The position numbers and the translations under genes are program-made. Positions 1-64,000 of a stretch of 64,000 nucleotides of DNA are shown piece after piece (positions within the stretch are counted from its first letter, which is position 1; every line of letters starts with the position of its first letter). This stretch comes from Paracoccus thiocyanatus. Its GTDB lineage: Bacteria > Pseudomonadota > Alphaproteobacteria > Rhodobacterales > Rhodobacteraceae. The notes beneath the pieces were generated by a model that was not told the DNA's origin, ran no database searches, and was given only the letters and a program-made list of their open reading frames with translations. The stretch is taken from NCBI RefSeq assembly GCF_900156255.1, contig NZ_FTMK01000003.1, positions 186,001-250,000 on the forward strand, written 5' to 3'.

Positions 1-1030
1 GGCGCTGGGCCACGAACGGCACGCGACCGGCGCCGAGGCGCTGGCCGCCTGGCTGGCCGGCTATGAGCTTTGGGCGCATCTGAGCGAGATCGAGCCCGGC
101 CACCTGCACGACCGCGGCTTTCACCCGACGGCGGTGATGGGCACGCTGGCCTGTGCGGCGGCCGCGGCCCGGCTCTTGGGGCTGGATGTCGGACAGACCC
201 GCCACGCCCTGGCGATCGCCGCCTCGCTTGCGGCGGGGCTGGTGGCGAATTTCGGCTCGATGACCAAGTCGCTGCATGCCGGGCGGACGGCGCAATCGGG
301 CATCCATGCCGCGCGCCTGGCGAGCGCCGGCTATACCGGCAGCGCCGATGTGTTCGAACACCGCACCGGCTTTCTGCGCGCCTTTTCGCCATCGGGCGCG
401 CCGGACCTGGACCCGGCCGGCTTTCGGATCGGCGAGGTGTCGCTGGCCGAAAGGTTCGGGGTCAATGTCAAGCGCTACCCGACCTGCTATGCCACCCATC
501 GCGCGCTGGATGCGATGCTGGACCTGGTCGGGGAACACGACCTGACGCCGGAAAAGATCGCGGCGATCCATGTCCATACCGGGGCCACGCAAAAGCTGAT
601 GCTGCGCAACAGCCGGCCGCAGACCGGGCTGGCGGCCAAGTTCTCGATGGAGTTCGCCATGGCGGGGGCGGTCGTGCAGCGCCGGCTGAGCCTGGACGAG
701 CTGACCGACGGCTTCGTGCAGCGCGCCGATGTCCAGGCGCTGCTGGAACGGGTCGAGGTCACGGCCAGCGAGGACAAGGCCGGCGGCGACCTGCCGAATG
801 CGCCCTTCGACCTGGTCTGGGTCGACACCACCGATGGCCGCGTCCTGCGCCACGAGCCGGTCGAACATGCGCGCGGTAGCTGGCAATTGCCGCTGGAGCG
901 GGCGGAAATCCGGGCCAAGTTCCTGGACTGCGCCAGCCGGAAACTGTCGCAGCCGCGCGCGGCGCAGCTTTTCGATACGCTTTGGGCGCTGGAAAACATC
1001 GGCGATCTGCGTGAGATAGCATTGATATGA
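1..1030 (+). CDS. MmgE/PrpD family protein, 5' end outside window
   Basis: The reading frame is open from base 2, so the start lies to the left of the window; about 342 C-terminal residues are present. The sequence matches the MmgE/PrpD fold (2-methylcitrate dehydratase, cis-aconitate decarboxylase, iminodisuccinate epimerase): an early DRGFHPTA stretch, an Ala-rich helical region, then the C-terminal lid domain. The family acts on polycarboxylic acids in the cytoplasm, but the substrate cannot be read from sequence. It ends just before an MBL hydrolase and is distantly similar to a full-length paralogue at 5165-6535 in the same gene run. Confidence 0.85.
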   Translation, partial: ALGHERHATGAEALAAWLAGYELWAHLSEIEPGHLHDRGFHPTAVMGTLACAAAAARLLGLDVGQTRHALAIAASLAAGLVANFGSMTKSLHAGRTAQSGIHAARLASAGYTGSADVFEHRTGFLRAFSPSGAPDLDPAGFRIGEVSLAERFGVNVKRYPTCYATHRALDAMLDLVGEHDLTPEKIAAIHVHTGATQKLMLRNSRPQTGLAAKFSMEFAMAGAVVQRRLSLDELTDGFVQRADVQALLERVEVTASEDKAGGDLPNAPFDLVWVDTTDGRVLRHEPVEHARGSWQLPLERAEIRAKFLDCASRKLSQPRAAQLFDTLWALENIGDLREIALI

Positions 1031-1092
1031 TTTCGACACCCCGGCGCATCGGGCGGCGGGGGTTTCCTTTGGGTAAAGATGTGAAGGCCAAG

Positions 1093-1983
1093 ATGAACGA
1101 CCTGCCGACAAGACAGATCCCCGGCGTCTACCATCGTCGCTTCGGCGACGTGCTGGTGACGGCCTTGTCCGACGGCTTTGTCGAGATGGGCTATGACATC
1201 TTCCGCGAGTTTTCCCGCGACGAGGTGGACCGGATGATGGCGCGCGATCACCGCATCTCGCCGCCGCGCATCTCGGTCAATTGCTTCTTGCTGCGCGGCC
1301 CGATGGGGCGGGTGCTGATCGACACCGGCTCGCAGGACAATTTCGGCCCCACGGCGGGCAAGCTGTTTGAAAACCTGGCCGCGGCGGGGATCGACCCGGC
1401 CAGCATCGAGCATGTGCTGCTGACCCATTGCCACCCGGACCATTCCGCCGGGCTGACCGACGGCCAGGACGGCCGGCGCCTGTTTCCCAATGCGCGGCTG
1501 ATCGTGAACCGCAAGGAAATCGCGCATTGGTTTTCCGACGAGGAACGCGACCGCGCGGATGAGCGCAAGCGTCTGCGCTATTTCGACTGGACGCGCCAGC
1601 AGGTCGGCCCCTATCGCGACGCGGGCCTGCTGCGCGAGGCCGAGGATGGCGAAGAGGTGCTGCCGGGCATCACCCTGGTGGAATGCGCCGGCCACACGCC
1701 CGGCCATTCCACCTGGGCGATCCGCTCGCAGGGGCGGCAGATGATCGTCTGGGGCGACCTGGCCCATGTGCCCGAGGTGCAGGTGGCGCGGCCCGGCGTC
1801 TCGATGAGCTTTGATCACGACCCCGACCTGGCGGCGCAGAACCGGATCGCGCTTTTGCAGCGCATCCATGACGAGGATATGCTGGTCGCGGGGATGCATA
1901 TCCATTTTCCCGGCTTCGGGTGGCTTTTGCGCGATGGCGACGGCTGGCGCGTCGCGACCGAGCAATGGGCCTTTGAGATCTGA
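1093..1983 (+). CDS. MBL-fold metallo-hydrolase
   Basis: A 296-residue metallo-beta-lactamase-fold hydrolase. The metal motif HCHPDH is at residues 112-117, later histidines follow in CAGHTPGHSTW, and an Asp ligand is in WGDLAH; the C-terminal HIHFPGF supplies the last His. I chose the ATG at 1093 because GAAGG sits just upstream and the paralogue at 9275 starts at the equivalent place. An ATG at 1027 overlaps the previous stop and would add 22 residues without homology. The family includes lactonases and thioesterases, so ring opening or ester cleavage is plausible but unproven. The string LVAGMHIHFPGF is shared exactly with the 9275 copy. Confidence 0.85.
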   Translation: MNDLPTRQIPGVYHRRFGDVLVTALSDGFVEMGYDIFREFSRDEVDRMMARDHRISPPRISVNCFLLRGPMGRVLIDTGSQDNFGPTAGKLFENLAAAGIDPASIEHVLLTHCHPDHSAGLTDGQDGRRLFPNARLIVNRKEIAHWFSDEERDRADERKRLRYFDWTRQQVGPYRDAGLLREAEDGEEVLPGITLVECAGHTPGHSTWAIRSQGRQMIVWGDLAHVPEVQVARPGVSMSFDHDPDLAAQNRIALLQRIHDEDMLVAGMHIHFPGFGWLLRDGDGWRVATEQWAFEI

Positions 1984-2001
1984 GCGGAGCGGGAGCAGGA
2001 C

Positions 2002-3033
2002 ATGGCAAGAACCCCCACCATCCGCGAGGTCGCGAAACTGGCGAAAGTGTCGATCGGCACGGTATCGCGGGTCATAAACGAGGCTGCGGACGTGACGCCC
2101 CATATCCGCAAGGCCGTCGAAAGCGCCATCGCGGAACTGGGCTATGTGCCCAATGCCGCGGCGAAATCCATGCGCATGGGACGCAGCCGCACGGTCGGAT
2201 GCATCCTGCGCGAAATCAACATCGCCCAGTTGGGCGGCTTTGTCTCGACGGCGCAGAACGCGTTCATGGAGGCGGGATACGCCCTGATGATCGCCAATTC
2301 CGAAGGGCGCCGCCCGCGCGAGATCGAGCTTTTGCGCAGCTTTTCCTCGGGTCAGGTGGATGGGGTGCTGATGGGTCCCTATACCCCCATCGAGGGCGAG
2401 TTCGAGGAGATCCTGCGCGAATTGCCGGTGCCGCTGGTCATGATCGACCGCGACCAGCCGCTGTGGTGCGACGCGGTCTATACCGACCATGAAGGCGGCA
2501 CCCACCAGGCCACCAGCCACCTGCTGCGCCTTGGCCATCGCCGCATCGCCATCCTGACCGGCCCGCCCCAGTTGCATCCGGGCGGCGCCCGCGTACGCGG
2601 GTTCCTGCGCGCCCATGCCGATATGGGGGTCGAGGCGGCGCCCGAACTGATCGTGGCCGAAAGCTTCCTGCGCGATCACGCCTATCGCGCCACATCCTCG
2701 CTTCTGGGGCTGTCGAAACCGCCCACGGCGATCATCGCCGGCGGCATCGACATGCTTTCGGGCGTGCTGCGCGCCATTCGGACGCGCGGCCTGACCATTC
2801 CCGACGATATTTCCGTGGTCGGCTCGGGTCGGAACGACCTGAGCGACCTGCACCAGCCCCCCATCGGGGTCGTAAGCTGGGATCAGAACGAAGTGGGGGC
2901 AACGGCGGCGTCGCTGCTGCTTGACCTTATCACCCACGGCAAGAGGGAGGAACCGCGCCGTGTCATCATACCGACAAGTTTCAATCCCCAGGGCTCTTGC
3001 ATGCCCCCGCGCCAGGCGGAAAGCCGGGACTGA
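2002..3033 (+). CDS. LacI-family transcriptional regulator
   Basis: A 343-residue repressor. An N-terminal LacI helix-turn-helix (TIREVAKLAKVSIGTVSRV, residues 5-23) and hinge helix (YVPNAAAKSM) are followed by a periplasmic-binding-protein-like effector domain. LacI proteins usually sense a sugar or sugar-derived acid. It lies 18 bases after the MBL gene and just before the OYE-led run, so it probably controls the surrounding catabolic genes. AGGA precedes the ATG. The effector is unknown; the sugar-acid genes at 11.2-15 kb make an aldonic-acid intermediate a reasonable guess. Confidence 0.92.
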   Translation: MARTPTIREVAKLAKVSIGTVSRVINEAADVTPHIRKAVESAIAELGYVPNAAAKSMRMGRSRTVGCILREINIAQLGGFVSTAQNAFMEAGYALMIANSEGRRPREIELLRSFSSGQVDGVLMGPYTPIEGEFEEILRELPVPLVMIDRDQPLWCDAVYTDHEGGTHQATSHLLRLGHRRIAILTGPPQLHPGGARVRGFLRAHADMGVEAAPELIVAESFLRDHAYRATSSLLGLSKPPTAIIAGGIDMLSGVLRAIRTRGLTIPDDISVVGSGRNDLSDLHQPPIGVVSWDQNEVGATAASLLLDLITHGKREEPRRVIIPTSFNPQGSCMPPRQAESRD

Positions 3034-3141
3034 ACGACCCGCCGGCGGTTCCTGAACCCCGGCGCAAGCCGAGATCTGCACAAGCCGAACGCCTTGCGGG
3101 CGCGCGGAACCGGACGGCGCCTTGCCGCCCGGAACGGATGA

Positions 3142-3160
3142 CTGCGTTTGCGTGACGCAG
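3142..3160. promoter_or_regulatory. Candidate operator palindrome before the OYE gene
   Basis: The inverted repeat CTGCGT-N7-ACGCAG lies 20 bases upstream of the ATG at 3181, in the 147-base gap after the lacI-type gene. The position fits an operator for the adjacent regulator, but only one copy was found and the match to LacI consensus sites is loose. It could be chance in GC-rich DNA. The rest of the gap (3034-3141) shows no other feature. Confidence 0.3.
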
Positions 3161-3180
3161 CACTGAATGGAGAGAATGCA

Positions 3181-4371
3181 ATGGCCAGCGAAGTCAGACT
3201 TTTCACCCCTTTCACCCTGCGCGGCGTGACGCTGAAGAATCGCGTCGTCATCTCGCCCATGGGCACCTATTGCGCCGAGAACGGCCGGCTCCAGCCCTTT
3301 CACCACACGCATTATCCGGGCTTTGCCATGGGCGGCGCGGGGCTGGTCATGGTCGAGCAGACTTCGATCACCCGGCGCGGCCGGATCACCAACGGCGATC
3401 TGGGCATGTGGGAGGACGGGCAGATCGAGGGGATGCGCGCCCTGGCCAGCCATGTAAAGGCCTATGGCGCCAAGATCGGCATCCAGTTGAACCACGGCGG
3501 CCGCAAAAGCGCGATGCAGCGGGCATTCCGCGGCAACGGCCCGCTGACCGAACGCGACCTGGCGGCGGGCGAAGAGATCTGGACCCCCATGGCGCCCTCG
3601 GCCCTGCCCTTGGGCGAGGGCTGGCAGATGCCCGAGGAAATCACCCCGGCGCAGCTTGACGGGCTGCGCGACGCCTGGGTGGCGGCGGCACGGCGGGCGG
3701 TGCTGGCCGGGTTCGACCTGATCGAAATCCACATGGCGCATGGCTATCTGCTTCAGAACTTCCTGTCGCCCTTGGCCAATCAGCGCCAGGACGACTATGG
3801 CGGCAGCCTGGAAAACCGGATGCGCTTTCCGCTGGAGGTGGTCCGCGCCGTGCGCGAGGTGGTGCCGCATTCCATGCCGCTTTTCGCCCGCATCTCGGCG
3901 ACCGACTGGATCGAGGGCGGCTGGACCATCGACGACAGCGTCGTGCTGTCGCAGGCGCTGCAAAAGGCCGGGATCGACCTGGTCGATTGCTCGTCGGGCG
4001 GCAACCTGCGCACGGGGGCGACCAATTCCAGCCTGGGCCGCGGGCCGGGCTATCAGGTGCCCTTTGCCGACCGCATCCGCGCCGAGGTGGGCGTGGCCAC
4101 CGCCGCGGTCGGCATGATCCGCACCCCGGAATTTGCCGAGCGGATCTTGCAGGCCGGCCAGGCGGACCTGATCTGCATCGCCCGCCAGGCGCTGTTCGAC
4201 CCGTTCTGGGCGCATCACGCCGCCGAGGCGCTGGGCGTCAACCGGGGCTTTGCCGACTGGACCCCGCAATATGGCTGGTGGCTGGAGAAATGGGCCAAGG
4301 CGCTGGCCGCCAATGGCGAAACGCCGATGGGGCCCGAGGTGTTTCCCCAGGCGGCAAAGGCGGATGCGTGA
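3181..4371 (+). CDS. NADH:flavin oxidoreductase, Old Yellow Enzyme family
   Basis: A 396-residue single-domain FMN TIM barrel (OYE/YqjM type, no C-terminal FeS/FAD domain). An N-terminal LFTPFTLRGVTLKNR is followed by QLNHGGRKS, the catalytic pair His184/His187 in HMAHGYLL, and YGGSLENR. OYE enzymes reduce activated C=C bonds of enones or enoates with NAD(P)H. The ATG at 3181 has GGAGAG eight bases upstream; an in-frame TTG at 3148 is less likely. It heads the long co-directional run and is clearly paralogous to 6532-7728. An unsaturated carbonyl intermediate is inferred, not shown. Confidence 0.88.
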   Translation: MASEVRLFTPFTLRGVTLKNRVVISPMGTYCAENGRLQPFHHTHYPGFAMGGAGLVMVEQTSITRRGRITNGDLGMWEDGQIEGMRALASHVKAYGAKIGIQLNHGGRKSAMQRAFRGNGPLTERDLAAGEEIWTPMAPSALPLGEGWQMPEEITPAQLDGLRDAWVAAARRAVLAGFDLIEIHMAHGYLLQNFLSPLANQRQDDYGGSLENRMRFPLEVVRAVREVVPHSMPLFARISATDWIEGGWTIDDSVVLSQALQKAGIDLVDCSSGGNLRTGATNSSLGRGPGYQVPFADRIRAEVGVATAAVGMIRTPEFAERILQAGQADLICIARQALFDPFWAHHAAEALGVNRGFADWTPQYGWWLEKWAKALAANGETPMGPEVFPQAAKADA

Positions 4372-4372
4372 C

Positions 4373-5134
4373 ATGCCCATCCGCATCTGGCACCAATCCG
4401 TCAACGAACTGACCCGCATCGCGGCCTATAAGCAGGGCATCGAGGACCATGCCGCCCGCTTTCTGGGCGACGAGGCCCAGGTTCACGTCCACGGCCTTGC
4501 CGAGGGCACCTATGGCGAACTCAGCCCCAGCGATGCGCTGGGCAACGCGCATCTTTACCACCGCGTCCTGGGCCCCATCGTCGAACAGGCCGTCGAGGCC
4601 GAGCGCCAGGGCTATGACGCCTTTGTCATGGGGTCCTTCAGCGAACCCTATCTGCGCGAGATGCGCACGGCGGTCGATATCCCCGTGGTCTCGCTGACCG
4701 AGGCGGCGCTGCTGACCGGCTGCGCGCTTGGCACAAGGATCGGGCTGATCTCGAACGCGCCCAACGTCGCCTACATGACCCGGCTTTCGGTGGCCAAGCA
4801 TCACCTTGAGGCGCGGGTCAGCGCCGTCACCTCGCTGGTGCCGGGCATGGACGAATACGCGCTGATCGCGGCGCGCGACGAGCCCGCGGCGCTGATCGAG
4901 GCCTTTACCCGCACCGCCCGCGACCTGATCGCCGACGGCGCCGAGGTGATCGTGCCGGCCGAAGGCGTCATGGCCGAGATCCTGGCCGCCCGCGGCCTGA
5001 CCCGGATCGACCATGCGGTCGTCCTGGATGTCTTTGCCGCCGCCTGGGTGCAGGCGCTGGGGCTGGTGCGGCTGCGGCGCGGGCTTTCCATCACCATCAG
5101 CCGCGCCTGGGCCTATGGCCGGGGCGGCAACTGA
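4373..5134 (+). CDS. Asp/Glu/hydantoin racemase-like protein, catalytic cysteines replaced
   Basis: A 253-residue protein of the Asp/Glu racemase superfamily, closest by eye to hydantoin racemase: IRIWHQSVNELTR, YGELSPSDALGNAH, GYDAFVMGSFSEPYL. In two-base racemases of this fold a Cys is expected in each half. Here the first position reads Ser (about residue 88, GSFSEP) and the second reads Glu (about residue 197, VPAEGVM). It is therefore probably not a standard racemase; isomerase, decarboxylase or lyase chemistry is possible. It starts directly after the OYE stop; an in-frame ATG at 4364 would overlap that gene. Confidence 0.78.
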   Translation: MPIRIWHQSVNELTRIAAYKQGIEDHAARFLGDEAQVHVHGLAEGTYGELSPSDALGNAHLYHRVLGPIVEQAVEAERQGYDAFVMGSFSEPYLREMRTAVDIPVVSLTEAALLTGCALGTRIGLISNAPNVAYMTRLSVAKHHLEARVSAVTSLVPGMDEYALIAARDEPAALIEAFTRTARDLIADGAEVIVPAEGVMAEILAARGLTRIDHAVVLDVFAAAWVQALGLVRLRRGLSITISRAWAYGRGGN

Positions 5135-5164
5135 GAACCGAACACCGGGAGGAGGAACCCGAAC

Positions 5165-6535
5165 ATGGCATCTGCCGGAAAGATGATTGGCGACTATCTG
5201 GGGGATTTCGGTGGGCGCGAGATCGCGCCGCCGGTCCGCGACAAGGCGCTGATGTGCCTGCTGGATACGCTTGGCCTTGCGATCTCGGCCCGCGGCGAGC
5301 CGACGGCGCGGGCGGCCCTGGCCCTGTCCGGGCCGCTGCCCGAAGACAGTCCCGGCAGCGCCGCCGCCTGGATTTCGGGCGCGCGGCTTTCGCCGTCCGA
5401 GGCGGCTTTCACCAATGGCGTCGCCGCGCATGCCCATTTCCAGGACGATACCGACATGCCGTCCTGGACCCATCCCGGCTCGCTGGTGCCGCCCGCGGTG
5501 CTGGCCCTGGCCGAGCGCGAGGGCGCCAGCCTGGAAACCGCCTTGCGCGGCATCGTCGCCGGCTACAGCGTCATCAACTGGCTGGGCCGCGACGAGGTGG
5601 TGGCGCGCCGGCTGATCGCCCGCGGCTTTCGCACCAGCCCCAGTTTCGGGACCATAGCCGCGGCCGCCGGGGCGGCGGTGGTGCTGGGGCTTGACCCGGC
5701 GCAGGCGGCCTCGGCGGTTTCCATCGCCGCCTCGACCACCGGCGGCACGCTGGAGCCGGTGCGGGCGGGCGCCGACGAATGGCGCGTCCAGAACGGCCGG
5801 GCCGCCCAGGGCGGGCTGATCGCGGCGCTCTTGGCGCAGGCCGGCGTGCAGGGCGCCCCCCAGGCGCTGGACGGGCCCAAGGGCTTTCTGGCCACGCTGG
5901 CCGGGATGGATACCCGCCCCGATGTCTGGGAAAGCCCGCCCGATCCCGCCATCATGCTGGAAATCCTGTGCAAGCCCTATGCCACGCTGGGCGACAACAT
6001 GCCGGCGGCCATGGCGGCGCAGAAGCATTTCCAGGATGGCGTCGATCCACAGATGATCGAGGCGGTCGAGGTCACGCTGTGGAAGCCCTTCACCGAATAT
6101 CCCGGCACCAATTACAAGGGCCCGTTCGAGCGGCTGGTGCAATGCCAGGCCAGCACCGCCTTTGCGGTCGCGACCATGCTGACTCAGGGCGACATCACCT
6201 ATGAGATGGGCAACAGCCTGCGCGCCGATCCGGCGATCCTGAACCTCGTCTCGCGCACCACCGTCATCCCTGACGACCCGATAGGCCCGCTGGATGCCAA
6301 GGTGGTGCTGGCGATGAAGGATGGCAGCCGCCGCCAAGCGGTGACGGCGGATGTCCCGCGCGAGCTGATCCTTCTGACCCGTGAACGCGCGCTTGCGGTC
6401 TTTGACGCGCGGCTTGCGGCGGCGGGGGCACGGCCGGGCGCGGCCAGGGCGCTTGGCGAGACGTTGTTTGCCGGCGGCGGTGCCGAGGTGCCGGCGGCCC
6501 AGGCGCTGGCCGGGATCCGGGGGCTTTGGGCATGA
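5165..6535 (+). CDS. MmgE/PrpD family protein
   Basis: A full-length 456-residue MmgE/PrpD protein: an N-terminal helical domain with FTNGVAAHAHFQDDTD (the family's conserved NG..AH..D.DD region, about residues 82-97), a middle region with MPAAMAAQKHF, and the C-terminal lid. GGAGGAGG lies upstream of the ATG. It is separated by 30 bases from the racemase-like gene and overlaps the next OYE gene by ATGA, so it is co-translated. Family members dehydrate, decarboxylate or epimerise polycarboxylates; the true reaction here is unknown. Confidence 0.87.
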   Translation: MASAGKMIGDYLGDFGGREIAPPVRDKALMCLLDTLGLAISARGEPTARAALALSGPLPEDSPGSAAAWISGARLSPSEAAFTNGVAAHAHFQDDTDMPSWTHPGSLVPPAVLALAEREGASLETALRGIVAGYSVINWLGRDEVVARRLIARGFRTSPSFGTIAAAAGAAVVLGLDPAQAASAVSIAASTTGGTLEPVRAGADEWRVQNGRAAQGGLIAALLAQAGVQGAPQALDGPKGFLATLAGMDTRPDVWESPPDPAIMLEILCKPYATLGDNMPAAMAAQKHFQDGVDPQMIEAVEVTLWKPFTEYPGTNYKGPFERLVQCQASTAFAVATMLTQGDITYEMGNSLRADPAILNLVSRTTVIPDDPIGPLDAKVVLAMKDGSRRQAVTADVPRELILLTRERALAVFDARLAAAGARPGAARALGETLFAGGGAEVPAAQALAGIRGLWA

Positions 6536-7728
6536 ACATGGTCCCCCGGTCCGAGATGCCGCTGCTGTTCCGCCCCTGGACGGTGCGCGGCGTGACCTTG
6601 AAGAACCGCATCGTCGTCTCGCCCATGGGCACCTATAGCGCCGAGGACGGCCGGCTGACGCCGTTCCAGTTCGCGCATTACCAGCGCATGGCGATGGGCG
6701 GCGCCGGCCTGGTCATCATGGAGCAGACCTTCGTCACGCGGGCGGGGCGGGTCTCGAACGGCGATCCGGGGCTTTGGGCCGACAGCCATATCGAGCCGAT
6801 GGCGCGGCTGGTCAGCGAGATGAAGCGCTATGGCGCGAAAACCGCCATCCAGATCAGCCATGGCGGCCGCAAGGGCGGCCAGCAGCGCGCGCATGAGGGC
6901 AACGGCCCGATCGGCGAGCGCGATCTGGCCGCCGGAAGCGAGCGGCTATTCCCGATGGGTCCCTCGGCCCTGCCGCTGGCCGAAGGCTGGCTGATGCCCG
7001 TCGCGATGACCGAGGCGCAGATCGAGGGGGTGATCGACGCCTTTGTCGCCGGGGCGCGCCGCGCCATCCTGGCCGGCTTCGACCTGCTGGAGCTGCATCT
7101 GGCGCATGGCTACCTGTTGCAAAGCTTCCTGTCGCCGCTGGCCAACCAGCGCCAGGATCGCTGGGGCGGCAGCCTGGAAAACCGCATGCGCCTGCCGCTG
7201 GCGGTGGTGCGGGCGCTGCGCGGGGTCATGCCGGATTCGATGCCGCTTATCGCCCGGCTTTCGGTGACGGACTGGATCGACGGCGGCTGGACCGAGGACG
7301 ACAGCATCGTGCTGGCGCGCGAATTGCGGGCGGCGGGGGTGGACCTGATCGACTGTTCCTCGGGCGGGAACATGCGGGCGGGGGCCACCAATTCCAACCT
7401 TGCGCGCGGACCGGGCTATCAGGTGGCGCTGTCCGACCGGCTGCGGCGCGAAACCGGGATGCCGACCGCGGCGGTCGGGATGATCCGCAGCGCCGGCCAT
7501 GCCGAGCGGTTGCTGCAAGAGGGCAGGGCGGACCTGATCTGCATCGGTCGCCAGATGCTGTTCAACCCGTTCTGGGTGCGCCACGCCGCCTGGCAGATGG
7601 GCGTCGATCCCGGCTTTGCCGATTGGCCCGAACCCTATGGCTGGTGGCTGGACAAATGGGCGCGCTCGCTTGCCGCGGCCGGAGAGGATCCGCTGGGCCC
7701 CGAGCGTTTCCCGCCGGAGGAGTCGTGA
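6532..7728 (+). CDS. NADH:flavin oxidoreductase, Old Yellow Enzyme family (second copy)
   Basis: A 398-residue FMN TIM-barrel enzyme closely related to the OYE at 3181. It shares RGVTLKNR, the catalytic His189/His192 in HLAHGYLL, WGGSLENRMR, and DLIDCSSGGNMRAGATNSN. The ATG overlaps the upstream stop (ATGA). A TTG six bases upstream is less likely. Two OYEs in one operon suggest two reductive steps or two substrates of differing size. The C-terminus (GFADWPEPYGWWLDKWA) is also conserved between the copies. Confidence 0.88.
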   Translation: MNMVPRSEMPLLFRPWTVRGVTLKNRIVVSPMGTYSAEDGRLTPFQFAHYQRMAMGGAGLVIMEQTFVTRAGRVSNGDPGLWADSHIEPMARLVSEMKRYGAKTAIQISHGGRKGGQQRAHEGNGPIGERDLAAGSERLFPMGPSALPLAEGWLMPVAMTEAQIEGVIDAFVAGARRAILAGFDLLELHLAHGYLLQSFLSPLANQRQDRWGGSLENRMRLPLAVVRALRGVMPDSMPLIARLSVTDWIDGGWTEDDSIVLARELRAAGVDLIDCSSGGNMRAGATNSNLARGPGYQVALSDRLRRETGMPTAAVGMIRSAGHAERLLQEGRADLICIGRQMLFNPFWVRHAAWQMGVDPGFADWPEPYGWWLDKWARSLAAAGEDPLGPERFPPEES

Positions 7729-9278
7729 TGATGAACTGGGGCGAGGAATTCGCGCCTTTGCGGCAACGCCATGGCGAACGCATCGGCATCGTCGACGATG
7801 AAGGCCAGCACCGCATCGCCGAGGTGCTGGACCGGGCGGCCGGCATCGCGGACGAACTGCGCCGCCAGGGGCTGGGACCGGGCGATTTCGTCGCGACGGT
7901 GTTTCACAACTCGGCCCTGGCCGCCGCCGCCAGCTATGGGGTCGCATTGGCGGGCATCACCGAAGTGCCCGCCAATCCCGCGCTAAGCGAGGCGGAACTG
8001 GCGCATGTGCTGGCTTGCAGCACGGCGCGCCTTGCGCTGGTGGACGGGTCGGACCAAAGCTTGCCCGCCATGTCGGTGCGGCTGCTGGACGTGCGCGCCA
8101 TCGCGCCGCGGCCCCTGACCGCGCGGGGCTGGCCGGATGTCGCGCCGGACGCGCCGTCGCGGATCGTCTTCACCAGCGGCACCACCGGCCCCGCCAAGGG
8201 GGCGATCCACAGCCATCGCGGACGCTGGACCGGCGCCTTGATGCTGCGCGCGGCGCTGCCGCTGCTGCCGGACGGCGCGAACCGCATCCTGCTGATGACG
8301 CCGTTTTCGCATGGCAGTTCGCTGCTGACCTTTGCCTTCCTGGCCCACGGGGCCAGCGTGCATCTGCTGCGCGGCGTCGATCCCGAAACGGTGCTGCCGC
8401 TGCTCGCCTCGGGGTCGATTACCGAGATTTTTGCGCCGCCCACCGTGCTGGCAAAGCTGACCGCCGCCGCCGCCGGGCCGGACCATGCCGGGCGGCGCTG
8501 GCCCCTGCGCACCATCCTGACCGGCACGGCGCCGCTGACGCCGCTGATCTATCGGCGCGCGGTCGAATGCTTTGGCCCGATCATCCGCGTCACCTATGGC
8601 AAAAGCGAGATCTTCAACCCGATCACCGTCCTTGATCCGGCCGAGACCGCCGAGGTCTATGCCGAGGGCCAGGCGGCGGGTGAGGGGCTTTGCGTCGGCT
8701 GGCCGGCCAGCGGGGTGCGCATCGCCATCCGCGACGAGACGGGGCGCGCCCTGCCGCCGGGTGAAACCGGCCGCATCCACCTGCTCAGCCCGCATCTGTC
8801 GCAGGGCTACATGACGCTTGACGGCCCGCGCATGCTGGCGCCGGGCGAATATCACGATACCGGCGATCTTGGCCGCATCGACGCGCGCGGGCGGCTGTTC
8901 CTGGTCTCGCGCCAGTCGGACATGATGAAGACCGGCGGCTACAAGGTCTCGCCCGACGAGGTCGAGCGCGCGCTGGCCCCGCATCTGCCGGAAAGCGAGC
9001 TGATCGTGCTGGGCTATCCTTCGGATTACTGGGGCGAAATCGTCACGCTGGTGGCCGCAAGCCCGCCAGCGGACTGGCTGGACCGGCTGGAACCGGCGTT
9101 GAGGGAGCTGACCGGCTACAAGCGGCCGCGGCTTTTCGTCGCGATGGGGGAATTGCCGCGCAACAGCATCGGCAAGATCGCCCGCGCCCAGCTTCGCCGC
9201 TGGATCGGCGCGCATTACGATCTGGTGGAACAGCCGCGGCCGCAACTGCGTCCCCGCCATGCCGGAGCCGAGCAATGA
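7728..9278 (+). CDS. Acyl-CoA synthetase / AMP-dependent ligase
   Basis: A 516-residue class I adenylate-forming enzyme. The P-loop TSGTTGPAKG is at about residue 147, the A5-type motif reads YGKSE rather than the commoner YG-T-E, the hinge motif is HDTGDLGRID, and the C-terminal catalytic Lys is in RNSIGKIAR. It should activate a carboxylic acid to its CoA thioester via acyl-AMP. GGAGG precedes the start; ATGs at 7728 and 7731 are both possible. A CoA ligase in this operon implies that the substrate or an intermediate is a carboxylic acid processed as a CoA ester. The exact acid is unknown. Confidence 0.87.
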   Translation: MMNWGEEFAPLRQRHGERIGIVDDEGQHRIAEVLDRAAGIADELRRQGLGPGDFVATVFHNSALAAAASYGVALAGITEVPANPALSEAELAHVLACSTARLALVDGSDQSLPAMSVRLLDVRAIAPRPLTARGWPDVAPDAPSRIVFTSGTTGPAKGAIHSHRGRWTGALMLRAALPLLPDGANRILLMTPFSHGSSLLTFAFLAHGASVHLLRGVDPETVLPLLASGSITEIFAPPTVLAKLTAAAAGPDHAGRRWPLRTILTGTAPLTPLIYRRAVECFGPIIRVTYGKSEIFNPITVLDPAETAEVYAEGQAAGEGLCVGWPASGVRIAIRDETGRALPPGETGRIHLLSPHLSQGYMTLDGPRMLAPGEYHDTGDLGRIDARGRLFLVSRQSDMMKTGGYKVSPDEVERALAPHLPESELIVLGYPSDYWGEIVTLVAASPPADWLDRLEPALRELTGYKRPRLFVAMGELPRNSIGKIARAQLRRWIGAHYDLVEQPRPQLRPRHAGAEQ

Positions 9279-10219
9279 CCGGGTTCGAGCAGGTCCCCGC
9301 CGTCTATCACCGCCTGGTCGGCGATTGCCTCGTGACCACGATCTGCGACGGCTACATGGCCTATGACACGCTGGAAATCATGCGCGACGCCGATCACGCC
9401 AAGCTGCGCCGCTTCCTTGAGGCCGAGACCCGCGTCTGCCCGCCGGTTGTCTCGATCAACACCTTCCTGATCCGCGACGGGGCGCGGGTCATCCTGGTCG
9501 ATTGCGGCTCGGGCGCGATCATGGGGCCGACCTGCGGCCTGCTGCCGGAACTGATGGCGCATCTGGGCCTGGCCCCTGGGGCGGTCACGGATATCCTGCT
9601 GACGCATGTTCATCCCGATCATTCCTGCGGGCTGACCGATCCCGAAAGCGGGCGCAAGCTTTTTCCGAATGCGCGCCTGCACCTGCACCAGGCCGAGATC
9701 GACCACTGGTTCGACGATGCGGCGCGGGCCCGCGCCACCGAACGGCAGAAGCGGGTCTATTTCGACGCGGCGCGCGTCCAGCTTGAGCCCTGGCTTGCCG
9801 ACGGTTCGGCCCGGCCTTTCACGGCCGAGCATGAAGTGCTGGCCGGGATCACCGCCTTGCCCTCGACCGGGCATACGCCGGGGCATTGCTGCTATGTCCT
9901 GCGCTCGCGGGGCGAGGCGATGATCGTCTGGGGCGATACCGTCCATATCCCCGAGGTCCAGTTGGGCGATCCCGATGTCGGGATGATCTTCGACAGCGAC
10001 AGCCCCGCGGCGGCGCGGTCCCGGCGGCGGATCTTGCAGCTTTGCGTCGACCAGGACCTGCTGGTCGCGGGAATGCATATCCATTTTCCCGGCTTTGCCC
10101 GGATCCGCAAAGGCCATGAGGGTGCGTTCCGCTTTGTCCAGGAACAATGGTTCCACGCGCCCAATCACGGGCACGACCCCGCGATCTGGCAACCGCCCCG
10201 CGCGAAGGAGGAAGAATGA
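9275..10219 (+). CDS. MBL-fold metallo-hydrolase (second copy)
   Basis: A 314-residue MBL-fold protein with the metal motif HVHPDH at residues 111-116, GHTPGH, WGDTVH and the C-terminal LVAGMHIHFPGF. It is a clear paralogue of 1093-1983 and shares the N-terminal VYHR-G-LVT pattern. The start overlaps the ligase stop by ATGA. The position after a CoA ligase would fit a thioesterase or lactonase role, which is inference. Confidence 0.87.
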   Translation: MTGFEQVPAVYHRLVGDCLVTTICDGYMAYDTLEIMRDADHAKLRRFLEAETRVCPPVVSINTFLIRDGARVILVDCGSGAIMGPTCGLLPELMAHLGLAPGAVTDILLTHVHPDHSCGLTDPESGRKLFPNARLHLHQAEIDHWFDDAARARATERQKRVYFDAARVQLEPWLADGSARPFTAEHEVLAGITALPSTGHTPGHCCYVLRSRGEAMIVWGDTVHIPEVQLGDPDVGMIFDSDSPAAARSRRRILQLCVDQDLLVAGMHIHFPGFARIRKGHEGAFRFVQEQWFHAPNHGHDPAIWQPPRAKEEE

Positions 10220-11199
10220 CCACGATGCAGATCTGCCACGCGCCCCAGCCGGGCGGCCCGGACGCCCTGCGCTTTCTGGCGGTGCCGCGCCCGGAACCCG
10301 GCCCCGGCCAGGTGCTGATCCGGGTCGGCGCGGTGGGCGTGAACCGGCTTGATGCGATGCAGCGCGCCGGGAACTATCCGCTGCCGCCCGGCGTCAACCC
10401 GGTCCTGGGGGTCGAGGTCGGCGGCGAGGTGGTCGCGACCGGCCCCGAGGTCCATGGGATCGCCGTGGGCATGCGGGTCGCGGCGCTGCTCGAAGGCGGC
10501 GGCTATGCCGAATTCGCCTGCGCCGACCACCGCCATGTCGCCCCGGTGCCGCAGGACTGGGACGACATCCGCGCCGCCGCGGTCATCGAGACCTTCTGCA
10601 CCGCCCATGAAACCCTGTTCGAACTTTCGCGCCTGGCCCCCGGCGAGCGGGTGCTGATCCATGCCGGCGGCTCGGCCGTCGGCAGCACCGCGATCCGCAT
10701 GGCCCAGGCGGTCGGGGCCGAGATCGCCACCACCACCGGCCGCGAGGACAAGGCCGATCGGTTGCGGGCGATGGGCGTGCCGCATGTGCTGAACTATCGC
10801 CAGGGCGATTTCGCGGCCGCCCTGCGCGAGATCTGGCCCGAAGGGCTGGACGTGGTCGAGGATTTCGTCGGCCCGGCCAATCTGGCGCGCCATATCGACC
10901 TGCTGCGCTGGCGCGGGCGGATCGCCCTTGTCGGATTGCTGAGCCAGGGCATGGCCGAATTCGACGTCGCCAAGGTGCTGACCCGGATGATCCAGTTGCG
11001 GGGCTTTACCCTGCGGCCGCATTCGGCGGCGGAAAAGGCGGCGGTGGTGGCGCGGTTCCGCCAGCGCTGGCTGCCCGAGCTTGCCGCCGGCCGCATCGCC
11101 CCGGACATCCATGCCGTGCTGCCCTTTGGCGATGCCGTCCAGGCGCACCGCATCCTCGAAGCTGCCGACAATTTCGGCAAGATCATCCTGCGGATGTAA
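10216..11199 (+). CDS. Quinone oxidoreductase-like, zinc-independent MDR-family protein
   Basis: A 327-residue medium-chain dehydrogenase/reductase of the NADPH:quinone oxidoreductase branch. An N-terminal GroES-like domain with GVNRLDAMQRAGNYP and a nucleotide-binding domain with HAGGSAVGSTAIRMAQ are visible; no structural-zinc cysteine cluster is seen. It reduces quinones or enones with NAD(P)H. The ATG overlaps the previous stop (ATGA) and has AAGGAGG upstream. It is the last member of the tightly coupled run; the next gene follows after 25 bases. Confidence 0.88.
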   Translation: MTTMQICHAPQPGGPDALRFLAVPRPEPGPGQVLIRVGAVGVNRLDAMQRAGNYPLPPGVNPVLGVEVGGEVVATGPEVHGIAVGMRVAALLEGGGYAEFACADHRHVAPVPQDWDDIRAAAVIETFCTAHETLFELSRLAPGERVLIHAGGSAVGSTAIRMAQAVGAEIATTTGREDKADRLRAMGVPHVLNYRQGDFAAALREIWPEGLDVVEDFVGPANLARHIDLLRWRGRIALVGLLSQGMAEFDVAKVLTRMIQLRGFTLRPHSAAEKAAVVARFRQRWLPELAAGRIAPDIHAVLPFGDAVQAHRILEAADNFGKIILRM

Positions 11200-11224
11200 T
11201 CCACCGATAGGAAAGGCCACCACG

Positions 11225-12223
11225 ATGCTGCTGTCACAGATAAGATCCGCCGATGGAGCCGTCCGGGTCCTGGCGCGCGAAGAGGGCGAGCCCGCCCGCG
11301 AACTGCCCCAGGCCGAAAGCCTTTATGCCCTTGCCATGCAGGCCATCGTCCAGGACATCCCGCTGGCCGGGCTGATCGCCGGCCTGGCCAGGGGCGCGGC
11401 CCACGATCTCCAGGAGCTTGCGCGCGCCGGCCGCTACCTGCCGCCGCTGACCCATCCCGATCCGGCGCATCTGCATCTGACCGGCACCGGGCTGACCCAT
11501 CTGGGCTCGGCCGCGACCCGCGCCGCGATGCATGGCAAGATGCAGGACGAAACGGAGTTGACCGATTCCATGCGCATGTTCCGCATGGGGCTTGAAGGCG
11601 GCAAGCCGGCTGCCGGAGAGGTGGGGGCGCAGCCCGAATGGTTCTACAAGGGCAACGGCCATAACCTGGTGGCGCCGGGTGCCGCGCTGGTGGCGCCCGC
11701 CTTCGGCGAGGATCTGGGCGAAGAGCCGGAAATCGCCGGCATCTACCTGATCGGCCCGGACCGCCGGCCCTGGCGGCTGGGATTTGCGCTGGCCAACGAA
11801 TTTTCGGATCACGTGACCGAAAGGGTGAACTACCTGTGGCTGGCCCATTCCAAGCTGCGCCCGGCCAGTTTCGGCCCCGAAATCCGGCTGGGCGAATGCC
11901 CGGCGGATGTGCGCGGCACCAGCAGGATCTGGCGCGACGACCGGCCGGTCTGGGAAAAGCCGTTCCTGACCGGCGAGGCCAATATGTCCCACAGCCTGGC
12001 CAATCTGGAACATCACCATTTCAAATATGACCTGTTCCGCCAGCCGGGCGACGTGCATGTGCATTTCTTCGGCACCGCCACGCTTTCCTTTGCCGACGGG
12101 ATCAAGGTGGCGCCGGGCGATGTCTTTGAAATCTCGGCCCCCGGCTTCGGCCTGGCCCTGCGCAACGGCGTGGCCAAAGCCCCGGCGGCCGGGCCGGCCC
12201 AGATCGCGCCAAGAGCCCTGTGA
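11225..12223 (+). CDS. GguC/AraD1-type fumarylacetoacetate hydrolase-like protein
   Basis: A 332-residue protein of the GguC/AraD1 group in the FAH superfamily. Characteristic stretches include LTGTGLTHLGSAATR, GFALANEFSDH, and HHHFKYDLFRQPGDVHVHFF. Relatives are linked to dehydration of 2-keto-3-deoxy sugar acids such as 2-keto-3-deoxy-L-arabinonate. AGGAAAGG precedes the ATG at 11225. With the two downstream genes it forms an apparent pentonate-to-alpha-ketoglutarate module. The exact substrate is inferred from family context only. Confidence 0.85.
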   Translation: MLLSQIRSADGAVRVLAREEGEPARELPQAESLYALAMQAIVQDIPLAGLIAGLARGAAHDLQELARAGRYLPPLTHPDPAHLHLTGTGLTHLGSAATRAAMHGKMQDETELTDSMRMFRMGLEGGKPAAGEVGAQPEWFYKGNGHNLVAPGAALVAPAFGEDLGEEPEIAGIYLIGPDRRPWRLGFALANEFSDHVTERVNYLWLAHSKLRPASFGPEIRLGECPADVRGTSRIWRDDRPVWEKPFLTGEANMSHSLANLEHHHFKYDLFRQPGDVHVHFFGTATLSFADGIKVAPGDVFEISAPGFGLALRNGVAKAPAAGPAQIAPRAL

Positions 12224-12236
12224 AACCGCGGCCCGC

Positions 12237-13421
12237 ATGACGCCCGTGCCGGTCCAGATTTTCTTCAGCGAAGATGGGGATGAAATGATCGACGACCTTT
12301 CCGGGCTATGGCTTGGACGCGTCTGGCTGCCCGAGGCGGGCGGCCCGGCGGTGGTGACGCTGCGCGGGGGCGAGGTGATCGACATCACCGCCAAAGGCGC
12401 GGCGACCGTCTCGGATATTTGCGAAATGGACGATCCGGCCGCATTCGTCCGCGCGGCCCCAGGGCGGGCGCTTGGCGATCATGCCGAGATCGGCAGCGCG
12501 GCGGTGGGCGACCTTTCCGTCACGCATTTTCTGGCGCCCTGCGACCTTCAGGCCATCAAGGCGTGCGGCGTCACCTTCGCCCGTTCGATGGTCGAGCGGG
12601 TGATCGAGGAAAAGGCCGGCGGCGATCCCGCCCGCGCCGCCCAGATCCGCACCCGCATCGGCCGGGTGATCGGCGACAGCCTGCGCAATCTGCAAGCTGG
12701 CTCGGACCAGGCGATGCGCGTCAAGCAGGCCCTGATCGCCGAAGGCATGTGGTCGCAATACCTGGAAGTGGGCATCGGCCCCGATGCCGAGGTGTTTTCC
12801 AAGGCGCAGGTCCTGTCCTCGGTCGGCACGGGGGCCGAGATCGGCCTGCATCCGGTCTCGACCTGGAACAATCCCGAACCCGAGATCGTGCTGGCGGTGT
12901 CGTCCAGCGGCCGCATCGTCGGCGCCACGCTGGGCAATGACGTGAACCTGCGCGATGTCGAGGGGCGCTCGGCCCTGCTGCTGTCCAAGGCCAAGGACAA
13001 CAACGCCTCCTCGGCCATCGGGCCGATGATCCGGCTGTTCGATGCCGGCTATGCGCTGGACGACATCCGCCGGGCGGAACTGGCGCTGAAGGTCGAGGGA
13101 GAGGACGGCTTTGTCCTGAACGGGCATTCTTCCATGTCGCAGATCAGCCGCGACCCCCAGGAACTGGTCCGCCAGACCGTCGGGCGCCACCATCAATATC
13201 CCGATGGCTTCATGCTTTACCTGGGCACGCTGTTCGCCCCGACCGAAGACCGCGACGTCAAGGGCGAGGGCTTTACCCACAAGATCGGCGATGTCGTCAC
13301 CATCTCGGCCCCCGGCCTTGGCGCGCTGCGCAACACCGTGCGGCTTTCGACCCAATGCGCGCCCTGGACCTATGGCGTCTCGGCGCTGATGAGGAACCTG
13401 GCCGGCCGCGGCCTGATCTAA
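12237..13421 (+). CDS. FAH-family 2-keto-3-deoxy-sugar-acid dehydratase-like protein
   Basis: A 394-residue FAH-superfamily protein resembling Caulobacter XylX (2-keto-3-deoxy-D-xylonate dehydratase). It has LGRVWLPEAGGPAVV, TVSDICEMDDPAAF, SMVERVIEEKAGGD, the metal/substrate region GPDAEVFSKAQVLSSVG, and C-terminal FTHKIGDVVTIS. Relatives carry an EDG segment before LGRVW, supporting the ATG at 12237; an ATG at 12285 with GGGGA upstream is a serious alternative (378 residues). The product would be alpha-ketoglutarate semialdehyde, the substrate of the next enzyme. Confidence 0.85.
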   Translation: MTPVPVQIFFSEDGDEMIDDLSGLWLGRVWLPEAGGPAVVTLRGGEVIDITAKGAATVSDICEMDDPAAFVRAAPGRALGDHAEIGSAAVGDLSVTHFLAPCDLQAIKACGVTFARSMVERVIEEKAGGDPARAAQIRTRIGRVIGDSLRNLQAGSDQAMRVKQALIAEGMWSQYLEVGIGPDAEVFSKAQVLSSVGTGAEIGLHPVSTWNNPEPEIVLAVSSSGRIVGATLGNDVNLRDVEGRSALLLSKAKDNNASSAIGPMIRLFDAGYALDDIRRAELALKVEGEDGFVLNGHSSMSQISRDPQELVRQTVGRHHQYPDGFMLYLGTLFAPTEDRDVKGEGFTHKIGDVVTISAPGLGALRNTVRLSTQCAPWTYGVSALMRNLAGRGLI

Positions 13422-13431
13422 GGAAAGACCC

Positions 13432-14952
13432 ATGACCCATACGCTTGAACTGCATGGCCGCCATATCATCGCCGGCCGCCGGGTTGGCGGGGAACGGACC
13501 TTCCGGTCCGTGCCCGCCACCGGCCCGGCGCGCGACTTTTGCGCCGGAACCCCGGAACTGGTGGCCGAGGCCTGCGCGGCCGCCGCGGCCGGTTTTGCGG
13601 CCTATGCCGCCACCAGCCGCGACGCGCGTGCCGCCTTCCTCGAAGCCATTGCCGAGGAAATCGAGGCCCGCGGCCACCAGATCACCGAGATCGGGACCCA
13701 GGAAACCGGCCTGCCCGCCGGCCGGCTGGAGGGCGAGCGCGGCCGCACCACCGGCCAGCTACGCCTCTTTGCCGATCATATCCGCCAGGGCGGCTATCTC
13801 GACCGCCGGCATGACCCCGCCCTGCCGGACCGCAAGCCTGCGCCGCGGCCCGAGCTTTTCATCATGCAGCGCCCGGTCGGACCCGTGGCGGTGTTCGGGG
13901 CCTCGAACTTTCCGCTCGCCTTTTCGGTTGCGGGGGGCGATACGGCGGCGGCGCTGGCGGCGGGCTGCCCGGTCGTGGTCAAGGGCCATTCCGCCCATCC
14001 CGGCACCGGCGAGGTGGTGGGCGAGGCGATCCTGGCCGCCATCGCCCGCAGCGGCATGCCCGCCGGCGTCTTCAGCCTGATCCAGGGCGGCAACCGCCAG
14101 GTGGGCGAGGCTTTGGTCACGCATCCGGCCATCAAGGCGGTGGGCTTTACCGGCTCGCTGGCGGGCGGACGGGCGCTTTTCGACCTCTGCGCCGCCCGGC
14201 CCGAGCCGATTCCGTTCTTCGGCGAACTGGGCAGCGTGAACCCCGTCTTCGTCCTGCCGCAGGCGGCCCGGACGCGCGCCGGCTCCATCGCCCGCGACTG
14301 GGCGGATTCGCTTGCGCTGGGGGCGGGGCAGTTCTGCACCAATCCGGGCGTGGTGGTGCTGCCGCAGGAAAGTGCCGAGACCTTCGCCCGCGCAGCCCAG
14401 GCCGCGCTGGCCAAAGTCGCGCCGCAGGTCATGCTGACGGATGGCATTGCCCAAGCCTATCGCGGGGGTGCGGCAAGGTTCACCGCCAACAACAAGGTGG
14501 AAACCCTGCTGGCCGGCCAGGACGAAGGGCGCAAGGCCGCGCCGAACCTGTTTCGCGTTACCGCCGCGGATTGGCTGGCCGACGAGGATCTGTCGCAAGA
14601 GGTCTTCGGTCCCCTGGGGGTGCTGGTCACGGTCTCGGACGAGGACGAGATGCTGGCCGTGGCGTCGGCGCTGCATGGCCAACTGACCTGCACCCTTCAG
14701 CTTGACGACGGCGATCTGGCGCTTGGGCGCAGGCTGCTGCCGCTTCTGGCCGACAAGGCGGGCCGGGTGCTGGCCAACGGTTTTCCCACGGGGGTCGAGG
14801 TCGCCGATGCGATGGTCCATGGCGGGCCCTATCCGGCATCGACCAATTTCGGTGCAACCTCGGTCGGCACGCTGTCGATCCGCCGCTTTCTGCGCCCGGT
14901 CTGCTACCAGAACCTGCCGGCCGGCCTGTTGCCGGCGGATCTGGCCGGCTAA
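13432..14952 (+). CDS. Aldehyde dehydrogenase (NADP+), alpha-ketoglutarate semialdehyde dehydrogenase type
   Basis: A 506-residue aldehyde dehydrogenase with catalytic Cys302 in GAGQFCTNPG and the general base Glu265 in FFGELGSVNP; the Rossmann segment GFTGSLAGG is also present. Length and these motifs match the long-chain, NADP-dependent alpha-ketoglutaric semialdehyde dehydrogenases (KGSADH III). It oxidises alpha-ketoglutarate semialdehyde to alpha-ketoglutarate, feeding the TCA cycle. It starts 10 bases after the dehydratase-like gene with AAGGAAAG upstream, consistent with one operon. Confidence 0.9.
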   Translation: MTHTLELHGRHIIAGRRVGGERTFRSVPATGPARDFCAGTPELVAEACAAAAAGFAAYAATSRDARAAFLEAIAEEIEARGHQITEIGTQETGLPAGRLEGERGRTTGQLRLFADHIRQGGYLDRRHDPALPDRKPAPRPELFIMQRPVGPVAVFGASNFPLAFSVAGGDTAAALAAGCPVVVKGHSAHPGTGEVVGEAILAAIARSGMPAGVFSLIQGGNRQVGEALVTHPAIKAVGFTGSLAGGRALFDLCAARPEPIPFFGELGSVNPVFVLPQAARTRAGSIARDWADSLALGAGQFCTNPGVVVLPQESAETFARAAQAALAKVAPQVMLTDGIAQAYRGGAARFTANNKVETLLAGQDEGRKAAPNLFRVTAADWLADEDLSQEVFGPLGVLVTVSDEDEMLAVASALHGQLTCTLQLDDGDLALGRRLLPLLADKAGRVLANGFPTGVEVADAMVHGGPYPASTNFGATSVGTLSIRRFLRPVCYQNLPAGLLPADLAG

Positions 14953-15291
14953 TGCGCTTACGCCGAATGCCGGCGGCCGATGCTGGGGACGGGGCGTCCG
15001 GTCAAGGGCGCATGTCCCCTTCGCGCCTTGCGGCCGGCGTGGACCGGCTGTGGTGAATTGCCGCATCCCTTCGCAAGGTGCCGGCCCAGGGGCGGCCCCT
15101 GCACAGGCCGGGCCGGACCAGCAACGGCCGGGACGGGCGGGGTGATTGGCCGCGGGGGGCATGCCGGCCGCGCCCGGCTGGGCGGGGGGGCATGTCCCTG
15201 GGCGCGGCGCTGGCCCTGCGGTTGCGATGTTGCCAGTCCGCCCAACCGCGTCTATCCAGCAGGCTGGTAGAGTTGTTGCGGAGTAGACGAT
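14953..15291. other. 339-base intergenic gap
   Basis: GC-rich spacer between the catabolic operon and the ydcH-type gene. No convincing ORF, RNA or terminator with a U-tract was seen. The last 60 bases probably carry the promoter and ribosome-binding site (GGAG) of the next gene. The change from accessory to housekeeping genes occurs here, so it may mark an insertion boundary, but no direct repeat or tRNA supports that. Confidence 0.5.
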
Positions 15292-15534
15292 ATGGCGGCA
15301 CCCCACGCGATCCACGAGGAATTTCCCCAGGACACGGCGCTGATCCACGAGTTGAAGGTTTCGAACACGCGTTTTGCGCGCCTGCTTGAAGAATATGACG
15401 CGGTGAACGACGAGGTCGCGGCGGCGGAAAGCCGCCATGTCCCGATGTCGCAAGAGGCCGAAACCGACCTGCGCAAGAAGCGCGCCGCGCTGAAGGACGA
15501 GATCGCCCGCATGCTGGGCGCGGCGCAAAGCTGA
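15292..15534 (+). CDS. YdcH-family (DUF465) small protein
   Basis: An 80-residue, highly charged helical protein with the DUF465 pattern LIHELKVSNTRFARLLEEYD near the N-terminus and RKKRAALKDEIARML near the end. Both halves look like amphipathic helices, giving a short coiled coil. The family is common in proteobacteria and its role is unsettled. GGAG lies 8-11 bases upstream of the ATG. It stands alone between the catabolic region and the Hsp20 gene. Confidence 0.88.
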   Translation: MAAPHAIHEEFPQDTALIHELKVSNTRFARLLEEYDAVNDEVAAAESRHVPMSQEAETDLRKKRAALKDEIARMLGAAQS

Positions 15535-15554
15535 ACGCGGGCCGCGCAGGGCCA

Positions 15555-15581
15555 GGGCGGCAACGCCGCCCGGCCCCCTTT
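15555..15581 (+). terminator. Probable terminator after ydcH-type gene
   Basis: GGGCGGC-aac-GCCGCCC forms a 7-bp stem, followed by a C-rich then TTT stretch. The U-tract is weak. Confidence 0.45.
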
Positions 15582-15706
15582 GCAAGCCTTGAAACACGCC
15601 CGCCGCATTCCCATCTTTGCGCAGTCGGAAGGCCCTTGCGGCGCCGACGGACCTGCCCGCCCGAACGGGGGGCAAGCCTTTGTATCGCTTGAGAAAGGAT
15701 GCGAAA

Positions 15707-16153
15707 ATGCGCAACTTTGACCTGACCCCGCTTTACCGCGCCTCGGTCGGCTTCGACCGGATGGCCGATGTCATGGACCGGGCGCTTTCGGCCGATATCG
15801 CCACCTACCCACCCTATAACATCGAGAAGACCGGCGAGAATGCCTATCGCATCTCGATCGCCGTCGCCGGCTTTTCCGCCGACGAACTGAGCGTCGAGGT
15901 CAAGGACGGCGCCGTCATCGTCTCGGGCAAGAAGGCCGCCGAGGACGAAGGGCGCAGCTACCTGCACCGCGGCATCGCCACCCGCGCCTTTGAGCGCCGC
16001 TTCACCCTGGCCGATCACGTCCGGGTGCAGGGCGCCAGCCACGAGGACGGCATGCTGAACATCGACCTGGTGCGCGAGATCCCCGAGGCGCTGAAGCCGC
16101 GCCGGATCGAGATCGCCAAGCCCGCCAAGGCGGTGGAAAAGCTGGACGCCTGA
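15707..16153 (+). CDS. Small heat-shock protein, Hsp20 family
   Basis: A 148-residue alpha-crystallin-type chaperone. A short N-terminal arm (MRNFDLTPLYRASVGFDRM) leads into the alpha-crystallin domain: YNIEKTGENAYRISIAVAGF, LSVEVKDGAVIVSGKK, then RAFERRFTLADHV and GMLNIDLVREIPE. This matches IbpA-like proteins that hold unfolding proteins for refolding. GAAAGGA lies upstream of the ATG. Heat-shock control is expected, but I saw no clear sigma-32 promoter. It converges on recR across a pair of inverted dispersed repeats. Confidence 0.92.
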   Translation: MRNFDLTPLYRASVGFDRMADVMDRALSADIATYPPYNIEKTGENAYRISIAVAGFSADELSVEVKDGAVIVSGKKAAEDEGRSYLHRGIATRAFERRFTLADHVRVQGASHEDGMLNIDLVREIPEALKPRRIEIAKPAKAVEKLDA

Positions 16154-16170
16154 GCTTCGGCTAACGGACG

Positions 16171-16217
16171 CGGGGGCGCTGCCCCCGCACCCCGGAGTAT
16201 TTGCAAAACGGTGAAAG
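16171..16217 (+). repeat. Dispersed intergenic element, copy A
   Basis: A GC hairpin (GGGGGC-gct-GCCCCC) is followed by CACCCCGGAGTATTT, then N4-AACG and GTGAAAG. It begins 18 bases after the hsp20 stop, in sense orientation. The core GTATTT-N4-AACG recurs at 16278, 43655, 46230, 63299 and 63379. Confidence 0.7.
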
Positions 16218-16219
16218 CC

Positions 16220-16245
16220 AAGGGGCCCGGTTTCGGAGCCCCTTT
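16220..16245 (+). terminator. Rho-independent terminator between hsp20 and recR
   Basis: AAGGGGC and GCCCCTT (16220-16226 and 16238-16244) pair around an 11-base loop, followed by T. It lies between convergent genes and directly after repeat copy A. Confidence 0.65.
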
Positions 16246-16277
16246 CGTCATGCGCAGCATGGGTCCGTTTCCCGCGT

Positions 16278-16330
16278 CTTTCTCCGTTTCAAAAATACTC
16301 CGGGGTCCGGGGCAGAGCCCCGGCCCTGCG
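16278..16330 (-). repeat. Dispersed intergenic element, copy B (inverted)
   Basis: Read on the minus strand it has a GGGGC-tct-GCCCC hairpin, GGACCCCGGAGTATTT, N4-AACG and GAGAAAG. It lies directly downstream of the recR stop in sense with recR, and is inverted relative to copy A. Confidence 0.7.
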
Positions 16331-16337
16331 GGCGCCG

Positions 16338-16937
16338 CTAGAACTTGCGGCGGGCGCGCAGCGCGGCGGTGATGGTGCCGTCGTCCAGATAATCCAGTTC
16401 GCCCCCGATCGGCACGCCCTGGGCAAGGCCGGTCACGGCAACGCCGGTGGGCGCCAGGGCTTCGGCGATGTAATGCGCGGTGGTCTGGCCCTCGACCGTG
16501 GCGGAAAGGGCCAGGATGACTTCGGCGATGTTTTCTTCGGCGATGCGGGCCAGAAGCTGCGGGATGCGCAGGTCTTCGGGGCCGATCTCGTCCAGGGCCG
16601 AAAGGCTGCCGCCCAGCACGTGATAGCGGCCGTGAAAGGCGCGGCCGCGTTCCAGCGCCCAAAGATCGGCCACGTCGGTCACGACGCAGATCTCGCCGGT
16701 GGCGCGGCCGGGGTCCTGGCAGATCGGGCAGATATCGGCCGGCGTGACATTGCCGCAGACCAGGCATTCGCGGGCGTTTTCCGCGACGGTGGCCATCAGC
16801 CCGGCCAGCTGGGCCATCTGCCCGGCGCGCTTGCGGATCAGATGCAGCACGATGCGCCGCGCCGAGCGGGGGCCAAGCCCCGGCAGGCGCGCCATGGTGG
16901 CGATCAGCGTCTCGATCTCGTCGCCGGATGCGGCCAT
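16338..16937 (-). CDS. recR: Recombination mediator protein RecR
   Basis: A 199-residue RecR: N-terminal helix-hairpin-helix ([15 protein letters not shown]), the four-cysteine zinc finger [17 protein letters not shown], then a Toprim domain with [16 protein letters not shown]. It works with RecF and RecO to load RecA at single-strand gaps. It is the last gene of dnaX-ybaB-recR, starting immediately after the ybaB stop. Length is normal for the family. Confidence 0.96.
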
Positions 16938-17282
16938 TCAGAACGGCATCTTCATGTCGCCCGGCAGGCCCAGTTCGCGGGTCAGGCGGGCCATTTCCTC
17001 GGCCGCCTTGTCCTGCGCGCGGCGCTGCGCGTCCTTGATCGCGGCCAGGATCAGGTCCTCGACCACCTCCTTGTCTTCAGAGCGGAAGATCGAGGGGTCG
17101 ATATCCAGCGCCGTCAGCTCTCCCTTGGCCGTGGCGGTAGCCTTGACCAGGCCCGCCCCCGACTCGCCGGTGACGGTCAGGCGAGCCAGCCCCTCCTGCA
17201 TCTCGGCCATCTTGGTCTGCATCGCTTCGGCGGCTTCCATCATCTTCGACAGATCGCCCATGTCGCCAAGCCCCTTGAACAT
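16938..17282 (-). CDS. YbaB/EbfC nucleoid-associated protein
   Basis: A 114-residue YbaB/EbfC protein: FKGLGDMGDLSKMMEAAEAM at the N-terminus, a central beta region (GLVKATATAKGELTALDIDP), and a helical C-terminus. The family forms dimers that bind DNA non-specifically. It sits between dnaX (3-base gap) and recR (adjoining), the standard arrangement across bacteria. Confidence 0.95.
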   Translation of the reverse strand: MFKGLGDMGDLSKMMEAAEAMQTKMAEMQEGLARLTVTGESGAGLVKATATAKGELTALDIDPSIFRSEDKEVVEDLILAAIKDAQRRAQDKAAEEMARLTRELGLPGDMKMPF

Positions 17283-17285
17283 CGC

Positions 17286-19061
17286 TTAATCCTCGTCCTC
17301 GAAGGGATCCCATTCCTCGACCTCGGCCACCGGGCCGTCGGTCAACCCATGCGGGGATGTATCCTCGCCGGCGGTATTTTCAACCGGGGCCGGCACCGGC
17401 GCCGGGCGGATCTGCGTGATCCTGGCGCCGGGAAAGGTGGCGAAGATCGCCTGGACCACCGGGTTTTCCATGGCGCGGGCGCGGGCCGCCGCCTGCTGCG
17501 CGGCGCGCCGTTCGCTGATCGTGGGCTGCCCCCCTTCCGAGGCGACGCTGACCGCCCAGCGTTGGCCGCCGCTCCAGCCGCGCAGCCGTTCCGCCAGCCG
17601 CTGCGCCAGGTCGCGCGGCGCGTCGTCGGTGGGTTGGAACTCGATCCGGCCGGGGGAATAGCGCACGAGCCGCAGGTGATCCTCGACATCGAGCAACAGT
17701 TTCATGTCGCGCATCCGCCGGATCAGGTCGATCACCGCTTCGAAATCGGGAAAGCCCGCCAGCGCATCGGGCGAAACGGCAAGCGCCGCGGCGCTGCCGT
17801 CCTGGCGCACCGCCACGGGGGCGCGGGACGGCGCGGCCGCGCGGGGCGCATCGCTGCGTGCGGCGGGCGGCGCGGCGTTGCGGGCGAATTCGCCGGCCGC
17901 GGCGCTGGCCTGGACCTTGCGGATCAGCGCCTCGGGGTCGGGCAGGTCGGCGACATGGGTCAGGCGGATGATCGCCATTTCCGCCGCCATCATCGCGTTC
18001 GGGGCCTGGCCCACCTCTTCCAGCGCCTTGAGCAGCATCTGCCACAGCCGCGTCAGCGCCCGCATCGGCACTTTGTCCGCGATCTGCCGGCCGCGGGCGC
18101 GTTCGTCGGGACCGATGGTCGGGTCCTCCAGCGCCTCGGGGGTGATCTTCACGATACTGACCCAATGCGTGATCTCGGCCAGGTCGCGCAGCACCGCCAG
18201 GGGGTCGGCGCCGTCGGCATATTGCGCCTGCAACTCGGCCAAAGCCTCGGCCGCGGCGCCGCGCAGGATCATGTCGAACAGGTCCAGCACCCGGCCGCGG
18301 TCGGCCAGGCCCAGCATGGCGCGAACCTGGGCCGCGCTTGTCTCGCCCGCGCCATGGCTGATCGCCTGGTCCAGCAGGCTGGTTGCGTCGCGGGCCGAGC
18401 CTTCGGCGGCCCGCGTGATCAGCGCCAAGGCGTCGTCGGTGATCTGCGCGCCCTCGCGCCCGGCAATGCGGCGCAGCAGCGCGATCATCACCTCGGGCTC
18501 GATGCGGCGCAGGTCGAAGCGCTGGCAGCGCGACAGCACCGTCACCGGCACCTTGCGGATTTCGGTGGTGGCGAAGATGAACTTCACATGCGGCGGCGGT
18601 TCTTCCAGCGTTTTCAGCAGCGCGTTGAAGGCGCTGGTCGACAACATGTGGACTTCGTCGATGATATAGATCTTGTAGCGCGCCGAGGCGGCGCGATAGT
18701 GGACCGATTCAATGATTTCGCGGATGTCGTTCACGCCGGTCCGGGATGCGGCGTCCATTTCCATCACGTCGACATGCCGGCCCTCGCTGATCGCCACGCA
18801 ATGCTCGCAGGTGCCGCAGGGCTCGGTCGTCGGGCCGCCCTGGCCGTCGGGGCCGGTGCAGTTCAGCCCCTTGGCGATGATGCGGGCAGTGGTGGTCTTG
18901 CCGGTGCCGCGGATGCCGGTCATGATGAAGGCCTGCGCGATGCGGTCCGCCGCGAAGGCGTTCTTCAGCGTCCGCACCATCGCGTCCTGGCCGACAAGAT
19001 CGGCAAAGGTCTCGGGGCGGTATTTCCGCGCCAGCACCTGGTAGTTCCGTTCTTCGCTCAT
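17286..19061 (-). CDS. dnaX: DNA polymerase III subunit gamma/tau
   Basis: A 591-residue clamp-loader ATPase. Walker A is GIRGTGKTTTARI at about residues 49-61, the zinc-binding cysteines are in EPCGTCEHC, Walker B/DExx is YIIDEVHML, and sensor 1 is IFATTEIRKVPVTVLSRCQR. The C-terminal part is Ala/Arg-rich and ends in an acidic tail (EEWDPFEDED). It loads the sliding clamp and couples polymerase to helicase. I found no slippery sequence for programmed frameshifting, so tau and any shorter gamma form cannot be separated from sequence. Confidence 0.96.
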   Translation of the reverse strand: MSEERNYQVLARKYRPETFADLVGQDAMVRTLKNAFAADRIAQAFIMTGIRGTGKTTTARIIAKGLNCTGPDGQGGPTTEPCGTCEHCVAISEGRHVDVMEMDAASRTGVNDIREIIESVHYRAASARYKIYIIDEVHMLSTSAFNALLKTLEEPPPHVKFIFATTEIRKVPVTVLSRCQRFDLRRIEPEVMIALLRRIAGREGAQITDDALALITRAAEGSARDATSLLDQAISHGAGETSAAQVRAMLGLADRGRVLDLFDMILRGAAAEALAELQAQYADGADPLAVLRDLAEITHWVSIVKITPEALEDPTIGPDERARGRQIADKVPMRALTRLWQMLLKALEEVGQAPNAMMAAEMAIIRLTHVADLPDPEALIRKVQASAAAGEFARNAAPPAARSDAPRAAAPSRAPVAVRQDGSAAALAVSPDALAGFPDFEAVIDLIRRMRDMKLLLDVEDHLRLVRYSPGRIEFQPTDDAPRDLAQRLAERLRGWSGGQRWAVSVASEGGQPTISERRAAQQAAARARAMENPVVQAIFATFPGARITQIRPAPVPAPVENTAGEDTSPHGLTDGPVAEVEEWDPFEDED

Positions 19062-19120
19062 CCACCGGCCTTTCGTGACCGGCGCAGATTAGCGGCGCGG
19101 GCGCAGGGCGGCAACCGCCC

Positions 19121-19417
19121 TTAGGCCGGCTGCCAGTCGAAGGCCAGCTCTTCGCGAAAGGCGAAGCGGGCGACATGGCTGTCGACGATATGGCGCATAT
19201 GGGCGGTGGTGTCCTCGGGCGCCTCCAGCCGGATGTCCAGCGCCTCGGGCGTGGCGGCCAGGGTGATGGTGCGGTCCTCGGGCATGGCGATGCGGCCGCG
19301 GGTCGGGTCGAACTCGACCTCGAACTTGTGCGCCCAATGCTTGCAGAGCTGTTGCAGATAGCGGCTGGCATTCGGGGTCGCCACGCGGCAGGTCGAAACG
19401 ATCACGGTCTGGGACAT
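19121..19417 (-). CDS. DUF2218 domain-containing protein
   Basis: A 98-residue protein matching DUF2218: ASRYLQQLCKHWAHKFEVEF, RGRIAMPEDRTITLAATPEA, and C-terminal HIVDSHVARFAFREE. Relatives often occur near iron or siderophore genes, but nothing here supports that. The start is the ATG whose complement ends at 19417. A 7-bp GC hairpin (19105-19121) overlaps its stop. It lies upstream of dnaX with a 59-base gap and may share transcription. Confidence 0.85.
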   Translation of the reverse strand: MSQTVIVSTCRVATPNASRYLQQLCKHWAHKFEVEFDPTRGRIAMPEDRTITLAATPEALDIRLEAPEDTTAHMRHIVDSHVARFAFREELAFDWQPA

Positions 19418-19637
19418 GGGCTTTCCTGTCTTGCGGGTCCGGCTGGCGGCGGCTGGCGGACATGAAAGGGTCACGAACGGGCCAAGCCTGCTTGGGCCGG
19501 ACCCGGTCTTTCCACATATACCCGGACCGGGCGGCATTCAATCCCGCCGGCCGCCGCAACCGGCGATGGCGGGCGTGGCGCCGGGGCGGCGGCGCGCCCC
19601 GTTGACCGCCGCCGCCCCGCGGCATATCTGCGGGACC

Positions 19638-21464
19638 ATGGCACGCGCACCGCTTTTGCAACTTACCGATATTTCCCTGACCTTCGGCGGCAATCCCGTT
19701 TTCGAAGGGCTGAACCTGACCGTCCAGCAAGGCGACCGGCTGGCGCTGGTCGGCCGCAACGGTTCGGGAAAATCCACGCTGATGAAGGTCATGGCCGGGC
19801 TGGTCGAGCCCGATGCCGGCCAGGTCATCACCCCGGCCGGCATCCATGTCGGCTATATGGAGCAGGATCCCGACCTGTCGGGCTTTGCCACCTTGGGCGA
19901 TTTCGCCCGCGCCGGCCTGGCCGAGGGCGAGGATTACCGCGTCGAGATGGCGGCCGAGGGGTTGAAATTCGACCCCGACCGCGCCGTTGCCACCGCCTCG
20001 GGCGGCGAGCGGCGGCGGGCGGCGCTGGCCCGGCTTCTGGCCGAGGCGCCCGAGCTGATGCTGCTGGACGAGCCGACGAACCATCTGGACATCGAGGCCA
20101 TCGGCTGGCTGGAGGAACAGCTTTCCACAAGCAAGACGGGTTTCGTGCTGATCTCGCACGACCGGGCATTTCTGCGGGCGCTGACGCGCGGCACGCTGTG
20201 GATCGACCGGGGCGAGATGCGAAGGCAGGATCGCGGTTTCGAACATTTCGAAGAGTGGCGCGAAACCGTCTGGGCCGCCGAGGACGAGGCCCGCCACAAG
20301 CTGGACCGCAAGATCAAGGCCGAGGCCCGCTGGGCGGTCGAGGGGATTTCCGCGCGCAGGAAGCGCAACCAGGGCCGCCTGCGCGCCCTGGCCGGGCTGC
20401 GCGAGGAACGTGCCGGCCAGATCCGCCGCCAGGGCACCGCGGCGTTGGAACTGGACGCGGGTCCGCAATCGGGCAAGCGGGTGATCGACGCCAAGGGCAT
20501 TTCCAAGTCCTTCGGCGACCGGGTGATCCTGAAGCCCTTTGACCTGCGGGTGCTGCGCGGCGACCGGGTGGCCTTTGTCGGCCCGAACGGCGCCGGCAAG
20601 ACCACGCTGATCAAGATGCTGACCGGCGAGATCGCGCCCGATACCGGCGAGGTCAGGCACGGCACCAACCTGGAGATCGCGGTTTTCGACCAGGCGCGCA
20701 GCGCCATCGACGAGACGGTGACGTTGTGGGATGCGCTGGCGGGCGATGCGGCGATGCGCGTCTCGGGCCGTTCGGACCAGGTGATGGTGCGCGGCAATCC
20801 CCGCCATGTCGTCGCCTATCTCAAGGATTTCCTGTTCGACGATGCGCAGGCCCGCGCGCCCGTCGGCAGCCTGTCGGGCGGCGAAAAGGCGCGGCTCTTG
20901 CTGGCGCGGATCATGGCGCGCCCCTCGAACCTCTTGGTGCTGGACGAACCGACCAACGACCTGGATGTCGAGACGCTGGACCTGCTGCAAGACATCCTGG
21001 GCGATTATGACGGCACGGTGCTGCTGGTCAGCCACGACCGCGACTTCATCGACCGCGTGGCCACCGCCACCGTGGCGATGGAGGGGGACGGCCATGCCAC
21101 GATCTATCCCGGCGGCTGGTCGGATTATCGCGCCCAGCGGCCGCAGGCCGCGGCCGTCCCGCAGGCATCAAGGCCCGCGCCCACCGCTGCCAGACCCCCG
21201 CCCGCCAAGCCCGCACCGGGGCCGATGGCCGGGCGCACGGGCCTGAACTTCAGCGAAAGAAAGCGGCTGGAGGCATTGCCCGCGATCATCGAGCGGCTGG
21301 AGGCCGAGATCGGCAAGCTGACCGAGTTCCTGGCCAGCCCCGACCTGTTCCAGACCGCCCCGGCAAAATTCGCCAAGGCCAGCGAAGGGCTGGTCGAACG
21401 CCAGGCGGCCCTGGCCGCCGCCGAGGAAGAATGGCTGACCCTGGCCGAGCGGGGCGAGGGCTAA
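19638..21464 (+). CDS. ABC-F family ATPase (Uup-like)
   Basis: A 608-residue protein with two ABC ATPase domains and no membrane segments. The first domain has Walker A GRNGSGKST and signature ASGGERRRAAL; the second has GPNGAGKTT and LSGGEKARLLL. The C-terminus, from about residue 500, has an Ala/Pro-rich linker then a coiled coil (RKRLEALPAIIERLEAEIGK) as in Uup. ABC-F proteins act on the ribosome or in DNA-linked functions; Uup affects transposon excision and translation. It stands alone; a GC hairpin (21465-21481) follows the stop. Confidence 0.92.
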   Translation: MARAPLLQLTDISLTFGGNPVFEGLNLTVQQGDRLALVGRNGSGKSTLMKVMAGLVEPDAGQVITPAGIHVGYMEQDPDLSGFATLGDFARAGLAEGEDYRVEMAAEGLKFDPDRAVATASGGERRRAALARLLAEAPELMLLDEPTNHLDIEAIGWLEEQLSTSKTGFVLISHDRAFLRALTRGTLWIDRGEMRRQDRGFEHFEEWRETVWAAEDEARHKLDRKIKAEARWAVEGISARRKRNQGRLRALAGLREERAGQIRRQGTAALELDAGPQSGKRVIDAKGISKSFGDRVILKPFDLRVLRGDRVAFVGPNGAGKTTLIKMLTGEIAPDTGEVRHGTNLEIAVFDQARSAIDETVTLWDALAGDAAMRVSGRSDQVMVRGNPRHVVAYLKDFLFDDAQARAPVGSLSGGEKARLLLARIMARPSNLLVLDEPTNDLDVETLDLLQDILGDYDGTVLLVSHDRDFIDRVATATVAMEGDGHATIYPGGWSDYRAQRPQAAAVPQASRPAPTAARPPPAKPAPGPMAGRTGLNFSERKRLEALPAIIERLEAEIGKLTEFLASPDLFQTAPAKFAKASEGLVERQAALAAAEEEWLTLAERGEG

Positions 21465-21679
21465 GGCCGGCGGCGCCGGCCGGATCAGGCCGCCATGGCC
21501 CCCTGTCCGCTGCGGCACACGCAACGGGCTTGCAATTTGCGGCCGGATCGCCCATGTTGAGCGGGCTAGGTTATTTCTTCCGCATCCTGTCTCCTTACCG
21601 GCTTCAGACTATGCTTTCGATCTGACTAAGCCGGGTCGCCGCAATATCGCGGGCGACGCTATCTTAAGGAGATATCACG
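21465..21679 (+). promoter_or_regulatory. Leader region of the cold-shock gene
   Basis: A 215-base gap holding the cspA-type promoter and a probable long 5' UTR. It ends with the strong ribosome-binding sequence AAGGAGATATC. It is less GC-rich than its surroundings, with pyrimidine-rich stretches near 21575-21600. Cold-shock mRNAs commonly use such leaders as thermosensors, but I did not identify a defined structure or a confident promoter. Confidence 0.4.
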
Positions 21680-21886
21680 ATGGCCAATGGCACCGTGAAA
21701 TGGTTCAATGCTACCAAAGGCTTCGGCTTCATCGCCCCCGCGAATGGCGGCAAGGACGTGTTCGTCCACATCTCGGCCCTGGAACGGGCCAATATCAGCC
21801 ACCTGGCTGACGGCCAAGCCGTGACCTTCGAAATCGAAAGCGGCCGCGACGGCCGCGAATCGGCTCGGGACCTGAAACTGGCCTGA
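21680..21886 (+). CDS. Cold-shock protein, CspA family
   Basis: A 68-residue single cold-shock domain with both RNA-binding motifs, KGFGFIAP (RNP1) and VFVHIS (RNP2). It binds single-stranded RNA and prevents secondary structure. The length is standard. AAGGAG is nine bases upstream. It has its own terminator, so it is probably monocistronic. Confidence 0.96.
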
Positions 21887-21897
21887 TTGTGACGATT

Positions 21898-21926
21898 GGT
21901 CCGGCCGATCCTGGCCGGACCTTCTC
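21898..21926 (+). terminator. Terminator after the cold-shock gene
   Basis: GGTCCGGCC-gatcct-GGCCGGACC is a perfect 9-bp stem (21898-21921), followed by TTCTCTT. Confidence 0.75.
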
Positions 21927-21940
21927 TTCCAGAGGTCACC

Positions 21941-22150
21941 ATGGCACCCAAGGACAGACTGAAGGAACTTTTCCGCGCGCCGGCACCGCTGACCGCGATG
22001 GACCGAACCACCCAGGAAGCCAGGCAGATCGTCAGCGAACAGACGGAACGCCGTCAGGAACTGACCGCCAGCTTGCGCGCCGCGCGGCTGGCCAAGGAAG
22101 CGGCCGACGCCGCCGCCCCTGCAAAGCCCCCGCGTAAACCCAAGAAATAG
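21941..22150 (+). CDS. Small charged protein of unknown function
   Basis: A 69-residue protein with no recognised family. It has a helical, charged middle (TQEARQIVSEQTERRQELTA) and a Lys/Pro-rich tail (KPPRKPKK) suggesting nucleic-acid contact. The ATG at 21941 has AGAGGT upstream; an in-frame ATG at 21896 lies inside the preceding terminator and is unlikely. It follows cspA by 54 bases, so read-through expression at low temperature is possible. Confidence 0.6.
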   Translation: MAPKDRLKELFRAPAPLTAMDRTTQEARQIVSEQTERRQELTASLRAARLAKEAADAAAPAKPPRKPKK

Positions 22151-22283
22151 ACGCGTGGCGCCCGCCGCTGGCCTTGCCGGCCGGGTGGCGGAGTTTCCCA
22201 TATCATGGTTTGCCCTTGCGACCTTCCCCTTGGCAAAGCCGGGAGGAGGCCGGGCAGGGCTGCCCAATAACTCAAAAAAGGCA

Positions 22284-22445
22284 ATGAAAATGGCAAGAAC
22301 ACCCAACAGACGTGCGACCCGTCGTCGGATTACGCAAAAGCATCAGGACCGGCGCCGGCTGGCGATCATGTTCATGAACAAGCAGATCGAAGGGGCAGCG
22401 ATGGCTGCGACCGGGTCGGATCGCAAGGAAGCCGCGGGATCCTGA
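22284..22445 (+). CDS. Arg-rich 53-residue protein of unknown function
   Basis: A 53-residue ORF starting MKMARTPNRRATRRRITQKH, with about ten Arg in the first 25 residues and a neutral C-terminus. AAAAAAGG just upstream of ATG 22284 is a plausible ribosome-binding site. An ATG at 22290 is also possible. The basic head suggests RNA or DNA binding, as in small ribosome-associated proteins, but I do not recognise the family. It lies between two other small genes and the groEL terminator. Confidence 0.5.
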   Translation: MKMARTPNRRATRRRITQKHQDRRRLAIMFMNKQIEGAAMAATGSDRKEAAGS

Positions 22446-22579
22446 GGACCTGCGCCGCGCCTTGGCCGGGTCCTTGGTCCCGGTCGGCATGGGCCGGCGG
22501 CTGACCGCCTGCGGGCGAGGGCGCGGCAAAACCGTCTTTCCCTTTCCAGTCCAGCCCCGTCAACCACCGGGAATCGGAC

Positions 22580-22610
22580 AAAAAAGGCCGCTCCTTTCGG
22601 AGCGGCCTTT
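22580..22610 (-). terminator. Terminator of groESL
   Basis: GGCCGCTCC-tttc-GGAGCGGCC (22586-22607) forms a 9-bp stem. On the minus strand it is followed by six T (A-run 22580-22585), giving a strong terminator 28 bases beyond the groEL stop; TTT on the plus strand makes it usable in both directions. Confidence 0.85.
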
Positions 22611-22637
22611 CCTTTTCCTGCCTGGCAGGCGGGCAGA

Positions 22638-24299
<1,662 letters not shown>

Positions 24300-24316
24300 T
24301 TATCGGAAGGGGACGA

Positions 24317-24604
24317 TCAGGCGAGGACGCCCAGGATGTCGCTTTCCTTCATGATCAGCAGCTCTTCGCCGTCGACCGTGACCTCGGTGCCCGACCATTT
24401 GCCGAACAGCACGCGATCGCCGGCCTTGACCGCGGGCGCGATCAGTTCGCCCGAATCCTTGCGCGCGCCCTCGCCAACGGCGATGATTTCGCCTTCGGCC
24501 GGTTTTTCCTTGGCGCTGTCGGGAATGATCAGGCCGCCCTTGGTCTTTTCGTCCGACTCGACGCGACGGACCAGAACGCGGTCATGCAGCGGTTTGAAAG
24601 CCAT
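24317..24604 (-). CDS. groES: Co-chaperonin GroES (Hsp10)
   Basis: A 95-residue Gro[22 protein letters not shown] at the N-terminus, mobile loop [14 protein letters not shown], and C-terminal [11 protein letters not shown]. It caps the GroEL ring. It is the first gene of groESL, directly behind the promoter and CIRCE operator at 24646-24709. Length is normal. Confidence 0.98.
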
Positions 24605-24645
24605 TGTAGAACACTCCGGTGTTTCAGGTTGCAGTGTTGCAGCTG

Positions 24646-24672
24646 TTGGCACTCGGGTTGAGTGAGTGCCAA
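24646..24672. promoter_or_regulatory. CIRCE operator for HrcA
   Basis: TTGGCACTC-N9-GAGTGCCAA, a perfect inverted repeat with the canonical 9-base spacer; consensus is TTAGCACTC-N9-GAGTGCTAA. It lies in the groES leader 42 bases before the start codon, so HrcA should repress groESL until heat stress. hrcA itself is not in the window. Confidence 0.95.
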
Positions 24673-24680
24673 TGCCGAAC

Positions 24681-24709
24681 CATCTAGGACCCGCCCGACG
24701 ACCTGTCAA
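24681..24709 (-). promoter_or_regulatory. groES promoter
   Basis: On the minus strand, -35 TTGACA (24709-24704) and -10 TAGATG (24686-24681) are 17 bases apart. The predicted start of transcription falls at the edge of the CIRCE element, fitting repression by HrcA. The -10 match is imperfect. Confidence 0.65.
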
Positions 24710-24802
24710 CGGTTCCCGTCCAGGAAATTGCGCCCAGAAATCCGCTTGACGGGCTTTCGCGCCCCCGGCTAGGCCAAGGGGAAAGCAGCATGGGCGGAAC
24801 CG

Positions 24803-26104
24803 ATGGTGGAACGGCGTCTGAAGGCCCTGGTCATCGCCGAGGCGGCGAACCCCGAATGGGTCTCGGTGCCCTTGGTGGGCTGGTCGCTGGCCCATGCGCT
24901 GCGCGACGTCGCCGATGTCCATATCGTCACCCAGGTCCGCAACCGCGAGGCGATCCTGCGCGCCGGCCTGGTCGAGGGGCGCGACTTCACCGCCATCGAC
25001 AGCGAAAGGCTGGCCGCGCCGATGTGGCGGCTGGCCGAAAGGCTCAGCATGGGCAAGGGCGTCGGCTGGACGATGAAGACCGCGGTTTCGACGCTTGGCT
25101 ACGGCTATTTCGAGCGGCTGGTCTGGCGCGCCTTCGGCCCGGCGATCCGTGCCGGGCATTATGATGTCGTGCATCGGGTGACGCCGCTGACGCCGACGGC
25201 CAACAGCCGCATCGCCCCGCTTTGCGCACGGGCGGGCGTGCCCTTCGTGCTGGGGCCGCTGAACGGCGGCGTGCCCTGGCCCGCCGGCTTCGATGGCGAG
25301 CGGCGGCGGGAAAAGGAATGGCTGTCCTATGTCCGCGGCGCCTACAAGGCGCTGCCGGGCCGCGGCGCGATGCTGCGCCATGCCGCGGCCATCATCTGCG
25401 GCTCGATGCATACGCTGGGCGAGATCCCGGCGCGCTACCGGGCCAAGACCGTCTGGCTGCCGGAAAACGCCATCGAGCCGGCGCGCTTCAGCCTGACCGC
25501 GCCGCAGCCCGGCACCTTGCCGCTGCGCGGCTGCTTCATCGGCCGCCTGGTGCCCTATAAGGGCGCCGACATGGCGATCGAGGCGGCGCTGCCCCTGCTG
25601 CGCGACGGCCGGCTGGTGCTGGACATCGTCGGCGACGGTCCGCAGGCCGGGCCGCTGCGCGACCTGGTCGGGCGCGAAGGCGTGGCGCAGGCGGTGCGCT
25701 TCCACGGCTGGCTGCCGCACGAGGCGGTGCAGGGCGTGGCGGCGCAGGCGCAATTACTGGTGTTCCCGTCGGTGCGGGAATTCGGCGGCGGCGTGGTGCT
25801 GGAGGCGATGGCGCTTGGCGTGGTGCCGGTGGTGGCCGATTATGCCGGGCCGGGCGAGTTGGTCGATGACGCGACCGGCTTTCGCATCCCCATGGGCCGC
25901 CGGGCCGCGCTGGTCGCCGGGCTGCGCGCGCGGCTGGAAGCCATCGCCGCCGATCCGGCAATGCTGCCCGGCATGGCAAGGGCGGGTCAGGCCCGCGTCA
26001 TGCGCGATTTCACCTGGGCCGCCAAGGCCGCGCAGGTCGAACGCATCTGGCGCGGCGCGATCGCCCGCGCGCCGCTGCCGCAGGACCTGCCGCGGCCGCG
26101 CTAG
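24803..26104 (+). CDS. Glycosyltransferase, GT4-like
   Basis: A 433-residue GT-B-type glycosyltransferase. The C-terminal GT4 signature [20 protein letters not shown] carries the E-x7-E-like pattern contacting the nucleotide sugar; [20 protein letters not shown] precedes it. It probably transfers a sugar to a cell-surface glycan, but donor and acceptor are unknown. It is divergent from groES across 198 bases and stands apart from other glycan genes. Confidence 0.85.
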
Positions 26105-26195
26105 GCGCCAGGCCGGGCCTGCGACGCCCCCTCGGCTGGCGCCAGCCCCGTGGCCGTGCCATGCTGCGCGCCATGAACCGAACCGGAACGAACCC

Positions 26196-27239
26196 ATGCG
26201 CCTCAAGCCGATCCTGACCGCGCTGCTTGCCGCAGCGACCCTGGCGATGCCCGCCGCCGCGCAGGATTGCGTGGGCCAGAACCTGTTCGAGACCATGCCG
26301 CCCAAGCGCCTGGCCGAACTGCATGCCGCCGCCGAAAGCGTACCCTATCGCCACGGCCTGTTCTGGCGGGCGGAAAAGGGCGACCAGCGGATCATCCTGC
26401 TGGGCACCTATCATTTTGCCGACCCCCGCCACGACCTGGCCATGGACCGCTTTGGCCCCGAGATCGCCGCCGCCGCCGCCCTGCTGGTCGAGGCCGGCCC
26501 CCAGGAAGAGGCGCGGCTGGCCCAGGCCATGGCGGCGGACCCGAGCTTGCTGGTCGATCCCGACGGCCCGACCCTGCCCGAGCGACTGACCGACGATGAG
26601 TGGAAATCGCTTTCCGCCGCGCTGGAGGAACGCGGCCTGCCGGCGGTGATCGCCAGCCGGCTGCGGCCCTGGTATGTGGCGGTGATGCTGGGCATCTCTC
26701 CCTGCATGATGCGGGTGATCGAAACGCGGGGCGATCCCGGCGGGCTGGACCACCTGCTGGTGGAACGCGCCCAGGCGGCGGCGGTGCCGGTCCGGGCGCT
26801 GGAGCCGTGGGATACCGTCTTCACCCTGTTCCAGGGCATGACCCCGGCCGAGGAAGAGGACATGATCCGCGCCGCCATGCCCGCCGCCGCCCATGCCGAT
26901 GATTACGCGGTGACGCTGGCCGACGCCTATTTCGCCGGCGATAGCTGGCTGATCTGGGAATTTGGCCGTTTCGACGCCTATGACCGTTCCGGCCTGACCC
27001 GGTCCCAGGTCGATGCCCAGATGCGCCTGGCACAGGAAAAGCTGATGGACCAGCGGAACAAAAGCTGGGTCCAACCCATTGAACAGGCAGCGGCCCAGGC
27101 GGCCGGGCAGGGCAAGGGCGTGGTGGCGGGCTTTGGCGCGCTGCATCTGCCGGGCAAGGCGGGCGTGCTGCGATTGCTGGAAAACCGGGGCTGGACCCTC
27201 AGCCCCATCACGGTAAAGGGAACAGGCGATGGCGGATGA
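26196..27239 (+). CDS. TraB/GumN family protein
   Basis: A 347-residue exported protein. A signal peptide (KPILTALLAAATLAMPAAA) is followed by the family pattern: LLGTYHFADPRHD with GxxH-like metal residues near the start, and GFGALHLPGKAGVL near the end. The TraB family is proposed to be metal-dependent proteases. GGAACG precedes the ATG at 26196. It overlaps the next gene by 11 bases, suggesting co-expression. Confidence 0.85.
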   Translation: MRLKPILTALLAAATLAMPAAAQDCVGQNLFETMPPKRLAELHAAAESVPYRHGLFWRAEKGDQRIILLGTYHFADPRHDLAMDRFGPEIAAAAALLVEAGPQEEARLAQAMAADPSLLVDPDGPTLPERLTDDEWKSLSAALEERGLPAVIASRLRPWYVAVMLGISPCMMRVIETRGDPGGLDHLLVERAQAAAVPVRALEPWDTVFTLFQGMTPAEEEDMIRAAMPAAAHADDYAVTLADAYFAGDSWLIWEFGRFDAYDRSGLTRSQVDAQMRLAQEKLMDQRNKSWVQPIEQAAAQAAGQGKGVVAGFGALHLPGKAGVLRLLENRGWTLSPITVKGTGDGG

Positions 27240-27564
27240 ACTGTGGCGCGAGGAACGCGAATTCTGGCTGGCCGGCGTGGCCGAGGCGGTGCGCAAGCTT
27301 GACGGTTCCTGCCTGATGGCGTTCCAGCCCACGGGGATCATGGACCGCGCCGGGGTCATCGCCGCGCTGCAAGCCGCACCGCGCTGGCAGGAAGTCACCA
27401 TGGCCGAACGCGCCAGCATCGAAACCGACGAGGTCAGCGTGCTGGCCTATCACGCCACCGCCCGCCGTGCCGGGGCCGAAACCTATCGCGCGCTTTGCAC
27501 GACGACCTGGATCCGCCGCGCCGGCGACTGGCGCATCCTGCAACACCAGCAGACCCCCTTGTGA
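27229..27564 (+). CDS. DUF4440/SnoaL-like protein
   Basis: A 111-residue NTF2-like fold protein: ELWREEREFWLAGVAEAV, central MAFQPTGIMDRAGVIAAL, and C-terminal TTWIRRAGDWRILQHQQTPL, the typical DUF4440 ending. These small cone-shaped domains bind or isomerise small molecules; function here is unknown. It overlaps the TraB/GumN gene by 11 bases. Confidence 0.8.
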   Translation: MADELWREEREFWLAGVAEAVRKLDGSCLMAFQPTGIMDRAGVIAALQAAPRWQEVTMAERASIETDEVSVLAYHATARRAGAETYRALCTTTWIRRAGDWRILQHQQTPL

Positions 27565-27699
27565 CGCGCTTGTGATCCGCTTCCGGCCAGACCCTGGGCC
27601 GGTTCGGGTCAGGCGGCGGCCGCACCGGCTTGATAGACATTGCCCGGCCGCACCCCTATAACCCCGGCGAATTTTCCGCCCAAGCTTCAGGGGATCCCC

Positions 27700-28620
27700 A
27701 TGATCAAGGTTTTCGGCCACAAGGCACCCGACACCGATTCGACCGGCTCGCCCATCATCTGGGCCTGGTATCTGTCCGAAGTCCGCAAGACCCCGACCCA
27801 GGCCGTCTTGCAGGGCGAGCCCAATACCGAGGCCGCCTGGATGCTGGCGAAATGGGGCCTCGACATGCCCGCGATCATCGACGATGTCGCGCCGGGCGAG
27901 CAATGCGTGGTCGTGGACACCAACAATCCTGCCGAACTGCCCGCCTCGCTGGGGCAGGCCGATGTGATCGAGATCATCGACCACCACCTGCTGGCCGGCG
28001 GCATCCGCACCCGGCTGCCGATCAACATCACCATCCGCCCGCTGGCCTGCACCGCGACGATCATGCACGACCTGATCGGCGACGAGGACCTGGCCCGCGC
28101 GCCGCGCGCCATCAAGGGCGCCATGCTGACCTGCATCCTGTCGGACACGCTGGAGTTCCGCAGCCCGACGACCACCGCCCATGACCGTTTCGTGGCCGAG
28201 AAGCTGGCAAAGGATCTGGGCGTCTCGATCCCCGAATACGCGGCCGAGATGTTCGCGGCCAAGTCCGACGTGTCGGCCTTTACCGAAGAAGCCCTGCTGC
28301 GCATGGACAGCAAGGAATACGAACTTGCCGGCAAGCAGCTTCGCGTCTCGGTGCTGGAGACGACGGCGCCGCAGGTCCTGCTGGACCGCAAGGCGGCGCT
28401 GATGGCCGCCATGCCCGCCGTGGCGGCTGCCGACGGCGCCGACGAGGTGCTGCTGTTCATCGTGGACATCCTGAACGAGCGCGCGACCCTGCTGGTGCCC
28501 AATGACTTCGTCCGGCAGGTGGCCGAGAAAAGCTTCAACGCCACCGTCTTGGGCGACAGCGTGGTGCTGCCCGGCATCATGTCGCGCAAAAAGCAGATCA
28601 TCCCGGCCCTGGCCGTCTGA
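27700..28620 (+). CDS. ppaC: Manganese-dependent inorganic pyrophosphatase
   Basis: A 306-residue family II pyrophosphatase with the DHH-family metal motifs: GHKAPDTDS at the N-terminus, VVDTNNP, and IDHHLL; the C-terminal DHHA2 substrate domain has SRKKQIIP. It hydrolyses pyrophosphate, driving biosynthesis. AGGGGA upstream decides the ATG at 27700. An HAD-type hydrolase follows 17 bases later. Confidence 0.95.
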   Translation: MIKVFGHKAPDTDSTGSPIIWAWYLSEVRKTPTQAVLQGEPNTEAAWMLAKWGLDMPAIIDDVAPGEQCVVVDTNNPAELPASLGQADVIEIIDHHLLAGGIRTRLPINITIRPLACTATIMHDLIGDEDLARAPRAIKGAMLTCILSDTLEFRSPTTTAHDRFVAEKLAKDLGVSIPEYAAEMFAAKSDVSAFTEEALLRMDSKEYELAGKQLRVSVLETTAPQVLLDRKAALMAAMPAVAAADGADEVLLFIVDILNERATLLVPNDFVRQVAEKSFNATVLGDSVVLPGIMSRKKQIIPALAV

Positions 28621-28637
28621 CCCAAAGGGCCTTGACC

Positions 28638-29507
28638 ATGACGCAGATCATCCGCTCGCTTGACGAGATTGCGCTGAATTACGACGTTCTGTTCTGTGAT
28701 CTCTGGGGCTGCCTGCATAATGGCATCGCGGCCTTTCCGGCCGCCGTCGCCGCCTTGCAGGGCTTTCGCGCCAAGGGCGGGCGGGTGGTGCTGCTGACCA
28801 ACGCCCCGCGCCCGCGCCACTATGTGGCCGAGCAGTTGCAGGCCATGGGTGTGCCGCAGGACGCCTGGGACGCCATCGTCAGTTCCGGCGATGCGGCGCA
28901 GGACGCGATGTTCGCCGGCGCGGTCGGCCGCCGGGTCTGGGCCATCGCCCAGCCCAAGGACGAGGGCTTCTTTGCCGATATTCCCGAAGAATGGCAGGAC
29001 GCCCCCGCCATCCAGCGGGTGGAGCTGCCCGAGGCCGAGGGCATCGTCTGCTGCGGGCTCTTCGACGATCTGGTCGAGGTCCCCGAGGATTACCGGGCCC
29101 GGCTGATGCTGGCGCGCGAACGCGGCCTGCCGCTGCTTTGCGCCAATCCCGACGTGGTCGTGGACATGGGCGAACAGCGGCTTTACTGCGCTGGCGCCCT
29201 GGCCCAGCTTTACGAGGATCTGGGCGGCACCTCGCTTTATTTCGGCAAGCCGCACCCGCCGATCTATGACCTGGCGCGCCGCCGGCTGGGCCTGGACGAC
29301 AGCGCCCGCATCCTGGCCATCGGCGACGGCATCGCCACCGACATCGCCGGCGCCGTGGCCGAGGGGCTGGACGCGCTGTTCATCACCGGCGGCCTGGCCT
29401 TTGACCAGTTCGGCCCTGACGTGGAAAACCCCGAGCCGGCGCGGCTGGAGGAATGGCTGGCGCTTCGCTCGCAGAATCCGGCCTATGCCATCGGCCGGCT
29501 GCGCTGA
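28638..29507 (+). CDS. TIGR01459-type HAD hydrolase
   Basis: A 289-residue HAD phosphatase. Motif I reads FCDLWGCLHNG (nucleophile Asp; second Asp replaced as in this subfamily), motif II TNAPRP, motif III FGKPHPPIYD, and motif IV AIGDGIATDIAGA. It probably dephosphorylates a small phosphorylated metabolite. It follows ppaC by 17 bases and is likely co-transcribed. The substrate is unknown. Confidence 0.9.
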   Translation: MTQIIRSLDEIALNYDVLFCDLWGCLHNGIAAFPAAVAALQGFRAKGGRVVLLTNAPRPRHYVAEQLQAMGVPQDAWDAIVSSGDAAQDAMFAGAVGRRVWAIAQPKDEGFFADIPEEWQDAPAIQRVELPEAEGIVCCGLFDDLVEVPEDYRARLMLARERGLPLLCANPDVVVDMGEQRLYCAGALAQLYEDLGGTSLYFGKPHPPIYDLARRRLGLDDSARILAIGDGIATDIAGAVAEGLDALFITGGLAFDQFGPDVENPEPARLEEWLALRSQNPAYAIGRLR

Positions 29508-29611
29508 ACGGTTCGTAACAATCGGTCCCCCAAGCCGGTCCCGGCGTTATTTTCTTGCTTCCCCGGCTTTGTGCTGCTATGCAGCATGAAGCCATTCTTC
29601 GGGAGCATTGA

Positions 29612-30058
29612 ATGATGCTGGACAACCTGCCGCGCGGCACGATCGTCATCGAGGATCTTGAGGTCGGGATGATGCGCTATCTTCAAAAGGTAGTCACCGA
29701 CGAGGATATCGAGATGTTTGCCCAGGTCTCGACCGACCGCAATCCGGTCCACCTGGACGAGGCCTATGCCCAGGACACCATCTTCGAAGGGCGCATCGCC
29801 CATGGCATGCTGACCGCGGGGCTGATCTCGGCCGTGATCGGGGAACAGTTGCCCGGCCATGGCACGGTCTATCTGGGCCAGACGCTGAAATTCATGGCCC
29901 CCGTCCGGCCCGGCGACCTGGTGCGCGCCGAGGTCGCGGTCGAGGCGATCGACCATGCAAAGCGGCGCGTGACACTTGCAACCCGCTGCCTCGTCGGCGA
30001 TACGGTCGTTCTGAAAGGCGAGGCCGTCGTTCTGGCGCCAAGCCGCAAATTCGACTGA
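29612..30058 (+). CDS. MaoC-family dehydratase
   Basis: A 148-residue hot-dog-fold hydratase with the hydratase-2 motif: DRNPVHLDEAYA and GRIAHGMLTAGL. It hydrates enoyl-CoA-type substrates; bacterial single-domain MaoC proteins work in beta-oxidation or polyester metabolism. It is monocistronic or led by its own promoter in the 104-base gap, and precedes ribF by 29 bases. Confidence 0.9.
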   Translation: MMLDNLPRGTIVIEDLEVGMMRYLQKVVTDEDIEMFAQVSTDRNPVHLDEAYAQDTIFEGRIAHGMLTAGLISAVIGEQLPGHGTVYLGQTLKFMAPVRPGDLVRAEVAVEAIDHAKRRVTLATRCLVGDTVVLKGEAVVLAPSRKFD

Positions 30059-30087
30059 CGGGCCGGCCGGCGGCCCAGCGGGGGCCA

Positions 30088-31017
30088 ATGCGCATCCATC
30101 ACGACTGGAAGGCTCTGCCGCCCGATGCCCGCGGGGCAAGCGTCGCCATGGGCAATTTCGACGGCGTCCACCTAGGCCACCGTTCGGTGATCGACGCCGC
30201 CCGCGCCGCCTGCCAAGCCCCCCTGGGCGTCATCACCTTCGAGCCGCATCCGCGCGAATTCTTCGCCCCCGACGCGCCGGCCTTTCGGCTGATGAACGCG
30301 GAATCGCGGGCGAACCGCCTGGCGCGGCTGGGGGTCGAGCATCTTTACGAACTGCCCTTTGACGCGGTGCTGGCCGGACTTGCGCCCGAAGCCTTTGCCC
30401 GCGAGGTGCTGGCCGACGGGCTGGGGGTGCGCCATGTCACTGTCGGGGCCGATTTCTGCTTTGGCCGCCAGCGGTCGGGCGATGCGCGGATGCTGGCGCA
30501 GTTGGGGCGCGATCTGGGCTTCGAGGTGACGGTCGCGCCGCTGATCGGCGATGGTGGGCTGCAATACAGTTCGACCGCGATCCGCCAGGCCCTGGCCCAG
30601 GGCCGCACCCGCGACGCCGAACGGATGCTGGGCCATTGGCAGCGCATCGACGGCGCGGTGCTGCATGGTGACAAGCGCGGCCGCGACCTGGGCTATCCCA
30701 CCGCGAACATGGCGGTCGAGGGGCTGCACCTGCCGGCACTTGGCATCTATGCGGTGCTGGTCGATGTGCTGACCGGGCCGGACCGCGGCAGCTACAAGGG
30801 CGTGGCCAGCCTGGGCGTGCGCCCGATGTTCGGCGAGAACCGGCCCAACCTGGAAGTGCATGTCTTTGACTTCACGGCCGATCTTTATGGCCAGCACCTG
30901 TCGGTCGCGCTGGTCGAATACCTGCGCCCCGAGGCCAAGTTCGACACGCTCGACGCGCTGGTCGCGCAGATGGACCGCGACAGCGCCCAGGCGCGCGAGA
31001 TCCTGGCGACCCGCTGA
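30088..31017 (+). CDS. ribF: Bifunctional riboflavin kinase/FAD synthetase
   Basis: A 309-residue two-domain enzyme. The N-terminal FAD synthetase has GNFDGVHLGHR, TFEPHPREFF, and YSSTAIRQAL; the C-terminal flavokinase starts near residue 185 with GDKRGRDLGYPTANM. It makes FMN then FAD from riboflavin, relevant to the many flavoproteins nearby. The stop overlaps the next ATG by one base (TGATG). Confidence 0.96.
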   Translation: MRIHHDWKALPPDARGASVAMGNFDGVHLGHRSVIDAARAACQAPLGVITFEPHPREFFAPDAPAFRLMNAESRANRLARLGVEHLYELPFDAVLAGLAPEAFAREVLADGLGVRHVTVGADFCFGRQRSGDARMLAQLGRDLGFEVTVAPLIGDGGLQYSSTAIRQALAQGRTRDAERMLGHWQRIDGAVLHGDKRGRDLGYPTANMAVEGLHLPALGIYAVLVDVLTGPDRGSYKGVASLGVRPMFGENRPNLEVHVFDFTADLYGQHLSVALVEYLRPEAKFDTLDALVAQMDRDSAQAREILATR

Positions 31018-31457
31018 TGCGCGAACGGTTCTGGGAATTGCCGCTTGCCAGCCTTGACCAAGAGGAATGGGAGGCGCTGTGCGACGGCTGCGGCAAGTGC
31101 TGCCTGAACAAGATCGAATACGAGGATACGGGCGAACTGGCCTTTACCCGCGTCGCCTGCCGGCTGCTGGACGGCGAGACCTGCCAATGTTCCAGCTATC
31201 AGAACCGCCACGACTATGTGCCCGACTGCGTCGTCCTGTCGCGCAAGAAGCTGAAGCAGATCGGCTGGTGGCTGCCCTCGACCTGCGCCTATCGGTTGCG
31301 CGCCGAGGGCAAGCCGCTTTACGACTGGCATTACCTGATCTCGGGTGATCGCGAATCGGTGCATCGCGCCGGCGCCTCGGTGCGGGGCTGGACCGTCAGC
31401 GAGCTTTCCGTGACCGAAGACGACTGGGACGAGCATATCATCGAGGATCTTTCATGA
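31017..31457 (+). CDS. YcgN-family cysteine-cluster protein
   Basis: A 146-residue cytoplasmic protein with the YcgN pattern: CDGCGKCCLNKIEYEDTGEL, then CRLLDGETCQCSSYQNR and a later Cys in VPDCVVLS. The many cysteines suggest metal or iron-sulphur binding; function is not established. It is coupled by overlap to ribF before it and to the aldolase gene (ATGA) after it. Confidence 0.92.
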   Translation: MRERFWELPLASLDQEEWEALCDGCGKCCLNKIEYEDTGELAFTRVACRLLDGETCQCSSYQNRHDYVPDCVVLSRKKLKQIGWWLPSTCAYRLRAEGKPLYDWHYLISGDRESVHRAGASVRGWTVSELSVTEDDWDEHIIEDLS

Positions 31458-32497
31458 ATTTCGCCTCGGACAATGCGGGCGGCGTGCATCCCCGCATCAT
31501 GGCGGCGCTTGCCGCCGCGAACGAAGGCCATGTGCCCTCCTACGGCGAGGACAGCATCACCCGCGCCGCCCAGGACCGCTTGCGCGAACTTTTCGACGCG
31601 CCCCAGGCGGCGGTGCATTTCGTGGCCACCGGCACCGCGGCCAATGCGCTGTCGCTGTCGCTCTTGGCGCCGGGCTGGGGCAAGGTCTTTTGCCATGCCG
31701 ACGCCCATGTCCAGACCAGCGAGACCGGCGCGCCCGAATTCATGACCGGCGGCGCCAAGCTGGTGCCGGTGCCGGGCGCCGGCGGCAAGATCACCCCCGA
31801 GACGCTGGCCGAGGCGCTGGTGGTCCATGGCCGCGATTCGGTCCATGCCGGGCGGAACGCCGCGCTGACCCTGACCAATGCGACCGAATGGGGCACGGTC
31901 TACACCCCGGCCGAGGTCGAGGCGCTGGCCGCCGTCGCCCGCGACGCCGGGCTGGGCCTGCACATGGACGGGGCGCGCTTCGCCAATGCGCTGGCCGGGC
32001 TGGACGTGGCGCCCGCAGACCTGACCTGGCGGGCGGGGGTGGATATCCTGTCGCTGGGCGGCACCAAGAACGGCTGCATGGCGGTCGAGGCGGTGGTGAT
32101 CTTCGACCCTGCCAAATCCGAGGAATTCCAGTTCCGCCGCAAGCGCGCCGGGGCGCTTTTGTCCAAGCACCGCTTTCTGGCGGCGCAGGTGCTGGCCTGG
32201 CTGGAGGGCGACCTGTGGCTGCAACTGGCCCGCCACGCCAATGCCATGGCGCATGAGCTGGCGCTGGGTCTGGCGCGGCTGCCGGGCGTGCGCATCGACC
32301 AGCGCGTCGAATCGAACGCGGTCTTTGCCACCATCCCGGCCGATCTGCACCGCCGCGCCGGTGCCAGCGGCATCTGCTATCACCTGTGGCCGCATACCCA
32401 GCAGCCGGCCGAGGACGAGCCGGTGGGCATCCGCCTGGTCTGCGGCTGGGATACGCGGCTGGAAGATGTCACCGCGACCTTGCGGGCCTTGGCTTAG
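31454..32497 (+). CDS. Low-specificity L-threonine aldolase
   Basis: A 347-residue PLP enzyme of the beta-eliminating lyase/threonine aldolase family: FASDNAGGVHPRIMAAL at the N-terminus and PLP-Lys in LSLGGTKNGCMAVEA. It cleaves threonine or allo-threonine to glycine and acetaldehyde. It begins by ATGA overlap with YcgN, ending the three-gene operon from ribF. Gene symbol ltaE is likely but stereospecificity is not readable. Confidence 0.9.
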   Translation: MNFASDNAGGVHPRIMAALAAANEGHVPSYGEDSITRAAQDRLRELFDAPQAAVHFVATGTAANALSLSLLAPGWGKVFCHADAHVQTSETGAPEFMTGGAKLVPVPGAGGKITPETLAEALVVHGRDSVHAGRNAALTLTNATEWGTVYTPAEVEALAAVARDAGLGLHMDGARFANALAGLDVAPADLTWRAGVDILSLGGTKNGCMAVEAVVIFDPAKSEEFQFRRKRAGALLSKHRFLAAQVLAWLEGDLWLQLARHANAMAHELALGLARLPGVRIDQRVESNAVFATIPADLHRRAGASGICYHLWPHTQQPAEDEPVGIRLVCGWDTRLEDVTATLRALA

Positions 32498-32513
32498 GCA
32501 AAGCCCGGCGAGG

Positions 32514-32981
32514 CTAGGCCAGTGCGGCCTTCAGCAGCGCCAGCGCATGTTCGACGGTGGCGGCGCGCACCGCGGCGCGGCCGCGCGGGCCGAAATCCAC
32601 CGTTTCGGTCCTGACGCCGCGGCCATCGGCGATGCCGAAGCAGACCCGGCCCTCGGGCTTCCTTTCGGACCCGCCCGGCCCGGCGATGCCGGTGACGGAG
32701 ACCGCGACGCCGGCTTGCGAACGGGCCAGCGCGCCCAAGGCCATCTCGGCCGCGATTTCCTCGCTGACCGCGCCATGGGTCTCCAGCGTTTGGGGGCGGA
32801 TGCCCAGCATCTCGACCTTGGCGGCGTTGGAATAGGTGATAAAGCCCCGGTCCACCGCGTCCGATGAACCCGGCACATCGGTCAGCCGCCCGGCGATCAG
32901 CCCGCCGGTGCAGCTTTCGGCGGTGGCGATCATCAGCCCGCGCCTGCGCGCCAGGTCCAGGACTTCGGCGGGGTCGGTCAC
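32514..32981 (-). CDS. CinA-like C-terminal domain protein (NMN amidohydrolase type)
   Basis: A 155-residue protein made only of the CinA C-terminal domain: ATAESCTGGLIAGRLTDVPG, then VSVTGIAGPGG. This domain deamidates nicotinamide mononucleotide (PncC). The start is a GTG overlapping the pgpA stop by GTGA. A longer frame exists upstream but has no homology. It is the last gene of the ispDF-pgpA-cinA run. Confidence 0.9.
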   Translation of the reverse strand: MTDPAEVLDLARRRGLMIATAESCTGGLIAGRLTDVPGSSDAVDRGFITYSNAAKVEMLGIRPQTLETHGAVSEEIAAEMALGALARSQAGVAVSVTGIAGPGGSERKPEGRVCFGIADGRGVRTETVDFGPRGRAAVRAATVEHALALLKAALA

Positions 32982-33475
32982 AGCATCGGCTCCAGCACGG
33001 CGTGGTAAAGCCCGGCCAGGATGACCGAGACGACGCCGGCGAACAAGCCCGCCCACAGGTCGTCCGCCATGACGCCCAAGGTGCCGCCGCGCCGGTCGGC
33101 GCGCCCGACCAGCCAGGGCTTCCAGATGTCGAACAGCCGAAACAGCAGGAAGGGCGCGACAAAGCCCGGCCAGGCCGCCATGATCGAGACGTCCCTTTGC
33201 GCCAGCGGGATCACGGTAAAGCACATGGCCAGCCATTGCCCGGCCACCTCGTCGATAACGACCCAGGACGGGTCGCCATCGGCGCTGTCCGCCAGCACCC
33301 GCGGCATCGCCCAGAAGCCCAGCAGCGTCGCCAGCACGAAACCCGCCGGCACCAGCATCGGGTGCAGCCATTCATAGGCCGCGACCCCCAGCACCACGGC
33401 GGCGGCCGAGCCCCAGGTGCCGGGGGCCGGGCGCAGATGGCCGATGCCGAAAAACGTCGCGATCAGCTTGTCCAT
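32978..33475 (-). CDS. pgpA: Phosphatidylglycerophosphatase A
   Basis: A 165-residue membrane phosphatase with the PgpA motif VVIDEVAGQW and several hydrophobic segments (residues 25-55, 80-110, 140-165). It converts phosphatidylglycerol phosphate to phosphatidylglycerol in the inner membrane. It follows ispDF by 12 bases and overlaps the CinA-like gene. Confidence 0.94.
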   Translation of the reverse strand: MDKLIATFFGIGHLRPAPGTWGSAAAVVLGVAAYEWLHPMLVPAGFVLATLLGFWAMPRVLADSADGDPSWVVIDEVAGQWLAMCFTVIPLAQRDVSIMAAWPGFVAPFLLFRLFDIWKPWLVGRADRRGGTLGVMADDLWAGLFAGVVSVILAGLYHAVLEPML

Positions 33476-33487
33476 GAAGACCCCCGA

Positions 33488-34630
33488 TTATCCCTTGACC
33501 AATGTGGCGGTGGCGATGGCGGCGATGCCTTCCTCGCGCCCGGTAAAGCCCAGCCGTTCCGAGGTAGAGGCCTTGACGCCGACCCGGTCGGGCTCGACGC
33601 TCATGATCTCGGACAGGCGCAGCGCCATGGCGCCGGCATGCGGGCCGATCTTGGGCCGTTCGCAGATCAGCGTCACGTCGGCGTTGGAAATTTCATAGCC
33701 CATCTGCCGCGCCAGCGTCGCGGCATGGCGCAAAAAGATATGGCTTTCCGCCCCCTTCCATTGCGGGTCCGAGGGCGGGAAATGCCGGCCGATATCGCCC
33801 TGGGCCAGCGCCCCATAGATCGCGTCGGTCAGGGCATGCATCCCCACATCGGCGTCGGAATGGCCCAGAAGCGCCCGATCATGCGCGATCCTGACCCCGC
33901 AAAGCCAGACATGGTCGCCCGCGGTAAAGGCATGCACGTCGAACCCGTTGCCAAGGCGAATATCCATCGCGTCCCCCAGGATACGTTCGGCCCGCGCAAA
34001 ATCGCCGGGCCAGGTCAGTTTCAGATTGTCCTCGTCGCCGGCCGTCACGGTGACGGGCAGGCCGGCGCGGATCGCCAGCTCCACGTCATCCGCCGCGCCC
34101 TCGGGATGGGCGCGATGCGCGGCCAGGATGGCGTCCAGCGCAAAGCCCTGCGGGGTCTGGGCGCGAAACAGCCCCTCGCGGCTGGCGGTGCCGGTGACGC
34201 GCCCCTCCGCGGCCCGCCACAGCGCATCGGTGACGGGCAGGGCGGGCGCGGCGGCGGGCGCGCCGCCGGCAAGCGCCGCGACAACGCCCTGGATCACGCG
34301 CTGCGAAACCAGCGGGCGCGCGCCGTCGTGGATCAGCACATGGGTGACGCCGCTGCCTTCCAGGCTTTCCAGCGCCGCGCGCACGCTGTCCGAACGCGTG
34401 GCCCCGCCCGCGACCAGCACCACGGGCCCCGACAGTTCCGCGACGCCCCGCGCCATGTCTTCGGGCGCCAGCGTCACCACGATGCGGGAAAATCCGGCAA
34501 AGGCGGCGATGCTGCGGTCCAGCACGCTTGGCCCGGCCAGGGCGCGCCATTGCTTGGGCGGGCCGTCGCCGGCGCGGGTGCCGCGGCCGGCGGCGGTGAT
34601 GATGGCGGCATATGTGGCGGGTATGGTCAT
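33488..34630 (-). CDS. ispDF: Bifunctional IspD/IspF isoprenoid enzyme
   Basis: A 380-residue fusion of two MEP-pathway enzymes. The IspD half opens [14 protein letters not shown] with [10 protein letters not shown]; the IspF half starts near residue 225 with [10 protein letters not shown], then [18 protein letters not shown]. It makes CDP-methylerythritol and later cyclises it to the 2,4-cyclodiphosphate. This fusion is typical of alphaproteobacteria. The ATG at 34630 gives the usual N-terminus although the frame is open far upstream. Confidence 0.96.
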
Positions 34631-34789
34631 GGCCGCCAGATTTAGGTCAGCCGCCGCCCCGAGGCAATCGCCGCCGGTCCGGCGCGTTTCGTCGCGGCCA
34701 AAAGACGCAGCCAATGGTAGCCCATGGCGCGGCTTGTGCTTATAAGGGCGCCCAGACGCCGCCCGCCAACCCAGCCAAGGATTGCCGCC

Positions 34790-35515
34790 ATGACCGACCC
34801 CGCCGCCGCCGATCTTTCCAAGGACGCCGCCGCCCGTGCCGCCGTGGCGCTGGTCCAGCCGGGGATGCGGCTGGGGCTGGGCACCGGCTCGACCGCGGCG
34901 ATCTTCGTGCGCCGCCTGGCGCAGCGCGCGCAGGACGAGGGGCTGGCGCTGCGCTGCGCCGCCACCTCCAAGGCTACCGCGGAACTGGCGACTTCGCTGG
35001 GGCTGGCGGTCGAGGATCTGGACCAGATCGGCTGGCTGGACCTGACCATCGACGGCGCCGACGAGGTGGACCCGGACCTGAACCTGATCAAGGGCGGCGG
35101 CGCCGCGCATCTGCGCGAAAAGATCGTCGCCACCGCCTCGGACCGCATGGTGGTCATCGCCGACCAGGGCAAGGTGGTGGACCGGCTGGGCGCCTTTCAC
35201 CTGCCGGTCGAGGTGATTCCCTTTGGCTGGCAGGCGACGCGGACGCTGATCCAGCGGGCGCTGGACCGGCTGGACCTGACCCAGCGCCCGATCCTGCTGC
35301 GCAAGCGCGGCGACGAGACCCTGCTGACCGACGAGGGCAACCTGGTCCTGGACCTGGCGCTGGAGGCGATCCCCGACCCCGAGGCGCTGGCGGACGAGCT
35401 TTCCGCCATCGCCGGGGTGGTTGAACACGGGCTGTTCCTGAATATCTGCCAGTTGGCGATCATCGGCTGCCCGGACGGTTCGGTGGTGGAATTGCGGCGC
35501 GAGGATATGGAATGA
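34790..35515 (+). CDS. rpiA: Ribose-5-phosphate isomerase A
   Basis: A 241-residue RpiA with [37 protein letters not shown] and the catalytic Lys/Glu region [10 protein letters not shown]. It interconverts ribose-5-phosphate and ribulose-5-phosphate. The ATG at 34790 gives the family N-terminus. The stop overlaps the glutathione reductase start (ATGA), an arrangement frequent in Rhodobacterales. Confidence 0.96.
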
Positions 35516-36912
35516 CTTTCGACTACGACCTTTTCGTCATCGGCGGCGGCTCGGGCGGGGTGCGCGCGGCGCGCATCGCGGCCAGCGAATACGGCGCCCG
35601 CGTCGGCCTGGCCGAGGAAAGCCGCATGGGCGGCACCTGCGTCATCCGCGGCTGTGTGCCCAAGAAGCTGATGATCTTCGCCTCGCAGGCCGGCGCCGCG
35701 GCGGCCGAATCGCGCGGCTATGGCTGGCAGGGCGCGGATCAGGGCCGCTTCGACTGGCCCGCGTTCCACGGCAAGCTTATGCGCGAACTCGACCGGCTGG
35801 AGGGCGCCTATACCTCTGGCCTGGCGAATGCCGGGGTCGAGGTCCATATGCAGCGCGCCCGGCTCTATGACGCGCATACGGTCGAACTGGCCGACGGCCA
35901 GCGCCTGAGCGCCAAGCATGTGCTGATCGCGGTCGGCGGCCGGCCGCAGCGCCCGGACATTCCGGGCCAGGAACTGGGGCTGATCTCGGACGACCTGTTC
36001 ACGCTGGACCGGCTGCCGGGCCGGGTTCTGGTGGTGGGCGGCGGCTTCATCGCCTGCGAATTCGCCACCATCCTGCAAGGGCTGGGCAGCGACACGGTGC
36101 TGGCCTATCGCGGCGACGCGGTGCTGCGCGGCTTCGACACCGAGATGCGCCGCCACGCCACGGAACAGCTGCGCGCCGTGGGCATCGACGTCCGGCTGGA
36201 AACCAACCCCGCCCGGCTGGAACGCGAGGGCGCGGGCATCCGCGTCACCTATCAGGACGGCAAGGACGAAGTTTTCGACGCGGTGATGTTCGCCACCGGC
36301 CGCGCGCCCCATACCAAGGGGCTGGGCCTGGAAGAGGCCGGCGTCAAGCTGGGCGACAAGGGCCAGATCGTGGTGGACGAATGGTCGCAAAGCTCGGTCC
36401 CGTCGATCTATGCGGTGGGCGACGTGACCGACCGGGTGAACCTGACCCCGGTGGCGATCCGCGAAGGCCACAGCTTTGCCGACACGGTTTTTGGCGCCCG
36501 GCCGCGCAAGGTCGATCACGGGCTGGTGGCCAGCGCCGTCTATACCCGCCCGCATGAGGTGGCGAGTATCGGCCTGACCGAGGACGAGGCCGAGGCACGC
36601 GGCCCCGCCGACATCTATGTCGCCAGCTTCCGCCCCATGCGCTCGCTTTTCGCGGGATCGGACGCGCGGGCGGTGATGAAGCTGGTGGTGGACGCGGAAA
36701 CCGACAAGGTGCTGGGCTGTCACATCTTTGGCCCCGAGGCGGGCGAGATGATCCAGTTGGTCGCCATCCCCATGGGCATGGGCGCCACCAAGGCCGATTT
36801 CGATGCCGCCATCGCCGTGCATCCGACCTTGGCCGAAGAACTGGTGACGATGCGCAAGCCCACCCGCCGGGTGGGGGCGGCAAAAGCGGACAAACCCGCC
36901 GCATCGGCTTGA
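35512..36912 (+). CDS. gor: Glutathione-disulfide reductase
   Basis: A 466-residue FAD disulfide reductase. The FAD motif [13 protein letters not shown] is at the start, the redox pair is CVIRGC in [13 protein letters not shown], and the C-terminal [11 protein letters not shown] carries the active-site His. It reduces oxidised glutathione with NADPH, which rpiA upstream indirectly supports via the pentose phosphate pathway. Translation is coupled to rpiA. Confidence 0.94.
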
Positions 36913-36970
36913 TTTTCCGGCCGAAGACACCAGTTTCAACCAGACAGACATCAAGCGAGGCACGAGAGGC

Positions 36971-38209
36971 ATGGCAGGACAAGGCCCCTGGGGCGGCGGA
37001 GACGATGGCAAGGGCGGCAAACAGCCTCCGCAAGGCGGCGGCCAGCCGCCCTGGGGCAGCCCCGGCGGCGGCAAGGATGATCGCCCGCAAGGTCCGCGCC
37101 GCGGCGACCAGATCCCCGAGATCGAGGAACTGGTGCGCAAGGGCCAGGACCGGCTGCGCGTGCTGATGGGCGGCAAGGGCGGCGGCGGCGGTGGCCGCGG
37201 CACCGGGCCGCGCCGGCCGCAGGGCCCGCAATTCCAGATGAGCCGCGGCACCTGGGGCGTCGCGGCGCTGGCGGTGCTGGCGCTTTGGGCCTTTTCCAGC
37301 TTCTACACCGTCAAGCCCGAGGAACGCGCGGTCGAACTGCTGTTCGGCAAGCCCGTTGGCACCGGCGAGCCGGGCCTGAACTTCGCGCCCTGGCCCTTTA
37401 TCACCGCCGAAGTGGTGCAGGTCTCGGGCGAGCGGACCACGGAAATCGGCACCGGCCGGGCGGGGCCGATGGATTCGGGTCTGATGCTGACGCGCGACCA
37501 GAATATCGTGGACATGGCCTATCAGGTGGTCTGGAACATCTCGGACCCCGAGAAATTCCTGTTCAACCTGGCCGACCCCGATGACACGATCCGCGCCGTT
37601 TCGGAATCCGCCATGCGCGACATCGTGGCGCGTTCGGAACTGGCGCCGATCCTGAACCGCGACCGCGGCGCCATTGCCGACGACCTGAAGCTGGCGGCGC
37701 AGAACACGCTGAACGACTATGAAGCCGGGATCAACGTGCTGCGCGTCAACCTGGACCGCGCCGACCCCCCGCGCGAAGTGATCGACAGCTTCCGCGAGGT
37801 GCAGGCCGCCCAGCAGGAACGCGACCGGCTGGAGAAAGAGGCCGACGCCTATGCCAACCGCGTGCTGGCCAGCGCCCGAGGCGAGGCCGCCGCCATGATC
37901 GAACGCGCCGAAGCCTATCGCGCCGAGGCCGTGAACAATGCCGAGGGCGAGGCCGCGCGCTTCAATTCGGTCTATGAAGAATATGTCAAGGCGCCCGAGG
38001 TCACGCGGCGTCGCATGTATCTGGAAACCATGGAAAAGGTTCTGGGTGGCGTGAACAAGGTCATCCTGGACGGCGAGGCCGGGCAGGGTGTCGTGCCCTA
38101 TCTGCCGCTGGATCAGCTACGCAGCGGGTCCGCGGCTTCGGGCGGCGGTTCCGGCAGCGCCAGTTCCGCGACCACCAATTCCGGCAATACCAGCGGGGGG
38201 AACCAGTGA
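36971..38209 (+). CDS. hflK: FtsH protease modulator HflK
   Basis: A 412-residue HflK: a Gly/Pro-rich cytoplasmic head (residues 1-90), one membrane segment (GVAALAVLALWAFSSFYTV, about 95-113), the SPFH/band-7 domain, and a Ser/Gly-rich tail. With HflC it forms a large cage around FtsH in the inner membrane. It follows gor by 58 bases; hflC overlaps its stop. Confidence 0.96.
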   Translation: MAGQGPWGGGDDGKGGKQPPQGGGQPPWGSPGGGKDDRPQGPRRGDQIPEIEELVRKGQDRLRVLMGGKGGGGGGRGTGPRRPQGPQFQMSRGTWGVAALAVLALWAFSSFYTVKPEERAVELLFGKPVGTGEPGLNFAPWPFITAEVVQVSGERTTEIGTGRAGPMDSGLMLTRDQNIVDMAYQVVWNISDPEKFLFNLADPDDTIRAVSESAMRDIVARSELAPILNRDRGAIADDLKLAAQNTLNDYEAGINVLRVNLDRADPPREVIDSFREVQAAQQERDRLEKEADAYANRVLASARGEAAAMIERAEAYRAEAVNNAEGEAARFNSVYEEYVKAPEVTRRRMYLETMEKVLGGVNKVILDGEAGQGVVPYLPLDQLRSGSAASGGGSGSASSATTNSGNTSGGNQ

Positions 38210-39366
38210 TGAACCGTGCAATCTCGCTTCTGGCGCTGCCTTTCCTGGTTGTGGTGGCGTTTCTGGTCGTCGCCTCGCTTTATATCGTCGATGTGCGCGA
38301 AAAGGGCCTGGTCCTGCGCTTCGGCGAGGTGGTCGAGGTGCGCGAGCAGCCCGGCCTGGGCATCAAGGTGCCCTTCCTGGACAATGTGGTGAAATACGAT
38401 GCCCGCATCCTGGGCCTGCCGACCCAGCCGATGGAGGTCACGCCGCTGGACGACCGCCGCCTGGTGGTCGATGCCTTTGCGCGCTGGCAGATCACCGATG
38501 TGGTGCAGTTCCGCCGCGCCGTGGGTTCGGGCGGCGTCGAATTCGCGCAGCGCCGGCTAGAGCCGATCGTGACCAATGCGATCCGGCAGGTGCTGGGCTC
38601 GGTGCCCTCGACCACGGTGCTGTCGGATGACCGCACCCAGTTGATGAACCGCATTCGCGATCTTGCGCGCGAGGATGCGCAGGACCTGGGCGTGCGCGTC
38701 ATCGACGTGCGCCTGACCCGCACCGACCTGCCCGAGCAGAACCTGACCGCGACCTATGCCCGGATGCGGGCCGAGCGCGAACGCGAGGCCGCGGACGAGA
38801 TCGCGCGCGGCGGCGAGGCGGCGCAGCGCGTGCGCGCCGCGGCCGACCGCACCGTGGTCGAACTGACCTCGGAGGCCCGGAAGCGCGCCGAAGTGGTGCG
38901 CGGCGAGGCCGACGCCCGCCGCAACGCCATCTATGCCGGCGCCTTTGGCCGCGACCCCGAGTTCTTTGCCTTTACCCGCTCGATGACCTCTTACGAGCGG
39001 GCGCTGAAGGGCGAGAACAGTTCGCTGGTGATCCAGCCGCAGGGCGAGTTCTTCGACTATTTGCGCAATGACGGTTCGGACAAGGCAAACCCGGTGCCGA
39101 CCCCGGCCGCCGCGGCCTCGCCGGCAGAAGACGAGCCCGCGGAAGAAACCACCACCGAAGGCGCGCTGCAACCGGGCGAAACGCCGGCACCGACCGAAAC
39201 CAATCGCGAAGGCCAGCCGCTGGGTGCAGGCGCCGGCGTGACGCTGACGCCGCTGCCGGAATCGCTGGCCAGCCCGCCGCAGCAAGAGCCGATCGTGCCG
39301 CCCGCCCCGGCCGCCGAGCCCGCCCCAGCCGCCGAGCCCGAGTCCGAACCCGCCCCGGCGGACTAA
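38209..39366 (+). CDS. hflC: Protease modulator HflC with proline-rich extension
   Basis: A 385-residue HflC. An N-terminal membrane anchor (LLALPFLVVVAFLVVASLYI) is followed by the SPFH domain and FTRSMTSYERAL near residue 255. The last 85 residues are a Pro/Ala/Glu-rich low-complexity tail not found in the E. coli protein. The ATG at 38209 overlaps the hflK stop by one base. Confidence 0.95.
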   Translation: MNRAISLLALPFLVVVAFLVVASLYIVDVREKGLVLRFGEVVEVREQPGLGIKVPFLDNVVKYDARILGLPTQPMEVTPLDDRRLVVDAFARWQITDVVQFRRAVGSGGVEFAQRRLEPIVTNAIRQVLGSVPSTTVLSDDRTQLMNRIRDLAREDAQDLGVRVIDVRLTRTDLPEQNLTATYARMRAEREREAADEIARGGEAAQRVRAAADRTVVELTSEARKRAEVVRGEADARRNAIYAGAFGRDPEFFAFTRSMTSYERALKGENSSLVIQPQGEFFDYLRNDGSDKANPVPTPAAAASPAEDEPAEETTTEGALQPGETPAPTETNREGQPLGAGAGVTLTPLPESLASPPQQEPIVPPAPAAEPAPAAEPESEPAPAD

Positions 39367-39390
39367 GCCGGACCTGACGGCAGGAAAGCC

Positions 39391-39426
39391 AAAGGGCGGA
39401 ACGCTGCGGCGCTCCGCCCTTTTTTC
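39391..39426 (+). terminator. Terminator of hflKC
   Basis: AAAGGGCGGA (39391-39400) pairs with TCCGCCCTTT (39413-39422), followed by a T-run. A strong intrinsic terminator, also possibly serving the convergent permease gene. Confidence 0.88.
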
Positions 39427-39445
39427 GTCGCCGTCGGGATTTGGG

Positions 39446-40633
39446 TCAGCCGCGGGCCGGCGGCTCTGGCCGACGCGGGGCCTCTTCGGCGATCTCGCGC
39501 TGCCATTCGCGCCAGATCGAGACCAGCAGCGCCATCAGCACCGGCCCGACGAACAGGCCGACGATGCCCATGGTCTTGACCCCGCCGACCAGGCCGAAAA
39601 ACGTCGGCAGGAAGGGCAGCTTGACCGGCCCGCCGACCAGCACGGGCCGGATGGTCTTGTCGACCACGAACAGCTCGCAAGTGCCCCACAGGAACAGCGC
39701 CGCCCCGGCCAGGGGCGTGCCGCTGGCCACCAGATAGGCCGAAACCAGGGTAAAGGACAGCGGCGCGCCGCCGGGGATCAGCGCCATGAAGCCGGTGATG
39801 ACCCCAAAGGTCACGGGCGACGGCACGCCGGCCAGCCAATAGGCCACGCCCAGGATCACCCCTTCGCCGATGGCGATCAGCGTCATCCCGGTCACGGTCG
39901 AACTGATCGTCGCCGGCACCACCCGCGACAGCCGGCTCCAGCGGTCGGGCAGGATGCGGCGCCCGACCTGGTCGATCTGCGCCACGATCTTGTCGCCGTC
40001 GCGGTATAGCACGAACAGCGTGATCAGCATGAACAGCAGCGTCAGCGCCAGGTGAAAGGCCAGCGTCCCCGCCGTCACCGCACCGCGATAGATCGCCCCG
40101 ATGTTCGAGCCGCTGACAAGTTGCACGATCTCGCTGATGCCGCCGGGCCGGCCGATATAGGTCTGCCAGCTTTCGTCCAGCCAGTCGCCGATCTGCGGCA
40201 GATCGACCATCCAGCCCGGCGGCGGCGCGCCCGAACTGTTGACCAGGATCGCCCAGTTGATCCAGTCGCGCAATTCGCGAAAGGCATAGATCAGCGCCAT
40301 GGCGATGGGGATCAGCAGAAAGCAGACCAGCACCAGCACCAGGACGGTGGCGGCCCCGGTGCGGCCCAGGTTCAGCCGGTGGGCCGCGCGCTCGCGCAGC
40401 GGCCAGCTTGCCAGCGCGATCACCATCGCCGCCAGCACCGGCACCAGGAAGCCATGGAAGAAATAGATCGAGGCCGCCACGATGGCCAGCAGCAGCCAGC
40501 GCGCCGCCGAGATATTCGTCACCAAAGGCGGCCGGTGCAGGCGCAGCCCGACCTGGTTCGGGGTTTGCCGCAGGGCGGCGGGATCGTTCGGTTCTGGCAC
40601 GGTCGTGGTTTTTGGCATTTCGCCCGTCGTCAT
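39446..40633 (-). CDS. AI-2E family transporter
   Basis: A 395-residue multispanning membrane protein of the AI-2 exporter/PerM superfamily, with hydrophobic segments at about residues 45-85, 95-125, 190-240 and 255-345. LTLLFMLITLFVLYRDGDK and VGLFVGPVLMALLVSIWREW are typical. The family exports AI-2 or has other roles such as Na+/H+ antiport. MTTGEMPKTT is the chosen start; ATG 40618 is an alternative. It points away from the riboswitch. Confidence 0.88.
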   Translation of the reverse strand: MTTGEMPKTTTVPEPNDPAALRQTPNQVGLRLHRPPLVTNISAARWLLLAIVAASIYFFHGFLVPVLAAMVIALASWPLRERAAHRLNLGRTGAATVLVLVLVCFLLIPIAMALIYAFRELRDWINWAILVNSSGAPPPGWMVDLPQIGDWLDESWQTYIGRPGGISEIVQLVSGSNIGAIYRGAVTAGTLAFHLALTLLFMLITLFVLYRDGDKIVAQIDQVGRRILPDRWSRLSRVVPATISSTVTGMTLIAIGEGVILGVAYWLAGVPSPVTFGVITGFMALIPGGAPLSFTLVSAYLVASGTPLAGAALFLWGTCELFVVDKTIRPVLVGGPVKLPFLPTFFGLVGGVKTMGIVGLFVGPVLMALLVSIWREWQREIAEEAPRRPEPPARG

Positions 40634-40827
40634 GGTCCCGATCCTGACTGCGGGCGGGTGCGCCCGCCCTGCCGCAACGAGATAGCATCTGGCCACGGGC
40701 TGCAAGCCGGAATGCCGTCTGGGGCCCGGCCGGCCGCGCATTTCGCGGCTCACGATTCTGTGGGCGCAACGCGGTCCGCCGCGTCCCATGAGAGGTGACA
40801 GCCGTCCTTCACCGCGCTAGCCTGGCG

Positions 40828-40942
40828 CCACCAAGGGGAGCCCCGGCAAGGGGCTGAGAAACCGCTGGCCCTATGCGACCTGGCGACGGGCGGCGCGGTG
40901 ACTCTTCGAACCTGACCCGGATCATGCCGGCGGAGGAATGGG
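40828..40942 (+). promoter_or_regulatory. Thiamine pyrophosphate (THI) riboswitch
   Basis: The conserved THI-element segments are all present in order: GGGGAGCCCCGGCAAGGGG, CTGAGA, then TTCGAACCTGACCCGGATCA and TGCCGGCGGAGGAATGG. The GGAGGA near the 3' end is a ribosome-binding sequence inside the fold, fitting translation control: thiamine pyrophosphate would hide it. Downstream lie a short ORF and a broken tenA. The exact 5' edge of stem P1 is uncertain by a few bases. Confidence 0.95.
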
Positions 40943-40943
40943 A

Positions 40944-41021
40944 ATGATCTACCTGCCTTTTCCCGGCCTTACCCGCAAGGCCGCCCGCAGCGACGGCCTT
41001 GCCCCAGCCATGAGGGCATGA
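40944..41021 (+). CDS. Possible 25-residue leader peptide after the riboswitch
   Basis: ATG 40944 sits six bases after GGAGGA of the riboswitch and encodes MIYLPFPGLTRKAARSDGLA plus five residues, then TGA. The TGA overlaps the tenA start codons (ATGATGA, 41018-41023), a layout allowing translational coupling. I do not recognise the peptide; it may instead be spacer. Confidence 0.35.
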   Translation: MIYLPFPGLTRKAARSDGLAPAMRA

Positions 41022-41663
41022 TGACCGAAAGCTTCTTCGAAACCCTGCGCCGGGAATGCGCGGCGCAATGATCCGCCGCCGTCGGCCACCGCTTTGTGGG
41101 CGAATTGTGCGACGGCAGCATCGCGGATGCGGCGATGGCGCGCTATCTGGTGCAGGACCATCGCTTCCTCGACGCTTTCCTGACGCTTCTGGGCGCGGCC
41201 ATCGCCTCGGCCGACCGCTTCGAATCGCGGCTGCGCTTCGGTCGCTTCGCCGGCATGATCTCGGGCGAGGAGAACGATTATTTCCTGCGCGCCTTTGCTG
41301 CGCTTGAGATAAGCGAGGCGGAGCGCGTCGCCATTCCCGACAGCGCGCCCATGGCCGGGTATTCAGGCATTGATGCGCGAGGCGGCGGCGACACGCAGCT
41401 ATCCCGCCGCCCTTGCGGTGCTGAACGTGGCCGAGGGACTTTATCTCGACTGGGCCATGCGCGCGCCCAAGCCCCTGCCGAAGAACTTTGTCCATGCCGA
41501 ATGGATCACCCTGCATGACAATCCGTTCTTTCGCGATTTCGTCGGTTTCCTGCGGGATGAGTTGGACCGGGTCGGACCCCGGGCGGCGGACCAGGCGCGC
41601 GATTTCTTCCGCCGCGCCGTCACGCTGGAGTTGGCGTTTTTCGAGGATGCCTACGCGGCCTAG
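41018..41663 (+). pseudogene. tenA: tenA (thiaminase II/aminopyrimidine aminohydrolase), broken
   Basis: The TenA fold is spread over two frames. Frame 1 begins MMTESFFETLRRECAAQ, meets TGA at 41069-41071 where a Trp codon (TGG) would fit, and continues AVGHRFVGELCDGSIADAAM to about 41350. A one-step frameshift near 41353-41365 then moves to the frame with LMREAAATRSYPAALAVL and EWITLHDNPFFRDFVGF up to the stop at 41663. TenA salvages degraded thiamine pyrimidine. The riboswitch upstream is intact, so decay appears recent, or two sequencing errors are present. Confidence 0.85.
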
Positions 41664-41737
41664 CCCTCGATCCCGGACGGTTCCACGTCGGACGCGCTGC
41701 CGGGCGGTCTGCCGATGGTCCGCATCGTCCCTGCCAT

Positions 41738-41777
41738 AAAAAAAGGCCCCGGCGCGCCACGCGCTCCGGGGCCGCCA
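41738..41777 (-). terminator. Terminator of the TIGR02300 gene
   Basis: GGCCCCGG and CCGGGGCC (41745-41752 and 41766-41773) pair; on the minus strand a seven-T tract follows. It lies 15 bases beyond the stop. Confidence 0.8.
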
Positions 41778-41792
41778 GGGATGTTCCGGCGC

Positions 41793-42116
41793 TTATTCTT
41801 CGTCGTTTTCGGGCACGTCGGCGATGTCGTCCAGCGACATGTCGCCATCGTCATCGTCATCGTCCAGAAGATCGTCGTCCAGATCGCCGGTATCGGCGTC
41901 ATCGTCCAGATCCTCGTCCTCGACCAGGTTGGTGCGCCTCTCTTCGCGCGCCGCCGCCTTTTCGGAAATCAGCGAACGCGAGCGGCCGCTGGTCAGGCTT
42001 TCCACGGTGAACTCTGCGCCGCAGGCGGGACAGGTCATCGGGTCGTTCATCAGGTCATAGAAGCGCGTCGCGCAATGGGGGCAAAGGCGTTTCGTGCCCC
42101 ATTCCTCTTTGGGCAT
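41793..42116 (-). CDS. TIGR02300 family zinc-ribbon protein
   Basis: A 107-residue protein with an N-terminal zinc ribbon (CPHCATRFYDLMND, CPACGAEF) and a long acidic tail (LDDDLLDDDDDDGDMSLDD). It matches the TIGR02300 group restricted to alphaproteobacteria; function is unknown. The acidic tail resembles those of proteins that touch basic partners. It is monocistronic and divergent from the metallopeptidase gene. Confidence 0.92.
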   Translation of the reverse strand: MPKEEWGTKRLCPHCATRFYDLMNDPMTCPACGAEFTVESLTSGRSRSLISEKAAAREERRTNLVEDEDLDDDADTGDLDDDLLDDDDDDGDMSLDDIADVPENDEE

Positions 42117-42225
42117 GGTGTTCTCTTTCTGCCGAATTCAGCTAAATCCGCTGTCCCCTGCCACAGCCGGGACAGGCTGTCAAAGCCTTTTCCCCCTTGC
42201 AGGCCGCCAGCGGTGCGGGGGAAAC

Positions 42226-42948
42226 ATGGACAGGCGAATGGCCCTTGGCAAGATGCGGGATGGAATGGACAGGATTCTGGTCGGCGGCGATATTCCGGTG
42301 ACGCTGCGACGCTCGGGCCGGGCGCGGCGGATGATCCTGCGCGTGACCCGCGTGGGCGGCGAGGTGGTGCTGACCCTGCCCAGCCGCACCAGCATGTCGG
42401 CAGGCCGCATCTTTGCCGAGTCGCGGGTCGAATGGCTGCGGCGCACCCGCGCCGAGATGGCGCCGTTGCAACGCGTCGACCACGGCGCCCTGCTGCCGGT
42501 CGAGGGGCGGGCGCGCCGCATCGCGCCCCATGACGGCCGGCGCGTCGAACTGACCGACGAGGCGCTGCTGGTGCCGCAGGGCCGTCCCGCCGGGCTGGTG
42601 GTCGAGGTCTGGCTGAAGCACCTGGCCCAGGCGCGGCTGGTCGCGGCCTGCGACCGCCACGCGGCTGTGGCGGGGCGCAGCTTTCGCGCGCTTGCGCTGC
42701 GCGACACCCGTTCGCGCTGGGGCAGTTGCAGCCATGATGGACGGCTGATGTTTTCCTGGCGCCTGGCCATGGCCCCGCCCCAGGTGCTGGACTATGTCGC
42801 CGCGCACGAGGTCGCGCATCTTCTGCACATGGATCATTCGCCGGCCTTCTGGGCCGCGACCGGGCGGCTGGTGCCGGATTATGCGCGCCCGCGCGACTGG
42901 CTGCGCCAGCATGGCCACGAACTTTTGTCCTGGCGGTTCCGGCCCTGA
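42226..42948 (+). CDS. M48-type/YgjP-like metallopeptidase
   Basis: A 240-residue protein of the DUF45/YgjP group. The zinc motif HEVAHLLHMDHSPAFW (HExxH plus later His) and SRWGSCSHDGRLMFSWRL are diagnostic. GGGGGAAA precedes ATG 42226. It is probably a cytosolic zinc protease or zinc-binding protein with unknown target. The GntR-type gene follows 45 bases later. Confidence 0.88.
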   Translation: MDRRMALGKMRDGMDRILVGGDIPVTLRRSGRARRMILRVTRVGGEVVLTLPSRTSMSAGRIFAESRVEWLRRTRAEMAPLQRVDHGALLPVEGRARRIAPHDGRRVELTDEALLVPQGRPAGLVVEVWLKHLAQARLVAACDRHAAVAGRSFRALALRDTRSRWGSCSHDGRLMFSWRLAMAPPQVLDYVAAHEVAHLLHMDHSPAFWAATGRLVPDYARPRDWLRQHGHELLSWRFRP

Positions 42949-42993
42949 ACGCGGCGGCTTGACGGCGGCTGAATTTGTGATCACACAGCCGGC

Positions 42994-43638
42994 ATGACAG
43001 CGACGCGATCCTCGGAAACTTCGGCCCATGAGCGGCTTTACCGCAACCTGCGCCAGCGCATCATGCTGGGCGAACTGCCGCCCGGCCTGGCGCTGACCCT
43101 GCGCGGCATCGCGGCCGAGCATCGCGTCTCGATGACCCCCGCGCGCGAGGCGGTGCGCCGGCTGGTTGCCGAAGGGGCGCTGTCGCTGTCGTCATCGGGG
43201 CGGATCGCCACGCCGGAATTGTCGGTCGAGCGGATCGAGGAACTGGCGGCGCTGCGCGGGCTGATCGAGCCGGAACTGGCCGCCCGCGCCCTGCCGCGCG
43301 CCCACCAGGCGCTGATCGAACGCATGGCCGTCATCAACGCCGCCATCGGCGACGCGGCCGACAGCCACGACGCCATCGGCTATATCCGCACCAACCTGGA
43401 GTTTCACCGCCTGCTTTACCTGCGCGCGCAGGCCCCGGCGATGCTGGCCATCGTCGAGACGGTGTGGCTGCAACTCGGCCCCACCATGCGCGTGGTCTAT
43501 GGCCGGATGAAGCGCAACGAGGCGCCGCGCCATCATCGCATGATCCTGGCCTCGCTGCGCGCCGGGGACGAGCCGGGGTTGCGCCTGGCGGTGCGCGCCG
43601 ACGTGACGCATGGGTTGCGCCACCTGGGCAGCGCCTGA
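42994..43638 (+). CDS. GntR-family regulator, FCD type
   Basis: A 214-residue regulator: N-terminal winged helix (LRQRIMLGELPPGLALTLRG, MTPAREAVRRL) and a C-terminal helical FCD ligand domain (FHRLLYLRAQAPAMLAIVET). FCD regulators sense organic acids or similar metabolites. It is not adjacent to an obvious catabolic operon, so its target is unclear. Confidence 0.92.
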   Translation: MTATRSSETSAHERLYRNLRQRIMLGELPPGLALTLRGIAAEHRVSMTPAREAVRRLVAEGALSLSSSGRIATPELSVERIEELAALRGLIEPELAARALPRAHQALIERMAVINAAIGDAADSHDAIGYIRTNLEFHRLLYLRAQAPAMLAIVETVWLQLGPTMRVVYGRMKRNEAPRHHRMILASLRAGDEPGLRLAVRADVTHGLRHLGSA

Positions 43639-43648
43639 CCGCGGGCGG

Positions 43649-43679
43649 GCCGGGTTTCTTCGTTGTGAAAATACCCGGC
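43649..43679. terminator. Bidirectional hairpin between gntR-type gene and hom
   Basis: GCCGGGT (43649-43655) and ACCCGGC (43673-43679) pair around a 17-base loop. The loop and right arm contain dispersed element copy C (43655-43680, minus strand), which lies directly downstream of the hom stop. Confidence 0.55.
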
Positions 43680-43680
43680 G
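43655..43680 (-). repeat. Dispersed intergenic element, copy C
   Basis: On the minus strand: CGCCGGGTATTTTCACAACG then AAGAAA. It begins ten bases past the hom stop, in sense with hom. It has the core GTATTT-N4-AACG without the GC hairpin of copies A and B. Confidence 0.6.
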
Positions 43681-43689
43681 CGCGGCGGT

Positions 43690-45006
43690 TCAGACCTCTT
43701 CGATGCGCAGCTCGACCGGCTCGCCGGCGATGACGCCGGTGCGGGGCAGGGCCTCGATGGCGTGGTCGATGGCCTCGGGCGTGGTCTTGTGGGTGACGAT
43801 CAGCACCGGGGCCACGCCTTCGGTCTGCTGGTGGCCGTATTGGCGCATCCGGTCGATCGAGATGCCGGCATCGCCCAGGATCGAGGCGACCTTGGCCAGC
43901 GCCCCCGGCTTGTCGGTCAGTTGCAGGCGGATGTAATAGGCCGCCGGCACCGCGGTCCGCGCCGGCTGCGGGCTGGCCAGCATCGCTGCCGGCTGGCCGA
44001 AACTGGGCATCCTGACGCCGCGCGCGATTTCGACCACGTCCGACATGACGGCGCTGGCGGTCGGGCCTTCGCCCGCCCCGGCCCCGCGCAGGACGATCTG
44101 GCCCACGGCATCGCCCTCGATCACCACCATGTTGGTGCCGCCCTGCAATTGCCCCAGGGGGCTGTCGGCGGGGACGAGACAGGGGGACATGCGCTGTTCC
44201 AGCCCGCGCCCGGTCATCTGCGCCACGCCCAGAAGTTTGATGCGATAGCCCATGTCGGCGGCGCGGCGGATGTCGTCGATGCTGACCCGCTCGATCCCCT
44301 CGATTTCGACCGCGCCAAAGCTGGGCCGGGTGCCAAAGGCGATGGCGGCCAGGATCGCCAGCTTGTGGCTGGCGTCGATGCCGCCCACGTCCAGCGTCGG
44401 GTCGGCCTCCAGATAGCCCAGTTGCCGCGCCTCTTCGAAGACCTGCTCATAGGGCAGGCCGGCGCTTTCCATCCGGGTCAGGATATAGTTGCAGGTGCCG
44501 TTCATTACCCCCATGACGCGGCGGATCTCGTTGCCCGCCAGCGATTCGGCCAGCGCCTTGATGACCGGGATGCCGCCGGCCACCGCGGCCTCGAAGCGGA
44601 TGACCCGGCCATTGGCCTCGGCCAGTTCGGCAAGCTCCTGGCCGTGGATGGCCAGCAGCGCCTTGTTGGCCGTCACCACGTCCTTGCCGGCGCGTAGCGC
44701 GGCCGTCACCGCCTCGCGGGCGATGCCCTCTTCTCCGCCGATCAGTTCGACCAGGACATCCACGTCCTCGCGCAGCGCCAGGGCGCGGGCGTCCTCTTCC
44801 CAGCCATAGCGGGACAGGTCCAGGTCGCGGTTCTTCATCCGGTCGCGGGCGCTGACGGCGGTGATGGCGACGGGCCGTCCGGCGCGCAGGGCCAACAGGG
44901 CGGCATGTTTCTGGATGATCTTGACGGTGCCGGCGCCGACCGTCCCCAGACCAGCGATGCCGAGACGAAGCGGAGAGGCGGTTTGCCCCGAATTCTGGGC
45001 GGACAT
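43690..45006 (-). CDS. hom: Homoserine dehydrogenase
   Basis: A 438-residue enzyme: NAD(P)-binding GIAGLGTVGAGTVKII, the catalytic region MNGTCNYILTRM, GVAQMTGRG, and a C-terminal ACT domain (LQLTDKPGALAKVASILGDA) for threonine feedback. It reduces aspartate semialdehyde to homoserine for threonine and methionine. It has its own promoter gap upstream. Confidence 0.96.
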   Translation of the reverse strand: MSAQNSGQTASPLRLGIAGLGTVGAGTVKIIQKHAALLALRAGRPVAITAVSARDRMKNRDLDLSRYGWEEDARALALREDVDVLVELIGGEEGIAREAVTAALRAGKDVVTANKALLAIHGQELAELAEANGRVIRFEAAVAGGIPVIKALAESLAGNEIRRVMGVMNGTCNYILTRMESAGLPYEQVFEEARQLGYLEADPTLDVGGIDASHKLAILAAIAFGTRPSFGAVEIEGIERVSIDDIRRAADMGYRIKLLGVAQMTGRGLEQRMSPCLVPADSPLGQLQGGTNMVVIEGDAVGQIVLRGAGAGEGPTASAVMSDVVEIARGVRMPSFGQPAAMLASPQPARTAVPAAYYIRLQLTDKPGALAKVASILGDAGISIDRMRQYGHQQTEGVAPVLIVTHKTTPEAIDHAIEALPRTGVIAGEPVELRIEEV

Positions 45007-45073
45007 GCGAAACTCTTCTCTATGGACCAGGCGGTGTTAGCGGATGGCGCAGGGGCTTGCAACGCGCATGGCG

Positions 45074-45607
45074 TCACGCCTGGTCGTCGCCGGCCCAATA
45101 GCCCGCGACCCCGGTGGCGCGCATCACCCGCAGCACGCGGGTGCCGATCTCGACCGTGCTTTCGCGGATACGCTCCAGATCGTCGATCGCCAGCGGCTGG
45201 CGCTGCACCTCGCCCCTGGTGTTGACAAAGGCGGGATGCCAGCGCGCCCTGTCCTCGGCCGGCCGCCACGAGGCATGGCACAGCAGGTTGCGCTCCAGCC
45301 GGATCTCGCCCAGCCGGTCGGTGATCTTGTTGCGGTCGCGCAACCCCGGATAGCGGCGCATGGCGGCATCCAGCTGGTCGATCAGCGTGCCCATGGAATC
45401 ATCGGCGATTGCGCCCATGCGGGTCAGCCAGATCTGCAACTCGGCCTCGGACAGGTCGTCGGCCAGCCGGGCGCGGTCCAGGGCATAGATGGTGCGCTTG
45501 ATGATTTCTTCCAGCCAGCCAAAGCTTGCCACGCAATGCCCCAGCGCGGCGGCGAAATCCGCGGGCAGGGTGTAATGCGTCTCGGGCGGCGCGCCTATCC
45601 TTGCCAT
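45074..45607 (-). CDS. Conserved hypothetical protein
   Basis: A 177-residue, largely helical soluble protein with no signal peptide or membrane segment. It opens ARIGAPPETHYTLPADFAAA and contains LASFGWLEEI-type and ERNLLCHASWRPAEDRARWH stretches; the RN-L-H pattern is reminiscent of HEPN-type helices but is not enough for assignment. GGGGGC precedes ATG 45607. It lies 67 bases upstream of hom on the same strand. Confidence 0.6.
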   Translation of the reverse strand: MARIGAPPETHYTLPADFAAALGHCVASFGWLEEIIKRTIYALDRARLADDLSEAELQIWLTRMGAIADDSMGTLIDQLDAAMRRYPGLRDRNKITDRLGEIRLERNLLCHASWRPAEDRARWHPAFVNTRGEVQRQPLAIDDLERIRESTVEIGTRVLRVMRATGVAGYWAGDDQA

Positions 45608-45694
45608 GATGCCCCCATCATCTTCTTGCCCATCCCGCCCCTGCCTGCCGGGCGCGAGTTTTCCACGGCGCCTGCCGGCAGGCAAGCCGGGGGT

Positions 45695-46183
45695 TCACAG
45701 GAACCTATGCATCAGCACCAGGTCCAGCCAGCGGCCGAACTTGCGCCCTGCCTGCGCCACCAGCCCGACCTGGCGATAGCCGATGGCGCGGTGAAAACCG
45801 ATGCCCGCCAGGTTTTCGGCGCAAACCGCGGCAATCATGCCATGCGCGCCGCCGGCGCGGGCGTGATCCTCGATCGCCGCCATCAGCGCCCCACCGATCC
45901 CGCGCCTGCGCGCGGCGGGCGGCAGGATGACGGTATGCTCCATGCAATGCGCATAGCCAATGCCGGGCCGGAACTGGTCATAGCTCGCCAGCCCCAGCAC
46001 CGCGCCGGCCGCCTCGGCGACCAAGAACGCCCGGCCCGCGGCCCGGCGGCCGGCGATCATCCGCGCCAGCCCATCGGCGGTCTTTTCCTCGCTGGAAAAG
46101 GTGATCGACGTCTCGCGGATCAGCGGGTTCCAGAAGGCCAGGAGCGCCGGAATATCCCTGTCGGTCGCAGGACGCAGCATCAT
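45695..46183 (-). CDS. GNAT acetyltransferase, phosphinothricin/methionine-sulfone type
   Basis: A 162-residue GNAT enzyme. The opening LRPATDRDIPALLAFWNPLI, acetyl-CoA motif VILPPAARRRGIGGALMAA, and ending FGRWLDLVLMHRFL match the Pat/MnaT group, which acetylates glutamine-analogue amino groups such as phosphinothricin or methionine sulfone. The normal substrate is unknown. Confidence 0.88.
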   Translation of the reverse strand: MMLRPATDRDIPALLAFWNPLIRETSITFSSEEKTADGLARMIAGRRAAGRAFLVAEAAGAVLGLASYDQFRPGIGYAHCMEHTVILPPAARRRGIGGALMAAIEDHARAGGAHGMIAAVCAENLAGIGFHRAIGYRQVGLVAQAGRKFGRWLDLVLMHRFL

Positions 46184-46229
46184 CGCGGGGCCTCCTTGCC
46201 GGCGCCGCCCCTGGGGCGAGGGCAGCGCG

Positions 46230-46253
46230 CTTCACCGTTTCCCAAATACTCAT
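46230..46253 (-). repeat. Dispersed intergenic element, copy D
   Basis: On the minus strand: GCATGAGTATTTGGGAAACG then GTGAAG. It lies about 40 bases past the methylmalonyl-CoA mutase stop, in sense. Confidence 0.6.
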
Positions 46254-46289
46254 GCGGCCGCGATGCCGGGCGCCCCGGCCGCAGGCTTG

Positions 46290-48434
46290 TCACGCCGGCC
46301 GCGCCCTGCGGATCAGGTCCAGGATGTCGCGCGCGGCCGAGGGGATGTTGGTCCCCGGCCCGAAGATCGCCTTCACCCCGGCTCTTTTCAGGAAATCGTA
46401 ATCCTGCTGCGGGATCACGCCGCCGCAGATCACGATGATGTCGCCCGCGCCCTGATCCTTCAGCGCCGCGATCAGCTTGGGGGCCAGGGTCTTGTGGCCG
46501 GCCGCCTGGCTGGAAATCCCCACCACATGCACGTCGTTGTCGATGGCGTCCTGCGCGGCTTCTTCGGGGGTCTGGAACAGCGGCCCCACATCGACGTCGA
46601 AGCCGATATCGGCGAATGCGGTGGCGATCACCTTGGCGCCGCGGTCATGGCCGTCCTGGCCCATCTTGACCACCAGCATGCGCGGCCGGCGGCCTTCCTC
46701 CTCGGCAAAGGTCTCGACGTCGCGCTGGATCTGCGCGAAACCGTCGTCGCCCTCATAGGCGGCCCCATAGACGCCGGCCAGGGTCTTGACCTCGGCGCGG
46801 TGGCGGCCGAATTCCTTTTCCATCGCCATGCTGATCTCTCCCACAGAAGCGCGCGCCCGCGCGGCCTCGACCGCGGCCTCCAGCAGGTTGCCGCCTTCCT
46901 TCGCCCGGCGCGACAATTCGGCCAGCGCCGCCTGGCATTGCGCCTCGTCCCGCGTCTCGCGCATCTTGTGCAGCCGCGCGATCTGCGCTTCGCGCACCTT
47001 GACGTTGTCGATGTCCAGGATGTCGATCGGATCCTCTTTCGCCAGGCGATACTTGTTCACGCCGACGATCACCTCCTCGCCGCGGTCGATCATGGCCTGG
47101 CGCCGCGCCGCGCTTTCCTCGATGCGCAGCTTGGGCATCCCCGAGGCGACGGCCTTGGTCATGCCGCCCATCGCCTCGACCTCCTCGATCAGCGCCCAGG
47201 CCTTTTCGGCCAGTTCCGCGGTCAGGCTCTCGACGTAATAGCTGCCGGCCAGCGGATCGACGACATGGGTGATGCCGGTTTCCTCTTGCAGGATCAGCTG
47301 GGTGTTGCGGGCGATGCGGGCGCTGAATTCGGTCGGCAGCGCGATGGCCTCGTCCAGCGCGTTGGTGTGCAGCGACTGGGTGCCGCCAAGCGCCGCCGCC
47401 ATCGCCTCGTAAGCCGTGCGGACCACGTTGTTATAGGGGTCCTGTTCCTGCAAGCTGACGCCCGAGGTCTGGCAATGCGTGCGCAGCATCAGGCTGCCCG
47501 GCTTCTTCGGCTCGAACTCCTTCATGATCCGCGTCCACAGCAGGCGCGCGGCCCGCAGCTTGGCCGCCTCCATGAAGAAATTCATGCCGATGGCGAAAAA
47601 GAACGACAGCCGCCCGGCGAACTGGTCCACGTCCATCCCTGCCTTCAGCGCGGCGCGGACATATTCGCGCCCGTCGGCCAGGGTATAGGCCAGCTCCTGG
47701 ACCAGGTTCGCCCCCGCCTCTTGCATGTGATAGCCCGAGATCGAGATCGAGTTGAACTTGGGCATCTCATTGCTGGTGTATTCGATGATGTCCGCGATGA
47801 TCCGCATCGAGGGCTCGGGCGGATAGATATAGGTGTTGCGGACCATGAACTCTTTCAGGATGTCGTTCTGGATCGTGCCCGACAGCACGGCGCGGGAATG
47901 GCCCTGTTCCTCGCCGGTGACGATGAAATTGGCCAGGACCGGGATCACCGCGCCGTTCATGGTCATGGACACGGAAACTTTATCCAGCGGGATGCCGTCG
48001 AACAGGATCTTCATGTCCTCGACGCTGTCGATGGCGACGCCGGCCTTGCCCACGTCGCCCTCGACCCGCGGATGGTCGCTGTCATAGCCGCGATGCGTCG
48101 CCAGGTCGAAGGCGACCGAGACGCCCTGCTGCCCCGCCGCCAGCGCCTTGCGATAAAAGGCATTCGATTCCTCGGCGGTGGAAAAGCCTGCATATTGCCG
48201 GATGGTCCAGGGCCGGCCGGCATACATGGTGGCGCGCGGGCCGCGGGTGAATGGCTCGATCCCCGGCAGGCTGCCCAGGTGATCCAGGCCCTTCACGTCC
48301 GCCTCGGTGTAAAGCGGCTTGACCTCGATCCCTTCCAGCGTGTGCCAGGTCAGGCTGCCCGGATCGGCGCCTTTCAGCTCCTTGCTGGCGAGCCGGTGCC
48401 ATTCATCCAGGGTGGCTTTCGTGCTTTCGGTCAT
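46290..48434 (-). CDS. Methylmalonyl-CoA mutase
   Basis: A 714-residue single-chain mutase (ScpA/Mcm type). The N-terminal TIM barrel binds the CoA ester ([20 protein letters not shown]); the C-terminal B12 domain carries GQDGHDRG with the cobalt-ligating His about residue 596 and later GISSQAAGH. It converts (R)-methylmalonyl-CoA to succinyl-CoA, completing propionate use with PccAB. It is divergent from the DUF4174 gene. The gene symbol could be mcm or scpA. Confidence 0.97.
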
Positions 48435-48491
48435 CTTGTATCCTTTCCCATGGCCCCTCGGCTCTTATATGAATGAGAAGATGAGGGGACG

Positions 48492-49019
48492 ATGAAACTG
48501 AAACGGTTGATTTTTCTGGCAATGGTGCCGCTGGTGGCGGCGATGGGACCCAAGCCCGAGGGCGAGGCGGACGGCCATCGCCCATATGTGCGCGGCGAAG
48601 TGCCCGCCGCGCGCAGCGAAAGCGACGCGCCGGCGCGCCCCGACAGGTCCGCGGTCGAGCTGACGGTCCTGTCCGCGGCCGAGGCCGAGCCGGCCGAGTT
48701 CCTGTGGCAGGCCCGGCCGGTGGTGATCTTTGCCAATACCGCCGCCGATCCCGCCTTTGTCGAGCAATTGGCGGCCCTGCGGCGCGACCCGGCGCCGCTG
48801 ATCCTGCGCGACGTCGTGGTGATCACCGATACCGACCCGGCGGCAGCCAGCATCTGGCGCCGGCAATTGCGGCCCGAGGGGTTCTCGCTGGTGCTGATGG
48901 ACAAGGACGGCCAGGTCAAGCAAAGGAAGCCCGTGCCCTGGTCGGTGCGCGAGATCACCCGCGCCATCGACAAGTTTCCGCTGCGCTTGCAGGAAATCGG
49001 CCGCGCCGGGCTGCCATAG
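48492..49019 (+). CDS. DUF4174 domain-containing exported protein
   Basis: A 175-residue protein with a signal-peptide-like start (KLKRLIFLAMVPLVAAMG). The mature part has LWQARPVVIFANTAADPAFV and GFSLVLMDKDGQVKQRKPV, a thioredoxin-like DUF4174 pattern without a CxxC. It is divergent from mcm across 57 bases. Function unknown; a periplasmic location is likely. Confidence 0.82.
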   Translation: MKLKRLIFLAMVPLVAAMGPKPEGEADGHRPYVRGEVPAARSESDAPARPDRSAVELTVLSAAEAEPAEFLWQARPVVIFANTAADPAFVEQLAALRRDPAPLILRDVVVITDTDPAAASIWRRQLRPEGFSLVLMDKDGQVKQRKPVPWSVREITRAIDKFPLRLQEIGRAGLP

Positions 49020-49118
49020 GATGTTGCGAGAATCGCAACTCCTTCATTGCGACAAGGGGCTTGACGCCTTATCTTGGGGCCAGGGCAGAGGTGCTGCCTG
49101 CTGCAAAGGAGCTGTGCC

Positions 49119-49301
49119 ATGGCGAAATCGTCCCTGACGCGCGTGACCGACAAGGCCGCTCCGCCCCGGCCGCGCAAGCCGGACCCGGCCACCGAACAGG
49201 TGGTCGAGCGGCTGCGCCGCACCCGCAGCGCGAATGAAATCACCAGTGTCATCGGCCTGAAACCCATCAGAGGCCGCTCCGGTCCGAAGATCGCTTATTA
49301 A
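49119..49301 (+). CDS. Small hypothetical protein (60 aa)
   Basis: A 60-residue basic protein (AKSSLTRVTDKAAPPRPRKP, then EQVVERLRRTRSANEITSVI). CAAAGGAG lies upstream of ATG 49119. The RRTRSANEI part may be a short helix. Its last 35 bases overlap the end of the convergent gene at 49267. Function unknown. Confidence 0.5.
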   Translation: MAKSSLTRVTDKAAPPRPRKPDPATEQVVERLRRTRSANEITSVIGLKPIRGRSGPKIAY

Positions 49302-49926
49302 GGCGATCACGCAGCCCGGCCAATTCGCCGGGCAAGGTGGCGGCGATCAGCCGGCCCGCATCTTCGCGCTGCTTGCGCAGCATGGCCTGGATCTCGGCCT
49401 CGCCGCCGCGCAGGCTGGCGGTCAGCACCTCCAGGACGTCCAGCCCCGCCTCGCGCGCTTCCTGGTTCAGCAGGATATAATCCAGCATCATGTCGGCGGT
49501 GCTTTCGGGACGGTTGCGGGCCATGCGGCGGATGGATTCGGCCATGGAATCCATGACCGCGATCAGCCGGTAATAGATGACCACCGGGTCGATCACCCCG
49601 CCCGGCAGCAGGTGGATGTCCGGCAGCACGGCGCGAAAGATGCGGTCGTTGCCGCTATGGACGATGACCAGGCCGGCATCGCCTTCCTCGATCTGCGACA
49701 GCAGCGTGTCAAAGCGCCCGCCCTGCACCTCGCGCTCCAGCGCGACGACATGGGCGCGCACCTCGGCCAGCAGGGCGCGCTGCACGTCCTCGACCCGCTC
49801 GGCGCGCAGCTTGGCGTCGCGGCGGCGGTTCTGGAACGCGACGACCCACCAGCCCGCGGCGATGAACAGCCCGGCGATGAACGCCTGCTGTCCCTGGGGG
49901 CTGAGATAGTCGTCCAGAAGCGGCAT
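49267..49926 (-). CDS. Membrane-anchored hypothetical protein
   Basis: A 219-residue protein with one N-terminal membrane segment (AFIAGLFIAAGWWVVAFQ, residues 13-30) followed by a charged helical cytoplasmic domain with a long coiled-coil-like stretch. ATG 49926 (MPLLDDYLSPQG) is preferred; ATG 49956 would add 10 residues. It follows pccA by 49 bases and may be in its transcript. No family recognised. Confidence 0.65.
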   Translation of the reverse strand: MPLLDDYLSPQGQQAFIAGLFIAAGWWVVAFQNRRRDAKLRAERVEDVQRALLAEVRAHVVALEREVQGGRFDTLLSQIEEGDAGLVIVHSGNDRIFRAVLPDIHLLPGGVIDPVVIYYRLIAVMDSMAESIRRMARNRPESTADMMLDYILLNQEAREAGLDVLEVLTASLRGGEAEIQAMLRKQREDAGRLIAATLPGELAGLRDRLNKRSSDRSGL

Positions 49927-49975
49927 GGTTCCCGATCCCTGGGCCGGGCGCCGCACAGCGCCCGGCGGTTTCCCG

Positions 49976-52033
<2,058 letters not shown>

Positions 52034-52064
52034 GTTTCTTTCCCTTGGGGCAGATCCCGAACGT

Positions 52065-52097
52065 GAAAAAGCCGCCCCGGCAGGGTGCCGGGACGGC
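52065..52097 (-). terminator. Terminator between small lipoprotein gene and pccA
   Basis: GCCGCCCCGGCA and TGCCGGGACGGC pair over 12 positions with one mismatch around GGG (52071-52097). Five T follow on the minus strand (52066-52070). It precedes pccA by 32 bases. Confidence 0.8.
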
Positions 52098-52150
52098 TGG
52101 AAAAAGGCTGGACCGGCGCGCGAGGGCGCGCCGTCAGTGTGGCGAAGGCG

Positions 52151-52363
52151 TCATTGGCACAGGCGTACGTCGTCGCAAAGCGCGCCGGCGACGGCGCCGA
52201 TCGCCGCGCCCTTGGCGACATCATGGCCCCCGACATGGGCAGCGGTCGCCCCGACGCCGGCGCCGATGATGCCGCGATCCATGTCGGTCGGATTGATGCC
52301 TTGGGTGCAGCCGGCCAGGCCGAAAAGGCCAAGGCCAAGCGCAAGGACGAGTTTCTTGGACAT
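52151..52363 (-). CDS. Small Gly-zipper lipoprotein
   Basis: A 70-residue protein with a lipoprotein signal (KKLVLALGLGLFGLAGC, lipobox LAGC, Cys19) and a Gly/Ala-rich segment (GAGVGATAAHVGG, KGAAIGAVAGALC) resembling glycine-zipper motifs. It ends CDDVRLCQ. Likely outer-membrane anchored. It is paralogous to 52430-52675; both end in GALCDD--VCQ/LCQ. Function unknown, but such small lipoproteins between pcc genes recur in Rhodobacterales. Confidence 0.75.
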   Translation of the reverse strand: MSKKLVLALGLGLFGLAGCTQGINPTDMDRGIIGAGVGATAAHVGGHDVAKGAAIGAVAGALCDDVRLCQ

Positions 52364-52429
52364 CTCGTTTGCTCCGGGATGCGGGCGGCAGCGCTAGCCG
52401 TCGGTGCAGCGCCGCCTGCCCTGTTGAAA

Positions 52430-52675
52430 TCAGTAGCGGCGCTGGCAAACGCCGGCGTCGTCGCACAGCGCGCCGCCCGCCGCACCGATAAGCGCGCCGG
52501 TTCCCACGTCACCGTCGATGATCTTTGCAACGGCCGCACCGGCCAGCGCCCCGCCGGCCGCGCGCTGCGCGTCGGGCGAAAGGGTTGCGCCGCCGCCATA
52601 GCCCTGTTCGCAGGCGGCAAGGCCGGCAACCAGCAGGACCGCGCCGGAAAGACGGAGAATGACGGATTTTTGCAT
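52430..52675 (-). CDS. Small Gly-zipper lipoprotein (second copy)
   Basis: An 81-residue lipoprotein: signal SVILRLSGAVLLVAGLAAC with lipobox LAAC (Cys22), then GGALAGAAVAKIIDGDVG and GALIGAAGGALCDDAGVCQR. The zipper and C-terminal Cys pair match the 52151 copy, indicating tandem duplication. It lies 66 bases upstream of that gene. Confidence 0.75.
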   Translation of the reverse strand: MQKSVILRLSGAVLLVAGLAACEQGYGGGATLSPDAQRAAGGALAGAAVAKIIDGDVGTGALIGAAGGALCDDAGVCQRRY

Positions 52676-52820
52676 AGCGTTTTGCCTGTATTATGGACCC
52701 GCTTGCGGGCCGTTGGTGGTAAAGGTGCAAGCAATATTGCACGCGCCCTTTCCGGAAGGAACTGACAACGATGTGAAAAGACAAGGCTACGCGGCAATCC
52801 GCCCATCCCCCGGCCGGCCA

Positions 52821-53234
52821 TCAGCTGTCGTCCCCGTCTTCCGGGTCCTCGTCGTCCCAGCCGGCATCGTCCCAGTCAAATTCCGGGGCATCGGCGGCGA
52901 ACAGTTCGGGAAAGCCGGCTTCGGCGCGCTTCATGTCGACGCGCAGCAACTGGCCGTAATCGGTGGGGTCCAGCTTGCCGACCGCGACCACTTCGCGGCC
53001 GATCAGCCAGGACAGCCGGCCGGCATCAAGATTGCCGCGCTGGAACGGTTCTTCGCCGAAATGCGCGATCAGTGCCGCCAGGAAACCGGCATCGGCGCGG
53101 CGGTCGGCCGGCTTGCGGTCGCGAAACCGCTCGCGCCGGGTCAGCGGCGTTGCGCCCTTCTTGTTGGCGCGGCGGATGATGAACTGGAAATCGGTGCCAG
53201 GAAGGCGGCCGGGAAAGCCGCGATGCTTCAGCAT
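52821..53234 (-). CDS. Conserved hypothetical protein with acidic tail
   Basis: A 137-residue soluble protein: basic N-terminal half (FQFIIRRANKKGATPLTRRE, RFRDRKPADRRAD) and acidic C-terminal tail (DDAGWDDEDPEDGDDS). No family is recognised. It lies between the two groups of small lipoproteins in the pcc cluster on the same strand. AAGGGGGCAAGAC is upstream. Confidence 0.6.
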   Translation of the reverse strand: MLKHRGFPGRLPGTDFQFIIRRANKKGATPLTRRERFRDRKPADRRADAGFLAALIAHFGEEPFQRGNLDAGRLSWLIGREVVAVGKLDPTDYGQLLRVDMKRAEAGFPELFAADAPEFDWDDAGWDDEDPEDGDDS

Positions 53235-53327
53235 GTCTTGCCCCCTTTTCGGATCGCGTTGTCGCGCGGGGGCGGGGCGGAACGCGGATGGCGCGGGCCG
53301 CCAGGCAGCCCGCGCGCGGCCAATGGC

Positions 53328-53450
53328 TCAGTATTTGCCTTGGAAGACCGGCTCGGGCTGGACCGGAACCGGGGCGACTTCCGGCTCTTTGGGGGCGCAG
53401 GCCGCGGCCAGGCCGACCAGGACGAGGGCGAGGGCAAATTTTTTCGACAT
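53328..53450 (-). CDS. 40-residue lipoprotein
   Basis: MSKKFALALVLVGLAAAC is a complete lipoprotein signal with lipobox AAAC (Cys18), followed by a 22-residue Pro/Val-rich tail (APKEPEVAPVPVQPEPVFQG). Small proteins of this type accompany pccB in related genomes. AGGAGCAAG lies upstream of the start. Function unknown. Confidence 0.7.
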   Translation of the reverse strand: MSKKFALALVLVGLAAACAPKEPEVAPVPVQPEPVFQGKY

Positions 53451-53826
53451 GACGTCTTGCTCCTGTAATGCGGGACGCTCGGGTCCCGACTGCTCGGTTG
53501 AGATTCGGCCGCCACTTGCGACCGCGGCGACATGATAGCCAGCGTCGCGCAGCCCCGACAGGCGGGCCGAAGCCGCAGTCGCGCGGGTGTGCCGCGCTGT
53601 GGCAACCATGCATCAGCCCGCGCCCCGGCGTCCCTGGCCGCGGCGCCGGCCTGCGGCGGCCGGCCGGCGGGGCGGCCATGGCGGGCCGTCATCTTGCGGC
53701 CCCAGGGCCGGGCGCAGCCGGCATGGGCCTGGGGCGCGCGCGCCGGACGCGCCGCCCCGGCCGGAACCGCCGGCGCCTGGATGATTGCCGCAAGTCTTGC
53801 CATGGTTCCTTTCCCGGACGCTGTCG
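53451..53826. other. 376-base gap between pccB and the 40-residue lipoprotein gene
   Basis: Very GC-rich, with several open frames that look like shadows. No RNA or clear terminator was seen. The stretch next to 53451 probably holds the lipoprotein gene promoter. The size of the gap argues against a single pccB-to-pccA transcript but does not exclude it. Confidence 0.45.
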
Positions 53827-55359
53827 TTACAGCGGGATGTTGTCGTGCTTTTTCCAGGGGTTCGTCAGCTTCTTGCCGCGCAGGCTGGCAAAGGCGCGGG
53901 CGACGCGGCGGCGGGTCGAATGCGGCTGGATCACCTCGTCGATGAAGCCCTTTTCGGCGGCGACGAAGGGGTTGGCAAAGCGGTCTTCGTAATCCTTGGT
54001 CCGCGCGGCGATTTTCCCCGTGTCGCCCAGTTCGCTGCGATACAGGATCTCGACCGCGCCCTTGGCGCCCATCACCGCGATTTCCGCCGTGGGCCAGGCA
54101 TAGTTGAAATCGCCGCGCAGGTGCTTCGAGGCCATGACGTCATAGGCGCCGCCATAGGCCTTGCGCGTGATCACCGTCACCTTGGGCACCGTCGCCTCGC
54201 CATAGGCAAACAGCAGTTTCGCGCCGTGCTTGATGACGCCGCCATATTCCTGGCCGGTGCCGGGCAGGAAGCCGGGGACGTCGACAAAGGTCAGGATCGG
54301 GATTTCAAAGGCGTCGCAGAAGCGGACGAAGCGCGCCGCCTTGCGGCTGGAATCGATGTCCAGGCAGCCGGCCAGCACCATCGGCTGGTTGGCGACGACG
54401 CCGACGCTTTGCCCCTCGATGCGGATGAAGCCGGTGATGATATTGCCGGCGAAATCCTTTTGGATCTCGTAGAAATCGCCCTCGTCCGCGACCTTCAGGA
54501 TCAGTTCCTTCATGTCATAGGGCTGGTTCGGGTTGTCGGGGATCAGCGTGTCGAGACTGGATTCGACCCGCGCCGGATCGTCGAAGAACGGCCGGGTCGG
54601 CGCCTTTTCGCGGTTGTTCAGCGGCAGGAAATCGACCAGCCGGCGGATTTCCGACATGGCCTCGACGTCGTTTTCAAAGGCGCCGTCGGCGACCGAGCTT
54701 TTCTTGGTATGGGTCGAGGCGCCGCCTAGCTGTTCGGCCGTCACCACCTCGTTCGTCACCGTCTTGACCACGTCCGGGCCGGTCACGAACATGTAAGAGG
54801 TGTCCTTGACCATGAAGATAAAGTCGGTCATCGCCGGCGAATAGACCGCGCCGCCCGCGCAGGGGCCCATGATGACGGAAATCTGCGGCACCACGCCCGA
54901 GGCCATGATATTGCGCTGGAACACGTCCGCGTAACCGGCAAGGCTGGCGACGCCTTCCTGGATGCGCGCGCCGCCCGAATCGTTCAGCCCGATCACCGGG
55001 GCGCCGTTCTGCACCGCCATGTCCATGATCTTGCAGATCTTTTGCGCATGGGTTTCCGACAGCGAGCCGCCGAAGACGGTGAAGTCCTGCGAAAACACAT
55101 AGACCATGCGGCCGTTGATCGTGCCCCAGCCGGTGACGACGCCGTCGCCATAGGGGCGGTCCGCCTCCATGCCGAAATCGGTCGAGCGGTGGCGGACGAA
55201 CATGTCGAATTCCTCGAACGAGCCTTCGTCCAGCAACAGCTCCAGCCGCTCGCGCGCGGTCAGCTTGCCGCGGGCATGCTGGGCGTCGATGCGCCGCTGT
55301 CCGCCGCCCAGCCGCGCATCGCGGCGGCGCGATTCCAGTTCGCCGAGGATGTCCTTCAT
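53827..55359 (-). CDS. pccB: Propionyl-CoA carboxylase beta subunit
   Basis: A 510-residue carboxyltransferase with two crotonase-like halves. It has the CoA-ring motif [34 protein letters not shown] and, in the second half, [19 protein letters not shown] and [10 protein letters not shown]. It transfers carboxyl from biotin (PccA) to propionyl-CoA. The ATG at 55359 ([15 protein letters not shown]) is standard. Regulatory TTTGCAAA-type sites lie about 70 bases upstream. Confidence 0.97.
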
Positions 55360-55428
55360 GAGCCGTCTCCCTTTGGGTTTCGGGCAAACTATCGGCTTGG
55401 GGCCGGGCCGGGAAGCGGAAAGGCGAAT

Positions 55429-55474
55429 ATTTGCAAAATATGCAAGCCGAACGCGGTGCAAATAGCAAATATGC
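55429..55474. promoter_or_regulatory. Candidate PccR/ScfR operator upstream of pccB
   Basis: The region contains TTTGCAAA (55430-55437), ATGCAAG (55440-55446), TGCAAAT (55457-55463) and AGCAAATATGC (55464-55474). Short-chain fatty acyl-CoA regulators (PccR of Rhodobacter sphaeroides) bind repeated TTTGCAAA-type half-sites before pccB. It lies 70 bases from the pccB start, in the pccB/alr divergent gap. The regulator gene is not in the window. Confidence 0.6.
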
Positions 55475-55517
55475 TAAAACCCTTGACGCGGACCGGGGCA
55501 AGAGCCATGCCGCGCAT

Positions 55518-56537
55518 ATGGGACTCGTCATCGACATTCCGGCCATCGTGGCCAATTGGAAAGCGCTTGCGGCCAAGGCTGCGGGCGCGCGGGCGGCGGC
55601 CGTCGTCAAGGCCGATGCCTATGGCCTGGGCGCGGACCGCGTGGCCCCGGCGCTTTACGCGGCGGGGGCGCGGGATTTCTTCGTGGCGCTGGCCGCCGAG
55701 GGGCGGGCGATCCGGCCGCTTCTGCCCGAGGATGCGCGCATCTTCGTGCTGTCGGGCCATATGGAGGGCGCGGACCTGGCCGGGCTGATCCCGCTGCTGA
55801 ACAGTCCCGAGCAGTTCTTTCGCGACCGGACGCTGCGGCCGCGCGGGCCGTTCGGCATCCAGCTTGACAGCGGCATGAACCGGCTGGGCATCGAGCCCGG
55901 CGAATGGGCCGCCATCCGCACCGAGGCGCTGGCCGCCGGCCCGGCGCTGGTCATGTCGCATCTGGCCTGCGCCGATGAGCCGGAGCATGCGGCCAATGCC
56001 CAGCAACTCGCCGCATTCCGCGCCATGACCCAAGGGGTGGCCGCGCCGCGTTCGCTGGCGGCGACCGGGGGCATCCTGCTGGGGGCGGACTATCATTTCG
56101 ACCTGGTGCGGCCGGGGATCGGGCTTTACGGCGGGCAGCCCTTTGCCGATGCGCGGCCGGTTGTCACGCTGGCCTTGCCGGTGATCCAGACGCGCGAGGT
56201 GCGCCCCGGCGAATCCGTGGGCTACGGCTATGCCTGGACGGCCGCGCGGCCGTCGCGGGTGGCGACGGTGGCGGCGGGCTATGCCGACGGGCTGGCGCGG
56301 GCCTTGGCGCGGGACGGCAAGCTGGCGCTTTGGGCCGAGGGGCGCGCCTGCCCGGTGATCGGCCGCATCTCGATGGACCTGATCACCGTCGACGTGACCG
56401 ACCTGCCGGATGTCCCGCCGGCGCTGGAGATCCTGAACGCGCACCAAGGCGTCGACGACCTGGCGGCGCTGTCGGGCACCATCGGCTATGAGATCCTGAC
56501 CTCGCTGGGCCGGCGCTACGAACGTCGCTGGCTGTGA
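55518..56537 (+). CDS. alr: Alanine racemase
   Basis: A 339-residue PLP racemase: the PLP-Lys is Lys31 in AVVKADAYGLGADRV, the second catalytic Tyr is in SVGYGYAWTA, and GRISMDLITVDV is conserved. It supplies D-alanine for peptidoglycan. ATG 55518 gives the normal N-terminus. The stop overlaps the next gene's GTG start (GTGA). Confidence 0.95.
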   Translation: MGLVIDIPAIVANWKALAAKAAGARAAAVVKADAYGLGADRVAPALYAAGARDFFVALAAEGRAIRPLLPEDARIFVLSGHMEGADLAGLIPLLNSPEQFFRDRTLRPRGPFGIQLDSGMNRLGIEPGEWAAIRTEALAAGPALVMSHLACADEPEHAANAQQLAAFRAMTQGVAAPRSLAATGGILLGADYHFDLVRPGIGLYGGQPFADARPVVTLALPVIQTREVRPGESVGYGYAWTAARPSRVATVAAGYADGLARALARDGKLALWAEGRACPVIGRISMDLITVDVTDLPDVPPALEILNAHQGVDDLAALSGTIGYEILTSLGRRYERRWL

Positions 56538-57292
56538 ACCCGGTCCGGCTGACCGGCAGGGCGGCGATCGGCTTGACCCGGACGACCGGGCGGGTGGCGA
56601 TCTTTGCCGCCCGCGGCCTGGGCCGGGTCTGGCAGCATCCGGCGGAACTGGCGCGGCAGGTCATGCAGATCGGCTGGCTTTCGCTGCCGGTGGTCGGGCT
56701 GACGGCGCTGTTCACCGGCGCGGCGCTGGCCTTGCAGATCCATTCCGGGGGGCAGCGGTTCCAGGCCGGCGACGTGGTGCCGGCCATCGTCGCCATCGGC
56801 ATGGCGCGTGAACTCGGCCCGGTGCTGGGCGGGCTGATGGTCGCGGCCCGTGTCGCCAGCGCCATCGCCGCCGAACTGGGCACCATGCGCGTCACCGATC
56901 AGATCGACGCGCTGGTGACGCTTTCGACCGATCCCATGGGCTGGCTGGTCTCGCCCCGGCTGTGGGCGGCACTGCTTTGCGTGCCGGTGCTGGTCGGCGT
57001 CGGCGACGTGATCGGCATCATGGGCGGCTGGCTGATCGGGGTGAATGCGCTGGGGTTCAACTCGGCCGTCTACCTGTCCAATTCCTGGGCCTATCTGGAA
57101 AGCTGGGACGTGGTCTCGGGCCTTTTGAAGGGCGCGGTCTTCGGGCTGATCGTGGCGCTGTCGGGCTGCTGGTTCGGCATGACGGCCGCCGGGGGCGCGG
57201 CCGGCGTCGGTCGGGCCACGACCAATGCCGTCGTCGCCGCATCGGTCGGCATCCTGGCGGCGAATTTCGCGCTGACGGGGCTGTTCTTCTGA
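56534..57292 (+). CDS. MlaE-family ABC transporter permease
   Basis: A 252-residue inner-membrane permease of the MlaE family with hydrophobic segments around residues 45-75, 90-120, 140-175, 185-215 and 225-250. GMARELGPVLGGLMVAARV is diagnostic. It moves phospholipids between membranes with an MlaF-type ATPase, the next gene. It starts with GTG overlapping alr. No MlaD/MCE gene is next to it. Confidence 0.9.
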   Translation: MNPVRLTGRAAIGLTRTTGRVAIFAARGLGRVWQHPAELARQVMQIGWLSLPVVGLTALFTGAALALQIHSGGQRFQAGDVVPAIVAIGMARELGPVLGGLMVAARVASAIAAELGTMRVTDQIDALVTLSTDPMGWLVSPRLWAALLCVPVLVGVGDVIGIMGGWLIGVNALGFNSAVYLSNSWAYLESWDVVSGLLKGAVFGLIVALSGCWFGMTAAGGAAGVGRATTNAVVAASVGILAANFALTGLFF

Positions 57293-58029
57293 TGCTGGCG
57301 GTGCGCGGGATCTGCAAAGCCTATGGCGCCAAGCAGGTGCTGGACGGCGTGGACCTGGACCTGGCCCAGGGCGAAAGCCTGGTGGTCATCGGCGGTTCGG
57401 GCACCGGCAAATCGGTGCTTTTGCGCTGTATCCTGGGGCTGGAGACGCCCGATGCGGGCAGCATCCTGTGGCAGGGCCGGCCGCTTGCCGAAAACCGTGC
57501 CGCCTTCATGGATCGTTTCGGCATGCTGTTCCAGAACGCAGCGCTGTTCGACAGCCTGCCGGTCTGGCGCAATGTCGCCTTTCGCCTGTTGCGGACCATG
57601 CCCAAGGCGCAGGCCCGCGCCGTCGCCATCGAAAAGCTGGCCCGCGTCGGCCTGGGCCCCGAGGTGGCGGAGCTTTACCCGGCGGAACTTTCGGGGGGCA
57701 TGCGCAAGCGCGCCGGGCTGGCCCGCGCCATCGCCGCCGACCCCAAGGTGATCTTTTTCGACGAACCGACCACGGGGCTGGACCCGATCCGGGCGGCTGC
57801 GATCAACGCGCTGATCCGCGGCATCGTGGACGAGACCGGGGCCACCGGCATCACCATCACCCATGACATGTCCTCGGTGCGCAGCGTCGCCGACCGGGTG
57901 GCGCTGCTGGACCGGGGGCGGGTGCGCTGGCAGGGCGGGGTGGCCGAAATGGACGCGGCCCAAGACGATTACCTGGCCGATTTCATCGCCGGCCGGGCGC
58001 GGCCGATGGCGCGGGGGCCGGGCGCGTAA
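57292..58029 (+). CDS. MlaF-like ABC transporter ATPase
   Basis: A 245-residue ABC ATPase with Walker A GGSGTGKS, signature ELSGGMRKRAGLARA, Walker B VIFFDEPTTGLDPI, and the switch His in ITITHDMSSV. It pairs with the MlaE-like permease whose stop it overlaps by one base. Together with MlaD/B/C elsewhere they would maintain outer-membrane lipid asymmetry. Confidence 0.92.
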   Translation: MLAVRGICKAYGAKQVLDGVDLDLAQGESLVVIGGSGTGKSVLLRCILGLETPDAGSILWQGRPLAENRAAFMDRFGMLFQNAALFDSLPVWRNVAFRLLRTMPKAQARAVAIEKLARVGLGPEVAELYPAELSGGMRKRAGLARAIAADPKVIFFDEPTTGLDPIRAAAINALIRGIVDETGATGITITHDMSSVRSVADRVALLDRGRVRWQGGVAEMDAAQDDYLADFIAGRARPMARGPGA

Positions 58030-58144
58030 TGGCCGATTTCACGCCCGATCCGGCGCAAATCCAAAACCCCGGCGCGGCCCCCCTTGTGCGAATCCCGCGC
58101 AGTTGCAACCATGGGTTCCTGAGAACCCCACCTCGGAGACGAAT

Positions 58145-59242
58145 TTGGGTCTGACCCCTACGCATCCCGCGACCGCCACCTCCGGCGAAACCCTGCTGGA
58201 ATTTCATGACAACCGGCTGCTGGTCGATCTATGCGGCCCGCATGACCGCCATCTTGCCCGCATCGAGGAGGCGCTGAAGGTGCATGTCCTGCGACGCGGC
58301 AACCTGCTGGCCGTCGTCGGCCCCCCCGAGGCGCAGGCCGAGGCGGCGCAGGTGCTGCGCGCGCTTTACGCCCGGCTGGAACAGGGCCGCCCGGTCGAGA
58401 TGGCCGAGGTCGAGGCGGCGCTGCGCATGGGCGCCGAGACCGTGACCGAAGGTCCAAGCCCGGCCGAGCAGCTGGAAATGTTCCAGACCGGCCCGATCGA
58501 GCTGCGCACCCGCAAGAAGACCGTCGAGCCGCGCACCGATGCGCAAAAGGACTATGTCCGCGCGCTGTTCGCCAATGAAATGGCCTTCGGCATCGGCCCG
58601 GCCGGCACCGGCAAGACCTATCTGGCGGTGGCGGTGGGCGTGACCATGCTGATCGGCGGCCATGTCGACCGCATCATCCTGTCGCGCCCCGCCGTCGAGG
58701 CGGGCGAGCGGCTGGGCTTCCTGCCCGGCGACATGAAGGAAAAGGTCGATCCCTACATGCAGCCGCTTTATGACGCGCTGAACGACTTTCTGCCCGCCAA
58801 GCAGGTGCAGAAGCTGATGGAGGAAAAGCGCATCGAGATTGCGCCCCTGGCCTTTATGCGCGGGCGGACGCTGTCGAACAGCTTCGTGGTGCTGGACGAG
58901 GCGCAGAACGCCACCACCATGCAGATGAAGATGTTCCTGACCCGGCTGGGCGAGGGTTCGCGCATGGTCGTCACCGGCGACCGCACCCAGATCGACCTGC
59001 CGCGCGGCGTGCATTCGGGCCTCGTCGAGGCGGAAAAGATCCTCAAGGACATCCGGGGCATCAGCTTCAGCTATTTCACCGCCAAGGACGTGGTGCGCCA
59101 TTCGCTGGTCGCCCGCATCATCGAAGCTTATGACGCCGAGGCCGAGGCGGCGCTGGCCCGCGGCGAGGTTTACGACGAGCGCGGCCAGCGCATCCCCCGG
59201 CGCGAGCCGCGCCTGGCAAGCGAGGGGCGGGGCGATGCCTGA
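58145..59242 (+). CDS. PhoH-family ATPase
   Basis: A 365-residue PhoH-like protein: an N-terminal KH-like/RNA-binding region, then Walker A GIGPAGTGKTYLA, LSRPAVEAGERLGFLPGDM, Walker B VVLDEAQNATTMQMKMFLTR and GDRTQIDLP. I start it at TTG 58145 because GGAG lies 7 bases upstream and no in-frame ATG or GTG occurs at a sensible place; the frame upstream overlaps mlaF in a shadow. It is probably involved in RNA/ribosome maintenance with YbeY. Confidence 0.92.
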   Translation: MGLTPTHPATATSGETLLEFHDNRLLVDLCGPHDRHLARIEEALKVHVLRRGNLLAVVGPPEAQAEAAQVLRALYARLEQGRPVEMAEVEAALRMGAETVTEGPSPAEQLEMFQTGPIELRTRKKTVEPRTDAQKDYVRALFANEMAFGIGPAGTGKTYLAVAVGVTMLIGGHVDRIILSRPAVEAGERLGFLPGDMKEKVDPYMQPLYDALNDFLPAKQVQKLMEEKRIEIAPLAFMRGRTLSNSFVVLDEAQNATTMQMKMFLTRLGEGSRMVVTGDRTQIDLPRGVHSGLVEAEKILKDIRGISFSYFTAKDVVRHSLVARIIEAYDAEAEAALARGEVYDERGQRIPRREPRLASEGRGDA

Positions 59243-59759
59243 CAGCGTGGACATGGACCCCCAGCCGCTGGAAATCGTCGATATCGTGCTGGAGGACGAC
59301 CGCTGGGAGGACGCCTGCCTGCCCGCCATGGCCGAACGTGCCGCCCGCGCGGTGGGCGAATGGCTGGACCTGGGCGCGTTTCAGATCGTGGTCCTGGGCT
59401 GCGACGACGACCGCATCGCCGGGCTGAACGCCCAGTTCCGGGACAAGCCCCGGCCGACCAATGTGCTAAGCTGGCCGGCCACCGAGTTCGAGCCGCGCCC
59501 CCCCGGCGCCCAGCCGCCGCCGCCCGAGGTCGAGGAACTGGGCGACATCGCCATTTCCTACGACACCTGCCTGCGCGAGGCCCAGGCGCAGGACAAGCCC
59601 TTTGCCGACCATGCCACGCATCTTCTGGTCCATGCCATGCTGCATCTTGCAGGATACGACCATATCGACGACGAGGATGCAGAAACCATGGAGGATGCCG
59701 AACGCTCGATCCTGGGCAAGCTGGGCCTCCCCGATCCTTATCTGGAACACGAGACATGA
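59235..59759 (+). CDS. ybeY: rRNA maturation RNase YbeY
   Basis: A 174-residue zinc endoribonuclease with the zinc motif HAMLHLAGYDH. NVLSWPATEF and ELGDIAISYDTCLREA are family features. It matures 16S rRNA 3' ends and checks ribosomes. It overlaps phoH by 8 bases and corC by ATGA, the conserved phoH-ybeY-corC order. Confidence 0.95.
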   Translation: MPDSVDMDPQPLEIVDIVLEDDRWEDACLPAMAERAARAVGEWLDLGAFQIVVLGCDDDRIAGLNAQFRDKPRPTNVLSWPATEFEPRPPGAQPPPPEVEELGDIAISYDTCLREAQAQDKPFADHATHLLVHAMLHLAGYDHIDDEDAETMEDAERSILGKLGLPDPYLEHET

Positions 59760-60688
59760 ACAACGACCGAAGTCCCGACACGCCCGTTTCCGCCGAACCT
59801 GCCTCATGGGCGGATGGCACAGGCGGGGACGGGCGTGACCTGCCGCAGTCACGCGGCTTTCTGGGGCGCATCCTGGGGGCGTTCGGCGGCGGCGAGGCCG
59901 AGGCCGAGGATGCCGAAGCCCGCAACAGGGGGGCAGCCGCCCCGGCGCCGGACGGGCGGGGCATGGTCAATCTGCGGCGGATGCGCGTCGATGACGTGGC
60001 CGTGCCCAAGGCCGAAATCATCGCCGCGCCGGTGACGGCCACGCTGTCCGAACTGGTCGGGATGTTCAGCGAGCACGGCTTTTCCCGCATCCCGGTGTTT
60101 CGCGGCACGCTGGACAGCCCGCTGGGGCTGATCCACCTGAAGGACCTGGCGCTGAAATACGGCTTCGGCGCCAAGGCCCCGGTCAAGTTCGCGCTGCGCC
60201 CGATGCTGCGGCCGCTGCTTTACGTGCCGCCCTCGATGCCGATCGGCGTGCTTTTGCAGCAGATGCAGCAAAAGCGCATCCACATGGCGCTGGTGATCGA
60301 CGAATATGGCGGTGTGGACGGGCTCGTCACCATCGAGGACCTGATCGAGCAGGTCATCGGCGAGATCGAGGACGAACATGACGAGATCGAGGGCGGGCTG
60401 GTCATCCTGGAAAAGCCCGGCCAATGGCTGATCCAGGCCCGCGCCGCGCTGGAGGATGTCGAGGCCCAGACCGGGCTGCGCCTGGCCACCGACGAGGAAG
60501 AGGAAGAGATCGACACCCTGGGCGGGCTGATCTTCATGCTGACCGGCCGGGTGCCGGTGCGCGGAGAGGTGATCCCCCATGAAAGCGGCGCCGAGTTCGA
60601 AATCGTCGATGCCGATCCGCGCCGGGTCAAGCGCGTCCGCCTGCGGTTGCCGCAAGAGGATGCGGCGCCCGGAGACGCCGTGGCCTAG
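59756..60688 (+). CDS. CorC/hemolysin-family CBS-domain protein
   Basis: A 310-residue soluble protein: two CBS domains (MRVDDVAVPKAEIIA, FSRIPVFRGTLDSPLG; HMALVIDEYGGVDGLVT) and a C-terminal CorC_HlyC domain (EEIDTLGGLIFMLTGRVPVR). It lacks the DUF21 membrane domain. It is linked to Mg/Co efflux. The start overlaps the ybeY stop. The expected lnt gene does not follow. Confidence 0.92.
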   Translation: MNNDRSPDTPVSAEPASWADGTGGDGRDLPQSRGFLGRILGAFGGGEAEAEDAEARNRGAAAPAPDGRGMVNLRRMRVDDVAVPKAEIIAAPVTATLSELVGMFSEHGFSRIPVFRGTLDSPLGLIHLKDLALKYGFGAKAPVKFALRPMLRPLLYVPPSMPIGVLLQQMQQKRIHMALVIDEYGGVDGLVTIEDLIEQVIGEIEDEHDEIEGGLVILEKPGQWLIQARAALEDVEAQTGLRLATDEEEEEIDTLGGLIFMLTGRVPVRGEVIPHESGAEFEIVDADPRRVKRVRLRLPQEDAAPGDAVA

Positions 60689-60691
60689 CCG

Positions 60692-61501
60692 CTAAAGCGC
60701 GGCAAAGGCCGGGGCATGGGCGATGCGGCTGCCGGCGGGCAGCCTTGGCCCCAATGTCAGCAGATACGGCCCGGCATAGGGCGATTCCAGATCCGCGGGG
60801 ACAAAGCCGAAGCGGCCGTAATAGGCGGGATCGCCCAGGACCACGATGGTGTGGTCCTGGAACGCCGCCAGGGCCGCGCGCAGCAGCGCCGCGCCCAGGC
60901 CGCGCGATTGCATGGCCGGATGCACCGCCAGCGGTGCCAGCGCCAGCGCCGGGCCCCGCGCTTCAAGCGGCGACAGGGCGACATGGCCGATCACCGTGCC
61001 GCCGACCTCGGCCACCAGCGACAGCGCCAATTCGCCCGCAGAGCGCAGCGCATCCAGCAATTCCGCCTCGGCCGGACCGCCGAAGGCGCGGGAAAGCAGG
61101 TCCGCGACCGCAGCATGATCCTGTGCCCGTTCGGCGCGCAGGCGCGGCATGGCGTCGCTGCGAGACAGATCGCGTTCGATACCGTGGCTTTCGCGACCCC
61201 AGCGGCTGTCCTTGAGCCGCAGGCGATGCGCCTCGAACGCCGCGTCGTCGGCATAAAGTTCGTTCAACTCCCAGACCAGCGGATCCTCGGCCTGCCACAG
61301 GTCGAAGCGCAGGTTGCCCGGCTCGGCCCGGCTTAGCGCGACATGGTCGGTCAGCAGGTCCATGGCCAGCATCATCTGCGCCGCATCCTTGCAGATCAGC
61401 CGGCCGGTCAGCGAAACCAGCGGCCGGTCCAGGGCGACCTCCTCTCCGTCCAGGATGGGCGGCGGGGCGTGGTTATGGTTCTGTCCGCAGGCGCAACTCA
61501 T
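60692..61501 (-). CDS. ABM-GNAT fusion protein
   Basis: A 269-residue protein of two parts. After a Cys/His-rich start (SCACGQNHNHAPPP), residues 25-105 form an antibiotic-biosynthesis-monooxygenase (ABM) fold (PLVSLTGRLICKDAAQMMLA, GNLRFDLWQAEDPLVWELNE). Residues 118-269 are a GNAT acetyltransferase (LAVHPAMQSRGLGAALLRAA, VVLGDPAYYGRFGFVPA). The ABM domain suggests dimerisation or quinol-type oxidation; the combined function is unknown. It converges on corC with a 3-base gap. Confidence 0.85.
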   Translation of the reverse strand: MSCACGQNHNHAPPPILDGEEVALDRPLVSLTGRLICKDAAQMMLAMDLLTDHVALSRAEPGNLRFDLWQAEDPLVWELNELYADDAAFEAHRLRLKDSRWGRESHGIERDLSRSDAMPRLRAERAQDHAAVADLLSRAFGGPAEAELLDALRSAGELALSLVAEVGGTVIGHVALSPLEARGPALALAPLAVHPAMQSRGLGAALLRAALAAFQDHTIVVLGDPAYYGRFGFVPADLESPYAGPYLLTLGPRLPAGSRIAHAPAFAAL

Positions 61502-61633
61502 GGCGAAACCCTTGTTGTGAAACGGATGCCGCGGGACAGGCCGGCGTCGTCGGGCGCCCGGACCGTTAGCGGCAGTAACTTATCGGGCGATATCCTGGCG
61601 GGCTTGTCAATTTGCAAAGCCATCCGCAGGGGC

Positions 61634-61664
61634 TGAAAATGAAAGGGGCGGCCCAAGCCGCCCC
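61634..61664 (-). terminator. Terminator of guaA
   Basis: GGGGCGGC-ccaa-GCCGCCCC (61645-61664) is an 8-bp stem; the minus strand continues with a T-rich tract. It begins 7 bases after the guaA stop. Confidence 0.8.
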
Positions 61665-61670
61665 CTGGGA

Positions 61671-63230
<1,560 letters not shown>

Positions 63231-63298
63231 GGCAAGGCTTTAGGCCGCGGCATGGCGCTGCGCAAGAGGCAGGCGGTGACGCGGATTGCAGCGTTGCA

Positions 63299-63400
63299 TG
63301 GGTATTTGGAAAACGGCGAAGAGGCTGGCGTGGCGACCCGCAGCCCTGCGCCGGCCTTCGGGCGGCGGCGTCCTTATGTCTTCGTTGCACAAATACCCCA
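63299..63400. repeat. Dispersed intergenic element, copies E and F (inverted pair)
   Basis: Copy E (plus strand, 63299-63323) reads TGGGTATTTGGAAAACGGCG then AAGAG. Copy F (minus strand, 63400-63379) reads TGGGGTATTTGTGCAACGAA then GA. They face each other 55 bases apart in the gap between guaA and the ThiE-like gene. F lies just downstream of the ThiE-like stop. Confidence 0.6.
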
Positions 63401-63422
63401 TCCGGCCGCGCCGCCGGGCGGG

Positions 63423-64000
63423 TCAGCGCCAGAGAATCGCCAGCGCCTCGGCCGGGTCCGACCAGATCTCGGCGCCAAGCGCGATGAAATCCGCAAGGGG
63501 GGCCAGCTGGCCGATCAGCGCCGGGGTCAGGGCGCCTTCGGCGACCACCGGGATCTCGATCATCTCGGACCACCATTGGAACAGGTCCAAAGGCGCGGTC
63601 TCGCCCTGGCCAAGCGCGGTCGTACCGCAGGGGCCGAAGCTGACGTAATCGGCCCCGGCCTCGGCCGCGTTCATGCCGTCATGGCGCGAGGCGCCGCAGA
63701 AGGTGCCGACGATGGCGTCCTGGCCCAGTTCCTTGCGGGCATGGCGTACGCCGCGCGCGCCATTGGTCAGGTGCACGCCGTCCAGCCCGTGGCGCAGCGC
63801 CAGTTGCACATGGTCCTCGATCACCACCGCCACGTCGCGGGCATGGGCGATCTCGCGCGCCAGGTCGGCGATGCGGCCCAGTTCTTCTTCGGTGCCGGCG
63901 CCGGGGATGCGCAGGCAGGCGACGGGAAAGCGGTCCATGACCTGGGCCAGCATCGGGCCCAGGGTCGAGGCGGCGGCGCCGACCGGGGCGATCAGGTAGA
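63423..64000 (-). CDS. Thiamine-phosphate synthase-like protein, 5' end outside window
   Basis: The frame continues through the right edge, so about 192 C-terminal residues are seen. Motifs match ThiE/TenI: HARDVAVVIEDHVQLALRHG, GLDGVHLTNGARGVRHARKE, GADYVSFGPCGTTALGQGE, and IPVVAEGALTPALIGQL. ThiE joins thiamine pyrimidine and thiazole phosphates; the TenI group are thiazole tautomerases, and some alphaproteobacterial relatives have other roles. It is not adjacent to other thiamine genes. Confidence 0.8.
   Translation of the reverse strand, partial: YLIAPVGAAASTLGPMLAQVMDRFPVACLRIPGAGTEEELGRIADLAREIAHARDVAVVIEDHVQLALRHGLDGVHLTNGARGVRHARKELGQDAIVGTFCGASRHDGMNAAEAGADYVSFGPCGTTALGQGETAPLDLFQWWSEMIEIPVVAEGALTPALIGQLAPLADFIALGAEIWSDPAEALAILWR

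Follow-up and report, generated by a model that had tools for sequence, protein, structure and literature searches.

The gene RAC, at positions 4373..5134 (+) of the window (the whole stretch of 64,000 nucleotides of Paracoccus thiocyanatus DNA that was analysed), encodes a 253-residue protein of the Asp/Glu racemase fold that carries a serine (Ser88) and a glutamate (Glu197) in place of the two catalytic cysteines of this fold. Both residues, together with a second glutamate (Glu91), are kept throughout a clade of close relatives, here called the S/E/E clade, most of whose members lie in one conserved operon. Since Ser and Glu replace both catalytic cysteines, RAC is proposed to move protons, probably with carboxylates instead of thiols, as judged from these substitutions. 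The reading favoured here, to which a probability of about 0.5 is assigned, is that RAC is a cofactor-free proton-transfer isomerase or epimerase of a small di- or polycarboxylate, with Glu197 as the constant acid/base and Glu91 (or Ser88/His7) on the opposite side. Catalysis in the racemase fold is commonly attributed to a pair of thiols with an acidity suited to abstracting protons. With a hydroxyl and a carboxylate in their place throughout a conserved clade, the scaffold would prove able to accommodate base pairs of other kinds.

The assignment of RAC to this fold is based on its translation, on Pfam and on an AlphaFold model. The ATG at 4373 lies one base past the stop codon of the preceding gene, OYE1. 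The Pfam family Asp_Glu_race (PF01177) matches the protein with an E-value of 2.8e-18 and 66.9 bits, exceeding the gathering cut-off of 31 that defines membership of the superfamily by score, while none of the NCBIfam models scored on RAC rose above its own cut-off. The AlphaFold2 model (pLDDT 90.9, pTM 0.90) shows the two-domain racemase fold, with Z scores of 22–25 to 5lg5, 3qvj, 2eq5 and 9qbx. Its top structural matches are the allantoin racemase of P. fluorescens (5lg5/5lfd; Z 25, 2.2–2.3 Å over 223–224 residues) and that of Klebsiella (3qvj/3qvk; Z 24.9), and lower ranks are taken by Asp racemases (Z 17), arylmalonate decarboxylase (AMDase; 16.5) and maleate isomerase (16.1). The sequence-only reading, which had described the fold as well kept and had named hydantoin racemase, maleate isomerase and AMDase for structural comparison, is therefore borne out as to the fold by the Pfam score and by the match to allantoin racemase, which ranks well ahead of the last two enzymes. 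Relatives of RAC carry the annotation label aspartate/glutamate racemase, which should not be taken as a function. An antisense open frame of 699 residues also runs across RAC (4238-6337, −) and probably arises only from the high G+C content of the coding sequence.

Three alignments agree on the catalytic positions. A phmmer search of solved structures places Ser88 (codon 4634..4636, +; motif GSFSEP) at the first catalytic cysteine of Klebsiella allantoin racemase, Cys79, and Glu197 (codon 4961..4963, +; motif VPAEGVM) at the second, Cys184. The hhalign comparison of a profile of 19 RAC-subfamily rows (A1) with one of nine homologues (A3), in which C79, D82 and C184 are among the invariant residues, has a probability of 99.0 and pairs Ser88 with C79, Glu91 with D82 and Glu197 with C184. 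Likewise, a MAFFT alignment of 109 sequences sets Ser88 and Glu197 at the first and second cysteines. In the model, strand 83–86 precedes Ser88 and strand 192–195 precedes Glu197. Cys79/Cys184 is given as the catalytic dyad of allantoin racemase in PMC12661438; in the phmmer alignment, both positions are Cys in the Klebsiella structure 3qvj, whereas 3qvk/3qvl carry two serines there and look like engineered mutants. A catalytic Cys in each half is typical, though not universal, of PF01177, and RAC has Ser88 and Glu197 instead. The sole cysteine of RAC, Cys117 (codon 4721..4723, +; motif TGCAL), falls at a non-catalytic helix position and is ruled out as a catalytic residue by all three alignments; because it is the only one, a single RAC chain could not hold a two-thiol active site under any alignment. 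The placement of Ser and Glu at the catalytic positions had been put forward by the sequence-only reading, and the alternative that would have overturned it, Cys117 at a catalytic site, fails.

Glu91 (codon 4643..4645, +), three residues past Ser88, lies opposite Asp in the nine canonical A3 homologues. In the phmmer alignment with the Pseudomonas fluorescens enzyme 5lfd, Gly at chain position 75 stands opposite Ser88 and Glu at 78 opposite Glu91. In that enzyme, Glu78 is reported to take over from the missing Cys (Cendron et al., 2016). Chemistry different from two-base racemisation had been predicted for RAC; the loss of both thiols is confirmed, but Glu91 had been overlooked, and two-base proton transfer stays compatible with the absence of cysteines because Glu91 aligns with this reported Cys substitute and is invariant in the clade. 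A further polar residue, His7 (codon 4391..4393, +), lies in the WHQS motif, where strand 1 ends. By manual offset counting on the phmmer alignment, Ser127 and Asn128 fall at Thr118/Thr119 of the Klebsiella enzyme, which are described as substrate-binding in PMC12661438, and each is kept in 20 of the 21 clade members.

Ser88, Glu91 and Glu197 are invariant in 21/21 clade sequences, which are 33–100% identical to RAC and group with 93% SH-aLRT support in a quick tree. Among six of these sequences, Ser88 is encoded by TCC, TCG, TCA or TCT, a synonymous variation. Moreover, dN/dS is 0.08–0.19 in all five pairs examined, one of which has dS above 2, and RAC is under purifying selection. Conservation throughout the clade, synonymous variation at Ser88 and low dN/dS together argue that the Ser88/Glu197 pattern did not arise by chance.

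Loss of cysteine is common among the relatives compared. In the 109-sequence alignment, a set enriched for relatives of RAC, Cys is found at neither catalytic position in 72 sequences and at both in 24. Of the 30 best-scoring loci taken from the PF01177 matches in 60 genomes, 29 were read, and Cys is at both positions in 20/29 and at neither in 0/29. RAC belongs to a WxQS clade of PF01177 that comprises 59 of the 109 sequences, forms one starred branch on the tree and has Cys at position 197 in none of its members (0/59). We know of no characterised member of this clade. Its members carry His7 with Glu or Asp at 197 (32), His88 with Gly197 (21) or neither His (6); thus, His occurs at position 7 or at position 88, never at both. 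Wherever position 197 is acidic (33 sequences of the alignment), position 88 holds Ser (25), Thr (6) or Cys (2), position 91 holds Glu (23), Asp (6), Ser (3) or Asn (1), and His7 is present in 32 cases. Coevolution of His7 with the acid at 197 was considered and rejected: the association is 31/31 versus 1/27, but it involves two changes per trait on the tree and 1 independent pair on starred branches, with no significance. It is also broken by L122, outside the 109, which combines Tyr7 with Thr88, Glu91 and Glu197.

Two further groups of cysteine-free relatives can be distinguished. Firstly, a racemase-like group (L015, L017, L019, L020, L021, L022 and L079) carries Ala in place of the first catalytic cysteine and Gly in place of the second. 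Secondly, two plasmid-borne members of the sister clade with His88/Gly197 (GHFQD), L067 and L120, adjoin genes for thiolase, SDR and cyclase-family proteins. Their stretches also contain a TrpC-like gene, to which L067 adds 3-hydroxyanthranilate dioxygenase and indolepyruvate oxidoreductase. Such a neighbourhood resembles a cluster for the breakdown of indole or auxin, and the auxin-degradation (iad) literature found among CC-licensed PMC papers does not mention a racemase.

In the window, the operon lies on the + strand and begins with the MmgE/PrpD protein MmgE1 (1..1030, its 5' end upstream of the window), the metallo-beta-lactamase-fold hydrolase MBL1 (1027..1983), which is AidB-lactonase-like at a score below the NCBIfam cut-off, a LacI-family regulator (2002..3033) and the old-yellow-enzyme-family oxidoreductase OYE1 (3148..4371). 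RAC is followed directly by a second MmgE/PrpD protein, MmgE2 (5165..6535), and then by a second old-yellow-enzyme-family oxidoreductase, OYE2 (6526..7728), an AMP-binding acyl-CoA ligase (7731..9278), a second hydrolase of the metallo-beta-lactamase fold, MBL2 (9275..10219), and a PIG3-type quinone oxidoreductase (QOR; 10147..11199, over the NCBIfam cut-off), whose true start may be further downstream. A GguC/AraD1-family protein (11225-12223, +; over the NCBIfam cut-off) and a FAH-family protein (12321-13421, +) trail the operon, with an aldehyde dehydrogenase next. Within the flanks compared, relatives are present in some orthologous loci only.

A subfamily with the Ser/Glu pair in MmgE/OYE operons, as the sequence-only reading had envisaged, does exist: 17 of the 21 clade members, the window included, have RAC in this operon. 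The 16 other syntenic loci (L031-L046) come from Paracoccus, Methylobacterium, Ochrobactrum/Falsochrobactrum/Brucella, Rhizobium, other Rhizobiales and Xanthobacter. Read as far as the sequence of each locus reaches, and with names taken from Pfam, the shared order is ABC transporter, CaiB (CoA-transferase III), enoyl-CoA hydratase, HMGL-like protein, acyl-CoA dehydrogenase, MmgE1, MBL1, LacI, OYE1, RAC, MmgE2, OYE2, AMP ligase, MBL2 and QOR. The HMGL-like protein exceeds the NCBIfam cut-off for HMG-CoA lyase (275.6 versus 246). OYE1 is directly upstream of RAC in 16/16 loci and MmgE2 directly downstream in 15/16, the remaining locus (L045) ending at RAC. No description of this operon or pathway was found by its gene names among CC-licensed PMC papers, and the operon provides an experimentally accessible route into a catabolic pathway.

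Beyond these loci, the arrangement becomes looser. A rearranged version of the operon is found in L047 and in one genome (L080/L081). In Variovorax RA8, a RAC of 48% identity lies beside LacI, CaiB, enoyl-CoA hydratase, HMG-CoA lyase and tricarboxylate-transporter binding proteins, and neither MmgE nor OYE was found in the 24.7 kb stretch. Distant relatives show the orders RAC-MmgE2-LacI-QOR-ABC-FAH (L083), MmgE2-RAC (L126) and LacI-hydratase-RAC-QOR (L128), and L127 keeps the ABC genes only. Tricarboxylate-transporter binding proteins also lie beside RAC relatives in L065 and L066, the latter with a tricarballylate dehydrogenase. MmgE/PrpD was also considered as a partner for the wider family in general, but is a weak candidate and was rejected. 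A count by hand, over stretches of unequal length and without the loci of the syntenic or rearranged operon (L031-L047, L080/L081), places it near 4/13 relatives with an acid at 197 (L053, L066, L068 and L083) and did not find it in the stretches of the other nine (L048, L049, L050, L051, L052, L054, L058, L065 and L082). Among three further such relatives, it accompanies L126 and neither L127 nor L128, and two loci from other clades, L059 and L060, have it nearby as well.

The distribution of RAC and its operon among alphaproteobacteria is patchy. Counting in each case the genome searched from, RAC matches occur in 6/125 genomes of the genus at 1e-20, in 4/297 genomes of the order of genome G570 at 1e-40 and in 10/398 genomes of the phylum at 1e-15; at a looser 1e-3, 103/295 genomes of the family match, mostly distantly. 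The S/E/E type is present in 3 of the 6 genomes of the genus. The two further Paracoccus S/E/E genomes are not independent, since they may be of the same species as L031 and L033.

An isomerase or epimerase of a small polycarboxylate is favoured because of the enzyme families of the operon and the polycarboxylate genes beside relatives of RAC. CaiB, the hydratase and the HMG-CoA-lyase-like protein suggest a route in which a dicarboxylate undergoes activation, hydration and cleavage, and the tricarboxylate-transporter binding proteins and the tricarballylate dehydrogenase point to polycarboxylates; the product of RAC would fit these CaiB, enoyl-CoA hydratase and HMG-CoA-lyase-like steps. The reaction may be an epimerisation; alternatively, an enolate intermediate may allow a 1,3-shift or an E/Z isomerisation. 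In the second half of the protein, Glu197 would take the place of Cys184 as the acid/base, and its partner across the cleft would most likely be Glu91, by analogy with what is reported of the Pseudomonas enzyme, so that Glu91/Glu197 could form a carboxylate base pair. Ser88 and His7 would then be binding residues or, alternatively, would serve as the partner. Glu/Glu is a known epimerase base pair according to a review (PMC8142540). Against this reading, Glu91 is not universally conserved outside the clade, and a single essential Glu197 would also fit a decarboxylase with one proton donor. A more specific version is offered tentatively: in the thiol-free clade, Glu91/Glu197, with His7, may transfer protons to isomerise an unsaturated polycarboxylate supplied by a neighbouring MmgE/PrpD protein. 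The catabolic pathway, of which no description was found among CC-licensed PMC papers, would finish with CaiB, hydratase and a cleavage of the HMG-CoA-lyase type.

Proton transfer in the same fold may instead be carried out by Glu197 and Ser88, assisted by His7, with Glu91 in a structural role. Glu91 may not be the general partner, since Ser or Asn stands at 91 in 4/12 of the acid-197 sequences outside the 21-member clade, while position 88 is Ser, Thr or Cys in 33/33, with His7 in 32/33. Such a site would be a serine version of that of E. coli EcL-DER, in which Thr replaces one catalytic Cys and conversion of S-Asp to R-Asp, in this one direction, is still possible, as stated in the same review (PMC8142540); OpaE C90S, moreover, retains 4.8% activity according to PMC12661438. 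Nevertheless, a serine accepts protons poorly, the clade of RAC has Glu91 without exception, and the His7/acid-197 association, already broken by the Tyr7 of L122, is no independent evidence because each trait changed only twice on the tree. This pairing is considered unlikely.

It appears quite unlikely that RAC is an AMDase-like enzyme that decarboxylates a malonate-type substrate without a cofactor and uses Glu197, instead of Cys188, to donate the proton. In favour of this, the gene families of the operon mark it as catabolic, AMDase matches the RAC model structurally (Z 16.5), and its first catalytic position is also not Cys, being Gly74 in PMC4996985. However, AMDases rank well below allantoin racemases, and the features by which that source characterises them, C188, the motif ILLSCGGL and Gly74, are absent from RAC, which has Glu197 in VPAEGVM and, if G74 lies at the position of the first cysteine, Ser88 there.

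A lyase, hydratase or hydrolase using His7, Ser88 and Glu197 as its catalytic set is very unlikely. The co-occurrence of His7 (32/33), Ser/Thr/Cys88 (33/33) and Glu/Asp197 is in its favour, as is the fact that the MmgE/PrpD family includes dehydratases; on the other hand, to our knowledge, no Ser-His-Glu hydrolase exists in the racemase fold. A catalytically dead scaffold or binding protein, as the loss of both catalytic cysteines might suggest, is extremely improbable in view of charged and polar pocket positions invariant across 33–100% identity, dN/dS of 0.08–0.19 and the place of RAC within the operon at the 16 syntenic loci that were examined.

Comparison with known systems sets RAC apart from each of them. 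Maleate isomerase (4fq7, 2xed; Z 16) is a member of the same superfamily that acts on small dicarboxylates with two catalytic Cys. Its covalent succinyl-Cys mechanism is impossible for RAC, which has Cys117 alone, and such chemistry was ruled out because there is no Cys at either catalytic site. The arylmalonate decarboxylase of Bordetella (3dg9, 3ixl) shares the superfamily and a first catalytic position that is not Cys, and differs in its essential Cys188 and its lower structural rank. NozR keeps both Cys and is inactive without them, according to PMC10156859, and does not bear on the Cys-free clade. The Klebsiella pneumoniae allantoin racemase (3qvj, 3qvk) and the hydantoin racemases resemble RAC in the fold, the FxxP loop and the positions of Thr118/Thr119, approximately those of Ser127/Asn128, but have the Cys79/Cys184 dyad, and the canonical homologues have an N-terminal NPNT motif where RAC has WHQS. 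Among the neighbours of RAC with a Pfam match, some others matching no Pfam family, no ureide-pathway families were found. The closest fold is that of P. fluorescens AllR (5lfd, 5lg5), which, at about 25% identity, shares with RAC a first position that is not Cys and a Glu three residues downstream, whereas its first position is Gly instead of Ser88 and its second keeps the Cys (LGCGGMA) that is Glu197 in RAC.
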